In this document: piece by piece, positions 1-64,000 of the stretch
How the letters are laid out: every line of letters begins with the position of its first letter
How positions within the stretch are numbered: the stretch's first letter is position 1
From: Acetobacterium sp. KB-1
GTDB taxonomy: Bacteria; Bacillota; Clostridia; Eubacteriales; Eubacteriaceae
DNA: 64,000 bases
Assembly: GCF_003260995.1 (NCBI RefSeq)
Contig: NZ_CP030040.1
Coordinates: 866,578 to 930,577 of the forward strand
Reading direction: 5' to 3'
Translations under genes and position numbers: made by a program
The notes under the pieces: generated by a model
What the model was told of the DNA's origin: nothing
The model's database searches: none
Seen by the model: only the letters and a program-made list of their open reading frames with translations

Positions 1-349
1 CCTGCTTCGTCGCACATGATTCCATGCTTGCCTTTATTGATCGGGAATGTACCAAAGGAATTGCCAAAATATTTATTTAAAAACTTGAATGAATCAGGAC
101 CGCCAAATTTATATGTCGGCGACGGATTTAAACCAGTGTGAATATAACAGCTTTCATGCCATGCCACTTCTTCCGCTCTCCAACCACTGTACTCGCTTGG
201 CTGCAAACCCGCTTGATAAGGATTTGCGGCATAGGTGCAATAGTGATGCAGATTTCTTGCTTGAGAAAGGTCCGGTGGAACGACCGGGCTGTGAAATAAA
301 CCAAAATTCGTTTCTTTTTCATAACTTAATGCCAGTTCTTTGTAACTCA
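1..349 (-). CDS. GcvT/LigM-type THF-dependent demethylase, N-terminal part (cut by window edge)
   Basis: The reading frame starts at ATG 349 (minus strand), preceded by GGGAGGT, and stays open for 116 codons to the window edge. The protein begins MSYKELALSYEKETNFG and contains GWRAEEVAWHESCYIHTGL, then GGPDSFKFLNKYFGNSFGTF and a KHGIMCDEAG stretch. This layout (W..E..aw..scyi, GPDs.kfl, then KHg..C.e.G) is that of the GcvT fold as seen in LigM-type O-demethylases, which transfer a methyl group from a methoxylated or methylated substrate to tetrahydrofolate. It is clearly divergent from the three other GcvT/LigM-type proteins in this window. The substrate is unknown. The gene is monocistronic as far as visible, with its own promoter and palindrome upstream. 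Assignment to the GcvT superfamily is likely; the demethylase role is inference. Confidence 0.65.
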
Positions 350-388
350 TAAAATTACCTCCCGTATTTGTAAATGTTTTCTAAGGTC

Positions 389-420
389 ATTATAGATCGT
401 TTTCATTTTTATTGAAAACG
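389..420 (-). promoter_or_regulatory. Promoter with overlapping palindrome upstream of the first GcvT/LigM-type gene
   Basis: On the minus strand a perfect -10 TATAAT (plus-strand 389-394) sits about 40 bp before the start codon. A perfect 8-bp inverted repeat CGTTTTCA/TGAAAACG (398-405 and 413-420) covers the spacer and the likely -35. A palindrome lying on a promoter is a typical repressor site; no cognate regulator is visible in the window. Confidence 0.45.
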
Positions 421-640
421 AATAAATAGAATCCTCTCATTCCAAATATTCGTAAAGAAAAGATTATATATTGCTTTTTGTGTTTTATTCTTTTCATTTA
501 GTTAATTTTTGATCATTAACGAGATTAGTTGCAAACTAAGCTGTGAAACTTAATTTATTATCGTAAAGACAACTTTATTTATTTATTATTTGATCAAATT
601 ATTTTAAATTAGTAAAATGCTGCAATACATATTTTACAGA
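421..640. other. AT-rich intergenic stretch
   Basis: No reading frame, RNA gene or repeat recognised here apart from short AT-rich runs. It separates the promoter of the partial gene at the left edge from the terminator of the acetyltransferase gene. Confidence 0.5.
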
Positions 641-679
641 AAAAAGCCTTCCAGATCAAAATAAATTAATCTGGAAGGC
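641..679 (-). terminator. Rho-independent terminator
   Basis: Perfect 11-bp stem GCCTTCCAGAT (646-656) / ATCTGGAAGGC (669-679) followed on the minus strand by a T-run (A-run at 641-645). It lies about 175 bp past the stop of the minus-strand acetyltransferase gene and probably ends that transcript. Confidence 0.85.
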
Positions 680-853
680 CCAATATACCCTGGAATATAA
701 AATTGAGTTAAATGGTCTAAATCCTTTTATCAAAGATTCTTCAAAAATCCAACTTCAGTTAATATTTCATCATAAGCATTGAAGAGCCATTACTATGTGG
801 ATGCTTTAGATAAATTATTGTTTGAATGAATAATAAATTCGCTCCATTACATT

Positions 854-1357
854 TTATCGAACAAGTGCATACATACACGAATCAGCTAGTTCGGAGTTTT
901 TATAAACACTTTTCTTAAATGTTCCTTCCAGTTGAAAGCCAGCTTTTTCTAAAGCACGGCGGGCACCACTGTTTTCGGAAAATGGTCTGGCATAGATTCG
1001 CATGAGATCGGATCCTGAAAAAACTTTTTTGCATAATTCGATAATTGCTTGTGTCGTGATCCCTTTTCCCCAGTAAGATTCTCCCAGCCAAAACCCTAAT
1101 TCACCGCTTTTACAGCCAATATCATCTTGCCTCAGTAGGCTAATTGAACCTGCAACCTGATCATCAATGACAATCGCTTGACTTATTTGTTTTTGTCTGA
1201 ATTGCGTCTTATTTTTTAGGATAAATAAATGAGCATCGTCCAGCGTATACGGGTACGGAAAGGTATTTCGCAAATGGCCGGCCACTTGGGGATTATTTGC
1301 GAGTGGCACAATTTTCGGTGCATCGGTCAGCTCCCATGCTCGTAATTGAAATTTCAT
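854..1357 (-). CDS. GNAT-family N-acetyltransferase (RimJ/RimL-like)
   Basis: 167 residues, a normal length for the family. The start of the protein (FQLRAWELTDAPKIVPLANN) is the typical opening of RimJ/RimL-type acetyltransferases. Around residues 85-105 it has GELGFWLGESYWGKGITTQA, which contains the acetyl-CoA pyrophosphate-binding loop (W.GkGi.T.A), and RRALEKAGFQLEG near the C-terminus is the usual last helix-strand. Such enzymes transfer acetyl from acetyl-CoA to an amine of a protein or small molecule; the substrate cannot be read from sequence. The gene follows the NDP-kinase-like gene with a 28-bp gap and may be co-transcribed with it, ending at the terminator at 641-679. Confidence 0.85.
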   Translation of the reverse strand: MKFQLRAWELTDAPKIVPLANNPQVAGHLRNTFPYPYTLDDAHLFILKNKTQFRQKQISQAIVIDDQVAGSISLLRQDDIGCKSGELGFWLGESYWGKGITTQAIIELCKKVFSGSDLMRIYARPFSENSGARRALEKAGFQLEGTFKKSVYKNSELADSCMYALVR

Positions 1358-1385
1358 CGGTTAACTCCCTGATTTTATAAATTTT

Positions 1386-1856
1386 TTAAGGATATGATTC
1401 AGCGACACGGTCATTGAACCATAATTTTATTTCTTTCTTAAACGATTCTTCTGAATCGCTGCAATGAATCAGATTATGACAATTTCGGCCTTCCTGATTG
1501 GCGTCCGCCATCGAGTCTTTTCCATAATCTCCGCGAATTGTTCCTGGAAATGCCTTGCTTGGATCGGTTGCGCCGGTTAAAAGCCGGGCGTTTGGAATCG
1601 CATCCGGCCCATCCTGGCTTAAAATGATCGGTATCATACCCTTGTTCAGCAAATCTGATACGATGATCGTTTTAAACGTTGGTCCGAGTTTTTCTATGAC
1701 TTCTTGATAATGCTGCAAAATCAAGGTTTCACTGGCTTTTTTAAAACCAACTATTTCAATCCCAAAATTATGTTCTTTAAAACGGCTGATAATGGTTTCA
1801 ACCAATTCAGCCGCCAGCGCATCGGGTTTCATGATGATAAATGCATAAGATTTCAT
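1386..1856 (-). CDS. Nucleoside-diphosphate kinase-like protein
   Basis: 156 residues. It opens with AFIIMKPDALAAEL, matching the conserved KPDa start of NDP kinases, and carries RLLTGATDPSKAFPGTIRGD, the conserved NDK core. The phospho-accepting histidine is in NLIHCSDSEES (canonical NIIHGSDS). Between the RGD and the histidine motif there is extra sequence (GKDSMADANQEGRNC) not found in classical Ndk, so this belongs to a divergent subgroup. Ndk transfers the gamma phosphate between nucleoside triphosphates and diphosphates. It lies downstream of fhs but is separated from it by a strong terminator-like hairpin, so it is probably transcribed separately or by read-through. Confidence 0.8.
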   Translation of the reverse strand: MKSYAFIIMKPDALAAELVETIISRFKEHNFGIEIVGFKKASETLILQHYQEVIEKLGPTFKTIIVSDLLNKGMIPIILSQDGPDAIPNARLLTGATDPSKAFPGTIRGDYGKDSMADANQEGRNCHNLIHCSDSEESFKKEIKLWFNDRVAESYP

Positions 1857-1916
1857 TTTCTTAGCCTCTCTTTGATTTAAATTTTTGAATTTTTTATTTC
1901 TTAAAAAACCTTTTTA

Positions 1917-1996
1917 TTAAAAAACAATGATCCGATCCGTACCAGTCATTGTGATAGGGGCAACAATCACTGGTACGCTGAATCATTGTTTTTTAA
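1917..1996 (-). terminator. Long two-part inverted repeat, probable bidirectional terminator
   Basis: Outer arms TTAAAAAACAATGA (1917-1930) / TCATTGTTTTTTAA (1983-1996) are perfect 14-bp inverted repeats. Inner arms CGTACCAGT (1938-1946) / ACTGGTACG (1969-1977) are a perfect 9-bp pair. It follows the fhs stop on the minus strand, with a T-run at the end in either direction. The size and two nested stems are unusual for a simple terminator. Confidence 0.7.
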
Positions 1997-2130
1997 TTTA
2001 TTTGGAACGATTTATTAATGAAATGTATGAAATAAATCTGCGGTAGTATTGGTATTGTTCAGGTTTTAGCTTTTGTTTTTACTAACTCTTTTAAAATACT
2101 GGTTTAATCCATTAATGATTGAGATAAACT

Positions 2131-3801
2131 TTATGACAAACCGATGATTTCCCCATCTTCGGTAATATCCATCCCATTGGCGGCCGGCACTTTTGGCAGT
2201 CCGGGCATGGTCATGATTGCACCGGTAATCGCCACCACAAAACCTGCTCCGGCGGATAAGCGAATTTCTTTTACGTGGATATCAAAGTTCCGGGGTGCGC
2301 CCAGCAGGGCCGCATCATCCGAGAAGGAATACTGGGTTTTCGCCATACACACCGGCAGGTGATCAAAGCCCAGGGCAACAATCTCATCCAGTTGTTGCTT
2401 GGCTTCCAGACTGAAGACCACGCCATCAGCCCGATAGATTTCTTTGGCAATGGTTTCGATCTTTTCTTCGATCGGCAGTTCCAGTTCATAAAGCGGTTTG
2501 TAAGGAGCTACATTTTGATCACAGAGTCTGACCACTTCTTCAGCCAGCTCGACCCCGCCTTTTCCGCCCTGGGAAAAAACATCAGAGAGAATCACTTTTA
2601 CCTCTTTTGCTTCACAGGATTTGATGACGGCATCAAATTCGGCAGCCGTATCGGTTGGGAATTTATTGAGCGCTACAACAACCGGCACTTCAAACTTCTT
2701 CAGGTTTTCCAGATGCTGAAGCAGGTTGGCACTGCCGGAAACCACCGCTTTGACATTTTCTTTGGACAATTCCGCTTTTTCGACGCCGCCATTCATTTTC
2801 AAAGCTCGAACGGTAGCCACAATCACCACGGCGCTGGGGCTGATACCAGCATAACGGCATTTGATGTCAAAGAACTTTTCGGCTCCCAGGTCGGCGCCGA
2901 AGCCGGCTTCGGTTACCACGTAATCCGCCAGTTTTAAAGCGGTTTTAGTCGCCAGGACCGAGTTACAGCCGTGGGCGATATTGGCAAAAGGTCCGCCATG
3001 AATAAAGGCCGGGGTATTTTCCAATGTTTGCACCAGATTAGGTTTGATGGCATCTTTTAACAGCAGGGCCATGGCGCCGGTGGCTTCCAGATCACTTGCG
3101 GTCACCGCTTTACCGTCGGTGTTGTAGGCTACGATCATCCGTCCCAGACGTTCTTTTAAATCGGTCAGACTGGAGGCCAGACAGAGAATCGCCATGATTT
3201 CTGAGGCCACGGTAATGTCATAGCCGGTTTCCCGTTCAACGCCGTTGGCGCGACTGCCTTGTCCGACGGTAATTTTTCGCAGGGCCCGATCATTCATATC
3301 CACTACCCGACGCCAGACAATCCGGTCCATATCAATGTTTAAGGCGTTTCCCTGATGGAGGTGATTATCCAGCAAGGCTGCCAGCAGGCTGTGGGCGGAA
3401 GTAATGGCATGGAAATCGCCGGTAAAATGCAGGTTGATATCATCCATTGGCACAACCTGTGAGTAACCGCCGCCGGCAGCACCGCCTTTGACCCCAAAGC
3501 AGGGTCCCAGGGACGGTTCTCTTAAGGTGGTGATGGTTTTCTTGCCAATGTAGTTGAGCGCCATGGACAGACCCACATTGGTGGTCGTTTTTCCTTCCCC
3601 AGCTGGTGTCGGGTTGATGGCCGTTACCAGCACCAGTTTACCGTCTGGTTTATCCTGATTGTCTTTTAATACCGATAGTGACACCTTGGCTTTGTGATTG
3701 CCGTAAAGCTCCAGTTGATCTCCTAAAATACCCAGTTTTTGGGCAACATTTGCAATCGGTTGCAATGTTGCTTCTTGTGCGATTTGTACGTCTGTTTTCA
3801 T
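2131..3801 (-). CDS. fhs: Formate-tetrahydrofolate ligase (10-formyl-THF synthetase)
   Basis: About 556 residues, the usual length. It catalyses ATP-dependent formation of 10-formyl-THF from formate, the first THF step of the methyl branch of the Wood-Ljungdahl pathway, in the cytoplasm. Motifs include the P-loop [15 protein letters not shown] near residue 65, [39 protein letters not shown], and the C-terminal [18 protein letters not shown]. An in-frame TTG at 3807 is possible, but ATG 3801 fits the usual N-terminus. It lies downstream of a GcvT/LigM-type gene (181-bp gap with a hairpin) on the same strand. That neighbourhood is notable because both enzymes use THF one-carbon carriers. Confidence 0.97.
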
Positions 3802-3861
3802 TTTCAATAATTCTCACTTTCAAAATAATTCCCATTTTTTATTAGATCTGATTGTAAAATA

Positions 3862-3912
3862 CTCCCCCGTTCATCAGCCAGTTTTAGAGTTGACCAGCTA
3901 ATGCCAGGGGAG
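3862..3912 (-). promoter_or_regulatory. Structured leader/hairpin between the GcvT/LigM-type gene and fhs
   Basis: On the minus strand, outer arms CTCCCC (plus 3907-3912) and GGGGAG (plus 3862-3867) pair, and an inner stem AGCUGGU/ACUGGCU pairs with G-U wobbles, separated by a symmetric internal loop of about 7 nt per side. There is no clean T-run, so it is not a textbook terminator. It could be an attenuator or a ligand-sensing leader for fhs. I could not match it to a known folate or ZTP riboswitch consensus by eye. Confidence 0.4.
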
Positions 3913-3989
3913 CCTGTCACATTAAAATTTTATCAAAAGAGATTTTTCAAATTGAGGGAGGTTTTCAATCTGATTTTTTCTTTAAACTA

Positions 3990-5348
3990 TTATTTAACAG
4001 TCGGATGCGGTATTTTTTCGACATCAAATGTTTCGTTTCGGTATTCTTCATTGTAATATGGGAACGCCGCAATTTTTGCACGAATTTCCATCTGTCTGCC
4101 ATCTGCGTCTCCCCAGATTACAACGACATCTTTGCCTTCTACTACTTTATCTCTTTCCAGATACGCCAGTGAAATCATTCTGCGATGATAAAAATCCTGG
4201 GTTCTTCCGGTGGCGACCCCAATTACTTTTCCATCAAGCATGACTTTACTCATAACGAAAGGTCTTTCGCCGCCATCACCTGTCGATGTAATATCAGCAG
4301 CCGGTTCAACATCTTGTCCCATGAAGGAGGAAGCAACGACGGCCGCCACATCTTCGGCATTCCATTCTAAAGTCGTTATTTTTCGCGGTGGATTATCCTT
4401 AATTTTTAATAATGTTTCTTTCCCGATAAAATCGTGATCCCAGTTGATCAGATAATCCCAATCAAGATCAAACGGAGTTACAAACGCATTTTCCACATTG
4501 TCGCTGGCACTGCCCTCAAATGGATAGTTTGTTCTTAAGTAATTTGCATAGCTGCAATTTTTCATGTCATCTCTTAATTTATCGGATTTCATGTAATCAG
4601 CCATTTTTTCACCACTGGTCAGTGATGGATACCAGAACTGAATCCATTGGTTTGGATAACCACCCTGGGTGTGATTTCTGCAGTACTGGGCAAATCCCAA
4701 CCGTTTGATTCCAAATTCTTCACCGGCTGCTAAGATCGCTGCAAATGCTTTGTCGGCATTTTCCAATGCTCCATGCATCTCATAAGCAAGACATCCTGAC
4801 ATGCCAAGTCTGACAATGGACATATCGGTTCCAGCAATTTTAACGTCCATTTTTCCGGCAAATTTCATTTCGTGTAAGTCGCTGCCGGTCGCTTTTTCCA
4901 TAATTTCCAGCGATTTGGGTCCATCGATTTGATAAAAGTATTCATCATAAACCCATTTTCCTTTAACGTCCATCCCAAGGGTATCAACATAATATGAAAC
5001 GGCTGGTGCCAGCCAGTATGTCCGTAGAGTCTGTTCATCGATGCGGGTTACCAAACCATCCGCCAGCAATTGCCCTTTTTCATTGCAAAGCAGTGCATGT
5101 CGTGAAGAGCTAACCTTCAATTTTGAAAAGTCTCGGTTGACACAAACATAGTTCATTAATTTATCAGCATCCGGTCCATACACATCATATACCGGTGAAA
5201 TATTTAAGAAAGCTCCCAACCAGGCACTGCTGCGTGCTGCCAATAATTCTTCTTTTGGAGACGTTACCACTGATGGTAAAAATTTACTGTTACCAAAGTG
5301 CATAAAATGCAATGCACCATTATTTACAGAATGATCAATAGAAAACAT
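3990..5348 (-). CDS. GcvT/LigM-type THF-dependent demethylase (paralogue 1)
   Basis: 452 residues, close to LigM (about 470) and longer than glycine-cleavage T protein (about 365). ATG 5348 has GGAG upstream. Visible blocks: SPKEELLAARSSAWLGAFL near residue 30, GPDADKLMNYVCVNRDF, RHALLCNEKGQLLADGL, DEYFYQIDGPKSLEIMEKA, VRLGMSGCLAYEMHG, NHTQGGYPNQWIQFWYP near residue 225, and a conserved tail PYYNEEYRNETFDVEKIPHP shared with the paralogues at 45.7 and 60.9 kb. GcvT-fold demethylases of this size pass a methyl group to THF without a corrinoid. Substrate unknown (methoxyaromatics, methylamines and sulfonium compounds are all conceivable). The gene is followed by fhs and is divergent from a LysR gene, the probable regulator. 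Confidence 0.8.
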   Translation of the reverse strand: MFSIDHSVNNGALHFMHFGNSKFLPSVVTSPKEELLAARSSAWLGAFLNISPVYDVYGPDADKLMNYVCVNRDFSKLKVSSSRHALLCNEKGQLLADGLVTRIDEQTLRTYWLAPAVSYYVDTLGMDVKGKWVYDEYFYQIDGPKSLEIMEKATGSDLHEMKFAGKMDVKIAGTDMSIVRLGMSGCLAYEMHGALENADKAFAAILAAGEEFGIKRLGFAQYCRNHTQGGYPNQWIQFWYPSLTSGEKMADYMKSDKLRDDMKNCSYANYLRTNYPFEGSASDNVENAFVTPFDLDWDYLINWDHDFIGKETLLKIKDNPPRKITTLEWNAEDVAAVVASSFMGQDVEPAADITSTGDGGERPFVMSKVMLDGKVIGVATGRTQDFYHRRMISLAYLERDKVVEGKDVVVIWGDADGRQMEIRAKIAAFPYYNEEYRNETFDVEKIPHPTVK

Positions 5349-5456
5349 ATTAAAGTACTCCTTGTTATCGTTTTTAATTCTATACCGGCCAGTATAAGCT
5401 TAGCTCAATTATAGATCCTGAGACAGAAATTGTGAAATTCTAAATTTAGCAGTTAT

Positions 5457-5475
5457 TTATACCAAAATTGCATAA
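5457..5475. promoter_or_regulatory. Probable LysR operator TTAT-N11-ATAA
   Basis: TTAT (5457-5460), 11 bp (ACCAAAATTGC), ATAA (5472-5475), in the 185-bp divergent region between the GcvT/LigM-type gene and lysR. The same TTAT-N11-ATAA with matching GC at the end of the spacer occurs at 62290-62308 between the paralogous pair there. T-N11-A dyads are the classic LysR-family binding motif. Confidence 0.6.
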
Positions 5476-5533
5476 GTGACCTTGCTATCACAACAATATT
5501 TTAGTAAGATGTAAGTAACGGAGGATACTACCG

Positions 5534-6433
5534 ATGATAAATATTGATTATATGATTGAATACATCACCTTGGCTGAAAACTTGAATTTTTCGAAAACCG
5601 CAGAAATTTTACATGTTGCTCAGCCTGCTTTAAGTCGCCATATCGCTGCTATTGAAGAGGAAATGGGTGTCAAACTCTTTTCGCGAAGTACCCGCAGTGT
5701 CGCCATTACCCCAGCCGGGAAATCTGTCTATGATCAATTTAAAAAGATCATCCGCATCTATAATCAGACTTGCGAACAAGCTTTGATGTTGTCTGATGAA
5801 GCATTTGGAACATTAAAAATCAGCAGCCCTTACTATTGGACTGCTGATTATACGGAACCGATTGTTTTTGAATTTTCGAAATTATATCCGCAGCATCAAA
5901 TTGAAATTATCTCCTGCCAGCCTAACGAGGGTATGAACCAGCTAAAACGCGGTGAAAGCGATCTTTTACTGACCTGCGATTTCGGCTTTGAGCCGGATAG
6001 CCATATCCGCAGATTTGTTTTCGCTACTGAACTAATGGGTGTCATTCTATTAACTGACAATCCTCTTGCGCAAAAAACATCGATTTCCATTGCCGATTTA
6101 AATGACTGCGTGTTAATCCTCTTGAATCCGGAAGATGCCTATAACAATATTTTAAATACCGAAATCCTGCGATTATTCGCCACTTATCAGATTGAACCGG
6201 CAAAGATTGTGTATTCCCAACAGGTTGATACCATCGGCATGGTTATCCAGAAATCTCAGGGCATTTCGATTGTCCCCTATGGCCTCAGACATATGGATCG
6301 GGATTATACCAAGATGATTCCATTAAACAAAGCTGAGCTTACCATGCAAACAAGTTTTTACTACAAAATAGGTAATAACAATCCTTTGATCCCGCAGTTT
6401 TTGCGGGTAGCAAAAGATGTTTTTGCTCATTAA
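5534..6433 (+). CDS. LysR-family regulator, divergent from GcvT/LigM-type gene
   Basis: 299 residues with an N-terminal winged helix (NFSKTAEILHVAQPALSRHI, residues 17-36) and a C-terminal effector-binding domain of periplasmic-binding-protein type. The start ATG follows GGAGG. The sequence is strongly similar to the LysR at 62368-63273 (shared LNFSKTAEI, QP.LSRHI, SPYY, MDRDY.K.IPL blocks), and both are divergently coupled to GcvT/LigM-type paralogues. It therefore probably senses the demethylase substrate and activates the divergent gene through the TTAT-N11-ATAA site. Ligand unknown. Confidence 0.88.
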   Translation: MINIDYMIEYITLAENLNFSKTAEILHVAQPALSRHIAAIEEEMGVKLFSRSTRSVAITPAGKSVYDQFKKIIRIYNQTCEQALMLSDEAFGTLKISSPYYWTADYTEPIVFEFSKLYPQHQIEIISCQPNEGMNQLKRGESDLLLTCDFGFEPDSHIRRFVFATELMGVILLTDNPLAQKTSISIADLNDCVLILLNPEDAYNNILNTEILRLFATYQIEPAKIVYSQQVDTIGMVIQKSQGISIVPYGLRHMDRDYTKMIPLNKAELTMQTSFYYKIGNNNPLIPQFLRVAKDVFAH

Positions 6434-6649
6434 TAAGATGCTCTTTCAAAATACCTCTAAACTGTTAAAGAAAAAATCAGCAAGCTGAAATGGATGCTAT
6501 TGATAACATTTAGGCATTAATGTATCATTGAAAAAAACATAGAGATGCTTTATAATTTAAATAATATCCCTCAGCACTACATAAAACCATACATGAATTA
6601 AGCTATCTCATTATGATCTTTGTGTTGAAATTAAAATTGGAGGAAGCCC

Positions 6650-7585
6650 ATGTCGCGAGTTGATTTTCTGGATTTCAGACTTTATCAGATCCAGCTTTTT
6701 CTGGTTGTCTGTGAATGCAAAAGTTTTACCACTGCTTCACAAATGCTAAATACCACCCAGTCCGCTGTCAGCAAATCAATTACTTCAATGGAAACAACAC
6801 TTGGCTTTCCTCTATTTGAAAGAAAAAAAAATCGACTTGAACTGACCGAAGCCAGCCGAATTCTATACGCTGAGTGGAAGCATGCAATCCGCAACATTCA
6901 GTCATCAATTGATAAAGCTTATTCTGCTTACTATAAGCGACAATCCAGTTTAATCATTGGTGAGCCTGATTCCATGCGGACTGATAAAGATTATCTGCCT
7001 GCAATCAAAGATTTTCAAGTAATGCATCCCGAGTTAAATATTTCATTTGTTGAAAAGCCCATCGGAGAACTGATCTCGAATCTTTTGACCGATGAATTAG
7101 ATGTTGCGATTACTGTTGATTATGAAATTCCCTCATTAAAAAATTTAGATGTTAATTGGAAGATCATTGCCGAAAGTCCGAAGCTTACGATTATTATGCA
7201 TATCAACAATCCGCTGGCTGCGAAAGATAAGTTAGAGATAATTGATTTAAAGAATGAAGAATTTATCGTCATGTCTCCGCTGGGCCATCAAAATTACATC
7301 GATCTGTTAGTTAGACTATGTAATGCCCAAGGGTTCGAACCTAAAATCAATTCTTCTGCCCCAAACGCACGATCGATGATGAGTACATTAATCCGTTCTC
7401 AATCTGGAATCGTATTAGGTAATCGATTTCTTTATGATGGCAATAGCCCGGAATTGAAACACTTTGAACTGGATAATACCGAGAGCAGTTTGATTATTGT
7501 GTGGAAAAATCAAACAGAACGGCCAATTGTCAATGATTTTATTAAGGCGGTTGTAGAAAATGAGCAATACAAAGATGTTAATTGA
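6650..7585 (+). CDS. LysR-family transcriptional regulator
   Basis: 311 residues. N-terminal HTH (KSFTTASQMLNTTQSAVSKS, about residues 24-43) followed by a substrate-binding domain. ATG with TTGGAGGAAG upstream. It lies downstream of the first lysR in the same direction but with a 216-bp gap, so probably its own promoter. It is not a close copy of the LysR genes at 5534 or 62368. No obvious target gene remains next to it, because serine recombinase genes follow on the other strand; its original target may have been displaced. Confidence 0.87.
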   Translation: MSRVDFLDFRLYQIQLFLVVCECKSFTTASQMLNTTQSAVSKSITSMETTLGFPLFERKKNRLELTEASRILYAEWKHAIRNIQSSIDKAYSAYYKRQSSLIIGEPDSMRTDKDYLPAIKDFQVMHPELNISFVEKPIGELISNLLTDELDVAITVDYEIPSLKNLDVNWKIIAESPKLTIIMHINNPLAAKDKLEIIDLKNEEFIVMSPLGHQNYIDLLVRLCNAQGFEPKINSSAPNARSMMSTLIRSQSGIVLGNRFLYDGNSPELKHFELDNTESSLIIVWKNQTERPIVNDFIKAVVENEQYKDVN

Positions 7586-7778
7586 ATATCCCAATCTCCC
7601 CGGTAGAGAAATATCAAAATCTTTGATATTGGCAGCATTAATCACTGCCAGTAAGATGATTCCTCAGTATTCCGGTGCACTTCCCGCTCAATCATCACTA
7701 GAAAAGCGGCCTCACTACCGTGACAATCAGAATCCAACCTGTACATCCCAACGGCTACCGGTAGCAGCCATCATTTTT
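7586..7778. other. Boundary region between lysR and the recombinase cassette
   Basis: No gene seen. It holds a short dyad ATATCAAA/TTTGATAT near 7609-7628 and a 12-bp palindrome GCTACCGGTAGC near 7752. This is the downstream end of the recombinase cassette, so an attachment-site remnant is possible but not demonstrated. Confidence 0.35.
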
Positions 7779-9275
7779 TCAAACCCTTCTCCCACATAAA
7801 AAAGTCACATCTACATCACCATTTTCATCGATACAGATGTGATCTAATGTTTGCCTAACCAGTTCCGGCCTGATTTCATCAATCTTGCCATACTCTGCTA
7901 ACAAGCGTTTCATCTCCCCTGCCCAATAATCTTTCAAAGCATCCCCGCTTGGTTTGATTTCTTCCGGATGATCTACCAGGTGATTCCAGGCGTTTATGAA
8001 TAGTGTTTCGGTAAATTCAACTTTTACTTTGATATCTGTACAATACATTTCTCTTGGCCCAGGAAGTTTTCTTCTATAACTTTTACTGGGATTTTTAGCC
8101 CATAGCGTTCTCGGAGGCGGAGTATACAACTTCCCCTCAATCAGCGTTCCCTTTTTACCTTGAAAGGTTTTGCAGCGCCAGTATTTCTTACCTTCATTAT
8201 CAGTCAACTGCATAAAGGTGCTGCCGCAGGTTCCACAGATGATTCTGCCGGCAAAAGGAAAGCGATCACTTTGATTGTGATATCGACCATTTGTGATGTG
8301 ATGATCTTTACAGTATTGTTCTTGCCGCATAAATTCAAGCTGGACCAGGTCCCAGATTGGTTTTTCAATAATCGCTGGATGGGTATCTTCAACATATGGC
8401 TTCGGTAATTCGCCCTGATTCTTGGCTCGTTTCTTGGTCAAACAGCAGGTATTGTAGGTTTTTTGAAACTGCGTGTCCCCTTTATATTTCTCATTGATCA
8501 ATACTTTTTTAATATGGCTTGGACACCAGCCTTTTCCACCATAAGCCATTGGTACTTTTTCATCTGTCAGTCGTTTTGCGATTTGATACCCACCATAGCC
8601 GTCCAGAAATTCCTGATAAATGCGCCGGACAATGACCGCCTGCTCTTGATTTATTACCAGATTGCCTTCATCATCTTTATCGTAACCCAGAAACTTTCCA
8701 CTGGGAATACTTTTGATGTTGCCCCGCTCATACTGCTTATGAATCCCCCATTTCACATTGTCCGATTGTGTCTGGCTTTCATTTTGAGCAACCGCTAAAA
8801 TCAGGGTGAGTAGCACCTCCCCCTCGCTTTTGTTGGTATGGATGTTTTCTTTTTCTAAATATACATCAATCCCCAGTTCACTAAGTTCCCGAATGCAGTT
8901 AAGGCAATCCAGGGTATTTCGTCCAAACCGGGAAACCGATTTTGTGATGATCATCTCGAACTTGTGCTCCCTGGCATCGGCCATCATTTGGTTGAAGGCT
9001 TCTCTTTTTTTAAGGCTGGTACCCGATATTCCTTCATCCGCATAAATCCCTGAAAAAATATAATCCTCATTTTCCTGCAGCAATCGATTATAGTAATCAA
9101 CCTGGGCTGCATAACTGGATGCCTGCTCATTGCTTCCGCTGGAAACCCGACAATAGGCGGCGACTTGAAGCTTCTTTTTAGTCTCATCTGCACAAGCCTC
9201 AACTTCTTCATTGCTCTTTGTTGACGGGTCTAAGCGAAAAATCTTTCTTAGTTTTTGTGTGATGGTTTTTTCCAT
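7779..9275 (-). CDS. Large serine recombinase 1
   Basis: 498 residues. N-terminal resolvase domain starts at about residue 35 with AAYCRVSSGSNEQ (the serine in RVSS is the nucleophile) and includes IITKSVSRFGRNTLDCL. This is followed by the recombinase domain (GYGGYQIAKRLTDEKVPM) and a zinc ribbon with Cys pairs in IICGTCGSTF and WRCKTF. Such enzymes integrate or excise mobile elements by cutting both strands at short att sites. It is the last of three recombinase genes on the minus strand; its start overlaps the end of recombinase 2 by 68 bp. Degraded copies of its C-terminal part are present at 36.24-36.65 and 38.83-38.97 kb. Confidence 0.93.
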   Translation of the reverse strand: MEKTITQKLRKIFRLDPSTKSNEEVEACADETKKKLQVAAYCRVSSGSNEQASSYAAQVDYYNRLLQENEDYIFSGIYADEGISGTSLKKREAFNQMMADAREHKFEMIITKSVSRFGRNTLDCLNCIRELSELGIDVYLEKENIHTNKSEGEVLLTLILAVAQNESQTQSDNVKWGIHKQYERGNIKSIPSGKFLGYDKDDEGNLVINQEQAVIVRRIYQEFLDGYGGYQIAKRLTDEKVPMAYGGKGWCPSHIKKVLINEKYKGDTQFQKTYNTCCLTKKRAKNQGELPKPYVEDTHPAIIEKPIWDLVQLEFMRQEQYCKDHHITNGRYHNQSDRFPFAGRIICGTCGSTFMQLTDNEGKKYWRCKTFQGKKGTLIEGKLYTPPPRTLWAKNPSKSYRRKLPGPREMYCTDIKVKVEFTETLFINAWNHLVDHPEEIKPSGDALKDYWAGEMKRLLAEYGKIDEIRPELVRQTLDHICIDENGDVDVTFLCGRRV

Positions 9276-10404
9276 AACACTGCTCCTCTACAATTATCTG
9301 TATTTCAGTACTTAATAAATTTTGGTCTTCCATCAATTCTTTTAGAATCTTTTCCTTTATCCGAACGCCCTTACAAACCGATTTTCCTTGTTGCAAATAG
9401 GTTTTACAAATCCAAAAGATTTGTTTCTCATAACCCGTGACGCGAATCAGGGTCTGGTGACAGTATGGGCAAATGAACCTACCTGTAAATGGGTAGGTCT
9501 TTTTTGAACGAGTTTTTCTTAATTCCTGAGCTTTTAACCAGTCTACCTGATCGATAATAGGCGGGAAACAATCACGCACATAATATTTATTTTTTTGTCC
9601 TTTATTCCTTTTCAGGTTTCCTTTCTCATCAACAAACGATTTTTGAAGAAGGCAATCCCCCATATACTTTTCATTCGAAATCACCCGAAGGATTCTTTCC
9701 GAGGTCCAAACCCTTTTAAATTCAATCGGTACTTTTTCTTCATTAAAATCTTTTGCAATCTGATAACCAGAGATTCCCGACAGATAGCGCTTAAAAATTA
9801 ATCTGACAATATCAGCTTCGTTGGGCTTTATCACAGGATTCCGATTCTTATCGGTCGTGTAGCCAAAGACACGGTCCGGACTGTGTAACGTCTTTCCTGC
9901 CTGGTAGTTCTTTTGAATGGACCATTTGATGTTCTGGCTTACTGATTTTCGTTCTGCTTCAGCAAGAGACCCAAGAACTGTTAACATTAACTCCCCTTCA
10001 GCATTAAGGGTATTAATATGGTTTTCTTCAAAAATCACACCAACGTTTAACTGTTTTAATTCCCGGATTGTTTCAAGTAAAAACATGGTATTTCTGGCAA
10101 ATCGAGAAATGCTTTTTGTAATGATTAAATCAATTCCCTGATTTCTTACCGCCTCCATCATGGCATTAAAAGCAGGGCGATCATTCTTAACACCGGATAC
10201 CCCAGCATCTGAATAGATGCCACAAAACTCATAATCCGGATGTGACGTGATTAGACGCTTAAAATACTGTTCCTGGTTCTCCAGTGAATTTAGTTGCAGA
10301 TCGTGACCAGTTGATACCCGAATATAGGCACAGACCCGTTTGAGTTGATGATGTGAAATCCCCTTTCTTTTAGTGATCGTTTTGATTTCTCGATTTTCAG
10401 CCAT
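9208..10404 (-). CDS. Large serine recombinase 2
   Basis: 398 residues, a short member. Catalytic domain CAYIRVSTGHDLQ (nucleophile Ser in RVST) around residues 25-37, IITKSISRFARNTMFLLETI, then the recombinase domain (GISGYQIAKDFNEEKVPIE) and a zinc ribbon (FICPYCHQTL, WICKTY). It begins directly after recombinase 3 (stop TGA, one base, then ATG), so the three genes are translationally linked. Tandem sets of two or three serine recombinases are typical of Bacillota integrative elements, where they act together in integration or excision. Confidence 0.93.
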   Translation of the reverse strand: MAENREIKTITKRKGISHHQLKRVCAYIRVSTGHDLQLNSLENQEQYFKRLITSHPDYEFCGIYSDAGVSGVKNDRPAFNAMMEAVRNQGIDLIITKSISRFARNTMFLLETIRELKQLNVGVIFEENHINTLNAEGELMLTVLGSLAEAERKSVSQNIKWSIQKNYQAGKTLHSPDRVFGYTTDKNRNPVIKPNEADIVRLIFKRYLSGISGYQIAKDFNEEKVPIEFKRVWTSERILRVISNEKYMGDCLLQKSFVDEKGNLKRNKGQKNKYYVRDCFPPIIDQVDWLKAQELRKTRSKKTYPFTGRFICPYCHQTLIRVTGYEKQIFWICKTYLQQGKSVCKGVRIKEKILKELMEDQNLLSTEIQIIVEEQCYGKNHHTKTKKDFSLRPVNKEQ

Positions 10405-10405
10405 C

Positions 10406-11581
10406 TCATATTCCTTTCATTGGCCATTTTATCTCCGCTCCATCTTTAAACCGAAAGTTGACTTCATCCTTGGAGAGAACAACCATCTCTAAAATAGTCC
10501 GACGCCAGAGGGTTTCATCAAACTCTGTGAGTAGCTGGTCGCGTTTTTCAAGAATACCCAGAAAGTCATGAATCTGATTCTTCTGGGCCTCCCGTTTTCT
10601 GATTTCTTCGGTTAAGGCCATATGGCGATTGCGAAGTTTATCATAGCTCTCAGCATAGGTGTTGTACCGGCGCTGGTATTCCTCCTGGTCCATCGCTACC
10701 CGGGTGTTTTCACTGACAAAGGCATCAACCATCATTTCAATGGAGCTGCATTCCTCATCGACTTTCTTCAGTTCTTCCTCTAAATTCTGACAATCTGTTA
10801 GCTTCTCAATCATAAGGCGGTAATTCTCAAAAATCTCTGCTTTATTTTTAATAAGGTGATTCATGACTTCCACGAATATTTTTTTAATGGTTTCATCATA
10901 TAAGTGCGGTGTGCTGCATTTGTCTTTTTCCTTAAACTTGTTATTACACTGCCAGACAGTATGCTGATATTTGCTGCCCGCATGCCAGACTTTGCTACCA
11001 TAGGCACTACCACAATCGCCGCAAATAATCCGGCTGGAGAAACAACTTTGACAAGCTGTATATCCGCCTTTTGATTTTCTTCTCGCAAACTCTTCCTGCA
11101 CCAGGCCAAAGGTTTCTGGTGGAATGATGGCTGGGTGACTGTTTTCAACATAATATTGAGGAACTTCCCCTTCATTTGTTTTTGTTTTTTTAGTCAAGAA
11201 GTCCGTCGTGTAGCGTTTTTGCAGTATTGCATCGCCCTTGTATTTTTCGTTTTTAAGAATGCTGATCACCGTTGACACCGGCCATTTTTGTCTTTTCGTT
11301 GGGCTTAAAATGTTTAATGACATCAACTGTTTGGCAATGGATGATGGCGTGTGACCTTCCAGAAAGAGCTTATAAATAAGTCGAATTGTCATTGCTTCAT
11401 CTTCAACTATCTGCGGCAATCCATTCTCCCCTTTTACATATCCTAAGAAGCTCTTGTAAGGTAGGGAAATATTTCCGTCAGAAAAACTTTTTCGTTTCCC
11501 CCACGTCACATTTTCTGAAATTGAGCGACTTTCGTCTTGTCTAAGGACGCAAAAAATAATACAATTTAGCGTAAATGGCAT
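10406..11581 (-). pseudogene. Large serine recombinase 3, catalytic domain missing
   Basis: 391 codons remain. Homology to serine recombinases starts only at QDESRSISENVTWGKRKSF, which is normally about residue 150, just after the resolvase domain. The recombinase domain (GHTPSSIAKQLMSLNIL), zinc ribbon (IICGDCGSAYG, WQCNNKF) and a C-terminal coiled coil are intact. The N-terminal codons of the open frame come from a palindromic repeat (11537-11614) that sits exactly where homology stops. The nucleophilic serine is therefore lost and the protein, if made, could bind DNA but not recombine. Insertion or deletion at the repeat is the simplest explanation. Confidence 0.85.
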
Positions 11582-11614
11582 TACGCTAAATTGTATTATT
11601 ACGCTAAAAAGTAT
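11537..11614. repeat. 78-bp palindromic repeat, copy A
   Basis: Perfect 20-bp inverted arms (11555-11574 and 11581-11600, AATAATACAATTTAGCGTAA and its complement) are followed by a further direct copy of the ACGCTAAA..GTAT half-unit (11601-11614). A second copy with the same borders (TTGTCTAAG ... GCTAAAAAGTAT) is at 40390-40468. Copy A truncates the recombinase 3 gene. It resembles a MITE or the bound end of an insertion sequence. Confidence 0.75.
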
Positions 11615-11814
11615 GATTAGTCAGCTCCTATCTGAAAACTTTTGTAATTAATTAAAACCTTCATCAATGAAATCAGTACATCGGTCTTTTATAATATGAG
11701 GTATTTATACGCTGAACTATTTCTCATTTTCAGAGACAATTAATTGCTCAAAAATGTAATTCTTAATTAGCATATTATAGTGGGAAAATATAACAACTGT
11801 AGAAGGATTTGAGT
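11615..11814. other. Intergenic DNA without recognisable gene
   Basis: About 200 AT-rich bases; no reading frame or known site recognised. It begins the 1.9-kb zone of gene fragments that extends to 13.5 kb. Confidence 0.4.
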
Positions 11815-12180
11815 TTAATGATTATGTGAATAAAAATCGAGTATAGGGACTCCTTTTGAAATTAAATAATTTCCTATACCGCTTTCAATGTCTGATCTAT
11901 ATAATCCTTCTCGAATATTTATCAACGGAAAAACCAAAACAATACTTTCATCCCATTATAGACCTAAACTTTGATTTATAAGTCCTGCGCTTGTTTCTTT
12001 TTTTACTTTTTCTGTAAAATATATTTCGCCTCCCGTTCCTATTACACAATATATCCATTTTTTGCGAATTTTATCTAGACAATGTCTTGCTTATTACCCG
12101 GATTAATTTTTGCATAATCTATTCTTCTCGCTTCTTGTTTTTTAGGTTCAACTTTGGGTTTAATTATTGTTTGCATTCCT
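11815..12180 (-). pseudogene. Degraded gene of unknown function
   Basis: Read on the minus strand from about 12180, continuous protein-like sequence is visible once one frameshift and one internal stop are allowed: IDYAKINPGNKQDIV then stop, next frame IRKKWIYCVIGTGGEIYFTE, KKETSAGLINQSLGL, stop, WDESIVLVFPLINIREGLY, and RSDIESGIGNYLISKGVPIL before a final stop at 11815. The conserved-looking composition argues for a recently inactivated gene rather than chance. I do not recognise the family. Confidence 0.5.
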
Positions 12181-12203
12181 ATAGAAGATAGAAAATAATT
12201 TAC

Positions 12204-12757
12204 GTGTTCGTTATAAACAGTACCCAAAGGAATGATCCCTTGACTCTAAAAATGTCTCATGTTGCTTCTCTAGAAGAGGAGCTGGGACTAGAGCTATTAC
12301 TGAGAACCACACATTTTGTAGAATTAACGACAGCAGAACAATTTTCGGTTAAATCTTTTGAGCAGATTGTTAGTTATTATAATACACTTAAACACAAATT
12401 GACGATTTAAAAAGTGGTTTATATGAAACTTTAAGGATTTCCGCTTCGTATCTGGTGATAGATAAATACTTACCTAAAATCACTTCATCATTTAAGAAGA
12501 ATCATCCAAACATCAAGATAGAATATTATCCCAAACTGCCAGGAGAGGCCATTTCTGAAGTGGTCCATATGAAAAGTGATATTTGTCTTACGTTTTCTAT
12601 AGATAAAAATTGCAGTGATTTACCCAAAGGGATCAAATACAAATTACTTTGCAAAGAAAAAATATATTTGAGGATGTTAAAAAAACACCCCCTAGCTGAA
12701 AAACCGTATCTAACATATAAAGACCTGAATAAATCAAAATTAATTGTTCTCGGGGTA
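12204..12757 (+). pseudogene. LysR regulator remnant (third paralogue of the demethylase-linked LysR type)
   Basis: A first frame carries ASLEEELGLELLLRTTHFVEL, matching the end of a LysR HTH domain as in the proteins at 5534 and 62368 (IEEEMGVKLFSRSTRSV, VEAEMGAKLLQRNTRHV). After a frameshift near 12410 a second frame gives IDKYLPKITSSFKKNHPNIK and EAISEVVHMKSDICLTFSI, the first half of the effector domain. Homology stops at about 12757, where a fragment of a different gene on the other strand begins. The N-terminal HTH start is also missing. Not functional. Confidence 0.7.
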
Positions 12758-13049
12758 AGGGCGGCATTTCGTTCGATGACTTATTCGAGAAGAAGAGCTC
12801 ACCCCGTTCCTCTTCTCCTGCAAAAAAATCCGATGCAATCATAAAACCTAACATAGGAATCAACAGATAAGCGGAAACACTAAGCACTGTATATGGAAGA
12901 TTACCCATTGTAAAAAAAATCCCACTTCCAGGAATGTTGTAAATGATTAGATAGACTATTGGCAACAGTATGATCATTCCCAGAATTAACTGATATTTTT
13001 TTCGGAAAATAATTTTTTTGATTTCAATTTCTATACAACGAAAAATCAT
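12757..13049 (-). pseudogene. ABC-2-type permease, N-terminal fragment
   Basis: From ATG 13049 the frame reads MIFRCIEIEIKKIIFRKKYQ, then a membrane segment (LILGMIILLPIVYLIIYNI), a second hydrophobic stretch (VLSVSAYLLIPMLGFMIAS) and DFFAGEEERGELFF. This is the N-terminal cytoplasmic arm and first helices of ABC-2-type export permeases. Homology ends near 12757, at the breakpoint with the lysR remnant, so about 100 of an expected 250 or more residues remain. No ABC ATPase gene is adjacent. Confidence 0.6.
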
Positions 13050-13452
13050 CCCATAGCGCAATTTTTTCTACCTCAATCGTTCGTTTTTGCATTATTTTTG
13101 CGATATTTACCAATGCAATTATGATACCATTCAATTGATCATTAGAATTTTTGATCTGTTCATTTAATATGAGCTTTACATCTCTAGATGCAATGTAATT
13201 TGTAATATTTTCAATTCTGGTTACTCTAATAGAAATTCTTTTAGCAATGATCATGATAATTGCTAAAACAATAATCAGGCCGATAACAAAAACCAATATT
13301 ATACTATTTTGAATCGTGGTGAACTGGGCTGAACTTAAATTGATTTTTTTTAATAAATTGATACCTGTTTCTGCCATTAAAAGAAATACTACTACAACTG
13401 GTACCCCAATTAATAGTAGAATTTTTATAAAAACACTCTGCTTGTTTTTCAT
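13024..13452 (-). pseudogene. Methyl-accepting chemotaxis protein, N-terminal fragment
   Basis: From ATG 13452 (AAAGGAAG upstream) the frame begins MKNKQSVFIKILLLIGVPVV, a first membrane helix. A second helix (SIILVFVIGLIIVLAIIMII) and a HAMP-like stretch (RISIRVTRIENITNYI) follow, then helical sequence to about residue 132. It then runs into the start of the ABC permease fragment in another frame and stops at 13024. The signalling domain is missing. Architecture matches chemoreceptors with almost no extracellular domain, like the intact one at 42634-44967. Confidence 0.65.
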
Positions 13453-13500
13453 TTTTTCTTCCTTTTCACTATACATTTGCATGACTTTAACTCAAACAAA

Positions 13501-13539
13501 AATAGTCAATCCCAAGTTTGAAGCTTAAGATTGACTATT
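13501..13539. terminator. Hairpin with flanking A/T runs
   Basis: Perfect 11-bp arms AATAGTCAATC (13501-13511) / GATTGACTATT (13529-13539) with A-run before and T-run after, so usable in both directions. It is upstream of the truncated chemoreceptor gene and downstream of the methyltransferase operon (separated by about 75 bp). Confidence 0.7.
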
Positions 13540-13616
13540 TTTAAACTCTATCTAACTTGCATTAATTCAGTACAGCATAAGTTCATAATCCACCAAATAA
13601 AAAAGGTTATTTATCA

Positions 13617-14423
13617 TTACTTTGTCAGCGTACCGATTTGACCTGCTCGAAATGCTTTACTGTACTTTCTACAATGCTTATCCTGTCCTAAAAGAGCATA
13701 AGTTGCGTATATTGTTCCCATCATATCCCGGTTCAGCGGATCCATTACTGCAGAATCCATGCCTGCTTGAATAGCAAATGCCATACATGTTTTATTGAGC
13801 AATGACCGCACAGGTAGACCGAAAGAAATATTGCTAATGGCGCCTGTGACGTGAATCGTTGGATATAGTTCTTTAATCTCTCGGATTTCCTGCGCAAAAT
13901 TCAGCAGGGAGTTATTTTCTGTTGATAAGGCCATTACACATGGATCAATATGGATTCGATCCGGAGTAACGCCGTATTTTGCAGCTTTTTCAACCATGAT
14001 TTTTGTGATATCAACTTTTGTCTGAACGTCACATGGTATCCCATTATTGTCACAGGTTAAACCGACTACTTCCCAAGAATTGCCTTCCATAAGTGGAAGC
14101 AAAATTTCACATTTGTCGCCTTCTTCAGAAATAGAATTAAGCATACCCGGTTTGTTAGCATATTTAAATACCGATTCAATGACGCGAGGATTAGGGCTGT
14201 CGATACATAGGGGAGTATCGGTAGCGTCCTGAACCACTTCGATAAGCCATTTTAAGGTCTCAATTTCATATTCTGGCGCTGTACTGGCACATATGTCAAT
14301 GAAATGAGCACCTGCTTCAGTTTGTTTAATCGCCCGATCAGCTATAAATGTAGCATCTCTTTTTTCAATCGCTTCCTTTACAACCGGTATTGTTCCATTT
14401 ATTTTTTCTCCAATAATAATCAT
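13617..14423 (-). CDS. Methyltetrahydrofolate:corrinoid methyltransferase (MtrH/AcsE-like)
   Basis: 268 residues, the normal length for a pterin-binding TIM-barrel methyltransferase. It starts IIIGEKINGTIPVVKEAI, as in methylcobamide:THF methyltransferases, and has GAHFIDICAS and TPLCIDSPNPRVI, the conserved Asp-containing strands that bind the pterin, plus HVTGAISNISFGLPVRSLLN with the conserved Asn. It should transfer the methyl group between the corrinoid protein and THF. Last gene of an operon with the corrinoid protein (65-bp gap), a 50-residue protein and a URO-D-type methyltransferase, matching the MT-II role in acetogen O-demethylase or methylamine systems. Confidence 0.9.
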   Translation of the reverse strand: MIIIGEKINGTIPVVKEAIEKRDATFIADRAIKQTEAGAHFIDICASTAPEYEIETLKWLIEVVQDATDTPLCIDSPNPRVIESVFKYANKPGMLNSISEEGDKCEILLPLMEGNSWEVVGLTCDNNGIPCDVQTKVDITKIMVEKAAKYGVTPDRIHIDPCVMALSTENNSLLNFAQEIREIKELYPTIHVTGAISNISFGLPVRSLLNKTCMAFAIQAGMDSAVMDPLNRDMMGTIYATYALLGQDKHCRKYSKAFRAGQIGTLTK

Positions 14424-14488
14424 ATTCGCTTGGTCTCCTTTAATATTCGATGGTACTCAGATTTAATAATGCAAAACGCTTGTCTTAT

Positions 14489-15118
14489 TTATAACCATTC
14501 CTGGCAAATTTTGACACCTTCCGCAGCATTTGTTGTGAAACGATCTGCGCCAACGAAAGCGCACGCTTCTTTTGTCACCGGATTTCCACCAATAATAATT
14601 TTGGCATCTACTCCCGCTTCTTTAAGAGCATCCACTGTGTCTTTCATGGAATCGATAGCCAAAGTCAAAACACCACTCATTCCAATAATCTGTGGTTTAA
14701 TTTCTTTTGCTTTTTGAACGAAAACTTCAACTTCAACATCAATCCCGATATCAATAACTTCAAAACCCGCTGCTTCTGCCATGCTTCTGAAGATATTTTT
14801 TCCAATATCATGTAAATCTCCGTGTACAGTTCCCAATAAAATGGTTCCAATCACAGTAGAAGCACCACCGCCAAGAGCTGGTTTTAAAACATTAATGGCT
14901 TCAGTCAATAATTCACCGGCAAAAATCAAATCACCAACAAAATAATCTCCATTTTCAAAAAGTTCCCCAACAATTGACATCCCTCCCTGACATGCTGCAA
15001 CCGCTTCGAGTGCTTCTGCTTCACTCGGATTAGTCTTTGCAAATTCTTTTAATTGGTCCATTACCTGGTCTTCTTCCAAATCTCCCAAAGACTGTGTTAA
15101 TAGTTTTAAATCTAACAT
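14489..15118 (-). CDS. Corrinoid (B12-binding) methyl-transfer protein
   Basis: 209 residues, the standard size. N-terminal four-helix cap (LLTQSLGDLEEDQVMDQLKE) is followed by a Rossmann B12 domain with GTVHGDLHDIGKNIF at about residues 97-111; the histidine in DLHDIG is the lower cobalt ligand. GMSGVLTLAIDSMKDTV and IIIGGNPVTKEACAFVGAD complete the cobalamin fold. It carries methyl groups between the substrate-specific methyltransferase (URO-D type) and the MtrH-like enzyme. No corrinoid-reactivating Fe-S protein (RACo/AE type) is present in the window, so reactivation must come from elsewhere. Confidence 0.95.
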   Translation of the reverse strand: MLDLKLLTQSLGDLEEDQVMDQLKEFAKTNPSEAEALEAVAACQGGMSIVGELFENGDYFVGDLIFAGELLTEAINVLKPALGGGASTVIGTILLGTVHGDLHDIGKNIFRSMAEAAGFEVIDIGIDVEVEVFVQKAKEIKPQIIGMSGVLTLAIDSMKDTVDALKEAGVDAKIIIGGNPVTKEACAFVGADRFTTNAAEGVKICQEWL

Positions 15119-15232
15119 TTTTATATCCTTTCTTAAATAAAATCAGTTTTATGACATTCACTGGTTTTAACCTAACTCGTTCATAAGTCATTGCGTCGAT
15201 CTACTTAATCGCCTATACTCTTTCTTACTGAG

Positions 15233-15385
15233 TTAACTGATTAAAAACATGGTAAATCCAAAGAACATTTCTTCAATACCTTGAAATGTTTCACCTGTAA
15301 ATGGAAAAGCACTTTCTGGAATCTCATATTTCTGCATTGCTTCAATAAACGAATCATAATATTCTGAATTGAATTCATTATTCAT
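15233..15385 (-). CDS. 50-residue conserved protein, copy A
   Basis: ATG 15385 is preceded by AGGAGGATATTGAA, and the AGGAGG overlaps the stop region of the URO-D-type gene (12 bp between genes). The frame encodes 50 residues, beginning MNNEFNSEYYDSFIEAMQKY and ending EEMFFGFTMFLIS. A second copy follows the other URO-D-type gene at 18284-18436; the two proteins are identical at 41 of 50 positions while the DNA differs at many third positions, which indicates selection on the protein. It is acidic with an amphipathic or hydrophobic C-terminus and no Cys or metal motif. I do not recognise the family. A subunit, chaperone or docking factor for the methyltransferase is a reasonable guess. Confidence 0.85.
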   Translation of the reverse strand: MNNEFNSEYYDSFIEAMQKYEIPESAFPFTGETFQGIEEMFFGFTMFLIS

Positions 15386-15397
15386 TTCAATATCCTC

Positions 15398-16549
15398 CTA
15401 ATATTTCCCATATTCCTGGGCAAAATTTAAAACAGCTTTTAAATTATTGACATTGACATCCTTGAGACGAAGTATTCCTTTGTCAAAGCCGAACATATAA
15501 TTCCCCCCCGGTGCCAGAATGTCCATTATTTCTTTCGCTTTGTCAATGCACACCTGTTCGGTTTCAGTTTTAAGGATGCTCATTGGGTAAAGACCACTGA
15601 TGATATGTCGTTTCCCGACCTTTTCTTTAATTACCTTCGGATCACCATATTCAAAAAACATCAGACATCCTTTAGGTAACTCATTCAGATAATCCAGATA
15701 GCGTGTCCAATCTTGTTCCATAAAAATATTGACACCCACACCAGCTTCATCTAAAGCCTCCACATAAGCTTTGAATGTTGGCCAGTAAAATCGTTGAAAA
15801 TCTTTTTCTCGCATGTAAGGGCCCATGTGCAGCGGATTGAAGGTACGGTTATATCGATTTGAGTTAGGCAAAATACTAGCTTTAACCGCCATTGGCAGAA
15901 TCGCCTCACAAGCTGCCATCACTTTTTCAGGTCGTCTTCTAATATCCTTGCTACACTCACTGAACGAACGCAAATGGTCTGACAACATGTCATAAGGAAC
16001 TGCGCATGATGTACTTGCCGTAGTATAGGTAGACTTACCATGCTTATTTGAAATCTCAGCACAGGCACTCCCCATTTGACTCATCGTCGCATAGAAAGTG
16101 AAAAAAGCTTTTGTGACTGCTTTATGACTGACAAACCCACCTTTTTCGATTTCTGAATACAATCTAGGCATAACTTTTTCCCAAATGGTTTTATAAGGAT
16201 CAGCAATAAATTCATCATATTCATCTTCTCTAAGGGTTTCAATCTCTGGATGCTGAATAAAACCATCTGAACCAGGCACAAAATTTCTTGCACCGAGTAT
16301 TTTGTAAAGATGCGGAATTCTTATCATTGCGCCAAAACAAACATCTGAATTAAAATCCTCTGTTGCTTTGTTAAACGCTTCAATATTTTTTTCCATGCTA
16401 TATTGTTCACTTAAAAGACCAAATCCGGCATATTCCAAGCAAAAAGCATTGTCTGCATTAACGAACACTGGAACCCTTTCCGGCATTTTTCCATCATATA
16501 AATTCTCAAACAACTGATTCTTTTTTTGGGTTTCTTGACTTAATTCCAT
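15398..16549 (-). CDS. URO-D-fold corrinoid methyltransferase A
   Basis: 383 residues from ATG 16549 (AAAGGAAAT upstream); an upstream ATG at 16579 lies inside an operator box and lacks a good ribosome site. The protein is of uroporphyrinogen-decarboxylase fold: ERVPVFVNADNAFCLEYAG at the start, YNRTFNPLHMGPYMREKDF in the middle, EQDWTRYLDYLNELPKG, then FEYGDPKVIKEKVGKRHIIS. Members next to a corrinoid protein act as substrate:corrinoid methyltransferases (MT-I), for example in demethylation of methoxyaromatics or methylated amines. The His-X-Cys zinc motif of MtaA is not obvious here. First gene of the operon with the 50-residue protein, corrinoid protein and MtrH-like protein; three TTATTCNNGAATAA boxes precede it. 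Confidence 0.85.
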   Translation of the reverse strand: MELSQETQKKNQLFENLYDGKMPERVPVFVNADNAFCLEYAGFGLLSEQYSMEKNIEAFNKATEDFNSDVCFGAMIRIPHLYKILGARNFVPGSDGFIQHPEIETLREDEYDEFIADPYKTIWEKVMPRLYSEIEKGGFVSHKAVTKAFFTFYATMSQMGSACAEISNKHGKSTYTTASTSCAVPYDMLSDHLRSFSECSKDIRRRPEKVMAACEAILPMAVKASILPNSNRYNRTFNPLHMGPYMREKDFQRFYWPTFKAYVEALDEAGVGVNIFMEQDWTRYLDYLNELPKGCLMFFEYGDPKVIKEKVGKRHIISGLYPMSILKTETEQVCIDKAKEIMDILAPGGNYMFGFDKGILRLKDVNVNNLKAVLNFAQEYGKY

Positions 16550-16571
16550 TTTATTTCCTTTCAATTTCAAC

Positions 16572-16600
16572 TTATTCATGAATAAGTTATTCGTGAATAA
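16572..16600 (-). promoter_or_regulatory. Double operator box in front of URO-D gene A
   Basis: Two 14-bp palindromes, TTATTCATGAATAA (16572-16585) and TTATTCGTGAATAA (16587-16600), separated by a single G. The identical arrangement occurs at 19622-19650 in front of URO-D gene B. Probable binding sites of the TetR protein encoded at 19844-20539. Confidence 0.8.
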
Positions 16601-16637
16601 ATTGTAAACCGTTTCTATCGCTTTGTCAAGCGTTATT

Positions 16638-16651
16638 TTATTCGCGAATAA
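16638..16651 (-). promoter_or_regulatory. Third operator box, locus A
   Basis: TTATTCGCGAATAA, a perfect palindrome of the same type as the paired boxes, 37 bp further upstream on the minus strand. Confidence 0.75.
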
Positions 16652-16670
16652 TATCGCTTAAGTTATACTT

Positions 16671-16716
16671 AAAAAACAGTCAAACCCAAGTATACTTTTG
16701 AGTTTGACTGTTTTTT
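16671..16716 (-). terminator. Rho-independent terminator
   Basis: Perfect 15-bp arms AAAAAACAGTCAAAC (16671-16685) / GTTTGACTGTTTTTT (16702-16716). It separates the MFS gene (17027-18196) from the promoter region of URO-D gene A on the minus strand. Confidence 0.85.
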
Positions 16717-17026
16717 CGTCATTTGTTTTGTTGCTTAATAGCTCGACTTTCCCAGCTCAATTTGTCCTAAAACATCAATAAAAAAGAACTGCGCGTAATT
16801 TAACTGTTAGCGTTGATTTTACACCAGGATCGACTTTACAAAGACTGATGTATTGGATAAAAATAATGGTTGTATGCTGATCATCATGGTATAGGTTTAC
16901 CCCGCATCCACTGAATCAGTTTCATGGTCCATTAACCAATATAGCTGATTCGACATCGATTGTTAGATCGCTCCATGCCGGGTATACTAAAAAACCGAAC
17001 TTTTCCGAAACCAGCGGTTATCTAAA
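16717..17026. other. Intergenic DNA downstream of the MFS gene
   Basis: About 310 bp with no reading frame, RNA gene or repeat that I can recognise on either strand. It forms the 3' trailer of the MFS gene up to the terminator at 16671-16716. Confidence 0.4.
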
Positions 17027-18196
17027 TCAGACTCCACTTTGGTTTTTATCTATTATCACATTACCAACCCAGGCTAATAAGGCAGTTCCAAGCAGTCCGA
17101 TCGCTGCCATTAAAAATTTGATGGTTATATCTCCCCCGCAGGCATTCGCCACGGCGTTTGAAAGAATTGGCGAGACAAAAATCCCAACACTTGCCGATGC
17201 GGTAACAATGGCAATAGCCAATGAACTGATGGAAGAATGGACGGCATTGGCTGCTAGAAAGGTCCCCGCCGGGTTAATGGTTGCCATACAGAAACCGCAG
17301 CACATGGCACCGATAAACAGTGCTGGCAGCGAGCCAATTACGAAAATGAGCAGCATCCCCAAACCACCCACCAATAATGATACCGGAATAATCAGTTTTT
17401 TGAGAATACTTTGCATTCGACCAAACAAAATACCGGTGAGCATCCCAGCTGCCGACATTGTGGTATTGATGATTCCGGCGGTTGAGGCATCACCAAAGCC
17501 ATTACTAAAAATATACAAAGCAATATTAGTCTGGAAAACAAACAGGAAAGCCCCAAATAAAAACATAATCACTGCGGTAAAATAAACCCTGACATTGAGT
17601 TTAGCGCTTTTTTCCGTTTGTTTTTCTTCATCATGTACCTTTGGGTGATCCATTGGCAGGTTTTTCATAACGATCACAATTGCCGGGATGAAAACAAGAT
17701 AAACCAGATAAGACATCTGCCACTGGATACCGGCCAGCATCCCAGAGGTAAAGAGCAGCACCATGCTTCCCCCATTAACAAAGGCCGACTGCAACCCCAT
17801 CATGGCTCCGCTTTCCTCAGCTACAAAATACTCAGCAATCAGTGCCATCGACATAGTCGCATTCATCCCTTGGGCAACCCCCAGCAATAAACTGCAGCCG
17901 AGCAACACATAGATGCTGGTTGAACCGAAAAGCAGGGCAACCATGCCTCCGATCAATCCACAAACCAGCCCAAAAATAACCAGATTTTTTTTAGGCAACC
18001 GTAGTGATAACGGGCCGGATGCAAAGGCAAAAACAAGTCCCATCAAGGCCGGTATGGTCAAAACCATTGAAATCAGCGACGGATCCACACCTACAAAATA
18101 GGCCTGAATATCGGCCAGAATCGCTGAAGCGGTCATTGATATCATCAATAATGACGATATTGACAGAATCGCAACTTTAATTTTTCTCTTTTTCAA
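17027..18196 (-). CDS. Major facilitator superfamily transporter
   Basis: 389 residues with about 12 hydrophobic helices (for example VAILSISSLLMISMTASAIL at the N-terminus, MVLTIPALMGLVFAFASGPL next). The loop between helices 2 and 3 has LRLPKKNLVIFG, the position of the MFS A motif. It is third in the locus with URO-D gene B and the second 50-residue protein (gap 87 bp), so it likely imports the methylated substrate or exports the demethylated product. Substrate not deducible. It ends before the terminator at 16671-16716. Confidence 0.85.
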   Translation of the reverse strand: MKKRKIKVAILSISSLLMISMTASAILADIQAYFVGVDPSLISMVLTIPALMGLVFAFASGPLSLRLPKKNLVIFGLVCGLIGGMVALLFGSTSIYVLLGCSLLLGVAQGMNATMSMALIAEYFVAEESGAMMGLQSAFVNGGSMVLLFTSGMLAGIQWQMSYLVYLVFIPAIVIVMKNLPMDHPKVHDEEKQTEKSAKLNVRVYFTAVIMFLFGAFLFVFQTNIALYIFSNGFGDASTAGIINTTMSAAGMLTGILFGRMQSILKKLIIPVSLLVGGLGMLLIFVIGSLPALFIGAMCCGFCMATINPAGTFLAANAVHSSISSLAIAIVTASASVGIFVSPILSNAVANACGGDITIKFLMAAIGLLGTALLAWVGNVIIDKNQSGV

Positions 18197-18283
18197 AATT
18201 TTCTCCTACAAAAATTAAGTGAGGATGTCAGTTTTTTCCAAGACACCCTCCTTAATTTCTCATTCTTTAATTTTTCGACATTA

Positions 18284-18436
18284 TTAGCTGATCAGAAACA
18301 TTGTAAACCCGAAGAACATTTCTTCCACGCCTTGTAGCCCTTCCCCGGCAAACGGGAAAGCCCCTTCAGGAATTTCATATTTTTCCATTGCTTCTAAAAA
18401 AGAATCATAATATTCCGAATCAAATTCCATATTCAT
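18284..18436 (-). CDS. 50-residue conserved protein, copy B
   Basis: ATG 18436 has AGGAGGAAAGAAA upstream, 11 bp after the URO-D gene B stop. It encodes 50 residues, starting MNMEFDSEYYDSFLEAMEKY and ending EEMFFGFTMFLIS, the latter 13 residues identical to copy A. The nine substitutions between the copies are mostly conservative (I/L, Q/E, N/D, I/V). The gene order methyltransferase then small protein is the same in both loci, while the downstream genes differ (corrinoid protein in A, MFS in B). That makes a functional link to the methyltransferase more likely than to the other neighbours. Confidence 0.85.
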   Translation of the reverse strand: MNMEFDSEYYDSFLEAMEKYEIPEGAFPFAGEGLQGVEEMFFGFTMFLIS

Positions 18437-18447
18437 TTTCTTTCCTC

Positions 18448-19599
18448 CTAATATTTACCATATTCCTGTACAAAGTTTAAAACTGCTTTTAAATTATTGA
18501 CATTGACATCTTTCAAGCGAAGTAAACTTTTATCCAAACTAAACATGTAATTTCCGTCAGGAGCTAAAACATCAATTAATTCTTTTGCTTTATCAATGCA
18601 TCTCTGCTCACTCTCTGTTTTAAGTATCCCAAGCGGATAAAGGCCACTGATAATATGCTTTTTGCCGACTTTTTCTTTTATAATTTTAGGATCACCATAT
18701 TCAAATAAAAAGAAGCACCCTTTAGGTAATTCATTAAGATAATCCAGATACCGCATCCAATCTTGCTCAACGAAAATATTGACGCCTACCCCGGCAGCAT
18801 CCAGGGCCTCAACAAACGCTTTAAAAGTTGGCCAGTAAAAACGCAAAAAATCTTTTTCACGCATATAAGGTCCCATGTGTAACGGGATAAACGTGCGATT
18901 GTAGCGGTTTGAGTTTGGAATAATGCCAGCCTTGATTGAAAGTGGCAACAATGCTTCACATGCCGCTTCTACTTTTTCAGGAATTCTTCTGATATCTTTA
19001 CTTATCCCGGTGAAAGAGCGAAGTTGATCAGCTAAAGAATCATATGGGACTGCGCAAGCAGTGGAAGCCATGGTATAGATTGTTTTTCCGTATTTATTAG
19101 CAATTTCAGCAGAAGCAGTCCCCATTTGACCCATGGTAGCGTAAAATGCAAAAAACGCTTTTGTTGTAGCTTTCTGTGCCGCAAAGCCGCCTTTTCCCAG
19201 TTCAGTGTAAAGCCTTGGTAAGACCTTATCCCATAACGTTTTGTATGGGTCCTTAATAAATTCATCATACTCATCTTCATTTAAAGCATTAATTTCTGGA
19301 TGCTGAATAAATCCATCAGTACCAGGTACAAAATTTTTGGCTCCCAATATTTTATACAAATGTGGTATTCTTATCAGCGATCCAAAACAGAGATCTGAAT
19401 TGAAATTACGCGTGGTAATATCAATAGCCTCAATATTTTTTTCAATGCTGTATTGCTCTTTTAATAAATCAAAACCTGCATACTCCAGACAAAATGCATT
19501 ATCTCCTGAAACAAAGACTGGTACTCTTTCAGGCATTTTCCCATCAAATAAATTTTCGAAAAGTTCATTCTTTTTTAAAGTTTCTTGATTTAATTCCAT
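18448..19599 (-). CDS. URO-D-fold corrinoid methyltransferase B
   Basis: 383 residues from ATG 19599 (AAAGGAAAAGAG upstream), the same length as paralogue A and highly similar along its whole length (ERVPVFVSGDNAFCLEYAG, YNRTFIPLHMGPYMREKDF, VEQDWMRYLDYLNELPKG, VNNLKAVLNFVQEYGKY). Differences cluster around the predicted substrate side, suggesting different methyl donors or merely drift. There is no corrinoid protein gene in its own locus, so it may share the corrinoid protein and MtrH-like enzyme of locus A. A divergent TetR gene lies upstream with shared operator boxes. Confidence 0.85.
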   Translation of the reverse strand: MELNQETLKKNELFENLFDGKMPERVPVFVSGDNAFCLEYAGFDLLKEQYSIEKNIEAIDITTRNFNSDLCFGSLIRIPHLYKILGAKNFVPGTDGFIQHPEINALNEDEYDEFIKDPYKTLWDKVLPRLYTELGKGGFAAQKATTKAFFAFYATMGQMGTASAEIANKYGKTIYTMASTACAVPYDSLADQLRSFTGISKDIRRIPEKVEAACEALLPLSIKAGIIPNSNRYNRTFIPLHMGPYMREKDFLRFYWPTFKAFVEALDAAGVGVNIFVEQDWMRYLDYLNELPKGCFFLFEYGDPKIIKEKVGKKHIISGLYPLGILKTESEQRCIDKAKELIDVLAPDGNYMFSLDKSLLRLKDVNVNNLKAVLNFVQEYGKY

Positions 19600-19621
19600 C
19601 TCTTTTCCTTTCATTTTAAAT

Positions 19622-19650
19622 TTATTCGCGAATAAGTTATTCATGAATAA
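19622..19650 (-). promoter_or_regulatory. Double operator box in front of URO-D gene B
   Basis: TTATTCGCGAATAA (19622-19635), one G, TTATTCATGAATAA (19637-19650); same arrangement as at 16572-16600. Probable TetR sites. Confidence 0.8.
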
Positions 19651-19767
19651 ATTGTAAGCCTTTTCAATTTTTCTGTCAAGTTATTTTTTCGTAAATATCA
19701 TTATTTTTTATATTTTGAAATTTTACGCTTCATCCTATCTGTCGAACATTATATTAATCATGGCATT

Positions 19768-19781
19768 TTATTCATGAATAA
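19768..19781 (+). promoter_or_regulatory. Operator box in front of tetR
   Basis: TTATTCATGAATAA about 62 bp upstream of the tetR start codon, suggesting that the regulator controls its own gene as well as the methyltransferase genes. Confidence 0.75.
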
Positions 19782-19843
19782 CAGATAATTGTTGATAAAT
19801 ATGATAAAGTATGTTTAAATATTTCATACGAGGAGTGAATTCA

Positions 19844-20539
19844 ATGTATAATGTAAGTACTAAACAAAAAATTTATGAAACAGCTAAACTACTGTTTATT
19901 GAAGAAGGTTATGCCGTTGGTAGCAGAAAAATCGCCAATGAAGCTGGTGTCAATCAGGGTCTGATCACCTATTATTTTCAAAACAAAAAAAATATTGCAA
20001 TGATGGTTTTAAAAGAAAGTTTTGAAATAATCGCAACACATATAAAATACTTTGTAGATCCTAAGAAAGATATTTTACTCTTTTTGCTGATATTTTCAAA
20101 AGTTGTCTCAACCCCTTCTATCAATTCAAGCGGCTATATTCGCTTCGTTATTGAGATCTCAAAAGAAAATTTAATTGAAGAATCGGTTCGATTTGGTAAT
20201 AATCAAACCGAGTATTACCGAAGACTTGTGAAAGAAATTATGCCACCAAATGGCAAATGTTTGGATATGAATATATCAATTTTCCTTGGCATTGTTTTTG
20301 GCATCCAACGAAATTTAATATTACGATTGGTCGAAGATGTTGATTTTTCCCAAGAAGAGCTATTTGATATATTCTTTGGCGCTTTTCTCTGGGCTCTAAA
20401 CCTGGATTATACTGATGGAGAGATACTTCAGTTGAGACAAAAAGTAGATGAAATTACTGCAGTTCTTTATAAAAATTACCCCGATCTTAAAAAACCCGAA
20501 ATTTATCTGTTTCAAGAGAAGAAACTTAAAAACCTTTAA
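19844..20539 (+). CDS. TetR-family regulator of the methyltransferase loci
   Basis: 231 residues from ATG 19844, which has AGGAG upstream (an earlier in-frame start at 19811 lacks one). HTH near residues 25-50: SRKIANEAGVNQGLITYYFQ, then NKKNIAMMVLKESF. The C-terminal ligand domain is not assignable. It is divergent from URO-D gene B, and its promoter and both methyltransferase promoters share the TTATTCNNGAATAA palindrome. It therefore probably represses the two loci until a methylated substrate or its product binds. Target and ligand are inference; family is certain. Confidence 0.92.
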   Translation: MYNVSTKQKIYETAKLLFIEEGYAVGSRKIANEAGVNQGLITYYFQNKKNIAMMVLKESFEIIATHIKYFVDPKKDILLFLLIFSKVVSTPSINSSGYIRFVIEISKENLIEESVRFGNNQTEYYRRLVKEIMPPNGKCLDMNISIFLGIVFGIQRNLILRLVEDVDFSQEELFDIFFGAFLWALNLDYTDGEILQLRQKVDEITAVLYKNYPDLKKPEIYLFQEKKLKNL

Positions 20540-20573
20540 AATAAACATCTTTTAAAAATTCTGGTATTTTTAT

Positions 20574-20623
20574 TAGAAAAAAGCACCTTCTTTGCAATTT
20601 AATGAATGAAGATGCTTTTTCTA
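20574..20623. terminator. Bidirectional terminator
   Basis: Arms TAGAAAAAAGCACCTTC (20574-20590) and GAAGATGCTTTTTCTA (20608-20623) pair with small bulges, between the convergent tetR and nitronate monooxygenase pseudogene. Confidence 0.75.
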
Positions 20624-20640
20624 AATTGAAAAACTGTATC

Positions 20641-21475
20641 TTAATTGTTAAAAATAAATTCGTTCATTCTTTTGATACTTTCCTTACAGCCTTCCAAAGT
20701 TTCATTTATAATATTCAATGTGGGTTTCTTTTGATTAATTAATGCTGTAACTTGACCTACCATTACGGCACCGTTCTCTTCAATATCCCCCTCAATATCG
20801 GCTGCCCGCAAAGAACTTATTGCAATCTCTTTCAATTTTTCAGCAGCTACCTGATAAGAATACTCAGCCTCCAGTTTTAACATCCTATCTGACAATTTAT
20901 TTTTCAACTGACGACAAGGTTCTCCAGTACATGTTCCTGTAATAACTGTATCCATATCTTGTGATTCAATAATCGCCTTCTTCGCATTTTCGTGAATATC
21001 AGTCTCTTTTGCCATCATGAACACAGTACCCATTTCATTGCCTCTGCTCCAAACGCAATTGCTGCCGCCATTTCTCTGCTGTGACAGCGTCTTTAATTGT
21101 AGAAGCTTTTACGATCACTTTACTTCCGGCTTCATGCCACAATACAATGTACTTGGCGGATAGCTCATATGCCAAATCTACAAGGGTATCTGCATATACA
21201 ACAGGTGGTTTTTCCTCTTTAATCACTTTTGTAACACTCTCCAGCATATCTGGAATCATAATAACATTGATCCCAAATGGCTTATCTGTTAATCTTCGGA
21301 TATCTTGGATCTGAGAAATGATAAATTCTATTGGCGCAAAACCTACTCCCAGTATTCCAAGTCCTCCTGCATTAGATACTACTGCTACTAACGGTGTTGT
21401 TTAGATCCAGGCCATTGATCCCTGAATGATTAGTTTTTCTACATGGAATATCTGACAAAATCGATTGGTATTCAT
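20641..21475 (-). pseudogene. Nitronate monooxygenase (FabK/NpdA-like), inactivated
   Basis: Good start ATG 21475 with GGGAGGAA upstream gives MNTNRFCQIFHVEKLIIQGS MAWI, then an in-frame TAA, then TTPLVAVVSNAGGLGILGVG in the same frame, the FMN-binding start of nitronate monooxygenases. After PPVVYADTLVDLAYELSAKY the middle of the barrel (roughly 50 residues, including the catalytic His region EGGEAGGH) is absent. MAAAIAFGAEAMK appears out of frame, then MGTVFMMAKETD and TGEPCRQLKNKLSD complete the C-terminus. So there is one nonsense codon, an internal deletion and frameshifts. The IS21 element lies just upstream. Confidence 0.85.
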
Positions 21476-21680
21476 TGTACTTCCTCCCAATTATGTTATA
21501 ATTTATTATTAAACAACTACTGATTTTTTTCAAATCATTGCATTTCATTGTTTTTTGCAAGTACTTTTTGCAGAAAGTTGCAAGTTAAAAATACAGAATG
21601 TTGCATTATGGAAAATCCATAGTTTTGCAAGCTAAAATGCGAAGCAATTTCATGAGCAATCTAAACATTGCAGGCAATTA

Positions 21681-22442
21681 TTATTTTTTCAATTGATTGT
21701 CCGATATTGAGCGATATAATTCATTGATGCTGGATTCCCGCATCCGGTTACTGGGTCCCGGAAACATGAGCAGGTGGCAGTGATGAAGGAGCCGATCCAG
21801 CATGGCAGCCGTCATCTGTTCATCATAGAGCACATTGACCCATCGGGAAAATTCAAGGTTGGTATTAAGAATGATAGACCGACGTTCATAACAATCGGAT
21901 ATGATTTCGAACAGGAGCTGTGCTCCCGTTCGGTCCAGTGGGACATAACCATATTCATCCAGAATAATCACTTCGGCTTTATTCAGTTTTTTCAGAAAAG
22001 CGGTCAGGGTACCGGCTACTTTGGCTTCCGACAGTTTATTCACCAGGGCGGCCGTTCGAAAGAATTTAACCGGGATTCCCTGTCGACAGGCGGCAACGCC
22101 GAGTGCGGTTGATAGCATAGTTTTGCCGGTTCCGGTGCCACCATAGAGAATCAGATTCTTCTTTTCGTGGATAAAGGCCAGGGATTTCAGGCCTTCTGGA
22201 GTCAGATCCGAAGGCAGGGTGATTTCATCAAAGCGATATCCTTCAAAGGTGTGAATCCCATAGAAACCGGCGCTGGTAACCAACTTTTGGGTGCGGGTGA
22301 GTTCCCGGTAATGGAGTTCATCACTAAGCAACTGATGCAGATATTCCTGGTGACTGCTGCCTTCGGTGGTTTGCGCCAACTCGGCCAGATTGCGACTCAG
22401 ACGCAGTTTCCGGCAGCATTCAAAGATTTCTTTGTCGAGCAT
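21681..22442 (-). CDS. istB: IS21-family helper ATPase IstB
   Basis: About 253 residues from ATG 22442 (MLDKEIFECCRKLRL); an earlier start at 22478 is also possible. It overlaps the end of istA. DnaA/DnaC-like AAA+ domain with Walker A YGGTGTGKTMLSTAL near residue 105 and Walker B EVIILDEYGYVPL near residue 165. IstB is the ATP-dependent target-selection helper for the IstA transposase. Complete and apparently intact. Confidence 0.95.
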   Translation of the reverse strand: MLDKEIFECCRKLRLSRNLAELAQTTEGSSHQEYLHQLLSDELHYRELTRTQKLVTSAGFYGIHTFEGYRFDEITLPSDLTPEGLKSLAFIHEKKNLILYGGTGTGKTMLSTALGVAACRQGIPVKFFRTAALVNKLSEAKVAGTLTAFLKKLNKAEVIILDEYGYVPLDRTGAQLLFEIISDCYERRSIILNTNLEFSRWVNVLYDEQMTAAMLDRLLHHCHLLMFPGPSNRMRESSINELYRSISDNQLKK

Positions 22443-23967
22443 ATCCGTCAGCCCCCTTTCCCTGAAGCAAGATATCATAGGCCGTCAGATTGGGCTGCAT
22501 CGGGATCATTTTGGGAATGCCCGGAGCAAGGGTCATTGCAGGCAGCTCAGGTACATCCGAATACAACCGCCGGTAAAGACTCTCCAGACTATCGGCATCT
22601 CGCGCCTGATGAGCAATTGCATGGTTAACGGTATTTACGGCACTGTCAAAACCGGTGCGACTGGTCAACTCGGAAAGAACCTTGAGGATCTGTCCAACTT
22701 CGCTGCCTGAACAGGTGGCCAGATAGGTTTGCATGGTTTCCGGCATCAGCTCATAGATCCCAGTATATTTCAGGGCTCGGGGTCGCAGGGATAATTGTTT
22801 CAGATAGGGCAGCCAGTCCATCTGCTCTTGTTTGGTATCTCCGTAAAGACGCCGGTGGCGAACAATTTCACGAAAGTTTTCATCTTGAATAATCACCAGC
22901 GCTGAAGTTAAAACCAGATGAACCGGGCACTGGGCGTACTTTGGAGCCACCGAATAAGCATGCTGTCGTTTGTTCAGATAAATCCTGGCCCAGTTGTCGG
23001 CTTTGAGGGTTTGATGACCGGTGAGGTCAAACGCAATTCCGGGCAGTTTGTGGCAGGCCGTCAGATCAGCCTGAAACCGCTCCTCGATGGTTTCATCGTA
23101 GCGATAATGGTTCCGCCGGGCATCTTTCTCACACTCTGTCAGCAACTGCCGGTTATAATCCGACAGCGACAGAAAGCGGGGAACCGGTACCATGAAGTTG
23201 CGACGCTGATAGCCGACCTTGTTTTCGACGTTTCCTTTTTCATGGCCGGCCCCGGGATTCATGAAGACGGCTTTAAAATGGTAATGCTCCCGGAACCGTT
23301 CGAATTTGTCAGTCAGTTTTCGCCCGCCACCACGGATAATCTCGGTAACAATGACTTTCGTGTTATCAAACCAGAGTTCCCTTGGCACACAGCCAATGTG
23401 GCGGAATATGGCATCCAGCCCTTCCAGCAGGCATTCCATATTTTCCCCGTAGAACAGCTGCAGATAGCCTTTATTGCTGTATGGAAAAGAGACCTCCAGG
23501 TATTTTCCAGTCAGTTTTTGGCCATTTTCATAAAACTCAGCTGTACCAAAATCAACCTGCGCTTCTCCGGGTTGATGTACCAGTGGCAGATAGGCCTGTT
23601 TATTCTGCTTGAATATTTCCCGGTGTTTCACTGCGTAATAGCTGGCGACCGTCCGATAGGAGCAGTCAAAACCGGGAATTTCGGCCAGCAGGCGATGAAA
23701 TACCCGTTTAGCTGTATGGCGCTGTTTGCGTGGGGCTGATTTGTCCTCAATCAGCCAGGAATCGATCATCTCCTTGTAGGGATCCAGTTTGGGACAGAAT
23801 TGTTTCTCCAACGCCGGCTTTGGCGGCGGGCTGTTAAAATCAGTCTGATCAATGTATTTGCGTACCGTTCGCCAATCCAGGTGCAACGCTTCCGCAATCT
23901 GGGAAATATTTTCCCCTTTCTCATAAAAACGATTTCTGATATCATGTATCTGATCCATTGTGAGCAT
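22420..23967 (-). CDS. istA: IS21-family transposase IstA
   Basis: 515 residues from ATG 23967, which has GGAGGAAATGGAGA upstream; an upstream in-frame start at 24060 lies in the terminal repeats. N-terminal HTH (NISQIAEALHLDWRTVRKYI) is followed by a DDE integrase core with Asp in QVDFGTAEF (about residue 150), Asp in LWFDNTK (about 210) and Glu in KGNVENKVG (about 260), and a C-terminal domain starting near NKRQHAYSVAP. It catalyses cut-and-paste or circle-mediated transposition with IstB. Confidence 0.95.
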   Translation of the reverse strand: MLTMDQIHDIRNRFYEKGENISQIAEALHLDWRTVRKYIDQTDFNSPPPKPALEKQFCPKLDPYKEMIDSWLIEDKSAPRKQRHTAKRVFHRLLAEIPGFDCSYRTVASYYAVKHREIFKQNKQAYLPLVHQPGEAQVDFGTAEFYENGQKLTGKYLEVSFPYSNKGYLQLFYGENMECLLEGLDAIFRHIGCVPRELWFDNTKVIVTEIIRGGGRKLTDKFERFREHYHFKAVFMNPGAGHEKGNVENKVGYQRRNFMVPVPRFLSLSDYNRQLLTECEKDARRNHYRYDETIEERFQADLTACHKLPGIAFDLTGHQTLKADNWARIYLNKRQHAYSVAPKYAQCPVHLVLTSALVIIQDENFREIVRHRRLYGDTKQEQMDWLPYLKQLSLRPRALKYTGIYELMPETMQTYLATCSGSEVGQILKVLSELTSRTGFDSAVNTVNHAIAHQARDADSLESLYRRLYSDVPELPAMTLAPGIPKMIPMQPNLTAYDILLQGKGADGYARQRNL

Positions 23968-24028
23968 TCTCCATTTCCTCCTTGTTCTTTGGTCAGATAC
24001 AAGGATAATTGACTTGAGTTTTGCCCGC

Positions 24029-24279
24029 AATGGATTTTTGCAATATTGTGCATTTTCCAACTTGCAATACTATGGATTTTTGCTTTGCAACTTTCTACAT
24101 TTTTATTTTACAATGGATTTTTGCAATATTGTGCATTTTCCAACTTGCAATACTATGGATTTTTGCTTTGCAACTTTCTACATTTTTATTTTACAATGGA
24201 TTTTTGCAATATTGTGCATTTTCCAACTTGCAATACTATGGATTTTTGCTTTGCAACTTTCTACATTTTTATTTTACAA
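24029..24279. repeat. Three tandem 83-bp repeats at the IS21 right end
   Basis: AATGGATTTTTGCAATATTG recurs at 24029, 24112 and 24195 (exact 83-bp period), each unit continuing through CTTTGCAACTTTCTACA and TTTTATTTTACAAT. Within each unit, TTGCAA motifs recur, as expected for IstA-binding sites. The copies are essentially identical, implying recent amplification. Confidence 0.95.
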
Positions 24280-24371
24280 TAAACACATTTCATTTTGATG
24301 GATATTCAACAACTTTATTCAAAATGTTGGATATCTCATTAAAAAGCATCCATAGCAGGGAGAATTTTAGT

Positions 24372-24569
24372 ATGAAAAAACAAACTGACTTGCGCGTATT
24401 AAAAAATAAACAATTAATCAAAAGTGCTTTTTTAGAATTGCTAAGTACTAAACGATTCGAAGATATTACAGTAAGTCAAATATGCCAAAAAGCACTAATC
24501 AATCGATCAACGTTTTATTTTCATTATGAGAATAAGGTTGAACTTCTTGAAGTCATATATATCGATTAA
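24372..24569 (+). pseudogene. TetR-family regulator, HTH domain only
   Basis: ATG 24372 starts MKKQTDLRVLKNKQLIKSAF, with the HTH FEDITVSQICQKALINRSTF YFHYENK. The frame ends after 65 codons, where a normal TetR protein has about 190. The stop coincides (4-bp overlap) with the truncated end of the ubiB/aarF fragment on the opposite strand, so one deletion or rearrangement probably cut both genes. Confidence 0.75.
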
Positions 24570-24799
24570 ACTTCTGAACGCAAATAAATTAATTCCTCGC
24601 AGTAATCATTTGGAATTAAATCTGGTCGCATCGACATTATTTGTCCTAATTTTATATAAGTAGGACCTAATTCCTCTAATATAATGCGAAGCTTTTGCGG
24701 TGCCATATCATGCAAAAAATCGTTTCTTTTTAAAATCTTTGCAATCTGCAAAACTCGATAGCTTTGCTTCTCATTTTCAGATTCCATTGTTATCTCCAT
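24566..24799 (-). pseudogene. UbiB/AarF (ABC1) kinase-like protein, N-terminal fragment
   Basis: 77 codons: DMAPQKLRIILEELGPTYIK and LGQIMSMRPDLIPNDYCEEL are the conserved N-terminal signature (ELGPTfiKLGQ..s.RpDllP) of ABC1/UbiB atypical kinases, which are normally 500 or more residues. The kinase domain is absent. It follows a phasin-like gene, the usual partner of ubiB in Bacillota, so this was once a normal phasin-ubiB pair. Confidence 0.75.
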
Positions 24800-24863
24800 C
24801 CCAAGACAATCAATTTATAGCAATTCTGTTAGACTTATCTCAATCTGACTCTTTCTTCCCCTA

Positions 24864-25232
24864 TCAGTTTGGACTTTTATCTTCACACCCCTCGCCTTCT
24901 AACGGTGTCTCAAATATTTGTTCTACGTTCTGTTCTTTTAATGCATCAAGTTCATCTCTTAATAATTGAATTTCTTCAGGGCTCATCTGATCAATGTATC
25001 CTGAAATTGTTTCCGCAGATTTTTTTGTCTTTATTACCGAAGCTGCATCGTTTACCTTTTCTCTTAACTCTCTTTTCAGCTCTTCATTTAATACTTTTCC
25101 CTGCTCTATGGTTATTTCCCCCTTTTCTACCAATTGATCAACTAATTCTTTTGATTTTTCAGCGGTTATGGCAAGCGCACCAACACCTCCTAAAAAAATG
25201 TTTTTGAAAGCATTACTTAAATCTGACTTCAT
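24864..25232 (-). CDS. Phasin-like coiled-coil protein
   Basis: 122 residues. Short hydrophobic N-terminus (NIFLGGVGALAIT) followed by long charged helices (KSKELVDQLVEKGEITIEQG, LNEELKRELREKVNDAAS), the layout of the polyhydroxyalkanoate-granule-associated or phasin-like family that often precedes AarF/UbiB kinases. Function in such pairs is unclear. Its partner gene downstream (24566-24799) is truncated, so the gene may be an orphan. Start ATG 25232 has AAAGGAGAATC upstream. Confidence 0.75.
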   Translation of the reverse strand: MKSDLSNAFKNIFLGGVGALAITAEKSKELVDQLVEKGEITIEQGKVLNEELKRELREKVNDAASVIKTKKSAETISGYIDQMSPEEIQLLRDELDALKEQNVEQIFETPLEGEGCEDKSPN

Positions 25233-25425
25233 CTTGATTCTCCTTTCTTTATTCCAAAATGCTTCTGCATCATTGGTACATCTTAATTCATTGAGATCTT
25301 TGAAATTTTTATATAAACCCCCATTTTATCGTCATTTTTAAAATTTTTACATCTCCAATTTACATATAATTTCTTGAAATTTGTGCAATAGGTGCAATAG
25401 ATAGTAAACAGTTCCCCTTAGTTCA

Positions 25426-26028
25426 CTACAAATTTAAATAGTTCGCAACCTTTTCAAAATATTTATTATCCCAAATGCTTGAGTTCTTTAAAACAGCCTT
25501 TTTCAAGTCGACCAAACTCATGACTGATTTTGTTGTATCGATGAAAAAATATAAGAGAACAATAATTGTTGCCAATATCTTCATCTTTAGTGGTATAGCT
25601 AGAGCTAATATTAAAATTGATGGATGAATTACCTCAATCGTCAGAAACGCTAACACTCCCCAGAGCAATGAATATTGCAAGCAAATATAACCATGAAAAT
25701 TTAACAACTTATCGCCATAATCCCACCATTTACGGTTCATTAATTTCTCCAGCATTGCTCCTACAATCATTTCCAGTAACGTCGTCAGAACAATTGCCAT
25801 GATGATACTGATAATCAAAAATGTTAGATTATTTTCAAAAAACCCCCTTAACCATGCAGAACAAAGGATAATCAGCACTGCCCCAAATCCATAAATCGGA
25901 CAAAATGGACCAATCAAAAAACCTCTATTTACAAATTCTCTCTCAATAACGCCAGCAAAAGCGGTTTCCATCAGCCATCCCATAAAAGAATACACTACAA
26001 AGTATAATATTAAATCAATAAACTCCAT
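25426..26028 (-). CDS. Putative ABC-transporter-like membrane protein (CmpB/PF06541 type)
   Basis: 200 residues, about five or six membrane helices. Opens IDLILYFVVYSFMGWLMETA, and has FVNRGFLIGPFCPIYGFGAV and KWWDYGDKLLNFHGYICLQY. These blocks (sfmGWl.E..., NRGfl.GP.cPiYG.G, WWDYs..p.N..G.icl) are characteristic of the family annotated as putative ABC transporter permease (ABC_trans_CmpB). The biological role of this family is not established. Stands alone. Confidence 0.85.
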   Translation of the reverse strand: MEFIDLILYFVVYSFMGWLMETAFAGVIEREFVNRGFLIGPFCPIYGFGAVLIILCSAWLRGFFENNLTFLIISIIMAIVLTTLLEMIVGAMLEKLMNRKWWDYGDKLLNFHGYICLQYSLLWGVLAFLTIEVIHPSILILALAIPLKMKILATIIVLLYFFIDTTKSVMSLVDLKKAVLKNSSIWDNKYFEKVANYLNL

Positions 26029-26203
26029 TTATTTTCACCTTGCTTATTTATTTTGATTCCAGTCGCAATAACATAAGTATGACGATTATTAAGCAAATCA
26101 TTACTGAATTCATCTTTGCTTTGCCCTTCTCTCTATTAAGTTTTAGAGTTCGATAATGTCAAATTTAACCCGCCCGCAATTTGACTATGGGTCTTATTTT
26201 TAT

Positions 26204-27550
26204 CTATATTGAAACCTTCCAGAGTTTTTCTGCTTTAGCTGCCCACTTTTCTGAAGCGGTTTTACATTTACCACATAAGTGATGAACATTTTCCGGGTGC
26301 AGCATTTCAGTTGATTTCGCACCTGAAACAAGCAGCATTTTTTCAAGTTTTTCGGGATTATCCAATAACGGACACGGTCTCAAATGGTTAGTATTAAACG
26401 GTTGGTTTTCTTTGTACTGCATAAATAAAGGATTTTTAAATGCCTCAATTAAAGAATGCTCGTGGATATTGGAATCTGAATAATGAATAAATGCACAGGG
26501 TTCAATATCTCCGTTTGCATTGATGTGTAAATAATTTCTTCCGCCTGCTATACATCCATTTACATATTCACCATCGTTCCAGAAATCTAATGTGAAAATG
26601 GGCTTACTATCCCTAAATTTGCGTATTTGATGATACATAAATTCACGTTGTTCAGCTGTTGCCATTAACTCTGGCGCTGCATCTACACCAACCGGCATAT
26701 AGGTAAAAAACCATGCGAATTTTGCCCCCTTGTCAATCATATCGTCAAAATAAATTTCACTGCCAATAATTTCTGTATTCTTATTGGTATAACAACATGA
26801 AATACCAAACGGCAGTTTTTTTCGTTTCAGCAGTTCCATTGCTTCCGTTACAGCAGCATAGGTGCCCTTACCACGACGAAAATCTGTTTCTTCTTCAAAT
26901 CCCTCGACACTAATTGCAGGAACAAAATTCTTTACTCTTAGAAGTTCCTCAGCAAAGGATTCATCAATTAAGGTTGCATTGGTAAAGGCCAAAAATACAC
27001 AATCATTGTGTTTTTTACAAAGTTTTAGCAGATCATCTTTGCGAACCAAAGGTTCACCGCCGGAATATAAGTACATATATGTCCCTAAAGCTTTACCCTG
27101 TTCAATTATATTATCGAGTGTTTCATAACTCATATTCATTTTATTGCCATAGTCTGCAGCCCAGCAACCTGTACATTTAAGGTTACATGCCGAAGTAGGA
27201 TCCATTAAAATTGCCCAAGGCACGTTGCAATTATTTTCTATCCGAGATTTTTCCTGCCTTTGACCTGCAATAATTGAAGCATTAACAATAAAATTCTCAA
27301 ATAATTTTTTACGTACACCGTCATCGATATCGTTCCAAAGACTTTTTGTCAGCTGATACCAATTGCTATTTTTATCTGACAACACCTCGCGCGTTTTTTT
27401 TATCTGATTATCCAACATGCCATTTTTATCATATTTTTCAGCCCAGTTTATAATCTTGGGAATATTCCTATCAGGATCAGAATCAAGATAGGTAATTACC
27501 TTTTTTAATCCATATACTTTCGCATTTTCAACAACTGTCTTTTTATTCAT
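26204..27550 (-). CDS. Radical SAM protein with C-terminal Fe-S (SPASM-like) domain
   Basis: 448 residues. The radical-SAM cluster motif is in TSACNLKCTGCWAADYG near residue 115 (CxxxCxxC), followed by YLYSGGEPLVRKDDL (GGEP, SAM binding). The C-terminal part has additional cysteines in YVNGCIAGGRNYLHIN, GDIEPCAFIHYSD, LRPCPLLDN and HHLCGKCKTA, indicating auxiliary clusters as in SPASM proteins. Family members modify peptides or cofactors; no precursor peptide was recognised nearby. The promoter region has a GTACGTCCGTATT box shared with the neighbouring tetR and degV region, so it is probably controlled by that TetR. Confidence 0.9.
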   Translation of the reverse strand: MNKKTVVENAKVYGLKKVITYLDSDPDRNIPKIINWAEKYDKNGMLDNQIKKTREVLSDKNSNWYQLTKSLWNDIDDGVRKKLFENFIVNASIIAGQRQEKSRIENNCNVPWAILMDPTSACNLKCTGCWAADYGNKMNMSYETLDNIIEQGKALGTYMYLYSGGEPLVRKDDLLKLCKKHNDCVFLAFTNATLIDESFAEELLRVKNFVPAISVEGFEEETDFRRGKGTYAAVTEAMELLKRKKLPFGISCCYTNKNTEIIGSEIYFDDMIDKGAKFAWFFTYMPVGVDAAPELMATAEQREFMYHQIRKFRDSKPIFTLDFWNDGEYVNGCIAGGRNYLHINANGDIEPCAFIHYSDSNIHEHSLIEAFKNPLFMQYKENQPFNTNHLRPCPLLDNPEKLEKMLLVSGAKSTEMLHPENVHHLCGKCKTASEKWAAKAEKLWKVSI

Positions 27551-27602
27551 CGTTTATCACTCCATTTCAAAATATTTTAATTTTCTTGTTGATGTACTTT
27601 AT

Positions 27603-27622
27603 AATTCGTACGTCCGTATTAA
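27603..27622 (-). promoter_or_regulatory. Candidate TetR operator upstream of the radical SAM gene
   Basis: AATTCGTACGTCCGTATTAA at 27603-27622, 53 bp upstream of the radical SAM start. It is nearly the same as AATTCGGACGTCTGTATTAT at 28566-28585 between tetR and degV. The core approximates the palindrome CGGACGTCCG. Confidence 0.55.
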
Positions 27623-27821
27623 TTCGATTGTAAAAAAAATTTACCTGCTAAACAAAATGATTTTTTTGTATACAATCTATTTTTTGATGCTTCAGTTCTC
27701 AGCAAATTTGATTGGCTATTTTGGGGGAACCATTTCAGTTTTCACCTCGTCCCCCTCGTTTCACTACTTTAAGCTGAAAGATCTGGAAAAGAATATCACC
27801 ACTCGTTCACGCTATCAAACG

Positions 27822-28400
27822 CTAAAATAATAATTCAATTGCATTTAAAGCTTCTGGAAGTTCTTTTTCCTGAGGATCTAAAATAACCTGTATTGCCGTT
27901 CCAAACATAGCTCCCAGTAGCATTCTTGCAATAGATTTCGGTGAATATTTGCGCAGATTGCTTTTTAATGGTATGTCATTTAGAATATATTTTTCAATCA
28001 GATTTACCAAATTATCAAAAAGATTTTGAAGCAACTGGCTAAATTGAGCTGACCACAGTGACATACTCGTAAAATCAAAAAACATTTTAAACAATTTGGG
28101 ATTTTCCTCTAACATTCCCTGGAAATATGCAATCAGTTCAGATAATTTTTCTTTTGGTGTCGATCCTTTTTTTAAATGCTCTTCTACTTCAAGCAGGTAT
28201 TCCTGAATCATCATTTTTATTACTTCTGTCAGCAACCCATCTTTATTTTTATAATGATAGGTCAGTTGGCTCAGCGCAACCCCTGCCTCATCTGCAATAT
28301 CACGCATTGAAACGGATGCATAGCCTTTTGACGAAATACACTCAAATGCAGTTTGTAAGATTCGCTCTGATTGATTTGTTCTTTTCATTTCATTCCTCAT
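27822..28400 (-). CDS. TetR-family regulator
   Basis: 192 residues from ATG 28400, chosen because GGGAG lies 7 bp upstream; an ATG at 28418 is alternative. HTH MRDIADEAGVALSQLTYHYK near residues 30-49, followed by a ligand-binding domain with a C-terminal AMFGTAIQVILDPQ helix. It sits between the radical SAM gene and divergent degV. Related imperfect GTCCG boxes occur in all three promoter regions, so it probably regulates them. Confidence 0.9.
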   Translation of the reverse strand: MRNEMKRTNQSERILQTAFECISSKGYASVSMRDIADEAGVALSQLTYHYKNKDGLLTEVIKMMIQEYLLEVEEHLKKGSTPKEKLSELIAYFQGMLEENPKLFKMFFDFTSMSLWSAQFSQLLQNLFDNLVNLIEKYILNDIPLKSNLRKYSPKSIARMLLGAMFGTAIQVILDPQEKELPEALNAIELLF

Positions 28401-28419
28401 AACGTTGCTCCCATCCATA

Positions 28420-28440
28420 CTTCGTACAAGCGTCCGACAA
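28420..28440 (-). promoter_or_regulatory. GTCCG-type box next to the tetR start
   Basis: CTTCGTACAAGCGTCCGACA, a weaker relative of the boxes at 27603 and 28566, about 20 bp upstream of the chosen tetR start; possible autoregulation. Confidence 0.4.
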
Positions 28441-28565
28441 ATACTATTATATTATTTTGTCAACCTTTGTCAAGTCATTCTTTGCATTTGAGGAGAATCT
28501 TTATTTATTTAATACTTTATTGTTATCTGTTGACAATAAATTCTTTTACGCCTATAATTTAACGT

Positions 28566-28585
28566 AATTCGGACGTCTGTATTAT
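28566..28585. promoter_or_regulatory. Candidate TetR operator between tetR and degV
   Basis: AATTCGGACGTCTGTATTAT, matching 27603-27622 at 17 of 20 positions. A further partial match (CAGTCGTCCGTTTTTA) is at about 28807-28822, 50 bp before degV. Confidence 0.55.
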
Positions 28586-28872
28586 TTTTTTTCACATCCA
28601 AAATATTGGAGCTGCGAGAACAAAGAACATTAAACAATTATTAAATCGATTCCATTGTACATTTACATTTAGAAAAGCAGAGTCATCGCAATGATTATTC
28701 AGCTTTAACTGATTGGAGTACTTCAAGCGACTAAATTAAATTATATTTAATGACAAGACTATTCCTCATGATTGTTAATTTTGTTTTTTTTGCCAAATTA
28801 TTAGTACAGTCGTCCGTTTTTATCTATTCTTTAAAAATCAAACAAACTAATGAATTATGGAGAAAATTGTTT

Positions 28873-29745
28873 ATGAAACCGATCATTATTACTGATTCTA
28901 ACTGCGACCTTAGCCAAGAATATCTTGAATATAATAATATTATTTCCATACCCTTTCGTTTTCAACTTAACGATAAAGACTATGAAGATATTTTTGGTCA
29001 GTCCATAACCCATCAAAATTTTTACCATTCCCTTCGTTTAGGGGATCGGGCTACATCAACTCAAATCAATCCCTATCGTTTTGAAAAAGTCTTTTCAAAA
29101 TATGTCGCCCTCGGATATGCCATTATTTATATTGGTTTCTCATCTGGTTTAAGTGATACTTATAATAGTGCGCTTCTTGCTAAAAAAGCCATCCTAGAGA
29201 GGCATAAATCCGCAGATATTACTGTTATCGATACAAAAGGAGCCACTTCTGGTCAAGGTTTACTTGTCCATACTGCTTGCAATATGCTAAAACAAGGCTG
29301 GACCAAACAAGACATTGTTCATTGGATCGAAAAAAACAAATTAAACGTGAATATCTGGTTTACAGTTGATAGTTTGGATCATTTAAAAAGAGGTGGTAGA
29401 ATATCCCCAACGAGTGCTGCTCTGGGATCGCTCATCGACGTAAAGCCGATCTTAATGGTGAATAAAAATGGCAAATTAGTTGCCGTGAAAAAAGTTAGAC
29501 GGAGAAAAAAAGCCATCAAAACATTGGCCGCCGAAATCAAAGAACGCATTATTGAACCCCACAACCAGGTCGTCTTTATCAACCATGGTGACTGTGCAGA
29601 AGATGCCTACCTTTTGAAATCAATCATAAACGAGCAAAATAATGTTAAAGATGTAATCGTGAATTTCATTGGACCGGTAATCGGAGCTCATTCAGGACCT
29701 GGTACTCTAAGTGCAGCTTTTATCGGGCAACCTCGCGATGCATAA
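28873..29745 (+). CDS. DegV-family fatty-acid-binding protein
   Basis: 290 residues from ATG 28873 (TGGAGAAA upstream). An in-frame extension to 28750 encodes only a low-complexity hydrophobic stretch and is probably not translated. The start KPIIITDSNCDLSQEYLEYN is the DegV signature (I.TDS..Dl), with GDRATSTQINPYRFEKVF (sTSqp equivalent) and GGRISPTSAALGSLIDVKPI in the second domain. DegV (FakB-like) proteins bind a fatty acid, in some species handing it to a kinase for phospholipid synthesis; others are uncharacterised. Divergent from a TetR gene with shared operator boxes. Confidence 0.92.
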   Translation: MKPIIITDSNCDLSQEYLEYNNIISIPFRFQLNDKDYEDIFGQSITHQNFYHSLRLGDRATSTQINPYRFEKVFSKYVALGYAIIYIGFSSGLSDTYNSALLAKKAILERHKSADITVIDTKGATSGQGLLVHTACNMLKQGWTKQDIVHWIEKNKLNVNIWFTVDSLDHLKRGGRISPTSAALGSLIDVKPILMVNKNGKLVAVKKVRRRKKAIKTLAAEIKERIIEPHNQVVFINHGDCAEDAYLLKSIINEQNNVKDVIVNFIGPVIGAHSGPGTLSAAFIGQPRDA

Positions 29746-29904
29746 TTCATTGCATTATTTATGATATGAAACATTAATAAAAAGCCAATTTTTTGGTATT
29801 TCGAGGTATCAAAATTAATTCATTATAAATATAAAACCCGATCAGAACTTGAACCGCTCCCTGTCAAGTAGACAGAATAAAAAATAAAAATGATGCCGCC
29901 AATC
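29746..29904. other. Intergenic DNA after degV
   Basis: No gene. A short dyad CTGTCAAGTAGACAG lies near 29861, close to the border of the transposase relic. Confidence 0.35.
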
Positions 29905-30620
29905 ATATGGATTTATGGTTGGCGGTCTTTTTATGCAGCAGATCCGAGATAACGCCTGTATTCGATTCGATTGCGTTGCGCTCGCCATTATCGGCACGTT
30001 CCACCTGTTTAACTTCAGCCGATACCACTTTCGGTTTGCGACCCAGCCTCGGGCCACTGATGCGGATGCCTCAAAGCTCCAGCCAGGCAAGGTTCTCACG
30101 GTTACGAAAGATTGAATCTGCCAGCACCTCCTCCAGATAGCAGCCAAAGCGCATCAGGTATTGTAGAAGCGCTTCCTACAATAAAGTCCCTTCATTAAAA
30201 CTTTCAAAGTCAAGCTTCTCAATGAAGGTGTAGCCACCCACAGCGCTTGTCATTACCTTGCACCCGAACTCAAGGCTTTTTCTCTGACAATTGGCCGGAT
30301 GTGGGACTGTGAGATGCTCACAATCCGGTTTGGGAAAGAATGCGTTTTCGTCTCATACATGGTGTTCTGTTGTTCATAAAGCTTTCAGATGGTATCAAGT
30401 TCGCTGTGCTGGCATTTTGTCCGAAGTTCCGCTCTGGCAGTGTCTTTCAGATAAGTCTCGACGTATTCCAGATCCCGCTTAACATACCGAAGCTATTTTC
30501 GAATTGCTTTGCGGACTGTTTTACTGCGCTTTCTGCGCTGCTTTTCGATGGACAGATAGTCTTTTCGGGCGCGATTGTGACAGGTTCGGGGTTTGGCAAC
30601 AAGAGCGATTTCGGGCTTAT
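29905..30620 (-). pseudogene. Decayed IS5-superfamily-type transposase
   Basis: Read on the minus strand, transposase-like blocks in several frames are separated by stops. They include RKAIRK then stop, LRYVKRDLEYVETYLKDT, KLYEQQNTMYETKTHSFPKP, LEFGCKVMTSAVGGYTFIEK, FGCYLEEVLADSIFRNRENL and GIRISGPRLGRKPKV. This order (YEQQ.mY..rthsvp ... vL.D.iyrnReN ... GirlsGP.LGRp) is that of a common DDE transposase in Bacillota. Several stop codons and frameshifts show it is long dead. Sequence here is more GC-rich than the flanks, consistent with foreign origin. Confidence 0.7.
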
Positions 30621-30986
30621 GCTTCAGGAAAATGATTCAATTGTTGGGTGATTTTTATTTACCTAATGGCTGTTTCCATTTTCGCGAAAAATTATTGACA
30701 CTACCACTGTCTCCATCAGATCCCTAAAGGATCCATTACTGTTAATCCATCCTAGCCTCAATAGTGAAATCTATTCCAGTATCTTTAATGAGTGATTGAC
30801 CAGATAATCAGAAATGTCACTAATAGTACTAGTTTCATGAATCGTTGGAATAATTCTTTTGGTGCTCTTATTTTTCACAAAATAAAGTTACCCTCGCACA
30901 GATACTGCGAAACTGTACCTTGAATGCAATTGAATATCCAGGATCATGTCACTGATCATTATATTGACTTTTTCTTAACAATTCAC
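30621..30986. other. Intergenic DNA between transposase relic and OYE gene
   Basis: About 365 bp with no recognisable gene; its right end carries the promoter described at 30987-31017. Confidence 0.4.
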
Positions 30987-31017
30987 TTGACTCTGTAATC
31001 GTTACATACTTGATAAT
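30987..31017 (+). promoter_or_regulatory. MerR-type promoter with 19-bp spacer and dyad
   Basis: -35 TTGACT (30987-30992) and -10 GATAAT (31012-31017) are separated by 19 bp, longer than the normal 17. The dyad TGTAA-TCG-TTACA (30994-31006) lies inside the spacer. This geometry is characteristic of promoters activated by MerR-family proteins. A merR gene lies on the far side of the IS element (35254-36057), with a related TGTAACGTTAGA sequence in its own upstream region (around 36154-36165). Confidence 0.75.
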
Positions 31018-31049
31018 AATATCAAACCAAAAGAAATGGAGATATTGAT

Positions 31050-32978
31050 ATGTACGAAAACTTATTCAGTCCAAAGAAAATTGGCAATTGCGAGATTAAA
31101 AATCGTCTGGTTGTACCCGCTATGGTTACCCAAACCTGTGGTTATGATGGCATCATCAGTGACCGGTATATTAAATACCATGAAGAAAAAGCCAAAGGTG
31201 GCTGGGGATTAATTATTACTGAAGACTATGGTGTTACCCCAGAAGCAAGAGGCTATGATCAGATTCCTGGTTTTTGGGATGATAGCCAAATTGCCAGAAA
31301 CGTCGAATTAACCGATGCGGTTCACCAGTACGGAACAAAAATTTTTTGCCAGATCTATTACGCCGGCAAACAAAAAATGCCCAATGTTCCAGGCCCTGTT
31401 TTAGCACCATCCGCGATTAAAGATCCTTTAGCCATGTCAGACCCGAAGGAAGCAAGTATTGAGGAAATCAATGAAATTGTTGAGGCCTTTGGTAGCGCAG
31501 CATTGAGAGCCAAGAAAGCTGGTTTTGACGGGGTGGAAATTCATGCTGCTCATGGTTATTTTATTGCCCAGTTTTTATCACACTTTGTCAATAAAAGAAC
31601 AGATGAATATGGTGGATGTTTTGAAAATCGGGTGCGACTTTTAGACGAGATTTATTACAGTATCCGAAAAGCTGTCGGCCCAGAATTTCCGGTAATTGTC
31701 CGAATATCCGTCAATGAATATGTCATCGGTGGTCGAACGGAAGCAGAATCACTTGTTTTGGCAAGACATCTTGACAAATTGGGTGTAGATGCCATCAATG
31801 TATCAAATGGCGCTTATGCAGCAGATCCAAACCATCATGTCATTTCTTCAATGTTTGCAGATTTCGCCTTCAACCGAGATACCTGCGAAGAAATAAAGAA
31901 CCTGGTCTCCTGTCCTGTTATGCTGGTCAATAAAATCAATGACCCAATGATGGCCGATACCTTAATTAAAATGGAAAAAACTGATTTTATTGATATGGGG
32001 AGAGGTTCCATTGCCGATCCACACTTACCTGAAAAAGCTCAGAACGGAAAAACAAAAGAAATAAATTACTGTATCGGTTGTTTACAGGGCTGTGAGTATG
32101 GTATTTTATCCCCACTAGGATTTACTTGTCTGGTTAATCCGCATGTTTCACAGGAATACAAGAATGATCTAAACCCTGTTTCAAAACCCAAAAATGTGAT
32201 GATCATTGGCGCTGGTCCCGCCGGTTTAATGGCCGCCAGAACCGCAGCTCAGAAAGGACATACAGTTACAGTCTATGATAAGGACACACATTTTGGTGGC
32301 GCTTTCAGATCAGCCGCTTATCCAATGGGTAAGGGAATTTTATCAACCGTCATTTCCGCATACCGGGAAGAATGTATTAATTTAGGCGTTGCTTTTAAAA
32401 TGGGCATCGAAGTTGACCAGGCACTTATTACTGACGTAAAAGCTGATACAATAATTGTTGCTACCGGCTCTGTTCCTTTAGCACCGCCAATTCCTGGCAT
32501 TGATGGCCTAAACGTATACACTGCAGAAGACGTTTTATATGGCAATATCCAATTACCGGCAGGTCCAGTGATTGTTTGCGGCGGCGGTGAGGTCGGCGGT
32601 GAAACGGCTGAATTTATTGCTCAAACCAATCACGATGTCACAATACTGGAAATGCAAGCGCAGATTTTAAGTGACATGGTTGAGCCGAACATGTATCCGC
32701 TCTTACAAAGAATCACACAGCAGCAAATTAAGATTCTTACAAAGGCAACAGTCTCAGCAATTGCCAATGATAGTGTATCTTACAAAAATAGTAATGGTGA
32801 CGAAATTACTTTACCAGCAGCATCTGTTATCTCAGCTTTTGGCTATAAAGCCTACAACCCACTGGGAGATATTGCTAAATCACTCTGTCATGAAGTGTAT
32901 GTCGTGGGCAGTGCTATCAAAGCAGGCAACGCCCTGACTGCAACAAGAGAAGGTTACGAAGCTGCTTTAAAGCTTTAG
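31050..32978 (+). CDS. OYE/2,4-dienoyl-CoA reductase-type flavoenzyme 1
   Basis: 642 residues, the length of FadH/enoate-reductase-like proteins. N-terminal Old-Yellow-Enzyme TIM barrel (LFSPKKIGNCEIKNRLVVPA; HAAHGYFIAQFLSHFVNKRT with the substrate/FMN His). The 4Fe-4S motif CIGCLQGCEYG and the later Cys in FTCLVNPH lie near residues 345-370, then a FAD domain (IIGAGPAGLMAARTA) and an NADH domain (VICGGGEVGGETAEF). Such enzymes reduce activated C=C bonds of enoates, dienoyl-CoAs or cyclic enones with NAD(P)H. Substrate unknown. Driven by a MerR-type promoter. The IS1182 element begins only about 13 bp after its stop. Confidence 0.9.
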   Translation: MYENLFSPKKIGNCEIKNRLVVPAMVTQTCGYDGIISDRYIKYHEEKAKGGWGLIITEDYGVTPEARGYDQIPGFWDDSQIARNVELTDAVHQYGTKIFCQIYYAGKQKMPNVPGPVLAPSAIKDPLAMSDPKEASIEEINEIVEAFGSAALRAKKAGFDGVEIHAAHGYFIAQFLSHFVNKRTDEYGGCFENRVRLLDEIYYSIRKAVGPEFPVIVRISVNEYVIGGRTEAESLVLARHLDKLGVDAINVSNGAYAADPNHHVISSMFADFAFNRDTCEEIKNLVSCPVMLVNKINDPMMADTLIKMEKTDFIDMGRGSIADPHLPEKAQNGKTKEINYCIGCLQGCEYGILSPLGFTCLVNPHVSQEYKNDLNPVSKPKNVMIIGAGPAGLMAARTAAQKGHTVTVYDKDTHFGGAFRSAAYPMGKGILSTVISAYREECINLGVAFKMGIEVDQALITDVKADTIIVATGSVPLAPPIPGIDGLNVYTAEDVLYGNIQLPAGPVIVCGGGEVGGETAEFIAQTNHDVTILEMQAQILSDMVEPNMYPLLQRITQQQIKILTKATVSAIANDSVSYKNSNGDEITLPAASVISAFGYKAYNPLGDIAKSLCHEVYVVGSAIKAGNALTATREGYEAALKL

Positions 32979-32990
32979 GAAATGAGGCAG

Positions 32991-33257
32991 GGGGCTGTCG
33001 GGAAATGACGATTTTAGCCCCTGATTAAAAAATTTAACGAAACCCGCATGATAAAATGGGATAGGCTTATCCGGAATCAGGGGCTGTCGGGAAATGACGA
33101 TTTTAGCCCCTGATTAAAAAATTTAACGAAACCCGCATGATAAAATGGGATAGGCTTATCCGGAATCAGGGGCTGTCGGGAAATGACGATTTTAGCCCCT
33201 GATTAAAAAATTTAACGAAACCCGCATGATAAAATGGGATAGGCTTATCCGGAATCA
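32991..33257. repeat. Three tandem 89-bp repeats at the IS1182 left end
   Basis: GGGGCTGTCGGGAAATGACG starts at 32991, 33080 and 33169 (exact 89-bp period), each followed by TTTTAGCCCCTGATTAAAAA and ...GGATAGGCTTATCCGGAATCA. The units appear identical, implying recent duplication. Each unit also holds a GGGGCTGTCG...AGCCCC foldback, so each could form a hairpin. Confidence 0.95.
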
Positions 33258-33340
33258 TGCGGGTTATTGTTTTTTGCAGAATTGTTTTTATTTTGAGGCA
33301 GCACAAAAAGAAAGTCTGACTTTTTGAGTTAAACTTTTTT

Positions 33341-35089
33341 CTAGGCGGCGTTCTGTTTCTTTTTACCAACGAATTTCTCAATCTCCCGATGGATAAAACG
33401 ATGATATTTATTAAGATTACGTCCAAAAACGTACAGCTGAAATTCCTTTTCAACTTTTTCACGGGAGCGGTAGTTGAAGCGCCTGAAGTTATTATTTTCC
33501 TTGATATCACCAAAATGACCTTCGGTCTGAATGGAACGGATCTGTCGATTAATGATGCCTTTTTCAGAACGAATATTTTCATCCGATTGGGCCTTGAGGT
33601 CCTCCCATTTCTGATTAACCTTCATCACTTTATTTTTATCCGTATCCTTTATCGGGTCGTAGCGATAGAAGCACTCCGCTTTAAAATGGCATCCGCTGCA
33701 GTCGTCACAGGCGTAGACCTCAAATTTTCGTTCATACCCTTTTGTTATTCCGGTTTCTGTCCGGATATGGGACAAGAGCCGTCCATCGTGACAGCGGTAA
33801 CAGCGGAGACCACCATGCATTATCACGGACATATTGTAATGCTTCCCGATATCGTTATTCCAGGCTTTTGTTTTCATTTTTTCATGAGCCTGCAGCTTGA
33901 TGTAACTGCTGATATGATTTTCTTTCAGAAAATCAAGATTTTTTTCGCTGCTGTAGCCACTGTCTGCCGTCACTTCTTCCGGATAGCATCCGAAAGCCTT
34001 CCGGTGTCTGTCAAGAACCGGAATCATGGTATCATAATCAGTACGATCATTGCTTATATAGCTGTGGATAATAAAGTAATTCTCCACGGCGATCTGGACA
34101 TTATAAGCCGGTTTGAGCTGTCCGTTTCGCATATGGTCGTCTTTCATTCGCATGAAGGTTGCCTCGAAATCTGTTTTTGAATAGCTGTTGCGATCAGCGC
34201 CCATGATTTCAAAATGGTTTTTGTATTTCATCAGGCGTTCGCCGCAGCTTTCAATGGCTTCGTAAAGTTTCTGAAGCTCGGATTTCCGTTGTCCCTTCAA
34301 AACGGTAAACAAAATGTCTTCACCTTTTGCGATCGTGGTCAGATTTGTCTGTAGCTTCAGCAGTTCAAGGGGTGAGCAGTTTTCAATGGTGATGATGGCC
34401 TTGTTCGGAACTTTCTTTTCCCCGTGAAGTTTACGGTTACGGTTTTTTTCAATGACAGTTTTTACCCGCTCAATGCCTTCGATCACCAGCATCTCTTCTT
34501 TGCAAAAACCATATTTGTCGCCATATCCGCCGGATTTGAGCAATGCATTATAGGACGCATACAGTGTTTTGATCTGATCCAGAAGATTGGCCAGATGATA
34601 GTTGATGCTTCCCCGCCAGACAAAGGTATAACGGTTGGCATTCGCTTCAATCTTTGTGCCGTCAATAAAAAGGGCTTTCAGGGACACCAATCCTTCTTTC
34701 TGCAGTCGACGCATGAACTGACAATGCAGCCCGGAAAGGATCTCACCAGTCAGACGGTATTTTATGAACTCATAAAATACATCCCGTCCTGGTTTAAGAC
34801 CACCCGTCAGCCAGATGAAGGCAATATCGCGTCGACATAATTCTACGATCCGGTCAATTGCCTTAACACCCCGCATGTTGGCATAAACCAGCACTGCGAA
34901 CAGCATAATCGGATTGTATCCTTTTCTTCCCTGATGTGAATATTTTTCCAGCAGGCTGGCATAGTTCAAGTCCTCCATAACTTTTTTCAGGGTAAAGACG
35001 GGATCGTCGGATGGCAAACCGATCTGATACAGATTGAAATTTATTTTTTGTTGTCCTTTTTCGAAAAATTCTGTATAATAAGTATTCAT
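33341..35089 (-). CDS. IS1182-family transposase
   Basis: 582 residues, apparently intact. N-terminal DUF772-type domain (GRKGYNPIMLFAVLVYANMR) and DDE core with Asp in LKALFIDGTKIEANANRYTF near residue 140, TDFEATFMRMKDDHMRNG, AVENYFIIHSYISNDRTDYD, and ADSGYSSEKNLDFLKE. The C-terminal block KGIINRQIRSIQTEGHFGDI ENNNFRRF carries the last acidic residue, and four cysteines (YACDDCSGCHFKAECFYR) form a probable zinc site. Catalyses transposition of the surrounding element. Confidence 0.95.
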   Translation of the reverse strand: MNTYYTEFFEKGQQKINFNLYQIGLPSDDPVFTLKKVMEDLNYASLLEKYSHQGRKGYNPIMLFAVLVYANMRGVKAIDRIVELCRRDIAFIWLTGGLKPGRDVFYEFIKYRLTGEILSGLHCQFMRRLQKEGLVSLKALFIDGTKIEANANRYTFVWRGSINYHLANLLDQIKTLYASYNALLKSGGYGDKYGFCKEEMLVIEGIERVKTVIEKNRNRKLHGEKKVPNKAIITIENCSPLELLKLQTNLTTIAKGEDILFTVLKGQRKSELQKLYEAIESCGERLMKYKNHFEIMGADRNSYSKTDFEATFMRMKDDHMRNGQLKPAYNVQIAVENYFIIHSYISNDRTDYDTMIPVLDRHRKAFGCYPEEVTADSGYSSEKNLDFLKENHISSYIKLQAHEKMKTKAWNNDIGKHYNMSVIMHGGLRCYRCHDGRLLSHIRTETGITKGYERKFEVYACDDCSGCHFKAECFYRYDPIKDTDKNKVMKVNQKWEDLKAQSDENIRSEKGIINRQIRSIQTEGHFGDIKENNNFRRFNYRSREKVEKEFQLYVFGRNLNKYHRFIHREIEKFVGKKKQNAA

Positions 35090-35253
35090 GTGTAGTTACA
35101 TTATATTCTGTATATGTAACGGAGGGAAGATGGTTTTTTTAACCGTCTTTTTTCTTTGCCAAAAAATCAAAAGGGAGTCTGATGTTGTCCATCAAACTCC
35201 CTTTTTAGCTGAGGCCATTTCCCGACAGCCCCTGCCTTATCACCTTATAATCA

Positions 35254-36057
35254 TTACAAAGTTTTAATTGGTGCGTATATTTTCATGATTCTATTTAACT
35301 TTCCCGCCACGCTTCCTCTGCCCACAATAATGCCAAATATTTTTGAAACCAGTTGATGATCTCTTTCCTTGAGATAATTCATTAGATTATTTAGGCAGTC
35401 AGAGTTGAAATCTCCAAATTCTCCCATATCAATTATTGTACAAACACATAATTGGTCGGGCAATAATTCAGTTTTCTCAGCGATTTCAATTTCTAATTGA
35501 TCTAAAGTGTATTTATCAATTGCATAACTCCAATTTTCATCGTTGTCATTAAACTCTACTAAAACATCGAAAAAAGAAATATAGTCTTTCGTGAAAATAT
35601 ATGATTTCATTGGAAAATCTTTCTCTTCAAATGTATAGTTATCGCCAGTACTGCCAATATTGGAATTAAATCTATACATACTGGGGACTTGTTCAACCCA
35701 GAAATTTTCGATATTATATTGACCGACTGCCAGCCTCTTTTCGATTTCTATAATTCTTCCAAGAAGAAGCTCCTCATTTTTAATCTGATCCTTCAGTTGT
35801 TTAGAAAAATCCCTTAATTTAACACCTAACTTATCAAAGTAACCATCAGAAATAATATCTTTTACGTCGGCAATATTGATATCCCATTCCTTATATTTCA
35901 TTGCTTCATAAAGCCAAAAAATATCCATCGCATCATAATAGCGATATTTCCCGTCACCCTTACGTTTTGGCTTTATGACACCATGTTTTTCATAATATCG
36001 AATCATCTGATCAGATATATTTAAAAATTTTGAAACATCACCAATTTTATATTCCAT
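35254..36057 (-). CDS. MerR-family regulator with C-terminal effector domain
   Basis: 267 residues. N-terminal MerR winged helix (YKIGDVSKFLNISDQMIRYY EKHGVIKPKR), a dimer-forming coiled coil at about 80-110 (LRDFSKQLKDQIKNEELLLG), then about 150 residues resembling effector-binding domains of multidrug-type MerR proteins. It probably controls the OYE-type gene at 31050, whose promoter has the 19-bp spacer diagnostic for MerR activation; the IS1182 element now lies between them. Effector unknown. Confidence 0.88.
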   Translation of the reverse strand: MEYKIGDVSKFLNISDQMIRYYEKHGVIKPKRKGDGKYRYYDAMDIFWLYEAMKYKEWDINIADVKDIISDGYFDKLGVKLRDFSKQLKDQIKNEELLLGRIIEIEKRLAVGQYNIENFWVEQVPSMYRFNSNIGSTGDNYTFEEKDFPMKSYIFTKDYISFFDVLVEFNDNDENWSYAIDKYTLDQLEIEIAEKTELLPDQLCVCTIIDMGEFGDFNSDCLNNLMNYLKERDHQLVSKIFGIIVGRGSVAGKLNRIMKIYAPIKTL

Positions 36058-36236
36058 TCATATCTCCTTTGTTCAAATATCCCTAATCTTATAAAAATGT
36101 TGTATCTGTGTTATCCGTCAATAGATTTCTTCTAATTTTTTACTTTATTCTAACGTTACAGATATTCGATTTCAAGTCATGTCAATTTTTTTGCTGACAT
36201 CTGCGATTGAACATTTTCAGGTTTATTTTTTCACCC

Positions 36237-36650
36237 CCCACCCCACATAAAAAAATCACATCTGCTTCACCATTTTCATCAACACAGATGTGTTCCAAAG
36301 TTTATCTGACCAGCTCCGGTTTTGTTTCTTCTGGATAGTCTATCAGCAAGTACCAGAAGTATATAAATAGTGTTTCGATAAAATTAGCCGTAACTTTGAT
36401 ATAAGTACATTATATTTCTCTAGGAGCCCGATCACTTAGCCAGCGGATATTTTGGGAACGATCGGCCCATACCTTTCTCAGAGGTGGAGTATACATCGTC
36501 CCTTCAATCAGCGTTTCTTTTTTCCCTTGAAAGGTTTTTCATCGCAAATATTTTTTGCTTTCATTATCAGTCAACTGCACAAAGGTACTGCCGCAGATTC
36601 CACATATGATATCTTTACAAATTAATTTTGCAGGGGTTATTTTTCCTTTA
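36237..36650 (-). pseudogene. Serine recombinase C-terminal relic 1
   Basis: Minus-strand translation gives ICGICGSTFVQLTDNESKKY, FQGKKETLIEGTMYTPPLRK and CTYIKVTANFIETLFIYFW, then ELVR, stop, TLEHICVDENGEADVIFLCG. This is colinear with the C-terminal third of recombinase 1 (7779-9275), which has IICGTCGSTFMQLTDNEGKK and so on. Stops interrupt it and about 37 residues are deleted. Remnant of a second, older recombinase cassette. Confidence 0.85.
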
Positions 36651-36756
36651 GCGGTATTAATGATTTGTAATCGGGTTTGACTAAAGTCTCAATCTGTGTG
36701 GTCGTGATTCATTTCTATAAGTTACTTGAATCAGCCAGAGCTGCAACGCATATAAC

Positions 36757-37176
36757 TCAGTCCAGCCCCGCAAACAATTCCCCATTTATTTCAAAAATAT
36801 TCTCTGTAGGAATTTTGGTTTTGTCCAGCATCACAACTATATGATCATAAACATCAATCTTTATGACTATACCAGCGACGGTGATATAGCTGCCACCGTC
36901 TTTCATCTCGTCCGGCTGAAAGTAGGTGATGGAGACTTGGGGCCGGCTGGCAATCTGTTCGATCAGCAGATTCAACCGCAATTCAATCTCTTTCTTGGCA
37001 TCCTCAGTAAGCTCCTTGCGCTCCCGTGTGAGCCGAGCTGTTTCCATGATAGCATCCCCATATTTGGTAAGTGCTGCAAAGGGCGAAAACTGCGCCGCTC
37101 GATCGGTAATTGGCATCGGGGTGCGGGTAAGCGAAACGTGATGAGGCAGGTGGATAATGTCATCATATGAACTCAT
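36757..37176 (-). CDS. YolD-like protein
   Basis: 139 residues. DIIHLPHHVSLTRTPMPITD RAAQFSPFAAL near the N-terminus and ITVAGIVIKIDVYDHIVVML near the C-terminus are typical of YolD-family proteins. These small proteins are encoded next to Y-family polymerases in Bacillota and are thought to interact with them functionally. The start codon overlaps the stop of the upstream polymerase gene (TAATG), so the two are translationally coupled. Confidence 0.85.
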   Translation of the reverse strand: MSSYDDIIHLPHHVSLTRTPMPITDRAAQFSPFAALTKYGDAIMETARLTRERKELTEDAKKEIELRLNLLIEQIASRPQVSITYFQPDEMKDGGSYITVAGIVIKIDVYDHIVVMLDKTKIPTENIFEINGELFAGLD

Positions 37177-38705
37177 TATGCTTTATGTCCTCCGATCTGA
37201 TCATTTCGATCCCTGGTGGTGGCCCCTTCTTCCAGATTCATACCCTTGAGGATTGCGTTCTTGCCAAATTTTTTCTTAATGTCCAGGATGGATTTTTGCA
37301 TCTCTTTCTCTCTTTCAAGCTCTGCTTCTTCCGCTGCCTGCTGCTTTTCCAAGGCAGCATAATCGGTAAAAAGGTCGAGTTGTTCATATGAAGCAGCTTT
37401 GGGCGCTGATGCTTCGGGGATGACATGGTTTGCGGTTATATTCACTCGGCGCACCAGCAGTCGCTTATCTATAATGCGGTCGAAGAGCATTGTAACCGCA
37501 TCAATTATGTACTTGGACGAGGCCGTGTACCTGCCAAGATTCTCGGTGCCGTGGGCATGTTTAGGCAACTGCCGGCCATAGTGGTCTGAGGTGACTTCAC
37601 CCTTATAAGATTGCCTGAGCTCTGGGTCCTGCAAATTTTGGATGTCATAACCGACTGTTAACACCAACTGATCCGTTACCATTTGCTTGTCGACTAAATT
37701 CAAGGCCAGAAGATCGGCCATCTCCCGTACGATGAGCCTGGCTTTATCGACGGGATAAGGGTACTGTAAGACCTGGCCGGAGCTAATGCTGTTAGTGGTT
37801 GGCTTATAGGCTTTAACATCTGCAATCGTGCATGGTTCCCAGCCCCAGGCATGATCGATGAGTAGCTCCGCATTTACGCCAAACAGCTTGTAGAGCAGGG
37901 CTTCATTATAGAAATCCCCCATTTCCCCGAGGGAACACCTGGCCACATCGCCCATAGTTAAAAGGCCGTGAGCCTCAAGCTTTTTGGCGGTGGCCTTGCC
38001 TACTCGCCAGAAATCGGTAAGCGGTCGATGGCCCCATAGGGATTGACGATAGCTCATCTCGGTAAGCTCTGAAATACGTACACCGTTTTTATCTGGTTTG
38101 ACATGCTTGGCTCCGATGTCCATAGCAATCTTGGCGAGATACAAATTTGTACCGATGCCCGCTGCAGCTGTGATGCCCGTGGTTTTCAATACATCCCGAA
38201 TGATTTTCATGGTCAGTTCACGAGCAGTCAGCTTGTAGGTATTCAGATAATTTGTCACATCCATGAAAACCTCATCGATGGAATACACATGAATATCTTC
38301 AGGAGCGATATATTTGAGATATACATTGTAAATACGTGTGCTATAATCAACATACAGCTCCATGCGAGGCGAGGCTACGATGTAATCCAGTTCCAGTTCC
38401 GGTGATGATTGAAGTTCTGAATCATCATAAGAGGAACCGGTAAAAATGCGATTTGGTGCGTATCGCTGTCGCTGGGCATTGGCTTCTTTCACCTTCTGCA
38501 CTACCTCGAACAGTCTTGCTCTACCGGAAATACCGTGGGTTTTCAGGGGCGGCGATACCGCAAGGCAAATGGTTTTTTCTGTTCGAGCAGCGTCGGCCAC
38601 CACCAAGTTTGTGGTCAGTGGATCAAGCTGACGTTCGATACACTCCACCGAAGCGTAAAAACTTTTCAAATCTATGGCAATATATGTTCTGTTTTTCACA
38701 CTCAC
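37176..38705 (-). CDS. Y-family DNA polymerase (UmuC/DinB-like)
   Basis: 509 residues. Palm motif YIAIDLKSFYASVECIERQL with the metal-binding Asp at the start, VYSIDEVFMDVTNYLNTYKL (SIDE motif) near residue 140, then GIGTNLYLAKIAMDIGAK and the thumb HhH FWRVGKATAKKLEAHGLLTM. Little-finger and long C-terminal region (KHAHGTENLGRYTASSKYI) as in YqjW/UvrX-type polymerases found on mobile elements. Performs error-prone lesion bypass after DNA damage. Operon with yolD-like gene. I did not find a clear LexA box upstream. Confidence 0.93.
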   Translation of the reverse strand: MSVKNRTYIAIDLKSFYASVECIERQLDPLTTNLVVADAARTEKTICLAVSPPLKTHGISGRARLFEVVQKVKEANAQRQRYAPNRIFTGSSYDDSELQSSPELELDYIVASPRMELYVDYSTRIYNVYLKYIAPEDIHVYSIDEVFMDVTNYLNTYKLTARELTMKIIRDVLKTTGITAAAGIGTNLYLAKIAMDIGAKHVKPDKNGVRISELTEMSYRQSLWGHRPLTDFWRVGKATAKKLEAHGLLTMGDVARCSLGEMGDFYNEALLYKLFGVNAELLIDHAWGWEPCTIADVKAYKPTTNSISSGQVLQYPYPVDKARLIVREMADLLALNLVDKQMVTDQLVLTVGYDIQNLQDPELRQSYKGEVTSDHYGRQLPKHAHGTENLGRYTASSKYIIDAVTMLFDRIIDKRLLVRRVNITANHVIPEASAPKAASYEQLDLFTDYAALEKQQAAEEAELEREKEMQKSILDIKKKFGKNAILKGMNLEEGATTRDRNDQIGGHKA

Positions 38706-38825
38706 AGCCCCTTTTTTTTACTTTTTTAGGTTACATATTATACCACATTCTGCTTCTAAATTATACCGACGAGAGGGGGCGATTGTCCCCCTATGAAGAA
38801 TGTTTTGAAAGAGCTTTTTATTTTT

Positions 38826-38966
38826 TCAAACCCTCACCCCACATAAAAAAATCACCTCCGTCTCCCCATTTTCATTAACGCCGATGTGATCCAATGTTTG
38901 CCTAACCAGCTCCGGTTTAATTTCGTCTATCTTCCCATACTCGGTTAACAAGCGCTTCATCTCCCA
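38826..38966 (-). pseudogene. Serine recombinase C-terminal relic 2
   Basis: Minus-strand reading [34 protein letters not shown], ending FLCGV, matches the last 45 residues of recombinase 1 (EMKRLLAEYGKIDEIRPELV). It is joined directly to the hsdM fragment, marking a deletion junction near 38966. Confidence 0.85.
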
Positions 38967-39109
38967 CGCACGATATCTGATATGTACTTAAGGAAAATCA
39001 GTCCCAGTACCACGTGTTTATATTCACTGGCATCCATGCTGCCTCTCAGTTTGTCTGCCGCTTTCCAAAGTGTCTCTTCAAATCCAATGTTTCCTGTGTT
39101 CTCAGCCAT
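38967..39109 (-). pseudogene. Type I restriction-modification methylase HsdM, N-terminal fragment
   Basis: ATG 39109 with TTTGGAGGGAA upstream starts [20 protein letters not shown], then [25 protein letters not shown]. This is the conserved first helical segment of HsdM. Homology stops after about 46 residues, at the recombinase relic. Evidence that a type I restriction system was once here and was deleted. Confidence 0.85.
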
Positions 39110-39128
39110 TAATATTCCCTCCAAATGT

Positions 39129-39722
39129 TTAATAGTTATGATCATCAAAGACTTCAAAAATTTCACTTTCAAAGCCTTCTTGTTCCGGTTCGCTGCTTAC
39201 CCAGTCAGGCAAGACTTCATAATAATGAGCCAGCGCTTCAATCGTTTTGTGTAGAACTGATTCATGCTGTACTTTTTCAAGTAGTTCTACAATGAGCTTA
39301 TAGGTCTCCAAGTATGGATTATTTTCTACTACATCCATCGCGGCCTTAAACTTAGATACCAGCTTGGCTTTTTCTATATCTCGCTCAATTGTATTCATTT
39401 CTTCTTTATCATAGATGGGAACTTCAACAAGATCATTAATCTCTCCCAAAGAAAACTGCTGTTCATGCTTTTTGATTACAGGCTTCAGATCTCTTTTCAG
39501 CTTTTCCTTCTGGATTTCTAACTGTTCAATTTCACTAAGCTCACGTCCAAAGTAAGACTGGTCAATGCCAAAGAGTTCTTCTAAAACCGGTAGATATTTC
39601 TTTGGAATGTTCTGTCGCCCTTTCACCCACATGTTTATATTTTGTTTTTTAATGCCAAGTTTTTCTGCAAGTTCTATATGTTGAAGGTTATAGAGGTTTA
39701 AAATATATTCTAATCCTATCAA
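39129..39722 (-). CDS. XRE-family regulator
   Basis: 197 residues. HTH at the N-terminus ([20 protein letters not shown]), followed by charged helices without a recognised domain. It immediately precedes the truncated hsdM gene (gap 19 bp), a common place for a controller of restriction operons. Now likely an orphan. Confidence 0.8.
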
Positions 39723-39949
39723 GTTCTCACCTCCTGGTGCAGGGCTATAATCCCACCTAATATTTATTGTACTTCATTTTATTGTCTCGGTCAATATAAA
39801 GTGTAAATGTTTTCTAATTTTTTGACAATAATTCTATCAACCCACCGCATTTTTTACAGTCATCTTGTCAACTCGCAAGGCTTAAAGTCAATCTATCCAC
39901 TCAACCTTACGCTTTCATAGTCTTGGATAATTTCCCACAAAATAAAAAA

Positions 39950-39992
39950 CCGTGATTATCTTTCTGGCTTGAAGCCAGAGCTCAAATCACGG
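39950..39992 (-). terminator. Strong Rho-independent terminator
   Basis: CCGTGATT (39950-39957) / AATCACGG (39985-39992) with inner stem CTGGCTT/AAGCCAG, followed on the minus strand by a T-run. It lies just after the rumA/rlmD tail and probably came with it. Confidence 0.8.
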
Positions 39993-40023
39993 AAAGCTCT
40001 TATTTACTCACATTTCTACACTC

Positions 40024-40083
40024 TTACTTTTCTGCTCTTGATAGCAATACAACCGTCTCAACGTGCCCCGTCTATGGAAACAT
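40024..40083 (-). pseudogene. 3' tail of a 23S rRNA (uracil-5-)-methyltransferase gene (RumA/RlmD type)
   Basis: Minus strand 40083-40024 encodes MFP, stop, TGHVETVVLLSRAEK, stop, preceded in frame by LFD. The C-terminus DMFPhTGHVEtV.lLsr is diagnostic for RumA/RlmD. Only the last 20 or so codons are present and one is a stop. The 3' end of rumA is a known integration site of integrative elements, so this is likely an attachment-site remnant. Confidence 0.75.
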
Positions 40084-40168
40084 GTCAAACAATTATATCA
40101 ATCCCAAAATGTGTCAAAATCGGTGTTAAAATACCCCTTTTGGGAAGTTTTGAAACGGTATTGACAAA

Positions 40169-40209
40169 TGCACACCCCTGTCAAAAAATGCACCCTTTTG
40201 CACACCCCT
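40169..40209. repeat. Iteron-like direct repeats
   Basis: TGCACACCCCT at 40169-40179 and 40199-40209, with a partial copy TGCACCC at 40189-40195, plus nearby TGTCAA/TTGACA motifs. Located 85-125 bp from the rumA tail. Could be recombinase or replication-protein sites of a lost mobile element. Confidence 0.5.
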
Positions 40210-40389
40210 ACTTTAGTTCAAAACTTTTCTACACTTGGCCGATCAATCTAAATTCCAACTACCAACCGTTTCATTTTTATCAAATTTGTATTAGCTCTTA
40301 AATCCCTCTGCAAAGCCATTTCTTTCAAAAAATACAAAAGCCACCTCATCACAAGGTGGCCTTAATTGTATCAAAATTTGAGTTTTTAT

Positions 40390-40468
40390 TTGTCTAAGAA
40401 CGTAAATTATAATACAATTTAGCGGTATTGTCAATTACGCTAAATTGTATTATTACGCTAAAAAGTAT
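40390..40468. repeat. 78-bp palindromic repeat, copy B
   Basis: Same borders and core as 11537-11614: TTGTCTAAG ... TAATACAATTTAGCG (40410-40424) ... CGCTAAATTGTATTA (40438-40452) ... ACGCTAAAAAGTAT. The loop and a few positions differ. An IS630 fragment begins about 10 bp downstream. Confidence 0.75.
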
Positions 40469-40474
40469 AATAAT

Positions 40475-40950
40475 TAAATATTTGGACCGGTATGTACCGA
40501 CTTATGGGAAACATCGCGGTGTAAAATTGGTCGGAAATCTTAACTACGAAACCGGTGAAGTTTACTGCGAAGGAGCATGAAACCTATGATGCAGCGGTTT
40601 TCCTCGGATTCCTTGAAAATTTACTTTCAAGGAATCCGGATGGTAAGACCGTTCTGATTCTGGACAACGCACGTATCCATCACGCAAAACTGCTGATTCC
40701 CTTTCTTACTGAGAATGCTGACCGGCTCCAACTGATTTTCCTACCGCCTTACAACCCGAATCTGAATCTCATTGAGGGACTCTGGAAGTGGCTGAAGGAA
40801 CGGGTCGTTAATAATGTATTCTATCATTCTGTTTCTGAAATACGTAAGAATGTTGCTGATTTCTTAACCTCCATTCAGTCCGGGAAGCGGTCATTCAGAG
40901 ACTGTGTTTCAAGTTATAGCTATTCAAAATCTTTAATCAATTATATATAG
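40475..40950 (+). pseudogene. IS630-family transposase, C-terminal half with frameshift
   Basis: From about 40485, one frame reads YGKHRGVKLVGNLNYETGEV Y and then stops; after a frameshift near 40570, the next frame reads EHETYDAAVFLGFLE, then TVLILDNARIHHAKLL (DDE Asp), FLPPYNPNLNLIEGLWKWLK (DDE Glu) and a normal end. The N-terminal half is missing. Dead IS remnant. Confidence 0.85.
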
Positions 40951-41124
40951 TTTTTCTGACAAAAAATTGTTGACTGTTTCAAAATCTGCTGGCATTAACT
41001 AACTGTTTCACTTATGGGATGTACAACCATATTGATACCTTTTTACGCTTACACCCTTCATATTTAATCATTTAATTAAAACGTCAACAAATATTTCATA
41101 TACCTATAAAACTTTATCAAACAA

Positions 41125-42361
41125 CTATTGAATCACTGGCAAATGCGCTTCTTTCGGTTTCCGGATAAAAAATGATGCAACTGTACCGAGTACAACCAGA
41201 ATAATAACCATCTCAAGAATTGCGACACACGAATGCGTCAGATCAAATACAATACCCGCAGCCATCGATCCAAATGATGAAACCAGCATATTCATATTCA
41301 CAACGGAAAGATTGATCGGATAGTTCTTTGAACCATAAAAACGATTAACATAGGCCGATCCTGTCGGGGTTATGCAGCCGTAAGCAAGCCCCGTTACGAT
41401 ATAAGCGACGATCAGTAATACCATCATATGACTTGTTAATGCGGTTATCAGCAATATTATCGCGATTATAAATATCACACTCCCAATAACCATTGTGAAA
41501 AAATGTCCAATTTTATCGAACAGTGTACCGAATACAATCCGTCCCACTCCATTAAAGACCGAAATAAGACCGACAACCGTTGCTACAGTACTCATTGTGA
41601 TTTCCGGACAAGCTTCCATTGCCATCGGTGCCCCCTGCGAAATGATGGCCAATCCCGCTGCTGAGAGCGACGTCGCCCAGAAAAGATATAACCAGAATGA
41701 AGGGCGCACTACCATTTCTTTTGAACAAATCTCCTCATAACTTTTTTCAGATTCTTTAACATTTTCTGTTACATCAACATCCCATTGTTTATCGTTCTTT
41801 ACTATAAAAAAACCGGCAAAAGCCATGACGACAAAAATAATAAACCCAAATACTAAAAACGTTGTCCTCCAACCGCCATTGCTATCCATTGGCGTTACCG
41901 CAGTGTAGACTTTTCCAATAATAAAACCGCTTATCCCAAATCCCATTAGCAGAAGCCCTGAAATAAATCCCTGTTTATCAGGAAACCAGCTCGTTACTGA
42001 ACTCATTACTGCATTATACACTAGTCCTAAAGCCAAGCCCGCCAATACCCCAAAACCCAAATAAAGGGTAATCAGTGAATCGGCAACTGAGGTAATACTG
42101 AAACCAGCCAGAAACAGCAGGGCCGAAATCCAAACAATGACTCGCGGTGTCAGTTTTTTTTTGCATTACTCCACCAAGGAAACCGCCCAGGCAAAAACAA
42201 AACATGATAATTGTAAACGTGACTGATAGCTGGCTTTTTGTCCACTCTTTATACATCATGGCGATTGGCGCCTGCAAAACAGTCCATGCATAAACAAGAC
42301 CGGCCAACAACATAATAACAACTCCGACGCTGGCATATATCCAGCGATTTAGATGATTCAT
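41125..42361 (-). pseudogene. Oxalate/formate antiporter-family MFS carrier, single-base frameshift
   Basis: From ATG 42361 the frame reads NRWIYASVGVVIMLLAGLVY and continues to GVMQKK. There the DNA has nine A residues (plus-strand T9 near 42153-42162), and one fewer would continue as LTPRVIVWISALLFLAGFSI into the second frame (GFGVLAGLALGLVYNAVMSS ... PKEAHLPVIQ). The whole is a normal 12-helix OFA-type carrier of about 411 residues. The break in a homopolymer may be a true inactivation, a phase-variable switch, transcriptional slippage or a sequencing error. OFA carriers exchange small carboxylates such as oxalate and formate. Confidence 0.85.
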
Positions 42362-42444
42362 TTCAATAATTATTCCTTTCGTTTCACTCAGAAGACAAAA
42401 TGTTCTGAAATATTTTATCTTCAAGTATTATTTTCCAAATGAGA

Positions 42445-42498
42445 AAATGCCACTAAAAGATCTACAGTTTGCCAACTAAGCCTTTCGTAATGGCATTT
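42445..42498. promoter_or_regulatory. Widely spaced inverted repeat upstream of the OFA carrier
   Basis: AAATGCCA (42445-42452) and TGGCATTT (42491-42498) are perfect 8-bp inverted repeats 38 bp apart, between the carrier gene and the chemoreceptor gene. Could be an operator pair or a transcript-end stem. Confidence 0.3.
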
Positions 42499-42633
42499 AA
42501 ACAACTTATTGTCGTTTTTTGTTTTAATTGAAGTTGAGCTAATCTTCATTCTTAACATTTACGCTTAGTCTGCCGCTCTACCAATTTGTTCTTCATATAA
42601 CAGCTAAAACTGTTTGGTGATATCGATGAAAAA

Positions 42634-44967
42634 TTAGCACTTCCCATTCTTTAATTTAAATCGATATAGCTTATTTTTAAGCATTTCCGCTTGCCCGGAC
42701 AGTTCTTCACTGGCCGCTGCACTTTCTTCAGCAGTCGCTGAATTCTGATGGACTACCTGTGACACCTGCTCAATGCCCTGGTTGATCTGAGCAATTTCTA
42801 CGGCCTGTTGAGTTGATGCCGAAGCAATACGACCATTAATTTCGGAGATCTTACCGATCCCATCTACCATTTCATGAAGAGATATTGCAGTTTGATTGGC
42901 AATCTCAGTTCCATTTTTCACCTTATTGATGGTACCTTCAATTAGAAATGTTGTCTCTTTTGCGGCATCCGAACTACGTGCTGCCAAAGTTCGTACTTCT
43001 TCCGCTACCACTGCAAAACCTTTGCCATGTTGTCCAGCTCTGGCTGCCTCAACAGCTGCATTTAAAGCCAGAATATTTGTCTGAAAGGCGATATCATCGA
43101 TCACTTTTATGATCTTTGAAATATCGATGGATGACTGATTGATTTTTTCCATAGCATGTTGCATGGTAGCCATTTGCCCATTACCAGCTTCAGCACCTAA
43201 TTTGACATTCTTTGATAACACCTGTGCTTGATTTGCTGAATCCGCATTTGTTTTAGTCCGATTGGCAATTTCACTAATCGCAGCAGTCAATTCTTCAATA
43301 GCACTGGCCTGCTCAGTCGAACCTTGTGCAAGCGACTGACTACCACTGGCTACCTGACTGGCACCTGATAAAACCTGCTCAGCAGCATGGTTGATTTCTG
43401 ATAACAGCTCATTCAGAGTTTCAATAATATCATTTAGAGCAGTGGAAATTTCAGAAAAATCACCATCAAAACTATCAATAGTATCCAATGCCAAATTTCC
43501 GTTACTGATTTCGCCAGTTATATCTTTTATTCGCTTCGTGATCCAGTTCAGATAAGTATTGGTCTGATTTACTGATTGTTTCAACTTATCGAAGTCGCCC
43601 TGGTAATCGCCTTTGACCATAACGTTCAGATTACCGCCTGAAACAGCTGTCATCACAGTAATTACTTCATCTAAAGGTGCTTTTATCCGTTTTAGAATTG
43701 CGTTAAGACCAATAATCAGCGTTTTCCACGCCCCTTCAAATCCTATTTCATCAGCGCAGGCACTTAGATTCCCTTTCATTATTTCCTCAATCATCCAAGT
43801 CGTGTTGTCAATCAAACCGCCAACTGATGCTCCTACCTGTCGCATCATCTCTCTGATACTTTCATATTGCTGATAGACTTCCTGCGTAAATTCATTCGGC
43901 TCACCAAGATTCAAGTCAAAATTTAGCTCTCCCCTTGCTAAATTACCCAAGTTCCCCACAAGCCGTTTTATTTCCGTTTGATTGTAAGCATTCACACTCA
44001 TTACAGCTGTCTGATCTAGTGTCATCTCTAAGATATCCGTAGTGGGCTTCCCATTTTTATCAAGTAAATAAGCAATATCTTGCTTATAATATTTTCCTCT
44101 TGCATCAAAGTTTACAGTATTTATGCTTCTTTCAATCAACATTTTTCTGGCACAGTTTTCATTCCCACACATGCTCGAGCCGGATAAACTACAATCCATA
44201 CCCACTGCCATTTCACGCGTTTCAATGACGCCTTTGCTAATAAAATAATCAGCCATGCCTTTATTGATATATTTGTATTTGTAATTATCGTCTGTAACCA
44301 TCAAAGCATATGGAATTGCATCAAGGATTGCCCCGAGAAAATCCTTTTCTTCAGTTGCTTTTTTTAGCGCTTGCTGCTGATTTATAAAGACCCTTTGAAA
44401 TCCTCCAGAAAGTTCCATAACACCAGGTATTTTTCTGTCTCCCTTATCGCATTGGGTTAATAGAACATTTTCTTCAGTTGTAGCTTCTAATACACTTAAG
44501 CACTCATTTATTCTCAATAATGCCAAATCAAAAGGAATGTTAGCTGATAGCAACTCGCTTTTAGGTGAAAAATCTCCTTCCGAAATTGAATGAACCATCT
44601 TATAATGGAACTCAATCTGATGCTCAACCATTTTGATTCGTAAGATCAGTTCATCCAACGGATTACCACCCTCACTTGCCAGAACGTTACCAACTCTGCT
44701 TTGTTCTGATATGTTAATTCTACCCAACATATCAGCCATATTGACAATTTTGGTATACCATTTTTTCATTGAAAGACAGTATACGCTGATTGCAGAAATA
44801 GAAAATATTAAGAAAATAACAGCCATTAAAGAATTAATTGTTTCGTTGATTTTATTAGATGGGTTAAATATTCCCAGTAATAGAACCAGTAGCATCAAAG
44901 TGATCAAAAACAATGGTGCACATTGATCAATAATTATTTTTTTTAATAGCCTTCTTTTGAATTTCAT
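42634..44967 (-). CDS. Methyl-accepting chemotaxis protein with cytoplasmic PAS domain
   Basis: 777 residues. Two closely spaced membrane helices (LFLITLMLLVLLLGIF and LMAVIFLIFSISAISVYCLS) leave almost no outside domain. A PAS-like domain at about 205-330 (LDAIPYALMVTDDNYKYKYI) contains the cysteine cluster CSLSGSSMCGNENC. Repeated HAMP-like modules follow, and the signalling tip DIAFQTNILALNAAVEAA lies near residue 640. It therefore senses a cytoplasmic or membrane-linked signal, possibly redox or metal through the Cys cluster, and feeds CheA/CheW. Confidence 0.93.
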   Translation of the reverse strand: MKFKRRLLKKIIIDQCAPLFLITLMLLVLLLGIFNPSNKINETINSLMAVIFLIFSISAISVYCLSMKKWYTKIVNMADMLGRINISEQSRVGNVLASEGGNPLDELILRIKMVEHQIEFHYKMVHSISEGDFSPKSELLSANIPFDLALLRINECLSVLEATTEENVLLTQCDKGDRKIPGVMELSGGFQRVFINQQQALKKATEEKDFLGAILDAIPYALMVTDDNYKYKYINKGMADYFISKGVIETREMAVGMDCSLSGSSMCGNENCARKMLIERSINTVNFDARGKYYKQDIAYLLDKNGKPTTDILEMTLDQTAVMSVNAYNQTEIKRLVGNLGNLARGELNFDLNLGEPNEFTQEVYQQYESIREMMRQVGASVGGLIDNTTWMIEEIMKGNLSACADEIGFEGAWKTLIIGLNAILKRIKAPLDEVITVMTAVSGGNLNVMVKGDYQGDFDKLKQSVNQTNTYLNWITKRIKDITGEISNGNLALDTIDSFDGDFSEISTALNDIIETLNELLSEINHAAEQVLSGASQVASGSQSLAQGSTEQASAIEELTAAISEIANRTKTNADSANQAQVLSKNVKLGAEAGNGQMATMQHAMEKINQSSIDISKIIKVIDDIAFQTNILALNAAVEAARAGQHGKGFAVVAEEVRTLAARSSDAAKETTFLIEGTINKVKNGTEIANQTAISLHEMVDGIGKISEINGRIASASTQQAVEIAQINQGIEQVSQVVHQNSATAEESAAASEELSGQAEMLKNKLYRFKLKNGKC

Positions 44968-45349
44968 TTTTCTCTCCTTGTATCTCTACAAAGTGATACA
45001 CTTACCAAATAACACATTCGGTAAATAAGTAACCTTTGCATAACCACCTGTTAAACGAAGCTGATGTCATACCGGTGCCCTTTTCACCTTTCCATAATAA
45101 TCCGCTGTATAATAATCAACGGAATCGTATCGATGGCAAACCAGTAACTAATTTCCATGACACGATTCCAAAGTTATGTTCAATAAAGAAGAATTGACCT
45201 GTTATAACCACAAAACTGAAAATTTCCAACACCATTGGAACTGCGGAAATATAAATAAAATTGATCATCAAAATAAATATGCAACAAGCCCATCTAATCT
45301 ACAGTTTTTAAATTTTCTGCCATGTTAAAATCGCTAAATTGTACAGTTA
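44968..45349. other. Intergenic region with a possible small membrane-protein relic
   Basis: On the minus strand 45292-45116 an open stretch without start codon encodes CCIFILMINFIYISAVPMVL and FFFIEHNFGIVSWKLVTGL, resembling the end of a membrane protein. Further hydrophobic sequence follows in another frame. Possibly a decayed gene; family not recognised. Confidence 0.3.
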
Positions 45350-45583
45350 TTATTTGCTTTTCTCATTCACTTCTGCAAAACACTTGGCTATCTTTTGTTT
45401 ATTCACAACAAAGGTCATTAAAACACCCAAAAAGGTGCTGACTAATCCACTTATCCCATTATTGATCGCATTTGCTATTTCATTTTCAGGTATACCAATT
45501 ACAAAATAAGAAATTATAAAACTCATTATAAACCCCATAACAATACCTGGTAATCCCATAATTAGAATATCTTTTACTTTCAA
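45350..45583 (-). CDS. Small two-helix membrane protein
   Basis: 77 residues with two hydrophobic segments (GLPGIVMGFIMSFIISYFVI and GISGLVSTFLGVLMTFVV) and a charged C-terminal tail. ATG with GAGGTG-like site upstream. Not assigned to a family; stands alone between the chemoreceptor and the GcvT/LigM-type gene. Confidence 0.6.
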   Translation of the reverse strand: MKVKDILIMGLPGIVMGFIMSFIISYFVIGIPENEIANAINNGISGLVSTFLGVLMTFVVNKQKIAKCFAEVNEKSK

Positions 45584-45744
45584 TTATTTCACCTCTATTT
45601 ATCGCTAAAATTTTCAAATCAATTGAACACATTATTTTATGACTCATCTATTAGCACGACTTTCCCGGCAGTGCCAGGTTGCGCCTCAGTCCTTTATTGT
45701 GTTTACCATGCCCATCTCTTGATCATGACCTGTTAAATAAAATC

Positions 45745-47079
45745 TCAAACGTTGAATACTGGATGGGGAATTTTTTCTACATCAAATGTTTCATTTCTAT
45801 ATTCTTCATTGTAATAAGGGAACTGTGCCACTATTGCCCGGATTTCCTTTTGAGGTGTACCCGGCGTTCCCCAAAGGATTTTGAGTTCTTTTCCTTCTAT
45901 AGCGAATTCTGATTTGATAAACGCAAGAGAAATCATACGACGGTGGTAAAAGTCATGTGTTCTGCCTGAAGCCACACCGACAACACTCCCTTCACATAAT
46001 ACCTTGCTGATAATGAACGGTTCATCAGCTCCATCTCCTACCTTTGTAATTATGTCTAAGGGCTCTACCTCAGCACCCATGAACTGGCTGGCAAAAATCT
46101 CTCCAACATCTGCCGCATTCCACTCCAAAGTTACGCACTTTCTCGGACTTTTCTTTTCAATTTCCTGTAGCGCTTCTTTACCAACAAAGTCATGATCATA
46201 ACTAATTAGATAATCCCACGCTAGGTCATGCGGTGTCACGAATGCATTCTGAACATCATCACTTGCACTTCCTGAGAATGGGTAGATTTTATGGTGAGGA
46301 GCAATATGTGGTTCATTAGTAACGAACTGTGCAAGCGCATCTCCGCTAGAAAGCCACGGATACCAGAAATGAATCCATTGATTCGGATAGCCGCCCTGAG
46401 TGTGATTTCTGCAGTATGTATTCGTGCCTTGCTGCTTAATACCAAATTCCTTACCTGCTTCCATGATGGTGTCAAAGACCAAATCGGCATTTTTTTCTTC
46501 ACCATGAACTTCATAAGCTAAGCAACCCGACATCCCGAGCCGCACTACAGTCATATCTGTACCAGCGATCTTAACGTCCTTTTTGCCTGCGAACTTAATG
46601 TCGTGTAAATCTGTCTGGGTAGCTTTTTCGAGTATTTGAAGAGACTTTGGTCCATCAATCTGGAAAAAATATTCGTCTGTTATCCACTGGCCTTTTACAT
46701 TCATTCCAAGTGTGTCCACATAAAATGGCAACGCTGGTGCCAACCAATAAGTACGGAATGTCTCATCATCGATTCTAGTTATTAATCCATCAGCAATAAG
46801 CTGTCCTTTCTCATTGCACATTAATGCATGTCGGGAACCGCTAATCTTTAACTTGCTAAAATCCCTATTTACGCATACGTCATTCAGTAGTTTTACTGCA
46901 TCTGGTCCTGAGACATCATAGACCGGTGAAATATTCAAAAAGCATCCTAACCATGCGGTCTCTCTGCATGCAAGCAATTCCTCTTTAGGTGACGAAACCA
47001 AGAATGGATACAGCGATGGTCCTCGCTTATTCATAAGTTTGCAATCTCGATTAATCGAACTATCTACTGAAAATTTCAT
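45745..47079 (-). CDS. GcvT/LigM-type THF-dependent demethylase (paralogue 2)
   Basis: 444 residues from ATG 47079 (AAAGGAAATATAACA upstream); the longer frame to 47193 is not supported. Blocks as in paralogue 1: SPKEELLACRETAWLGCFLN, GPDAVKLLNDVCVNRDFSKL, DEYFFQIDGPKSLQILEKA, VRLGMSGCLAYEVHG, NHTQGGYPNQWIHFWYPWL and the tail PYYNEEYRNETFDVEKIPHP. Expected to demethylate a small organic substrate with THF as acceptor. Unlike paralogues 1 and 3, it has no LysR neighbour. It follows an MFS gene and a nitrilase gene downstream of a sigma-54 promoter, so it is probably under the sigma-54 activator at 59150. Confidence 0.8.
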   Translation of the reverse strand: MKFSVDSSINRDCKLMNKRGPSLYPFLVSSPKEELLACRETAWLGCFLNISPVYDVSGPDAVKLLNDVCVNRDFSKLKISGSRHALMCNEKGQLIADGLITRIDDETFRTYWLAPALPFYVDTLGMNVKGQWITDEYFFQIDGPKSLQILEKATQTDLHDIKFAGKKDVKIAGTDMTVVRLGMSGCLAYEVHGEEKNADLVFDTIMEAGKEFGIKQQGTNTYCRNHTQGGYPNQWIHFWYPWLSSGDALAQFVTNEPHIAPHHKIYPFSGSASDDVQNAFVTPHDLAWDYLISYDHDFVGKEALQEIEKKSPRKCVTLEWNAADVGEIFASQFMGAEVEPLDIITKVGDGADEPFIISKVLCEGSVVGVASGRTHDFYHRRMISLAFIKSEFAIEGKELKILWGTPGTPQKEIRAIVAQFPYYNEEYRNETFDVEKIPHPVFNV

Positions 47080-47284
47080 TGTTATATTTCCTTTCATAAT
47101 AAAATTAATTTTATATTGATAGCGGATAACGCAAGCAGCAATTACTACGATGTTGGTGTTATCCGCTTTAACCTCATGACACATTAAATTCATGTCTTTA
47201 TAGTCAGAAAATTTTAAATCGTTAAGCTTTTAAACAAATGGATACCATCCCCCCACTGAAAAACCTTATAAAATTCAAATGACT

Positions 47285-48475
47285 TTACGCTACATTATCA
47301 GCTTTTTTTTGACTGGACTGTGAGAGTAGTGTACAAACTATCGACACAACAAAACCTATAAGTGCAATGACTCCAAACAACAAATACGAACCCCTTGCAG
47401 TTGTAACATTAAATAAACTTTCAATCATTGGGATGATATACGATGCTAAAAAATAAGCAAGCGAATAAACCACTCCAAGATATGTTATAGCCATTGTCGC
47501 TCTTTCTTTAGGCACCAATACAGCTACTCTTGCTGTAAAATACGGTTGGATCAGTCCTACCGCAGCACCCGCTGTAGCGCAGGCAAGATAAACGCCTGTA
47601 ATACTGTACGTAAAATAATAAATAACATACCCTGTCCCCAATAGACAGCATCCCAACGCAATTGTATATCTCTCAATTTTAGTATATATTTTCCCAAACA
47701 GCATTCCCGATAGAAAACCTGCCACAAATACAGTCGCACTTCCAATCCCTATCTGCATGGGTGTCCCCAATTGCTCAGTGGTAACAAATACCCCCATCTT
47801 CAATTGGTTTATAACTAAGATTACCGATAGAAAAAACACAGCAGCTAGAAAATAGTAATATGAGGAACTGAATTTCTGCATTTTTTCTTCCTTTGCCGCA
47901 TGTTGATAAAGTTTTTTTTCTGGTTCATCTTTAGGTAAAGCCAAAAAAGCCAACAGTGCGATGGGCAAAGCAATCAGATACAAGAACAACGCATAGTGAT
48001 AATCAACGACAGCAATTCTTCCTGAAGCAAGTGCCAGTAGAACACCGATTCCACATGCTGTAGCCTGCATGATCCCTAACATACTTGCTCGTTCTTCGCC
48101 ATCAAAGTACTGTACAGCGAGAGCTCTTGCAAGAGGATAAAGAATCCCCATTCCAACTCCAAGCAATGCTCTCATAGCCAAGACATAATAGATATTTTCA
48201 AATAAAAGAGTCCCTGCTCCAGCTAACGAAAAAATAGATAAGCCTATTACTAGAAGAGTCTTTTTACTAAACCAACTGCACAATTTTCCTCCTATAAAAA
48301 TAAACGGAATAACTGTTAGATTGGGAATGAGATAAATCAAGTTGGTCATTACAGCGCCATTACTTGAATATGTTTTCACAATATTCCCGAAAACTGAAAC
48401 AAAAATACCGATATTAATATATAGGTAAGTCGAAGATAGAGCAAGTGATGCTTTTACTAATTTTTTATTTTCCAT
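47285..48475 (-). CDS. MFS transporter
   Basis: 396 residues, about 12 helices, beginning KLVKASLALSSTYLYINIGI; loop 2-3 reads GGKLCSWFSKKTLLVIGLSI. Lies between the nitrilase gene (50-bp gap) and the GcvT/LigM-type gene on the same strand, so it is likely the uptake system for the substrate of this operon. Related in layout to the MFS at 17027 but not a close copy. Confidence 0.87.
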   Translation of the reverse strand: MENKKLVKASLALSSTYLYINIGIFVSVFGNIVKTYSSNGAVMTNLIYLIPNLTVIPFIFIGGKLCSWFSKKTLLVIGLSIFSLAGAGTLLFENIYYVLAMRALLGVGMGILYPLARALAVQYFDGEERASMLGIMQATACGIGVLLALASGRIAVVDYHYALFLYLIALPIALLAFLALPKDEPEKKLYQHAAKEEKMQKFSSSYYYFLAAVFFLSVILVINQLKMGVFVTTEQLGTPMQIGIGSATVFVAGFLSGMLFGKIYTKIERYTIALGCCLLGTGYVIYYFTYSITGVYLACATAGAAVGLIQPYFTARVAVLVPKERATMAITYLGVVYSLAYFLASYIIPMIESLFNVTTARGSYLLFGVIALIGFVVSIVCTLLSQSSQKKADNVA

Positions 48476-48525
48476 ATAAAACCCCTCCTGTATTTTTAAG
48501 GTAATTTTAGCTGCTCATCATACAG

Positions 48526-49431
48526 CTATCTTCTGTGTTTTTCAAAATACGGTATATATATATCAGTTCGTAGATCTCTGATAGAATCCATGTTTCCAAG
48601 ACCAAAAGTAGCAAAGCAGTTTGCAATTGCCGCCTTTGGATCAATCTCCGCAATCGCCATGTCTTCTTCCCAGCCAGTTGTAACAATAACATAACCTTCT
48701 GGACTATATATTCTTGCATGCCCTGCTTCAAGGCCTTCTTCCATGCGGGTAATATTTTCCGGGCTAGCTCCACAGCTATCTACAAGTACAACGGCGTTTT
48801 CAAGCGTACGGCAATAACCAGTACTCGTCCAGAGATTCAAAGTGAAATCATCCTCGCCGGTGCTTTTATCTGTTCCTGGCCAGGCGGACATTGCAAGTAT
48901 TATTTCTGCACCCCCAATTTTTAGGCATCTTGCGATTTCTGGCCACCACCTATCAAAACAGATCATCATACCAATTCTACCGATTTTTGTGTCGAACACC
49001 GGTATCTCGTTACCAGGATGGAAGAAAAGCCGTTCTGTACCGGGTTGTTGAATTTTTCTGTATTTCCCTATAAATCCTTCTGGCCCAACCAATACACCAC
49101 AATTGTAGAATCTGTCACAATACTCCTTGTCTTGTTCTGACATGGTCCAAGAGATATAAATATTACGCTCTTTCGCCTTTGCAATCAAGGCCTGAACTGA
49201 ATCACCCTCGGGCACATACTCCGCTGCATTCACCCAATAAGATGTCGCATCAATGTTGGTAGACATCATAGTAAATGTAGTTGGAATACCTGGAAGACAA
49301 AATTCAGGAAACGCAATAAGATCAACCCCTTTTTGGGCTGCTTCATCAATAAAACACAACATTTTTGCCAAATTTACCGCCTTATCAGGAACACTTACCA
49401 TTGCTACGGATGCAATTTTAATTTTAGACAT
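48526..49431 (-). CDS. Carbon-nitrogen hydrolase (nitrilase superfamily amidase)
   Basis: 301 residues. Complete catalytic set: Glu in IAFPEFCLPG (about residue 42), Lys in GKYRKIQQPG (about 120), Cys in IGMMICFDRWWPE (about 155). Hydrolyses an amide, carbamoyl or nitrile bond; closest in layout to aliphatic amidases or N-carbamoyl hydrolases. First gene after a sigma-54 promoter, followed by MFS and GcvT/LigM-type genes. This suggests that the imported substrate has an amide or nitrile that is opened and a methyl group that is removed. Confidence 0.9.
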   Translation of the reverse strand: MSKIKIASVAMVSVPDKAVNLAKMLCFIDEAAQKGVDLIAFPEFCLPGIPTTFTMMSTNIDATSYWVNAAEYVPEGDSVQALIAKAKERNIYISWTMSEQDKEYCDRFYNCGVLVGPEGFIGKYRKIQQPGTERLFFHPGNEIPVFDTKIGRIGMMICFDRWWPEIARCLKIGGAEIILAMSAWPGTDKSTGEDDFTLNLWTSTGYCRTLENAVVLVDSCGASPENITRMEEGLEAGHARIYSPEGYVIVTTGWEEDMAIAEIDPKAAIANCFATFGLGNMDSIRDLRTDIYIPYFEKHRR

Positions 49432-49532
49432 TACTTTTTCCTCCTTTAAATTGTTTTCTTAAAATTGTAGTTTTTGTTTTTAAAGCGCTCAGTCTTTATT
49501 AATTCCTCCTTACAAGATTTGGTTATAATTAC

Positions 49533-49548
49533 AGCAAATCTTGTGCCA
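49533..49548 (-). promoter_or_regulatory. Sigma-54 promoter in front of the nitrilase gene
   Basis: On the minus strand TGGCACAAGATTTGCT matches the -24/-12 consensus TGGCAYR-N4-TTGCW at every position. Predicted start of transcription is about 90 nt before the nitrilase ATG. Dyads with TGTCTC and GACAC motifs at about 49605-49662 could be activator sites. Confidence 0.8.
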
Positions 49549-49699
49549 AGTTTTTTTCCGCTTTTGCCACGTTAAATCAGGTTTCCGTTTCATTATGCGT
49601 CGCAATGTCTCAAGTTGAGAATATAAAAGATGCGCATTTCTGACACATTTCGAGACACTTTGGATTTCTATATATTATATCAATAGAAAGTTACTTCGA
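49549..49699. promoter_or_regulatory. Possible enhancer region for the nitrilase promoter
   Basis: TCTCAAGTTGAGA (a 13-base dyad) and TGACACATTTCGAGACAC lie 60-115 bp upstream of the sigma-54 promoter, the usual place for activator binding. The latter shares TGACAC with the candidate site near 57107. Confidence 0.35.
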
Positions 49700-51706
49700 T
49701 TATTCTGCGAGTGCTTCTTTAGCGTCTTTCAGAGCATCTATCACTTTTCGTGGTTTTCTAGCGTCGCCAATTACAACCATATCTGCAATTTTCCCTTTTA
49801 ATTGCTCTGCCAATTTATTTTCGGCTCGAGATCCAATTGCCAAAACAACTGTTTCTGCAGGTATAATCTCCCTTGTGCCGTCGGAACGTTCTACGGTAAC
49901 TGAATTTTTCTGAATAGAGATAACTTTTGAATCAGGATGTTTGTCAACATTGTATCTTTCCAAATTTGTCATCATAATCCACTTGGAAGAAGGTCCAATA
50001 TCCGATCCAATTTTAGGCTGCATTTCAACAATGGAGACTTTTTTGCTGCCATGAGTCAATAATTCATATAGCATTTCAGGTGTTTCTGCACGATTCAGAA
50101 AGAGAAATTTAAGCGTATCTGCACTGATAGTTCCTTCTTCAGCAATTTTTAACGCAGTTTCTATACCAACCGCTCCACCCCCAACGACAACAACCTTTTT
50201 TCCAATAGATGCTTTCCCACGCAGAACATCCCACGCTGAAACTATATTTGCACCTTCCTCTTTTGGAAAATCAGGAAGTAAGGGTTGAGCTCCAGTTGCT
50301 AAAACTACTTTGTCAAACTTTCCACTTTCAACACAAGATATAATCTCCTCTGCCGTAGCTTCATGATTGAAATCAAAAGTTACACCAATATTTTTGCAGG
50401 CGATGTATTGGAAAGTAGAAAGCTCAGCAAAACTTTCGCGTCCTGGAGGTGAAGAAACTAAATCCATCTGTCCGCCAGGTTCATTTTCCTTTTCCCAAAC
50501 AGTAATTATGGAGCCATCAGATGCAGCACGCAGGGCAAATTCCATCCCCGCCACACCAGCACCAATCACAAGAATTTTCTTGATCAAGGAAGACGCAGAT
50601 TCAGACTCGAATCCTGCATCACTATTTGCAAGACAGGCCAGTGGTTTTGACTTGAAAACGTGATCCATACATCCTTGATTGCAACCAACACAAGGCCGAA
50701 TTAAATCAGGACGTCCATCCTCTAATTTTCGCACCATATCCGGGTCAGCTATAAAAGCTCGACAAAACCCTATAAAGTCTGCATCTCCTCGGATTACGAC
50801 TTCTTCTGCAGTCGAAATATCAAAGCGATTACATGCGTATACAGGAATAGAAACGGCCTCTTTCACGCGTTTTGACAAATAGCTAAAGGCACCTCTTGGT
50901 ACATCCATAGTAAGCTGTGGCACCAACGTTTCATGCCAACCTCCCGTTATATTAAGTGCAGCTACGCCAAGTCGTTCCAATTCCTTGGCAATGATAATGC
51001 AACTGTCATTATCATTACCATTGGGTACAAACTCATTTCCAGCTAATCGTACGGTAACCGGAAAATCGGAGCCCACAGCTTTTTTTACTGCAACGACTAT
51101 ATCACGAAGAAAATTCATGCGGCCATCTAAAAATCCGCCATAACGATCAGTGCGAAAGTTTGTAGATGCTGATAGAAATTGTGCAATTAAGTACCCAGCA
51201 CTAGCGACCAATTCAATACCATCAAAACCAACATCTTGTGCCCGTTTTGCCGCTGCAGCAAAATTACAGATAATTTCTTCTATTTCTTCTATTTTTAATG
51301 CACGTGTCTGGGCTTGATTAAATTTGCACTTATAATCAGAAGGGGCAACAGGGGTTTGACCGTTGTACTCTTCAGGTTTAGCGTAAGCTCCAGGATGCCA
51401 CAATTGCGGGAATATTTTCCCACCTTCCTTATGAACGGCATCTACCAATTCCTTCATACCTGGCATATCGTTGTCACGCGAAAGTTGCATTACACCTGCA
51501 GTGCATATACGCATAGGATCCACACCTACTGCCCCAACAACAATGAGGCCAGCACCGCCTGCAGCACGCCGACGGTAAAATTCTATTAACCTGGGTGTAG
51601 GCTTGCCATCTTGTGTTGCATAGGAAAGCTGAACAGGAGTCATTACAAAACGATTTTTAATTGTTATTCTACCGATTTCATATGGTTGTAACAAAATATT
51701 AGACAT
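49700..51706 (-). CDS. OYE/2,4-dienoyl-CoA reductase-type flavoenzyme 2
   Basis: 668 residues. OYE barrel start LLQPYEIGRITIKNRFVMTP, FMN/substrate region GFDGIELVASAGYLIAQFLS (the usual His-x-x-His region reads ASAGY here, so the canonical HaaHGY histidines are replaced). The 4Fe-4S motif RPCVGCNQGC lies near residue 340, then FAD (VIGAGVAGMEFALRAA) and NAD(P)H (VVVGGGAVGIETALK) domains. Reduces an activated double bond; substrate unknown. In line with beta-oxidation-like genes (CoA-transferase 45 bp upstream). The altered active-site motif separates it from paralogue 1. Confidence 0.88.
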   Translation of the reverse strand: MSNILLQPYEIGRITIKNRFVMTPVQLSYATQDGKPTPRLIEFYRRRAAGGAGLIVVGAVGVDPMRICTAGVMQLSRDNDMPGMKELVDAVHKEGGKIFPQLWHPGAYAKPEEYNGQTPVAPSDYKCKFNQAQTRALKIEEIEEIICNFAAAAKRAQDVGFDGIELVASAGYLIAQFLSASTNFRTDRYGGFLDGRMNFLRDIVVAVKKAVGSDFPVTVRLAGNEFVPNGNDNDSCIIIAKELERLGVAALNITGGWHETLVPQLTMDVPRGAFSYLSKRVKEAVSIPVYACNRFDISTAEEVVIRGDADFIGFCRAFIADPDMVRKLEDGRPDLIRPCVGCNQGCMDHVFKSKPLACLANSDAGFESESASSLIKKILVIGAGVAGMEFALRAASDGSIITVWEKENEPGGQMDLVSSPPGRESFAELSTFQYIACKNIGVTFDFNHEATAEEIISCVESGKFDKVVLATGAQPLLPDFPKEEGANIVSAWDVLRGKASIGKKVVVVGGGAVGIETALKIAEEGTISADTLKFLFLNRAETPEMLYELLTHGSKKVSIVEMQPKIGSDIGPSSKWIMMTNLERYNVDKHPDSKVISIQKNSVTVERSDGTREIIPAETVVLAIGSRAENKLAEQLKGKIADMVVIGDARKPRKVIDALKDAKEALAE

Positions 51707-51751
51707 ATATTAGCACTCACTTTCTAATGTAAATTTAAAACAATTTTTCTT

Positions 51752-53335
51752 TTAATTTTGAATTTTAAAATCAAAAAATTCATGATCCATGATTTTAACA
51801 TTTTCTGCGATCAATGGTACAAAATCCATATTTGCCAGTATATCACGCTCTATATCAATCCCAGGAGCAACTTCTGTTAATAATAATCCTTCAGGGGTCA
51901 GTTTAAATACACAGCGCTCTGTGATATAGGTAATATCTTGATTATTCTCTATGGCACCATCTCCTGAAAAGGATATTTGTTCTACTTTATTTACAAATTT
52001 TCGATTAGTACCCTCTTGAATAATGCGAAGTTTATTCTCTTCAAATTTTAGCTCCATATTCTTTCCATCCATAAAGTTTGTCATGAAGACAACTTTATGT
52101 GATGATTGTGTCAGATTGATAAATCCGCCTACTCCGATAATTACACTACCTACTTTGCTTACACCAACGTTTCCCTCTGATGATACCTGTGCAGCACCAA
52201 CATATACACCATCCAGATTCCCACCATCATAAAAATCAAACATGATGGACATTTCTGTAATCATCTCAGCATTAAGAGAAGCGCCAAAACCAGGACGAGG
52301 CAGGGGAATCCCACCGAACAGGCCAACTTCATTGGTTAAAGTAATATCCTCCCAATCACCGCATTCAGTAGCTATCGTAGCAATGAGTCCTGGAATGCCA
52401 ACTCCCAGATTGATTATGTCACCCTTATTGATCTCTTTATATGCTCTTCGAGCAATGATATATTGATCATATCTTTTCTTATTTCCAGGAATAAATGATA
52501 CCATTCTTTCAATGTAAGGTACGATCTCTTCTGAATAAAGTATCCCATCTCCATTAATAGCTGGCTGGTTTTTTTCAAATACGCACTGCAACTGATTCGG
52601 GTTAACGATAATATAATCCACTGCTTTCCCCGGAATCTTTACCAATTTTGGATGCAATCGCTTATCCGATATCTGCTCAACCTGAATACATACTATTCCC
52701 CCATTAGCCTTTGTTGCTAATGCAATTGCAATCGCATCAACAAAAGCAGCCTCATTCTCAAAAGAAATATTACCTTTTTCATCAGCGATAGAGCCTGCAA
52801 TAAATGCAACATCAATCTTAGGTGTGAAAAACTGAAGATATTCCTTCTCAGCAATATTTACGACTTGGGAAAGCGGAGGTTCATTACGAGCTTTTTCATT
52901 AAGACACGCACCGTCGAGACGCGGATCAACCGAGGTATTTAAACCAATTCCACTAATTATTGCTGGTTGTTTTCCTGCGGCAGCCCTATACAAATGTGAA
53001 ACCACTCCTTGAGGGAGATTGAAACCAGCTATTTTGTTTTCAGAAATCATTTGGGCAAGAGTAGGAGTAGAGTTGACTTGTCCCAATACCGCTTTTTTGA
53101 AAAGCCCTTCATTGTCTAAAAACAAACTATCTGCAAAGGCACCTTTTTTTGATAAGCCGAGCGCTGTTGCACCCCATAGAGTAAGTCCACTAGGGGTTTT
53201 TGTGTCTTGGTATCGTTTGCCAAGAGCTTGACAAAGCAGATCAGGGTTACATACTGTAACTACGCCATTTACTGCTAAAACATCGCCATCTTTGACTAAG
53301 CGAACGGCTTCTTCTGCACTAATAATTTTTGCCAT
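51752..53335 (-). CDS. Acyl-CoA:acetate/propionate CoA-transferase
   Basis: 527 residues from ATG 53335 (GGAGAAATAAAATT upstream). Single-chain alpha-beta CoA-transferase: KIISAEEAVRLVKDGDVLAV at the start, GVVSHLYRAAAGKQPAIISG, and the catalytic Glu in LTNEVGLFGGIPLPRPGFGA near residue 325, followed by SVIIGVGGFINLTQSSHKVV. Transfers CoA from acetyl-CoA or similar to a carboxylic acid, activating the substrate without ATP cost. First activating step of the pathway encoded by the neighbouring thiolase, dehydrogenase and crotonase genes. Confidence 0.93.
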   Translation of the reverse strand: MAKIISAEEAVRLVKDGDVLAVNGVVTVCNPDLLCQALGKRYQDTKTPSGLTLWGATALGLSKKGAFADSLFLDNEGLFKKAVLGQVNSTPTLAQMISENKIAGFNLPQGVVSHLYRAAAGKQPAIISGIGLNTSVDPRLDGACLNEKARNEPPLSQVVNIAEKEYLQFFTPKIDVAFIAGSIADEKGNISFENEAAFVDAIAIALATKANGGIVCIQVEQISDKRLHPKLVKIPGKAVDYIIVNPNQLQCVFEKNQPAINGDGILYSEEIVPYIERMVSFIPGNKKRYDQYIIARRAYKEINKGDIINLGVGIPGLIATIATECGDWEDITLTNEVGLFGGIPLPRPGFGASLNAEMITEMSIMFDFYDGGNLDGVYVGAAQVSSEGNVGVSKVGSVIIGVGGFINLTQSSHKVVFMTNFMDGKNMELKFEENKLRIIQEGTNRKFVNKVEQISFSGDGAIENNQDITYITERCVFKLTPEGLLLTEVAPGIDIERDILANMDFVPLIAENVKIMDHEFFDFKIQN

Positions 53336-53376
53336 AATTTTATTTCTCCTATTCAATTCTTAGTAATTTCTTCTTA

Positions 53377-54540
53377 CTATTTACATAACTCAAAGACACC
53401 TGCCGCTCCCATGCCGCCACCTATACACATAGTAATCAAGGCATATTGTCCACCAGTATCACTCAGATAAGACAACGCTTTTGACGTAAGAATAGCACCA
53501 GTAGCCCCCATAGGGTGGCCAATGGACATAGCACCTCCATAAGGATTAACCTTCTGCATATCCATACCAAGTTCGTTAATGCACGCTAATGCCTGTGATG
53601 CAAAAGCTTCATTTATCTCGATAACATCCATCTGTTCGAGAGATAAATTGCATTTTTTCATAAGCTTTGGAACAGCAAATAAGGGTCCCATCCCCATTTC
53701 TGTTGCGTCACAACCCGCTACAGAATATCCCGCAAACTTGGCAATTGGCTTTATGCCAAGCTCTGATGCTTTCTCCGAAGACATAATAACTACATATGCC
53801 GCCGCATCAGTCATTTGAGAGGAAGTAGCTGCCGTTACTTGACCTTCTTCACGGAAACACGGAGTCATTGCGGCCATTCTTTCCATACTCGTTTTAAGCA
53901 TTCCATTTTCGTCGGCGAGAATCCCCTCATCTATCATGATCATGTTACCTTGATCATTTAAAACCGGGATGATACAATGAGCCAACTTGCCTTCGGTACG
54001 AGCTTTTGCGGCTTTTTTATGGGATTCCAAGGCCATTTTTTCCATGTCTTCACGTCTGATCATATAATGTTCTGCTACCCTTTCAGCCGTTTCACCCATA
54101 GACATATAACCACCAATATAATTTTCTTTAATCCATGGATTCATATACGAATCAGAATACGGAATAAAACACTTACTCATACTCTCTACGCCACCTGCTA
54201 CTGCTACATCATATTCACCTGAAATAATAGCATTAGCCGCAGATGAAATCGCTTGTAAACCAGATGAACAAAAACGATTTATCGTTTGTGCTGGTACACA
54301 ATCAGGTAATTCAGCTCGATTTACAATCAGTCGACTGATATTCATATGTGCCTCATTTATCGGCATAGCACATCCAGTAATTACATCACCTATTATTTCA
54401 GGATTGATTTGAGGAACCTTGCTTAGTACTCCCTTCAGTGTCTGTGCGGCATAATTTATCGGATGACTATTTGCAAACCCTCCTTTATTTGCCCGACAAC
54501 AAGCGCTGCGTCCATATGCAACAATAACTGCTTCTTTCAT
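53377..54540 (-). CDS. Thiolase (acetyl-CoA C-acyltransferase)
   Basis: 387 residues. Nucleophilic Cys in NRFCSSGLQAISSAANAI near residue 88, His in YGGAMSIGHPMGATGA near 345, and second Cys in ITMCIGGGMGAAGVF near 375. All three catalytic residues present. Cleaves a 3-ketoacyl-CoA with CoA (or condenses acetyl-CoA). Position between CoA-transferase and 3-hydroxyacyl-CoA dehydrogenase fits beta-oxidation-like chain shortening. Confidence 0.95.
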   Translation of the reverse strand: MKEAVIVAYGRSACCRANKGGFANSHPINYAAQTLKGVLSKVPQINPEIIGDVITGCAMPINEAHMNISRLIVNRAELPDCVPAQTINRFCSSGLQAISSAANAIISGEYDVAVAGGVESMSKCFIPYSDSYMNPWIKENYIGGYMSMGETAERVAEHYMIRREDMEKMALESHKKAAKARTEGKLAHCIIPVLNDQGNMIMIDEGILADENGMLKTSMERMAAMTPCFREEGQVTAATSSQMTDAAAYVVIMSSEKASELGIKPIAKFAGYSVAGCDATEMGMGPLFAVPKLMKKCNLSLEQMDVIEINEAFASQALACINELGMDMQKVNPYGGAMSIGHPMGATGAILTSKALSYLSDTGGQYALITMCIGGGMGAAGVFELCK

Positions 54541-54664
54541 TATTTCCTCCTTGTTAATTCTAAAAAATGCTTACTCCTCACAACTTCATAGACATAATTG
54601 CAAAAAGTATTTTTCATATCTTTCGATATTTTTACGCTTGACAAATAAACTATTTAGTTTATAT

Positions 54665-55516
54665 TTATTTATAGTCATACCATCCATGGCCTGACTTTCT
54701 TCCTAATCGCCCCTCTTCAATTAATTTCTTGACACTATCGCAGCACTCCCATGTTGTAACTGGCAGTTCTCTTAATGATTCACAGGCATGAGGATATATA
54801 TCCAATCCAGACATATCCATCATTTCAAACGGTCCCATTGGGTGATTAAGCCCCTGCTTCATAGCAGTATCGATATCTTCGATAGTAGCTATGCCATCTT
54901 CATAGCAGTGAAGTGCTTCCTGTAGAAAAGCAAACAAGCACCGGTTGACAATAAAACCTGGTGTATCAAACTTGCATTCAATAGCTGTCTTACCTATATA
55001 ACTGGCCACTTGTTTAATTACTGAAACCGTAGCATCTGTTGTATCATTTGATCGAATCACCTCCACCAACTTCATGACTGGTGCAGGAAAAAAGAAATGC
55101 ATGCCCGCGCAACGCTCTTTCATTGTACATTCACTCATAACCTGAGAAACTGATATCGTGGATGTATTTGTGCAAAGAATCGCATCAGGTCTGCATATCG
55201 TTCCGAGTTCTTTGAATATAGACTGTTTTAATTCTAATACTTCAGGCACTGCCTCAATAACCATATCGCAGATTCCTAACTGCTTCAAATCCTCAGTAGT
55301 ATTAATCTTTTCTATGGTATTTTCTACTAAATCGGTTGTGATTTTTCCTGCCTCAGCACGTTTCTTTAAAGATGCGTATATCTTTTCTTTTGCATTTTCA
55401 CAATACTCTTCCTTAATGTCGTAAAGAATGACTCTATAACCTCCAGTTGCAACAGCCTGCGCAATACCAGCTCCCATCTGTCCTGCGCCAATTACACCTA
55501 TCGTTTGTATGTTCAT
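54665..55516 (-). CDS. 3-hydroxyacyl-CoA dehydrogenase
   Basis: 283 residues, the length of 3-hydroxybutyryl-CoA dehydrogenase. NAD-binding IGVIGAGQMGAGIAQAVA at the N-terminus, catalytic His in CAGMHFFFPAPVMKLVEVI near residue 138, and PGFIVNRCLFAFLQEA, then GPFEMMDMSGLDIYPHA. Oxidises 3-hydroxyacyl-CoA to the 3-keto compound. Between crotonase and thiolase genes, as in butanoate or beta-oxidation modules. Confidence 0.95.
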   Translation of the reverse strand: MNIQTIGVIGAGQMGAGIAQAVATGGYRVILYDIKEEYCENAKEKIYASLKKRAEAGKITTDLVENTIEKINTTEDLKQLGICDMVIEAVPEVLELKQSIFKELGTICRPDAILCTNTSTISVSQVMSECTMKERCAGMHFFFPAPVMKLVEVIRSNDTTDATVSVIKQVASYIGKTAIECKFDTPGFIVNRCLFAFLQEALHCYEDGIATIEDIDTAMKQGLNHPMGPFEMMDMSGLDIYPHACESLRELPVTTWECCDSVKKLIEEGRLGRKSGHGWYDYK

Positions 55517-55546
55517 AATAATATTCCTTCCTATTCCTTTTAAATT

Positions 55547-56467
55547 TTAATTATTAGTAAATACTGCAACTCTTTTTTCAAGCATTGCAGACATTCCTTC
55601 TTTCTGATCATCTGTATCAAATAATAAAGAAAATTCAGCCGTTTCAGCTGTCTTACCAGCTCGAATACTCTCGTTAGCTGCCGTATTGATTACAGCTTTT
55701 GCTGCAGCTAAAGCGCATTTAGGTTTTGATTTCAACAATTGCGCAATGTCCATTGCTTTTGTATAAATAGCCTCAGCTTCAGCAGCATCTGCTACTTTCT
55801 CTGCTGATCTTGCTCTATCTTCTGCTTGTTTTAATAAAACTTTGTTTTCCTCACAAGATTTTTGAGCTATCAGTGCAGTTTGAGCGGAGGTTACTTCTTC
55901 ATCCAAGGTAGCATTTCCTGTAACATACCAATTAATCAGACCAATTTCATAAGCAAGCTTACCTGGTATCTTCTCATTAAGCATTATTAACTGTTTCGCC
56001 TTTGACGGTCCAATTATTGATGTTATGCGAGCACAGCCATGTGCTCCGGGGATAATGCCAAGACCAACCTCCGGTAAAGCTAAAAGTGTTCGTGAGCCCC
56101 CTACTCGAAAATCACATGCTAGAGCCAGTTCTAATCCTCCTCCCAACGCAAGACCATTTATTGCTGCGATAGTAGGGATTGGCATACTTTCCAATTCATT
56201 ATTAATATCAATTGCTACTGTGCAAAATTCTCTTGCCTTGCGTGGCGGAAAATCAGACATTTCTTTTACGTCTGCTCCAGCCACAAAAGATCTACCAGTG
56301 CCGGTTACAATCAGTACCCGAATGGACGAATCAAGCTTTATTTTTTCAAGCTCATTTAATATTTCTTTGCTAATTGTGCTGTTTAACGCATTTAGAAATT
56401 TAGGTCGATTAATTCGAATTGTTGCTATACCATTTTCCTTTACAACAGTAATATTACTCTCTTCCAT
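55547..56467 (-). CDS. Enoyl-CoA hydratase/isomerase (crotonase) with inserted helical segment
   Basis: 306 residues, about 45 more than usual. Oxyanion-hole motifs SFVAGADVKEMSDF near 62 and AINGLALGGGLELALACDFR near 105 are present, and the catalytic Glu is in LLALPEVGLGIIPG. Q replaces the second Glu in KAKQLIML, as in clostridial crotonases. The extra residues form a charged alanine-rich helical segment (CEENKVLLKQAEDRARSAEK VADAAEAEA) around 200-240. Hydrates enoyl-CoA to 3-hydroxyacyl-CoA. First gene of the long minus-strand operon. Confidence 0.9.
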   Translation of the reverse strand: MEESNITVVKENGIATIRINRPKFLNALNSTISKEILNELEKIKLDSSIRVLIVTGTGRSFVAGADVKEMSDFPPRKAREFCTVAIDINNELESMPIPTIAAINGLALGGGLELALACDFRVGGSRTLLALPEVGLGIIPGAHGCARITSIIGPSKAKQLIMLNEKIPGKLAYEIGLINWYVTGNATLDEEVTSAQTALIAQKSCEENKVLLKQAEDRARSAEKVADAAEAEAIYTKAMDIAQLLKSKPKCALAAAKAVINTAANESIRAGKTAETAEFSLLFDTDDQKEGMSAMLEKRVAVFTNN

Positions 56468-56919
56468 AAATAATTTCGTATGAAATACCCAAAGTGATAG
56501 TCATACTTTTCCTTTCATCTTATTCTTTTTTACATGGCAACAGTGCTTTATCTCATGCACATGGCGCTGTAACCTCACTTTATAGCAATTAAATATCTTC
56601 CCACATCGATCAAAAATATCTTTTTTACTCATTATTGAGCTATAACCATAATGACAAATTTTTTATTACATTCATAAAAATTACTCATTTCAGCTGGAAT
56701 AGCGCTTTTTTCCGCTCACTGAACCTCCTTCTAGTCTTGATATATTAAAAACAAAGGGCTGTTACATCTAAAAATCTCATTTCTAAATAAAGCAATTTAA
56801 TAATTAAGATATTTTCTTTTCCTCTTAGCGATTTGAAATAATAAATTCATTCAGTAAATTGGGATTGTATCTGTGGTTCACATATTTTTAACATTGCAAT
56901 ATGAAGTAATTTATATATT
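56468..56919. other. 450-nt leader of the crotonase operon
   Basis: No gene recognised between the sigma-54 promoter and the crotonase start. The long untranslated leader may hold additional regulation or indicate a nearer promoter that I could not identify. Confidence 0.4.
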
Positions 56920-56935
56920 AGCAATTTATATGCCA
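56920..56935 (-). promoter_or_regulatory. Sigma-54 promoter of the crotonase operon
   Basis: TGGCATATAAATTGCT on the minus strand fits TGGCAYR-N4-TTGCW at every position. It lies upstream of the crotonase-dehydrogenase-thiolase-CoA-transferase-OYE genes. The sigma-54 activator gene is encoded next upstream (59150-60604). Confidence 0.75.
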
Positions 56936-56982
56936 ACTTTTATTCAAAACTAAATTATGACAATGTACAATTTAATAATCCT

Positions 56983-57013
56983 GGAGCAAAGCGATTTATT
57001 TCGAATCTGCTCC
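56983..57013. promoter_or_regulatory. Inverted repeat near the sigma-54 promoter
   Basis: GGAGCA (56983-56988) and TGCTCC (57008-57013), about 50 bp upstream of the promoter on the minus strand. Possible activator or IHF-region structure; weak. Confidence 0.3.
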
Positions 57014-57062
57014 TTCATAATGCTTTATTACTGTTTGCATATTTTATTTTTTATAAGACAAA

Positions 57063-57123
57063 TTGATACACTAATGTCAATGCCTCTGAACGAAGTTGAA
57101 ACAATTTGACACGCGTTCATGTC
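57063..57123. promoter_or_regulatory. Candidate upstream activating sites for the sigma-54 activator
   Basis: Two dyads, TTGATA-N6-TGTCAA (57063-57080) and TTGACA-N8-TGTC (57106-57123), 130-190 bp upstream of the sigma-54 promoter, a typical enhancer distance. They are just outside the intron border. Confidence 0.45.
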
Positions 57124-57180
57124 CCCGATTATTTTACGGAGATGCTGATATCACTATAAAATAACGATGATTTTCCACCA

Positions 57181-59082
57181 ATCGGGTAGGAGGCTGACCA
57201 TTAATTGATCAACCGACCTCCCACACCACCGTACGTACCGTTCGGTATACGGCGGTTCCAAAGTTTACACGGTTACTTGCAGATAATAATCATAAAAGTT
57301 GGGATATCCTGCCCGCTTCAAGCGGTCATTAGAAAGGGTTCTCAGTAAGATTGGGCTATGGGCGGTTCGCCAATAGCCTTTTCTTGTGTTTGCCCACATC
57401 CAGGCCCGTTCTTCATCCAGTCCCAATTTCTTGAGATTGATAAATCGGGTTTTCACTTTCTTCCATCGTTTCCAGACAACCATCCGGATCCGGCTTCTCA
57501 TCCATTCATCCAGCGGTTTGAGGATCTTTTTCATATCCGCCAGCTTGAAATAATTGACCCAGCCCCGCACGATTTGCAGCAGTCTTTCTTTTCGTCTCTG
57601 AATTCCCATCCCATTACTGCGTCCGGTAATCTGTCGGATTTTATCCTTCAGCTTACCGATGCTCTGGGGGTGAACTCGCAACCTTCCCTGTCCCCGGTAG
57701 ATATAGAATCCGTATCCGAGAAATTTTACTTTTGTGACGTTGGCCACCTTTGTTTTCTCCCGATTTATTCGAAGAAACAATTTCCCTTCGATAAACGGTG
57801 CGATGTTTTTAAGGGTTCGTTCGGCAGCTCTCCGACTTTTGCAGAAAATCATCAGATCATCCGCATACCGGACAAAACGGTGTCCACGACGTTCCAGTTC
57901 CTTGTCACATTCATTAAGCATGATATTACCAAGAATTGGGCTGAGTGGGCCGCCTTGCGGTACGCCTTCCTCACTTCTCTCGAACACACCGCCTGACATC
58001 ACGCCAGCGTTTAAATATTTGTGGATCAGGGAAATGACCCGACCATCTTTGATGGTTTCAGACAGAATCTGTATCAGTCGACTGTGATTGACAGTATCAA
58101 AGTACCGCTCCAGATCCATATCCACGACGTATTTATATCCGTCGTGGATATTTTGCTGGCATTGTTTCAGGGCACCTTGGGCACTGCGCCCCGGTCTGAA
58201 TCCAAAACTGTTGTCTGAGAATTGTTGCTCGAATATCGGCGTCAACACCTGCATGATTGCCTGTTGGATCAGTCGATCCACAACAGTTGGGATTCCTAAT
58301 TTTCGTGTTTTCCCGTTATCTTTTGGTATTTCTACCCGTCTGACGGGGTGTGGTTTGTATTTACCACTTCGGATGGCTTCAATGAGTTCATTCCGGTTTT
58401 CTTTCAGGTAGGGCAGAAGTTCATCCACCTGCATCCCGTCAATTCCACCTGCACCCTTGTTTTTCTTCACCTGCTTATAGGCCAGGTTCAGATTATCCCG
58501 GGTTAAAATCTTCTCCAGCAGTCCATCCATCTGCTCGTTTGTGTTGGTGATTTCGGTTTCAATTATCTTTGGTGACGCACACACGTCTGCATATCTTTTC
58601 TGTTCCGCAGATATCTTTTGCAGATCGTCTTCATTTTGAAGTTTTCTGTGTTTTATTTTATCACCGTCAGTAATCTTCATTGATCTTCACCTCCTCTGGT
58701 TCAGCCCTTCCTTCGACATCTAGATTGTCTCCGTACTATGGCTTCGGCTGACTTCTCACGATAAATCTTATTTCAACCGTGTTTCATACTCTGTTTCCAC
58801 ACGTCCGTGAGATCTCCCTGGGTAAGAACGCAATCTTTCCTTCCATCTATCTGCCACATTTACACCATCAACTTCCGGGTAGTTTTAGGGCTTTGGTTTG
58901 CTTAGCAACCTTACCCAGTTGATAATGCCTGATGTGATTTCTGTTCGTCAGACCGGAAGTTTGCCGCCGGCTTCCTTCAGATTCCCCGTCGCCGGGGACA
59001 CCCTTGCCTTAAGCTATTCACTTGGCACTACCTACCCGTGCTCGGGACTTTCACCCGTTAGATTGCGCCCATGCCGGGCGAC
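57181..59082 (-). mobile_element. Group II intron (probably class C) with maturase
   Basis: The minus-strand 5' end GTCGCCCGGCATGGGCGCAA then AACGGGTGAAAGTCCCGA is the domain I start seen in bacterial group II introns. The 3' end carries a domain V-like hairpin (GAACCGCC...GTACGTACGGTGG, around 57218-57255) and ends near CCTACCCGAT at 57181. Insertion is directly after a Rho-independent terminator stem and T-run, the habit of class C introns. About 1.9 kb in total; the 400 nt before the maturase start (58681-59082) are intron RNA. Confidence 0.85.
57265..58680 (-). CDS. ltrA: Group II intron reverse transcriptase/maturase
   Basis: 471 residues; AGAGGAGGTGAAGATCA upstream of ATG. RT domain with KNKGAGGIDGMQVDELLPYL (RT0/1), IPTVVDRLIQQAIMQVLTPI, FGFRPGRSAQGALKQ, EGVPQGGPLSPILGNIML and the catalytic YADDLMIF near residue 275. 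The maturase X domain (IVRGWVNYFKLADMKKILKP) and C-terminal GYWRTAHSPIL follow. All RT motifs intact, so the intron is probably mobile or splicing-competent. Confidence 0.96.
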   Translation of the reverse strand: MKITDGDKIKHRKLQNEDDLQKISAEQKRYADVCASPKIIETEITNTNEQMDGLLEKILTRDNLNLAYKQVKKNKGAGGIDGMQVDELLPYLKENRNELIEAIRSGKYKPHPVRRVEIPKDNGKTRKLGIPTVVDRLIQQAIMQVLTPIFEQQFSDNSFGFRPGRSAQGALKQCQQNIHDGYKYVVDMDLERYFDTVNHSRLIQILSETIKDGRVISLIHKYLNAGVMSGGVFERSEEGVPQGGPLSPILGNIMLNECDKELERRGHRFVRYADDLMIFCKSRRAAERTLKNIAPFIEGKLFLRINREKTKVANVTKVKFLGYGFYIYRGQGRLRVHPQSIGKLKDKIRQITGRSNGMGIQRRKERLLQIVRGWVNYFKLADMKKILKPLDEWMRSRIRMVVWKRWKKVKTRFINLKKLGLDEERAWMWANTRKGYWRTAHSPILLRTLSNDRLKRAGYPNFYDYYLQVTV

Positions 59083-59083
59083 T

Positions 59084-59125
59084 AAAAAAAGCTTGTAATG
59101 ACAGTGAAGTCATTACAAGCTTTTT
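59084..59125 (-). terminator. Terminator of the sigma-54 activator gene
   Basis: Perfect stem AAGCTTGTAATGAC / GTCATTACAAGCTT with A and T runs on both sides (arms 59089-59102 and 59109-59122). It lies 25 bp past the activator stop; the group II intron begins immediately after its T-run. Confidence 0.93.
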
Positions 59126-59149
59126 ATGAGAATATCCCAATATTCGAGT

Positions 59150-60604
59150 TTATTTATTAATAGGGTGTTTTTTCAAACGACGATATAATGTGCTTCTCGA
59201 AATACCTAGTATTTCTGCCGCTATTGTACGGTTTCCACCGGCCTCTACTAACGCCGTAAGAATCTTATCGGACTCGATTTGGTTATATTTATCTATAACT
59301 GTATTTTCTTCCCATATCGCCTCATGATCTTGACGAGTGCCGATTGTAGTGTCTGCTACTAAAAAGTCTTCACCTTGAAGTAGTCTATTAACCATTTGTG
59401 CGTTAATAAGGTTCTCTTCTGATAACACTACCAGCTTCTCTACTAAATTACGTAGTTCTCTTACATTTCCAGGCCATGCATATTCTCTAAACAAATGATA
59501 TGCATCTTCAGCAACTCTGTGATGACTACAATAAATCTTATTCAGTAGTGAAACGAAATGATTAACCAATGGAATAATATCGTCTTTCCGTTCTCGTAGC
59601 GGAGGAATATTAAGAAAAATGACTCCAATACGGTAAAGCAGATCCTCTCTGAAGCTATTATCCTTCACCATTTGTTTAAGATTCTTGTTAGTCGCTGCAA
59701 TAAAGCGAACATCAAGCTCAATCGTTTTTGTGCCACCTACTCGCGTAAACTTGAGGTTTTCCAAGACACGAAGAAGTTTTACCTGCAGATCAAGCGATAT
59801 ATCTCCAATCTCATCCAAAAAAACCGTGCCACCATTAGCACTTTCTAACAAACCTTCATGTCCTGAACTTAGTGCTCCAGTAAAGGCGCCTTTTTCATAA
59901 CCGAATAACTCCGACTCCATTAAGGCGGGTGACATTTGGGGTATGCAAACAGCAACAAATGGCTTTTCACGACGATCACTGTTTTCATGAATGACCTTTG
60001 CAATTATTTCCTTACCTACACCTGATTCTCCTGTAATCACCACACTAGCATTTGTTGGGGCAATTTTTACCGCATTTTTAACAATTTTACTCATACTTTT
60101 GTCTGCAAAAACATGAATGTTATCATTTTTAATAAGGTAATTATATAGCTGCTTATTTTCTTGCTTATAATATTCCAAATGGAGCCGCATTTTATCAATT
60201 TCTTTTAAAAGTTCATGAGGTAGCACACTATATGTTACTACATATTCTAATTCACCCTTAAAATCTTTTATAATTTTACTCTCGGAATACACCCATTGGT
60301 CATCGATCGCATGAAAAAACTCTTTTGCGTCAGTTCCTTCAGAAAATGCTCTTTCACTGGCTGATGATTCATATAATTTTTCCTGGATTAACTCTGTAGA
60401 ACCTTTGCCCTCAACATCAGCGGGTTTTAGCTTTAGACCTTTCAAAAATTCTTCACTAACAAAAACAAACTTTTTATCCGGTCCACGGACTGAGATAGAT
60501 ATCATCTCAGAAAGACTTTCCACCAACATGCGATTAAACTGCTCAGAATCTCTATCACCAATATTATAATAGTTCATGTGATCACCGAGTAGAATACCCG
60601 ACAT
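59150..60604 (-). CDS. Sigma-54-dependent transcriptional activator (PAS-AAA+-Fis)
   Basis: 484 residues from ATG 60604 (AAAGGAGGGGA upstream). N-terminal PAS-like sensor (about 15-130: SISVRGPDKKFVFVSEEFLK). AAA+ domain with Walker A TGESGVGKEIIAKVI near 190, the sigma-54 contact loop EKGAFTGAL near 230, Walker B GGTVFLDEIGDI near 255 and sensor FIAATNKNLKQ. C-terminal Fis-type HTH AAEILGISRSTLYRRLKKHP. It should activate the sigma-54 promoters at 56920 and 49533; the signal sensed by the PAS domain is unknown. Confidence 0.95.
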   Translation of the reverse strand: MSGILLGDHMNYYNIGDRDSEQFNRMLVESLSEMISISVRGPDKKFVFVSEEFLKGLKLKPADVEGKGSTELIQEKLYESSASERAFSEGTDAKEFFHAIDDQWVYSESKIIKDFKGELEYVVTYSVLPHELLKEIDKMRLHLEYYKQENKQLYNYLIKNDNIHVFADKSMSKIVKNAVKIAPTNASVVITGESGVGKEIIAKVIHENSDRREKPFVAVCIPQMSPALMESELFGYEKGAFTGALSSGHEGLLESANGGTVFLDEIGDISLDLQVKLLRVLENLKFTRVGGTKTIELDVRFIAATNKNLKQMVKDNSFREDLLYRIGVIFLNIPPLRERKDDIIPLVNHFVSLLNKIYCSHHRVAEDAYHLFREYAWPGNVRELRNLVEKLVVLSEENLINAQMVNRLLQGEDFLVADTTIGTRQDHEAIWEENTVIDKYNQIESDKILTALVEAGGNRTIAAEILGISRSTLYRRLKKHPINK

Positions 60605-60708
60605 TCCCCTCCTTTTGTTCTAAACCTAACTGTTTGCTTTTATTAATTTTATTATTCAGTCAAAGCCTTAAAAAGTGAAATTAAAGTCAAACCGTCGTAT
60701 CTAATAAA

Positions 60709-60738
60709 GGGCAAAGGCTTTAATTTAACCTCTTGCCC
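60709..60738 (-). terminator. Probable terminator of GcvT/LigM-type gene 3
   Basis: GGGCAAAGG (60709-60717) pairs with CCTCTTGCCC (60729-60738) with one bulge; minus-strand continuation TTTATTAG is a weak T-run. Confidence 0.5.
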
Positions 60739-60854
60739 CGTTGTTGTATAATCAGGTTAATAAAAACGGTGCTGAAAATTAACGACACATTTTGTTGTTT
60801 CAAATATCTGATTTTAAATTTGAATGAATAACCAGGTGAGTGGCTCAGTTAGCA

Positions 60855-62189
60855 TTATTCAAAAACTGGATGCGGTATCTTTTCCACATCAAAGGTTTCA
60901 TTTCGATACTCTTCATTATAGTAAGGAAACGGTGCAACCGTTGCGCGTATCTCAAGCTGTGATGTTTCTGCGGTACCCCAAATCACTATCAGTTCCTTGC
61001 CTTCAATTGCATAATCCTTCTCAACAAAAGCCAAAGAAATCATTTTTTGATGATAATAGTCATTTGTTCTTCCTGCGGTCATACCTACCATATTTCCGTT
61101 ATTTAAAACCTTGCTGATCACAAAAGGTGCTTCCCCGCCATCACCGACACGCGTAATCTCTTCAGCAGTTGCTTGCTTTGTTCCATTAAACTGCGTTGCA
61201 AAAACTTTCCCAATATCTTCAGAATTCCATTCCAGTGTCACACATTTTTTAGGCGGATTTTTAGCAATTTCCTGAAGCGCTGTTTTCCCAATGAATTCAT
61301 GATCATAGTTAATTAAATATTCCCAAGCCACATCAAACGGCGTTACAAAGGCATTTTCAGAGTTGTCGCTTGCACTTCCAAAGAATGGATATTGTTTGTG
61401 ACCTTCAAAAATATATGGACACGTCTCAATATATTTCAACAATTGTTCGCCGCTGGAACGCCAAGGATACCAAAAATGAATCCATTGATTGGGATAACCA
61501 CCCTGGGTATGGCTTCTACAATAATTACTGACGCCTTGGCGCTTTAAACCAAATTCTGCTCCGGCTGCTACTACTGCATCATAAACAGCATCAGCATGAT
61601 CAGTGCTGCCATGAATTTCGTAAGCCAGCGCACCAGACATCCCAAGTCTCACTATTGTTACGTCAGTACCTGCGATTTTTATATTTTTTCTTCCTGCAAA
61701 TTTTATGTCATGTAAATCAGTTTGTGAAGCTTTCTCCATAATTTGCAATGATTTTGGGCCGTCAATCTGGTAAAAATACTCGTCAAAAACCCAATTTCCA
61801 GTCACATTCATACCTAATGTATCGACATAAAATGATACAATCGGAGCCAGCCAATAGGTTCTAAAGGTATCTTCTCCAGTTCGGATTATTAAACCGTCTG
61901 CCAACAGCTGACCTCTATCATTACACATTAAGGCGTGTCTTGACCCACCGATTTTTAGTTTTTCGAAATCCCGGTTAACGCAGACATAGTTGAGTAACTT
62001 AACGGCATCCGGCCCAGAAATATCATACACCGGCGAACAATTTAAAAAGCAACCAAACCACGCTGATTCTCGACAGGCGAGCATTTCATCCTCACTGGAT
62101 GTGAATGCATAGGGATAAATCCCGCCGTCTTTTCCCCAATTAATCAATACGGGGCAATCTTTATTTACTGCACTGTCAATTGTAAACAT
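60855..62189 (-). CDS. GcvT/LigM-type THF-dependent demethylase (paralogue 3)
   Basis: 444 residues from ATG 62189 (AGGAGGAAGTGCG upstream). Shares the blocks of paralogues 1 and 2: SSEDEMLACRESAWFGCFLN, GPDAVKLLNYVCVNRDFEKL, DEYFYQIDGPKSLQIMEKAS, VRLGMSGALAYEIHG, SHTQGGYPNQWIHFWYPWRS and the tail PYYNEEYRNETFDVEKIPHP. Cys of GMSGC in the others is Ala here (GMSGA). Probably a methyl-THF-forming demethylase for a related but different substrate. Divergent from a LysR gene with a TTAT-N11-ATAA operator, exactly as for paralogue 1. Confidence 0.8.
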   Translation of the reverse strand: MFTIDSAVNKDCPVLINWGKDGGIYPYAFTSSEDEMLACRESAWFGCFLNCSPVYDISGPDAVKLLNYVCVNRDFEKLKIGGSRHALMCNDRGQLLADGLIIRTGEDTFRTYWLAPIVSFYVDTLGMNVTGNWVFDEYFYQIDGPKSLQIMEKASQTDLHDIKFAGRKNIKIAGTDVTIVRLGMSGALAYEIHGSTDHADAVYDAVVAAGAEFGLKRQGVSNYCRSHTQGGYPNQWIHFWYPWRSSGEQLLKYIETCPYIFEGHKQYPFFGSASDNSENAFVTPFDVAWEYLINYDHEFIGKTALQEIAKNPPKKCVTLEWNSEDIGKVFATQFNGTKQATAEEITRVGDGGEAPFVISKVLNNGNMVGMTAGRTNDYYHQKMISLAFVEKDYAIEGKELIVIWGTAETSQLEIRATVAPFPYYNEEYRNETFDVEKIPHPVFE

Positions 62190-62287
62190 CGCACTTCCTC
62201 CTAAAATTGTTTTTATCAAAGTAATTACCTTTTATGCTTTCATTATAGTGCTTTTTTTAATTCTTGAGAAATGCCAATATTAACGGG

Positions 62288-62310
62288 ATTTATGTCAATA
62301 AAGCATAAAT
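62288..62310. promoter_or_regulatory. LysR operator in the paralogue 3 divergent region
   Basis: Perfect dyad ATTTATG (62288-62294) / CATAAAT (62304-62310), containing TTAT-N11-ATAA (62290-62308). The same motif is at 5457-5475. Confidence 0.7.
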
Positions 62311-62367
62311 AACTTGCCAGTGCACTTTTTTACTGATATATTCAAAATAAAAACTGGAGGTACCACT

Positions 62368-63273
62368 TTGAAACTGCACTATATTGAAGAGTATCTAAAA
62401 CTGGCTGAGACGCTTAATTTTTCAAAGACAGCTGAAATAATGTATATTACCCAACCTGTTCTTAGTCGACACATTGCAATCGTTGAAGCAGAAATGGGAG
62501 CCAAACTTTTGCAGCGCAATACCAGACATGTCGTACTCACTGAAGCAGGAAAAGTGGCATATGAAAATTTTACTGCTATGCTTACGCAATACCATATTGC
62601 ACTTGAACAGATAAAACTTCTCACCTCCGGTCAATTAGGGAGCCTTAAAATCAGTAGTCCCTACTACTACACATCTGATTTTACCGAACCAATCGTCGAA
62701 CGTTTCTCTTTGGCTTATCCAAAATGTGATGTGCAAATATTATCCTGTCAACCGATTGAAGGTCTTAAAAGTCTGCTGACGGGAAACAGCGATCTTTTTC
62801 TCACAACTAACACTGGTTTGACGGCGAATAGCGAACTTCGGCAAATACCTTTTGCTTCTGAAATACTCGCTGTTTTACTTCCTTCTATGCATCCACTTGC
62901 CAATCAGTCATTCATTAATCCGACAGATTTAGTCAACGAAACCTTTATTTTTTTAGACAACAACGCCGGATATCGAGATTTCAATGCTGAAATTCTCTCA
63001 ATCTTTGTTCGTTTCGGCATTTCGCCAAAAAAGACTATTTTCACACAACAAGTCGATACACTGGGTCTTGCTATCCGTAAAACTGGAGGCATCAGCATTA
63101 TGCCATATAGTGTACGTCATATGGATAGAGATTATATTAAAACTATTCCGCTTATAGGGCATGAATTTATCGTGAAAATGTGCTTATATTACCGCTATGA
63201 CAACTCAAACCCTCTTATTCATAACTTTATCCAAACCGCAATAAAAACTTTTCAAAACAAGGAAGAATCGTGA
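62368..63273 (+). CDS. LysR-family regulator, divergent from GcvT/LigM-type paralogue 3
   Basis: 301 residues starting at TTG 62368, chosen because GGAGG lies 7 bp upstream and the protein then begins KLHYIEEYLKLAETLNFSKT like its paralogue at 5534; the longer frame to 62314 has no ribosome site. HTH NFSKTAEIMYITQPVLSRHI. Effector domain with SSPYYYTSDFTEPIVERFS. Very similar to the LysR at 5534. Presumed activator of the divergent demethylase gene. Confidence 0.9.
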   Translation: MKLHYIEEYLKLAETLNFSKTAEIMYITQPVLSRHIAIVEAEMGAKLLQRNTRHVVLTEAGKVAYENFTAMLTQYHIALEQIKLLTSGQLGSLKISSPYYYTSDFTEPIVERFSLAYPKCDVQILSCQPIEGLKSLLTGNSDLFLTTNTGLTANSELRQIPFASEILAVLLPSMHPLANQSFINPTDLVNETFIFLDNNAGYRDFNAEILSIFVRFGISPKKTIFTQQVDTLGLAIRKTGGISIMPYSVRHMDRDYIKTIPLIGHEFIVKMCLYYRYDNSNPLIHNFIQTAIKTFQNKEES

Positions 63274-63441
63274 GCCAAAAGAGCATCAATTTGGCGAAAA
63301 ATTCAAAAGTTATCCATACAATCCTTTTTAATACAACTTATTATTTTAAGCCATTGTTACACAAAAATTATATGACTTTCCTTGCATAAAAGGTTATTAA
63401 TGCCTATAATTTTTACATTTCATCACATAATAAGTGGTTTA

Positions 63442-63470
63442 CTGTTTCGCGCGCTTTGCGTACGAAACAG
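63442..63470. terminator. Stable hairpin downstream of lysR
   Basis: CTGTTTCG (63442-63449) / CGAAACAG (63463-63470) with an inner GCGC-TTT-GCGT stem; no T-run follows. May be a transcript-end structure or small RNA element. Confidence 0.4.
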
Positions 63471-63486
63471 ACTCAAGTCTATAAGG

Positions 63487-63512
63487 AAAAAGACCCGGCA
63501 AAACCAGATCTT
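63487..63512 (-). terminator. Terminator of the small membrane-protein gene
   Basis: On the minus strand GATCTGG/CCGGGTC (plus 63504-63510 and 63492-63498, with G-U pairs) is followed by five T. Confidence 0.6.
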
Positions 63513-63602
63513 CCTCAGTATTTATCGCAATCTCTAAGTTGATTGGAGTTTCGCCAATCGTTCTTTGTTTTTCAAGCAATTAATCATTCGCTTCGTATGA
63601 AC

Positions 63603-63860
63603 TTACTTTTCTTTGACCGGAAAAGTCAATGAAACATTAATCCATCCTAACACCCAGCCAAATAACCCCATTATTATAACCCATATCAGACTTGTGAAAA
63701 TAACCCAGTATGGGTTTTCAATTGGTCCGACCTTAGTGTAGTAACCGGCCGTAAAATATACCCCCAAAAATAAGCTGAGACCGTTAAATACAGCTAAACC
63801 ATGCTGGGACTTTATCCATCCAGTAACAAAGCAAAAACATAAATAGGGCTTACTGAACAA
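63603..63860 (-). CDS. Small two-helix membrane protein
   Basis: About 85 codons from TTG 63860; no ATG or strong ribosome site is visible, so the start is uncertain. Two hydrophobic stretches (AVFNGLSLFLGVYFTAGYYT; WVIFTSLIWVIIMGLFGWVL). Followed by a terminator, which supports expression. No family recognised. Confidence 0.5.
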   Translation of the reverse strand: MFSKPYLCFCFVTGWIKSQHGLAVFNGLSLFLGVYFTAGYYTKVGPIENPYWVIFTSLIWVIIMGLFGWVLGWINVSLTFPVKEK

Positions 63861-63963
63861 ATCAAAAATCGCTTAAATGCTGACTTTGAGGCATATTTTT
63901 AGTATAATAAGTGCAAAGATAATTACTTTTTTACCATAAAACCCTTGCAGATGGAGGTGCCTT

Positions 63964-64000
63964 ATGTATATCAGAAAGACGGACCAAATCAAGTTTTCGG
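63964..64000 (+). CDS. Start of a gene running off the right edge
   Basis: ATG 63964 with GGAGG 6 bp upstream begins MYIRKTDQIKFS. Only 12 codons are in the window. The sequence resembles the N-terminus of IS5-type transposases, but that is too short to be certain. Confidence 0.45.
   Translation, partial: MYIRKTDQIKFS

Follow-up and report, generated by a model that had tools for sequence, protein, structure and literature searches.

A truncated serine recombinase gene next to a complete recombinase pair in Acetobacterium: an apparent recombination scar in an array of putative ssrA-targeting islands

Introduction

In SCC elements, two co-transcribed serine recombinases, CcrA and CcrB, form one integration module. 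Genomic islands specific for ssrA, which carry the CcrB-like integrase DsiB, are known from Dehalococcoides; the crossover was inferred to lie in the T-loop, and the description includes a 20-bp direct repeat of ssrA as well as the pair DsiA/DsiB (PMC3146451, accessible part). ICEs with three serine recombinases have been reported from Streptococcus suis (PMC5053989, accessible part). Two phage records, from a Syntrophomonadaceae phage (PV036453) and a Streptococcus suis phage (MN270266), each contain an overlapping pair consisting of an A-type gene for about 400 aa followed by a B-type gene, with no third recombinase adjoining; both carry a third serine recombinase elsewhere, separate from the pair. 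Among the phage records listed, 17 of 20 contained two matching places and 3 of 20 contained three.

Here, we analyzed a stretch of 64,000 nucleotides (hereafter the window; C1:866,578-930,577) of the 3.99-Mb chromosome of Acetobacterium sp. KB-1 (genome G000), which contains three adjoining reading frames for serine recombinases within an apparent array of mobile islands. As far as the accessible part of the Dehalococcoides report goes (PMC3146451), the array resembles the islands of that genus in combining large serine recombinases, an ssrA location, tandem arrangement, varied cargo and some members without an integration module, but differs from the T-loop crossover with its 20-bp repeat and DsiA/DsiB in that the Acetobacterium crossover lies at the terminal CA, with TG alone shared. 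As in the SCC elements, which can be likened by description (partly after PMC3146451), two recombinases appear as one module. The phage pairs are matched by rec2-rec1 and recB-rec3 (see below), whereas in the window a single pair is complete, another is represented in part, and phage genes do not adjoin them. Like the S. suis ICEs in the accessible part of their description (PMC5053989), the window has three serine recombinase genes together, but the third of these is what remains of another pair. No mention of this Acetobacterium array was found in the literature searched. Tandem ssrA-specific serine-recombinase islands and three-recombinase ICEs are already known; the scar in the window is unusual but explainable.

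Results

The three reading frames are all located on the minus strand and are as closely spaced as an earlier note on this DNA had reported: rec1 (7779-9275, 498 aa) and rec2 (9208-10404, 398 aa) overlap by 68 bp, and the frame of the third gene (10406-11581) ends one base before the ATG of rec2. Pfam domains, a recombinase tree and blastp classify rec1 as a complete B-type and rec2 as a complete A-type large serine recombinase, both with an N-terminal Resolvase domain carrying the catalytic serine, a Recombinase domain and a Zn-ribbon. The third frame, drec3, represents only the 3' part of a B-type gene, rec3, with the rec3-derived sequence covering 10406-11539. It contains the Recombinase and Zn-ribbon domains but no Resolvase domain according to Pfam, which confirms the previous view that it is catalytically dead.

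At the opposite end of the recombinase genes, nine of ten further places with rec1-like sequence show homology starting at 7770-7775, beside the stop codon of rec1, and six different left flanks occur among the places sharing this border. The recurrent border is as expected for a putative attachment site of the rec2-rec1 pair. To its left lies the remnant of a gene that we take to be TspO-like (7600-7770, minus strand); G004 has an intact relative, and G000 itself a further intact copy at a different place. Further rec1-like sequences lie on the minus strand, namely two fragments of another gene (36222-36331 and 36317-36610, together 36222-36610) and a third, 3' fragment (38819-38975). The genes at 36757-38705 (minus strand), YolD-like (below the Pfam cut-off) and ImpB/UmuC-like, are located beside rec1-like pieces in G000, G016 and G017.

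At the DNA level, rec3 is homologous to intact copies only as far as position 11539, where a palindromic repeat starts. Intact rec3 genes in G000, G012 and G015 read CGTCTTG/AGCC at this point (the slash marks the breakpoint), while CGTCTTG/TCTAAG is found in the cut genes of G000 and G016, with the crossover at TG (11538-11539). Therefore, rec3 stands in place of the chromosomal half (the ssrA side, see below) of a junction in two species. The earlier note had placed the break at a 78-bp palindromic repeat; this position stands, and the note was right to see significance in it. The repeat is dispersed, with nine copies in 6 of the 19 genomes of the genus, and itself provides the first 14 codons of the drec3 reading frame. 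A separate 5' half of rec3 was not seen in G000 in a search with rec2 as query.

The cassette in G016 shows 94% DNA identity to that in the window but has different neighbouring genes. A 33-kb stretch between two direct copies of the repeat block ends on the right with this cassette and also contains JetA-D of a Wadjet system. The rec3-linked blocks of G000 and G016 differ in 5 of 58 alignment columns, and each of them is closer to a block from another genome (3 differences to G018 and 2 to G015). Right of the block, the two genomes have nothing in common within the 378 bp remaining on the G016 contig. Nearest to the break (alignment positions below 300), rec3 of G016 shares seven derived sites with the intact gene of G015 and three with the G000 copy, and beyond position 300 it shares two and eight, respectively; the third pattern, G000 with G015, occurs at five sites. 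This suggests that the cuts in G000 and G016 were two separate events or that sequence was exchanged later.

The truncated gene might have been retained because its product, with Recombinase and Zn-ribbon domains, binds DNA and serves either as an accessory factor, as the earlier note had also considered, or as a dominant-negative protein. Its reading frame is open in both species, the dN/dS ratio between the two cut copies is 0.076 (38 synonymous and 13 nonsynonymous differences), and 12 of the 16 private changes of the G000 copy fall on third codon positions. However, the start codon is not conserved, since the ATG used in G000 overlaps the variable loop of the block and is missing in G016 despite the same fusion. 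Moreover, pairs of intact rec3 genes yield similar values of 0.059-0.087 over the same part, so selection may predate the cut, and the (few) sites near the break that G016 shares preferentially with intact G015 are as expected from separate cuts. From these comparisons, the stump was kept, or else the selection dates from before cuts that happened recently; we regard the former as unlikely and lean towards drec3 being a non-functional remnant.

The block at the break comprises 78 bp from the TG at 11538 to 11615 and includes a 46-bp perfect palindrome (11555-11600, with 20-bp arms and a 6-nt loop), to which a third, direct arm is added at 11599-11618. The arm was matched five times in the window, allowing up to three mismatches, compared to 0.03 expected matches, and the repeat at the rec3 break is not due to chance. 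Copies are present in G000 (three), G016 (two), G003, G012, G015 and G018, which corresponds to 6 of the 67 genomes of the order and to a single genus. All three blocks of G000 have the same orientation, with ssrA to the right. A pattern scan for the exact palindrome returned five stretches in the genome collection and one in the virus collection (records near the window were possibly omitted), and the contigs from the genome collection included A. dehalogenans and A. wieringae; the matches outside the genus, on one Burkholderiales and one virus contig, were read as chance matches. A dif/Xer-like site, an idea derived from the arm spacing, was dismissed because the block occurs in so few genomes of the order and because of the ssrA and LSR504 junctions described below. 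The block was also considered as the end of an element with three tyrosine recombinases adjoining it in G012, but this element has its own ends and lies inside an IS66-like sequence (by eye). Empty-site searches led from the left flank of the first block to ssrA, while the matches to the right flank of the G016 block were dispersed repeats, and those listed for the right flank of the rec3-linked block in the window were paralogues of a methyltransferase-like ORF at the far end of this flank.

The ssrA gene for tmRNA was located by ARAGORN at 978,802-979,200 of the G000 chromosome (minus strand), with a TG at 978,802-978,803 representing the terminal CA of tmRNA. Directly to the left of two of the three blocks in G000, and of the block in G012, lies a 74-bp repeat ending with TTTG. 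We examined 20 places with this repeat, a subset of a longer list. At seven of them, distributed over six genomes (G000, G001 twice, G002, G010, G012 and G015), it continues with GTGGAGG..GTCGAACCC, the 3' end of tmRNA (B/B'); the repeat therefore corresponds to the sequence immediately downstream of ssrA, and it contains a terminator-like hairpin. At three places it is followed by the block (B/P'), namely at 835,539 in G000, at position 40392 of the window and at about 1,499,796 in G012. The remaining ten showed GTGGAGG followed by other DNA (four) or unrelated DNA (six); therefore, the repeat has other partners as well. In the window, the junction comparison assigns a copy of this chromosomal half to 40319-40392, joined in an attL-like manner to a second block copy at 40393-40468 (plus strand).

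The other side of the block is represented in G015 by a gene for a complete large serine recombinase of 504 aa (LSR504), which runs directly into the block (..TCTTGTATG/TATAAG; P/P'). Relatives of LSR504 with more than 80% identity are present in G009 (95%), G013 (86%) and G011 (81%), and in all three of them the sequence reads ..TG/GTGGAGG into the ssrA end (P/B'), which places the ssrA 3' junction beside a serine integrase gene; this is not the case in G000. The four junction types, B/B', B/P', P/B' and P/P', have one breakpoint and a TG core, and thus show the pattern of attB, attL, attR and attP. Only the TG is common to the B' and P' sides. From these comparisons, the block resembles half of an attachment site, namely the P' half, which in the window covers 11540-11615 (plus strand), starting with TCTAAG and including the palindrome and the third arm from 11599. 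A left partner could be assigned to seven of the nine copies, the exceptions being those at C55:63 of G016 and in G018; in G003, the last 14 bases before the block are common with the B half of G010, and this is probably another B/P' junction. Tandem direct repeats of the site are present in G000, where junctions lie at 835.5, 878.1 and 907.0 kb, followed by ssrA at 978.8 kb. No close LSR504 was found in G000 (best match 36%, limit 1e-30), nor was LSR504 found together with both island ends in any genome; G009, G011 and G013 contain the attR but not the block. In contrast to DsiA/DsiB in the accessible part of PMC3146451, inspection by eye of the listed part of G015 (ORFs of at least 100 aa) showed LSR504 without a second recombinase next to it.

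The junction sequences, the gene content and the same break in two species are direct observations, and we propose, with a probability of about 0.72, that an island targeting ssrA via a serine integrase recombined at the TG within rec3, with loss of the 5' half, as part of an array beside ssrA. The region would lie in an array of mobile islands that accreted next to the ssrA 3' end, presumably by successive integration. LSR504 or a relative is the likely agent, which would join an attP (the LSR504 3' end ..TATG/T(C/A)TAAG and block) to an attB (the terminator ..TTTG/GTGGAGGCG..) whose TG corresponds to the terminal CA of tmRNA, and the 78-bp block would be the P' half remaining at the island start. 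The gene rec3 would have been the second gene of a phage pair, recB-rec3, located just upstream of the rec2-rec1 pair, where the phage may have settled. Recombination at the TG inside rec3 would then have joined its 3' part to the P' half of the island, and recB, the rest of rec3 on its 5' side and the body of the phage would be gone by now, through either an insertion followed by loss or a single deletion.

The usual half-site of a serine integrase comprises about 25 bp, and the conserved P' side of 76 bp is longer than that, which counts against the integrase reading. A TG would be present at the break by chance alone in about 1 of 16 cases. The site in rec3 was also considered as a mimic of attB, but it agrees with attB at only 14 of 48 positions, and of 285 TG sites within a stretch of 2.3 kb, 147 reach the same or a higher score, which makes it no better than an average TG site. 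A further-reaching version of the proposal would treat rec3 as a genuine secondary site for the attachment of ssrA islands that served on separate occasions in two lineages of Acetobacterium, with the incoming island cutting the integrase of a rival and leaving a catalytically dead but expressed DNA-binding stump that might interfere with this rival. We consider this version rather improbable. Also improbable is an insertion into rec3 of a small non-autonomous, MITE-like transposon or a transposon end. The block is indeed dispersed and palindromic, with sharp ends and variable flanks, but it occurs with the same right flank and two left flanks (at 40 kb in the window and in G015) and twice with the same left flank and two right flanks (the terminator half at 835 and 907 kb; rec3 in G000 and G016), and its breakpoint is common to the ssrA and LSR504 junctions.

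The origin of rec3 from a separate pair is indicated by an intact copy in the same strain (932.6-934.2 kb of G000, about 55 kb away), which has an open frame of 556 aa and 88% identity over 383 aa. It is preceded by a further recombinase gene, recB, with a 4-bp overlap; holin and tail-type genes are also present upstream, and no rec2-rec1 genes adjoin. In G012, the genes form a row recB-rec3-rec2-rec1, overlapping or adjacent, with rec1 broken by an IS3-like insertion (by eye). The closest blastp relative of rec2 is recB (42%) and that of rec1 is rec3 (43%), which fits two A-B pairs, and both rec2/rec1 and recB/rec3 consist of adjacent overlapping A-type and B-type genes like the phage pairs. 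In the tree, which had strong support on 3 of 11 inner branches, rec2 grouped with the first and rec1 and rec3 with the second recombinase of the Syntrophomonadaceae and S. suis phages, a grouping that is not strongly supported, and recB fell outside both groups on a long branch. The three genes are probably best read as a complete rec2-rec1 pair next to the 3' remainder of one gene from another pair, recB-rec3.

The earlier note had regarded the three genes as one cassette that, if they act together, may have been frozen in the chromosome by the loss of one of them, and had stated that finding the third recombinase intact in this strain would be evidence to the contrary; such a gene exists, and the rec2-rec1 pair is complete, so that neither the unit nor its freezing is supported. 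Despite the tight coupling of rec1, rec2 and rec3, the row of four genes in G012 and the streptococcal ICEs with three serine recombinases (PMC5053989, accessible part), an integration module of three recombinases inactivated by catalytic loss of one is hardly credible, given the blastp relations, the intact rec3 with its own partner and the two phage pairs lacking an adjacent third gene. Three complete recombinases in one operon were not found, as rec3 is cut in G000 and G016 and rec1 is interrupted in the four-gene row of G012.

Discussion

Because rec3 was apparently cut by a different island whose attachment end adjoins it, the three-gene stretch looks like debris in an island pile-up next to ssrA and not like a machine of three enzymes. 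What appeared to be such a machine thereby becomes a readable recombination scar. The comparison also provides all four attachment-site types for an ssrA-targeting LSR504 in acetogenic bacteria, which makes this enzyme a candidate tool for genome integration. Finally, it points to a way in which islands carrying Wadjet (anti-phage) genes and other cargo may accumulate beside the tmRNA gene in Acetobacterium.

Palindromic block and prophage genes

The loop of the 78-bp palindromic block at the rec3 break, which we read as an attachment half (P'), comprises 6–7 nt (window 11575–11580 and other copies) and differs among the copies; in two blocks of strain KB-1 the loops ATGGCA and TGCCAT are mutual reverse complements. 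To the right of the second block copy lies a transposase fragment (window 40480–40950), which by eye resembles IS630-type transposases, and the Acetobacterium genome G015 contains the identical junction of block and fragment.

The intact rec3 gene of the KB-1 prophage (stretch L020) is abutted by a partial ORF, methyltransferase-like by eye (L020 2076–2579), whose remainder was not found in the stretches read. The tail genes include one for a collagen-like protein with Gly-X-Y repeats (L020 8067–9569), which cross-align between KB-1 and G012. Genome G012 also carries a row of three genes appearing by eye to code for tyrosine recombinases (L067 6301–9474), which we take to be RIT-like and which sit within what looks like an IS66 element.

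Junctions linked to ssrA, and defence genes

In a second class of ssrA-linked junctions, the terminator repeat ending in TTTG is joined to GTGGAGG, followed by a few further ssrA-like bases and then by ..CCGGTTCRAGGTGACAAT (L137 1399–1472 and 14445–14518; L135 1137–1210). This class may perhaps derive from a different integrase. In genome G001 the 3' end of ssrA occurs twice, at sites separated by about 10 kb (L140 10052–10108; L141 8374–8447), each with its own copy of the terminator repeat.

Close to ssrA, strain KB-1 carries genes for a DrmD-like helicase and for type III restriction-modification (L026 4288–11619), and G017 carries a copy of JetA, JetB and a partial JetC, assigned by likeness (L074 7732–10533). 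The presence of the Wadjet genes JetA–D in the island of G016 was confirmed by testing (L065 2117–8834). In both G016 and G017, these Jet genes have as neighbours a 3' fragment resembling rec1 and genes that are YolD-UmuC-like.
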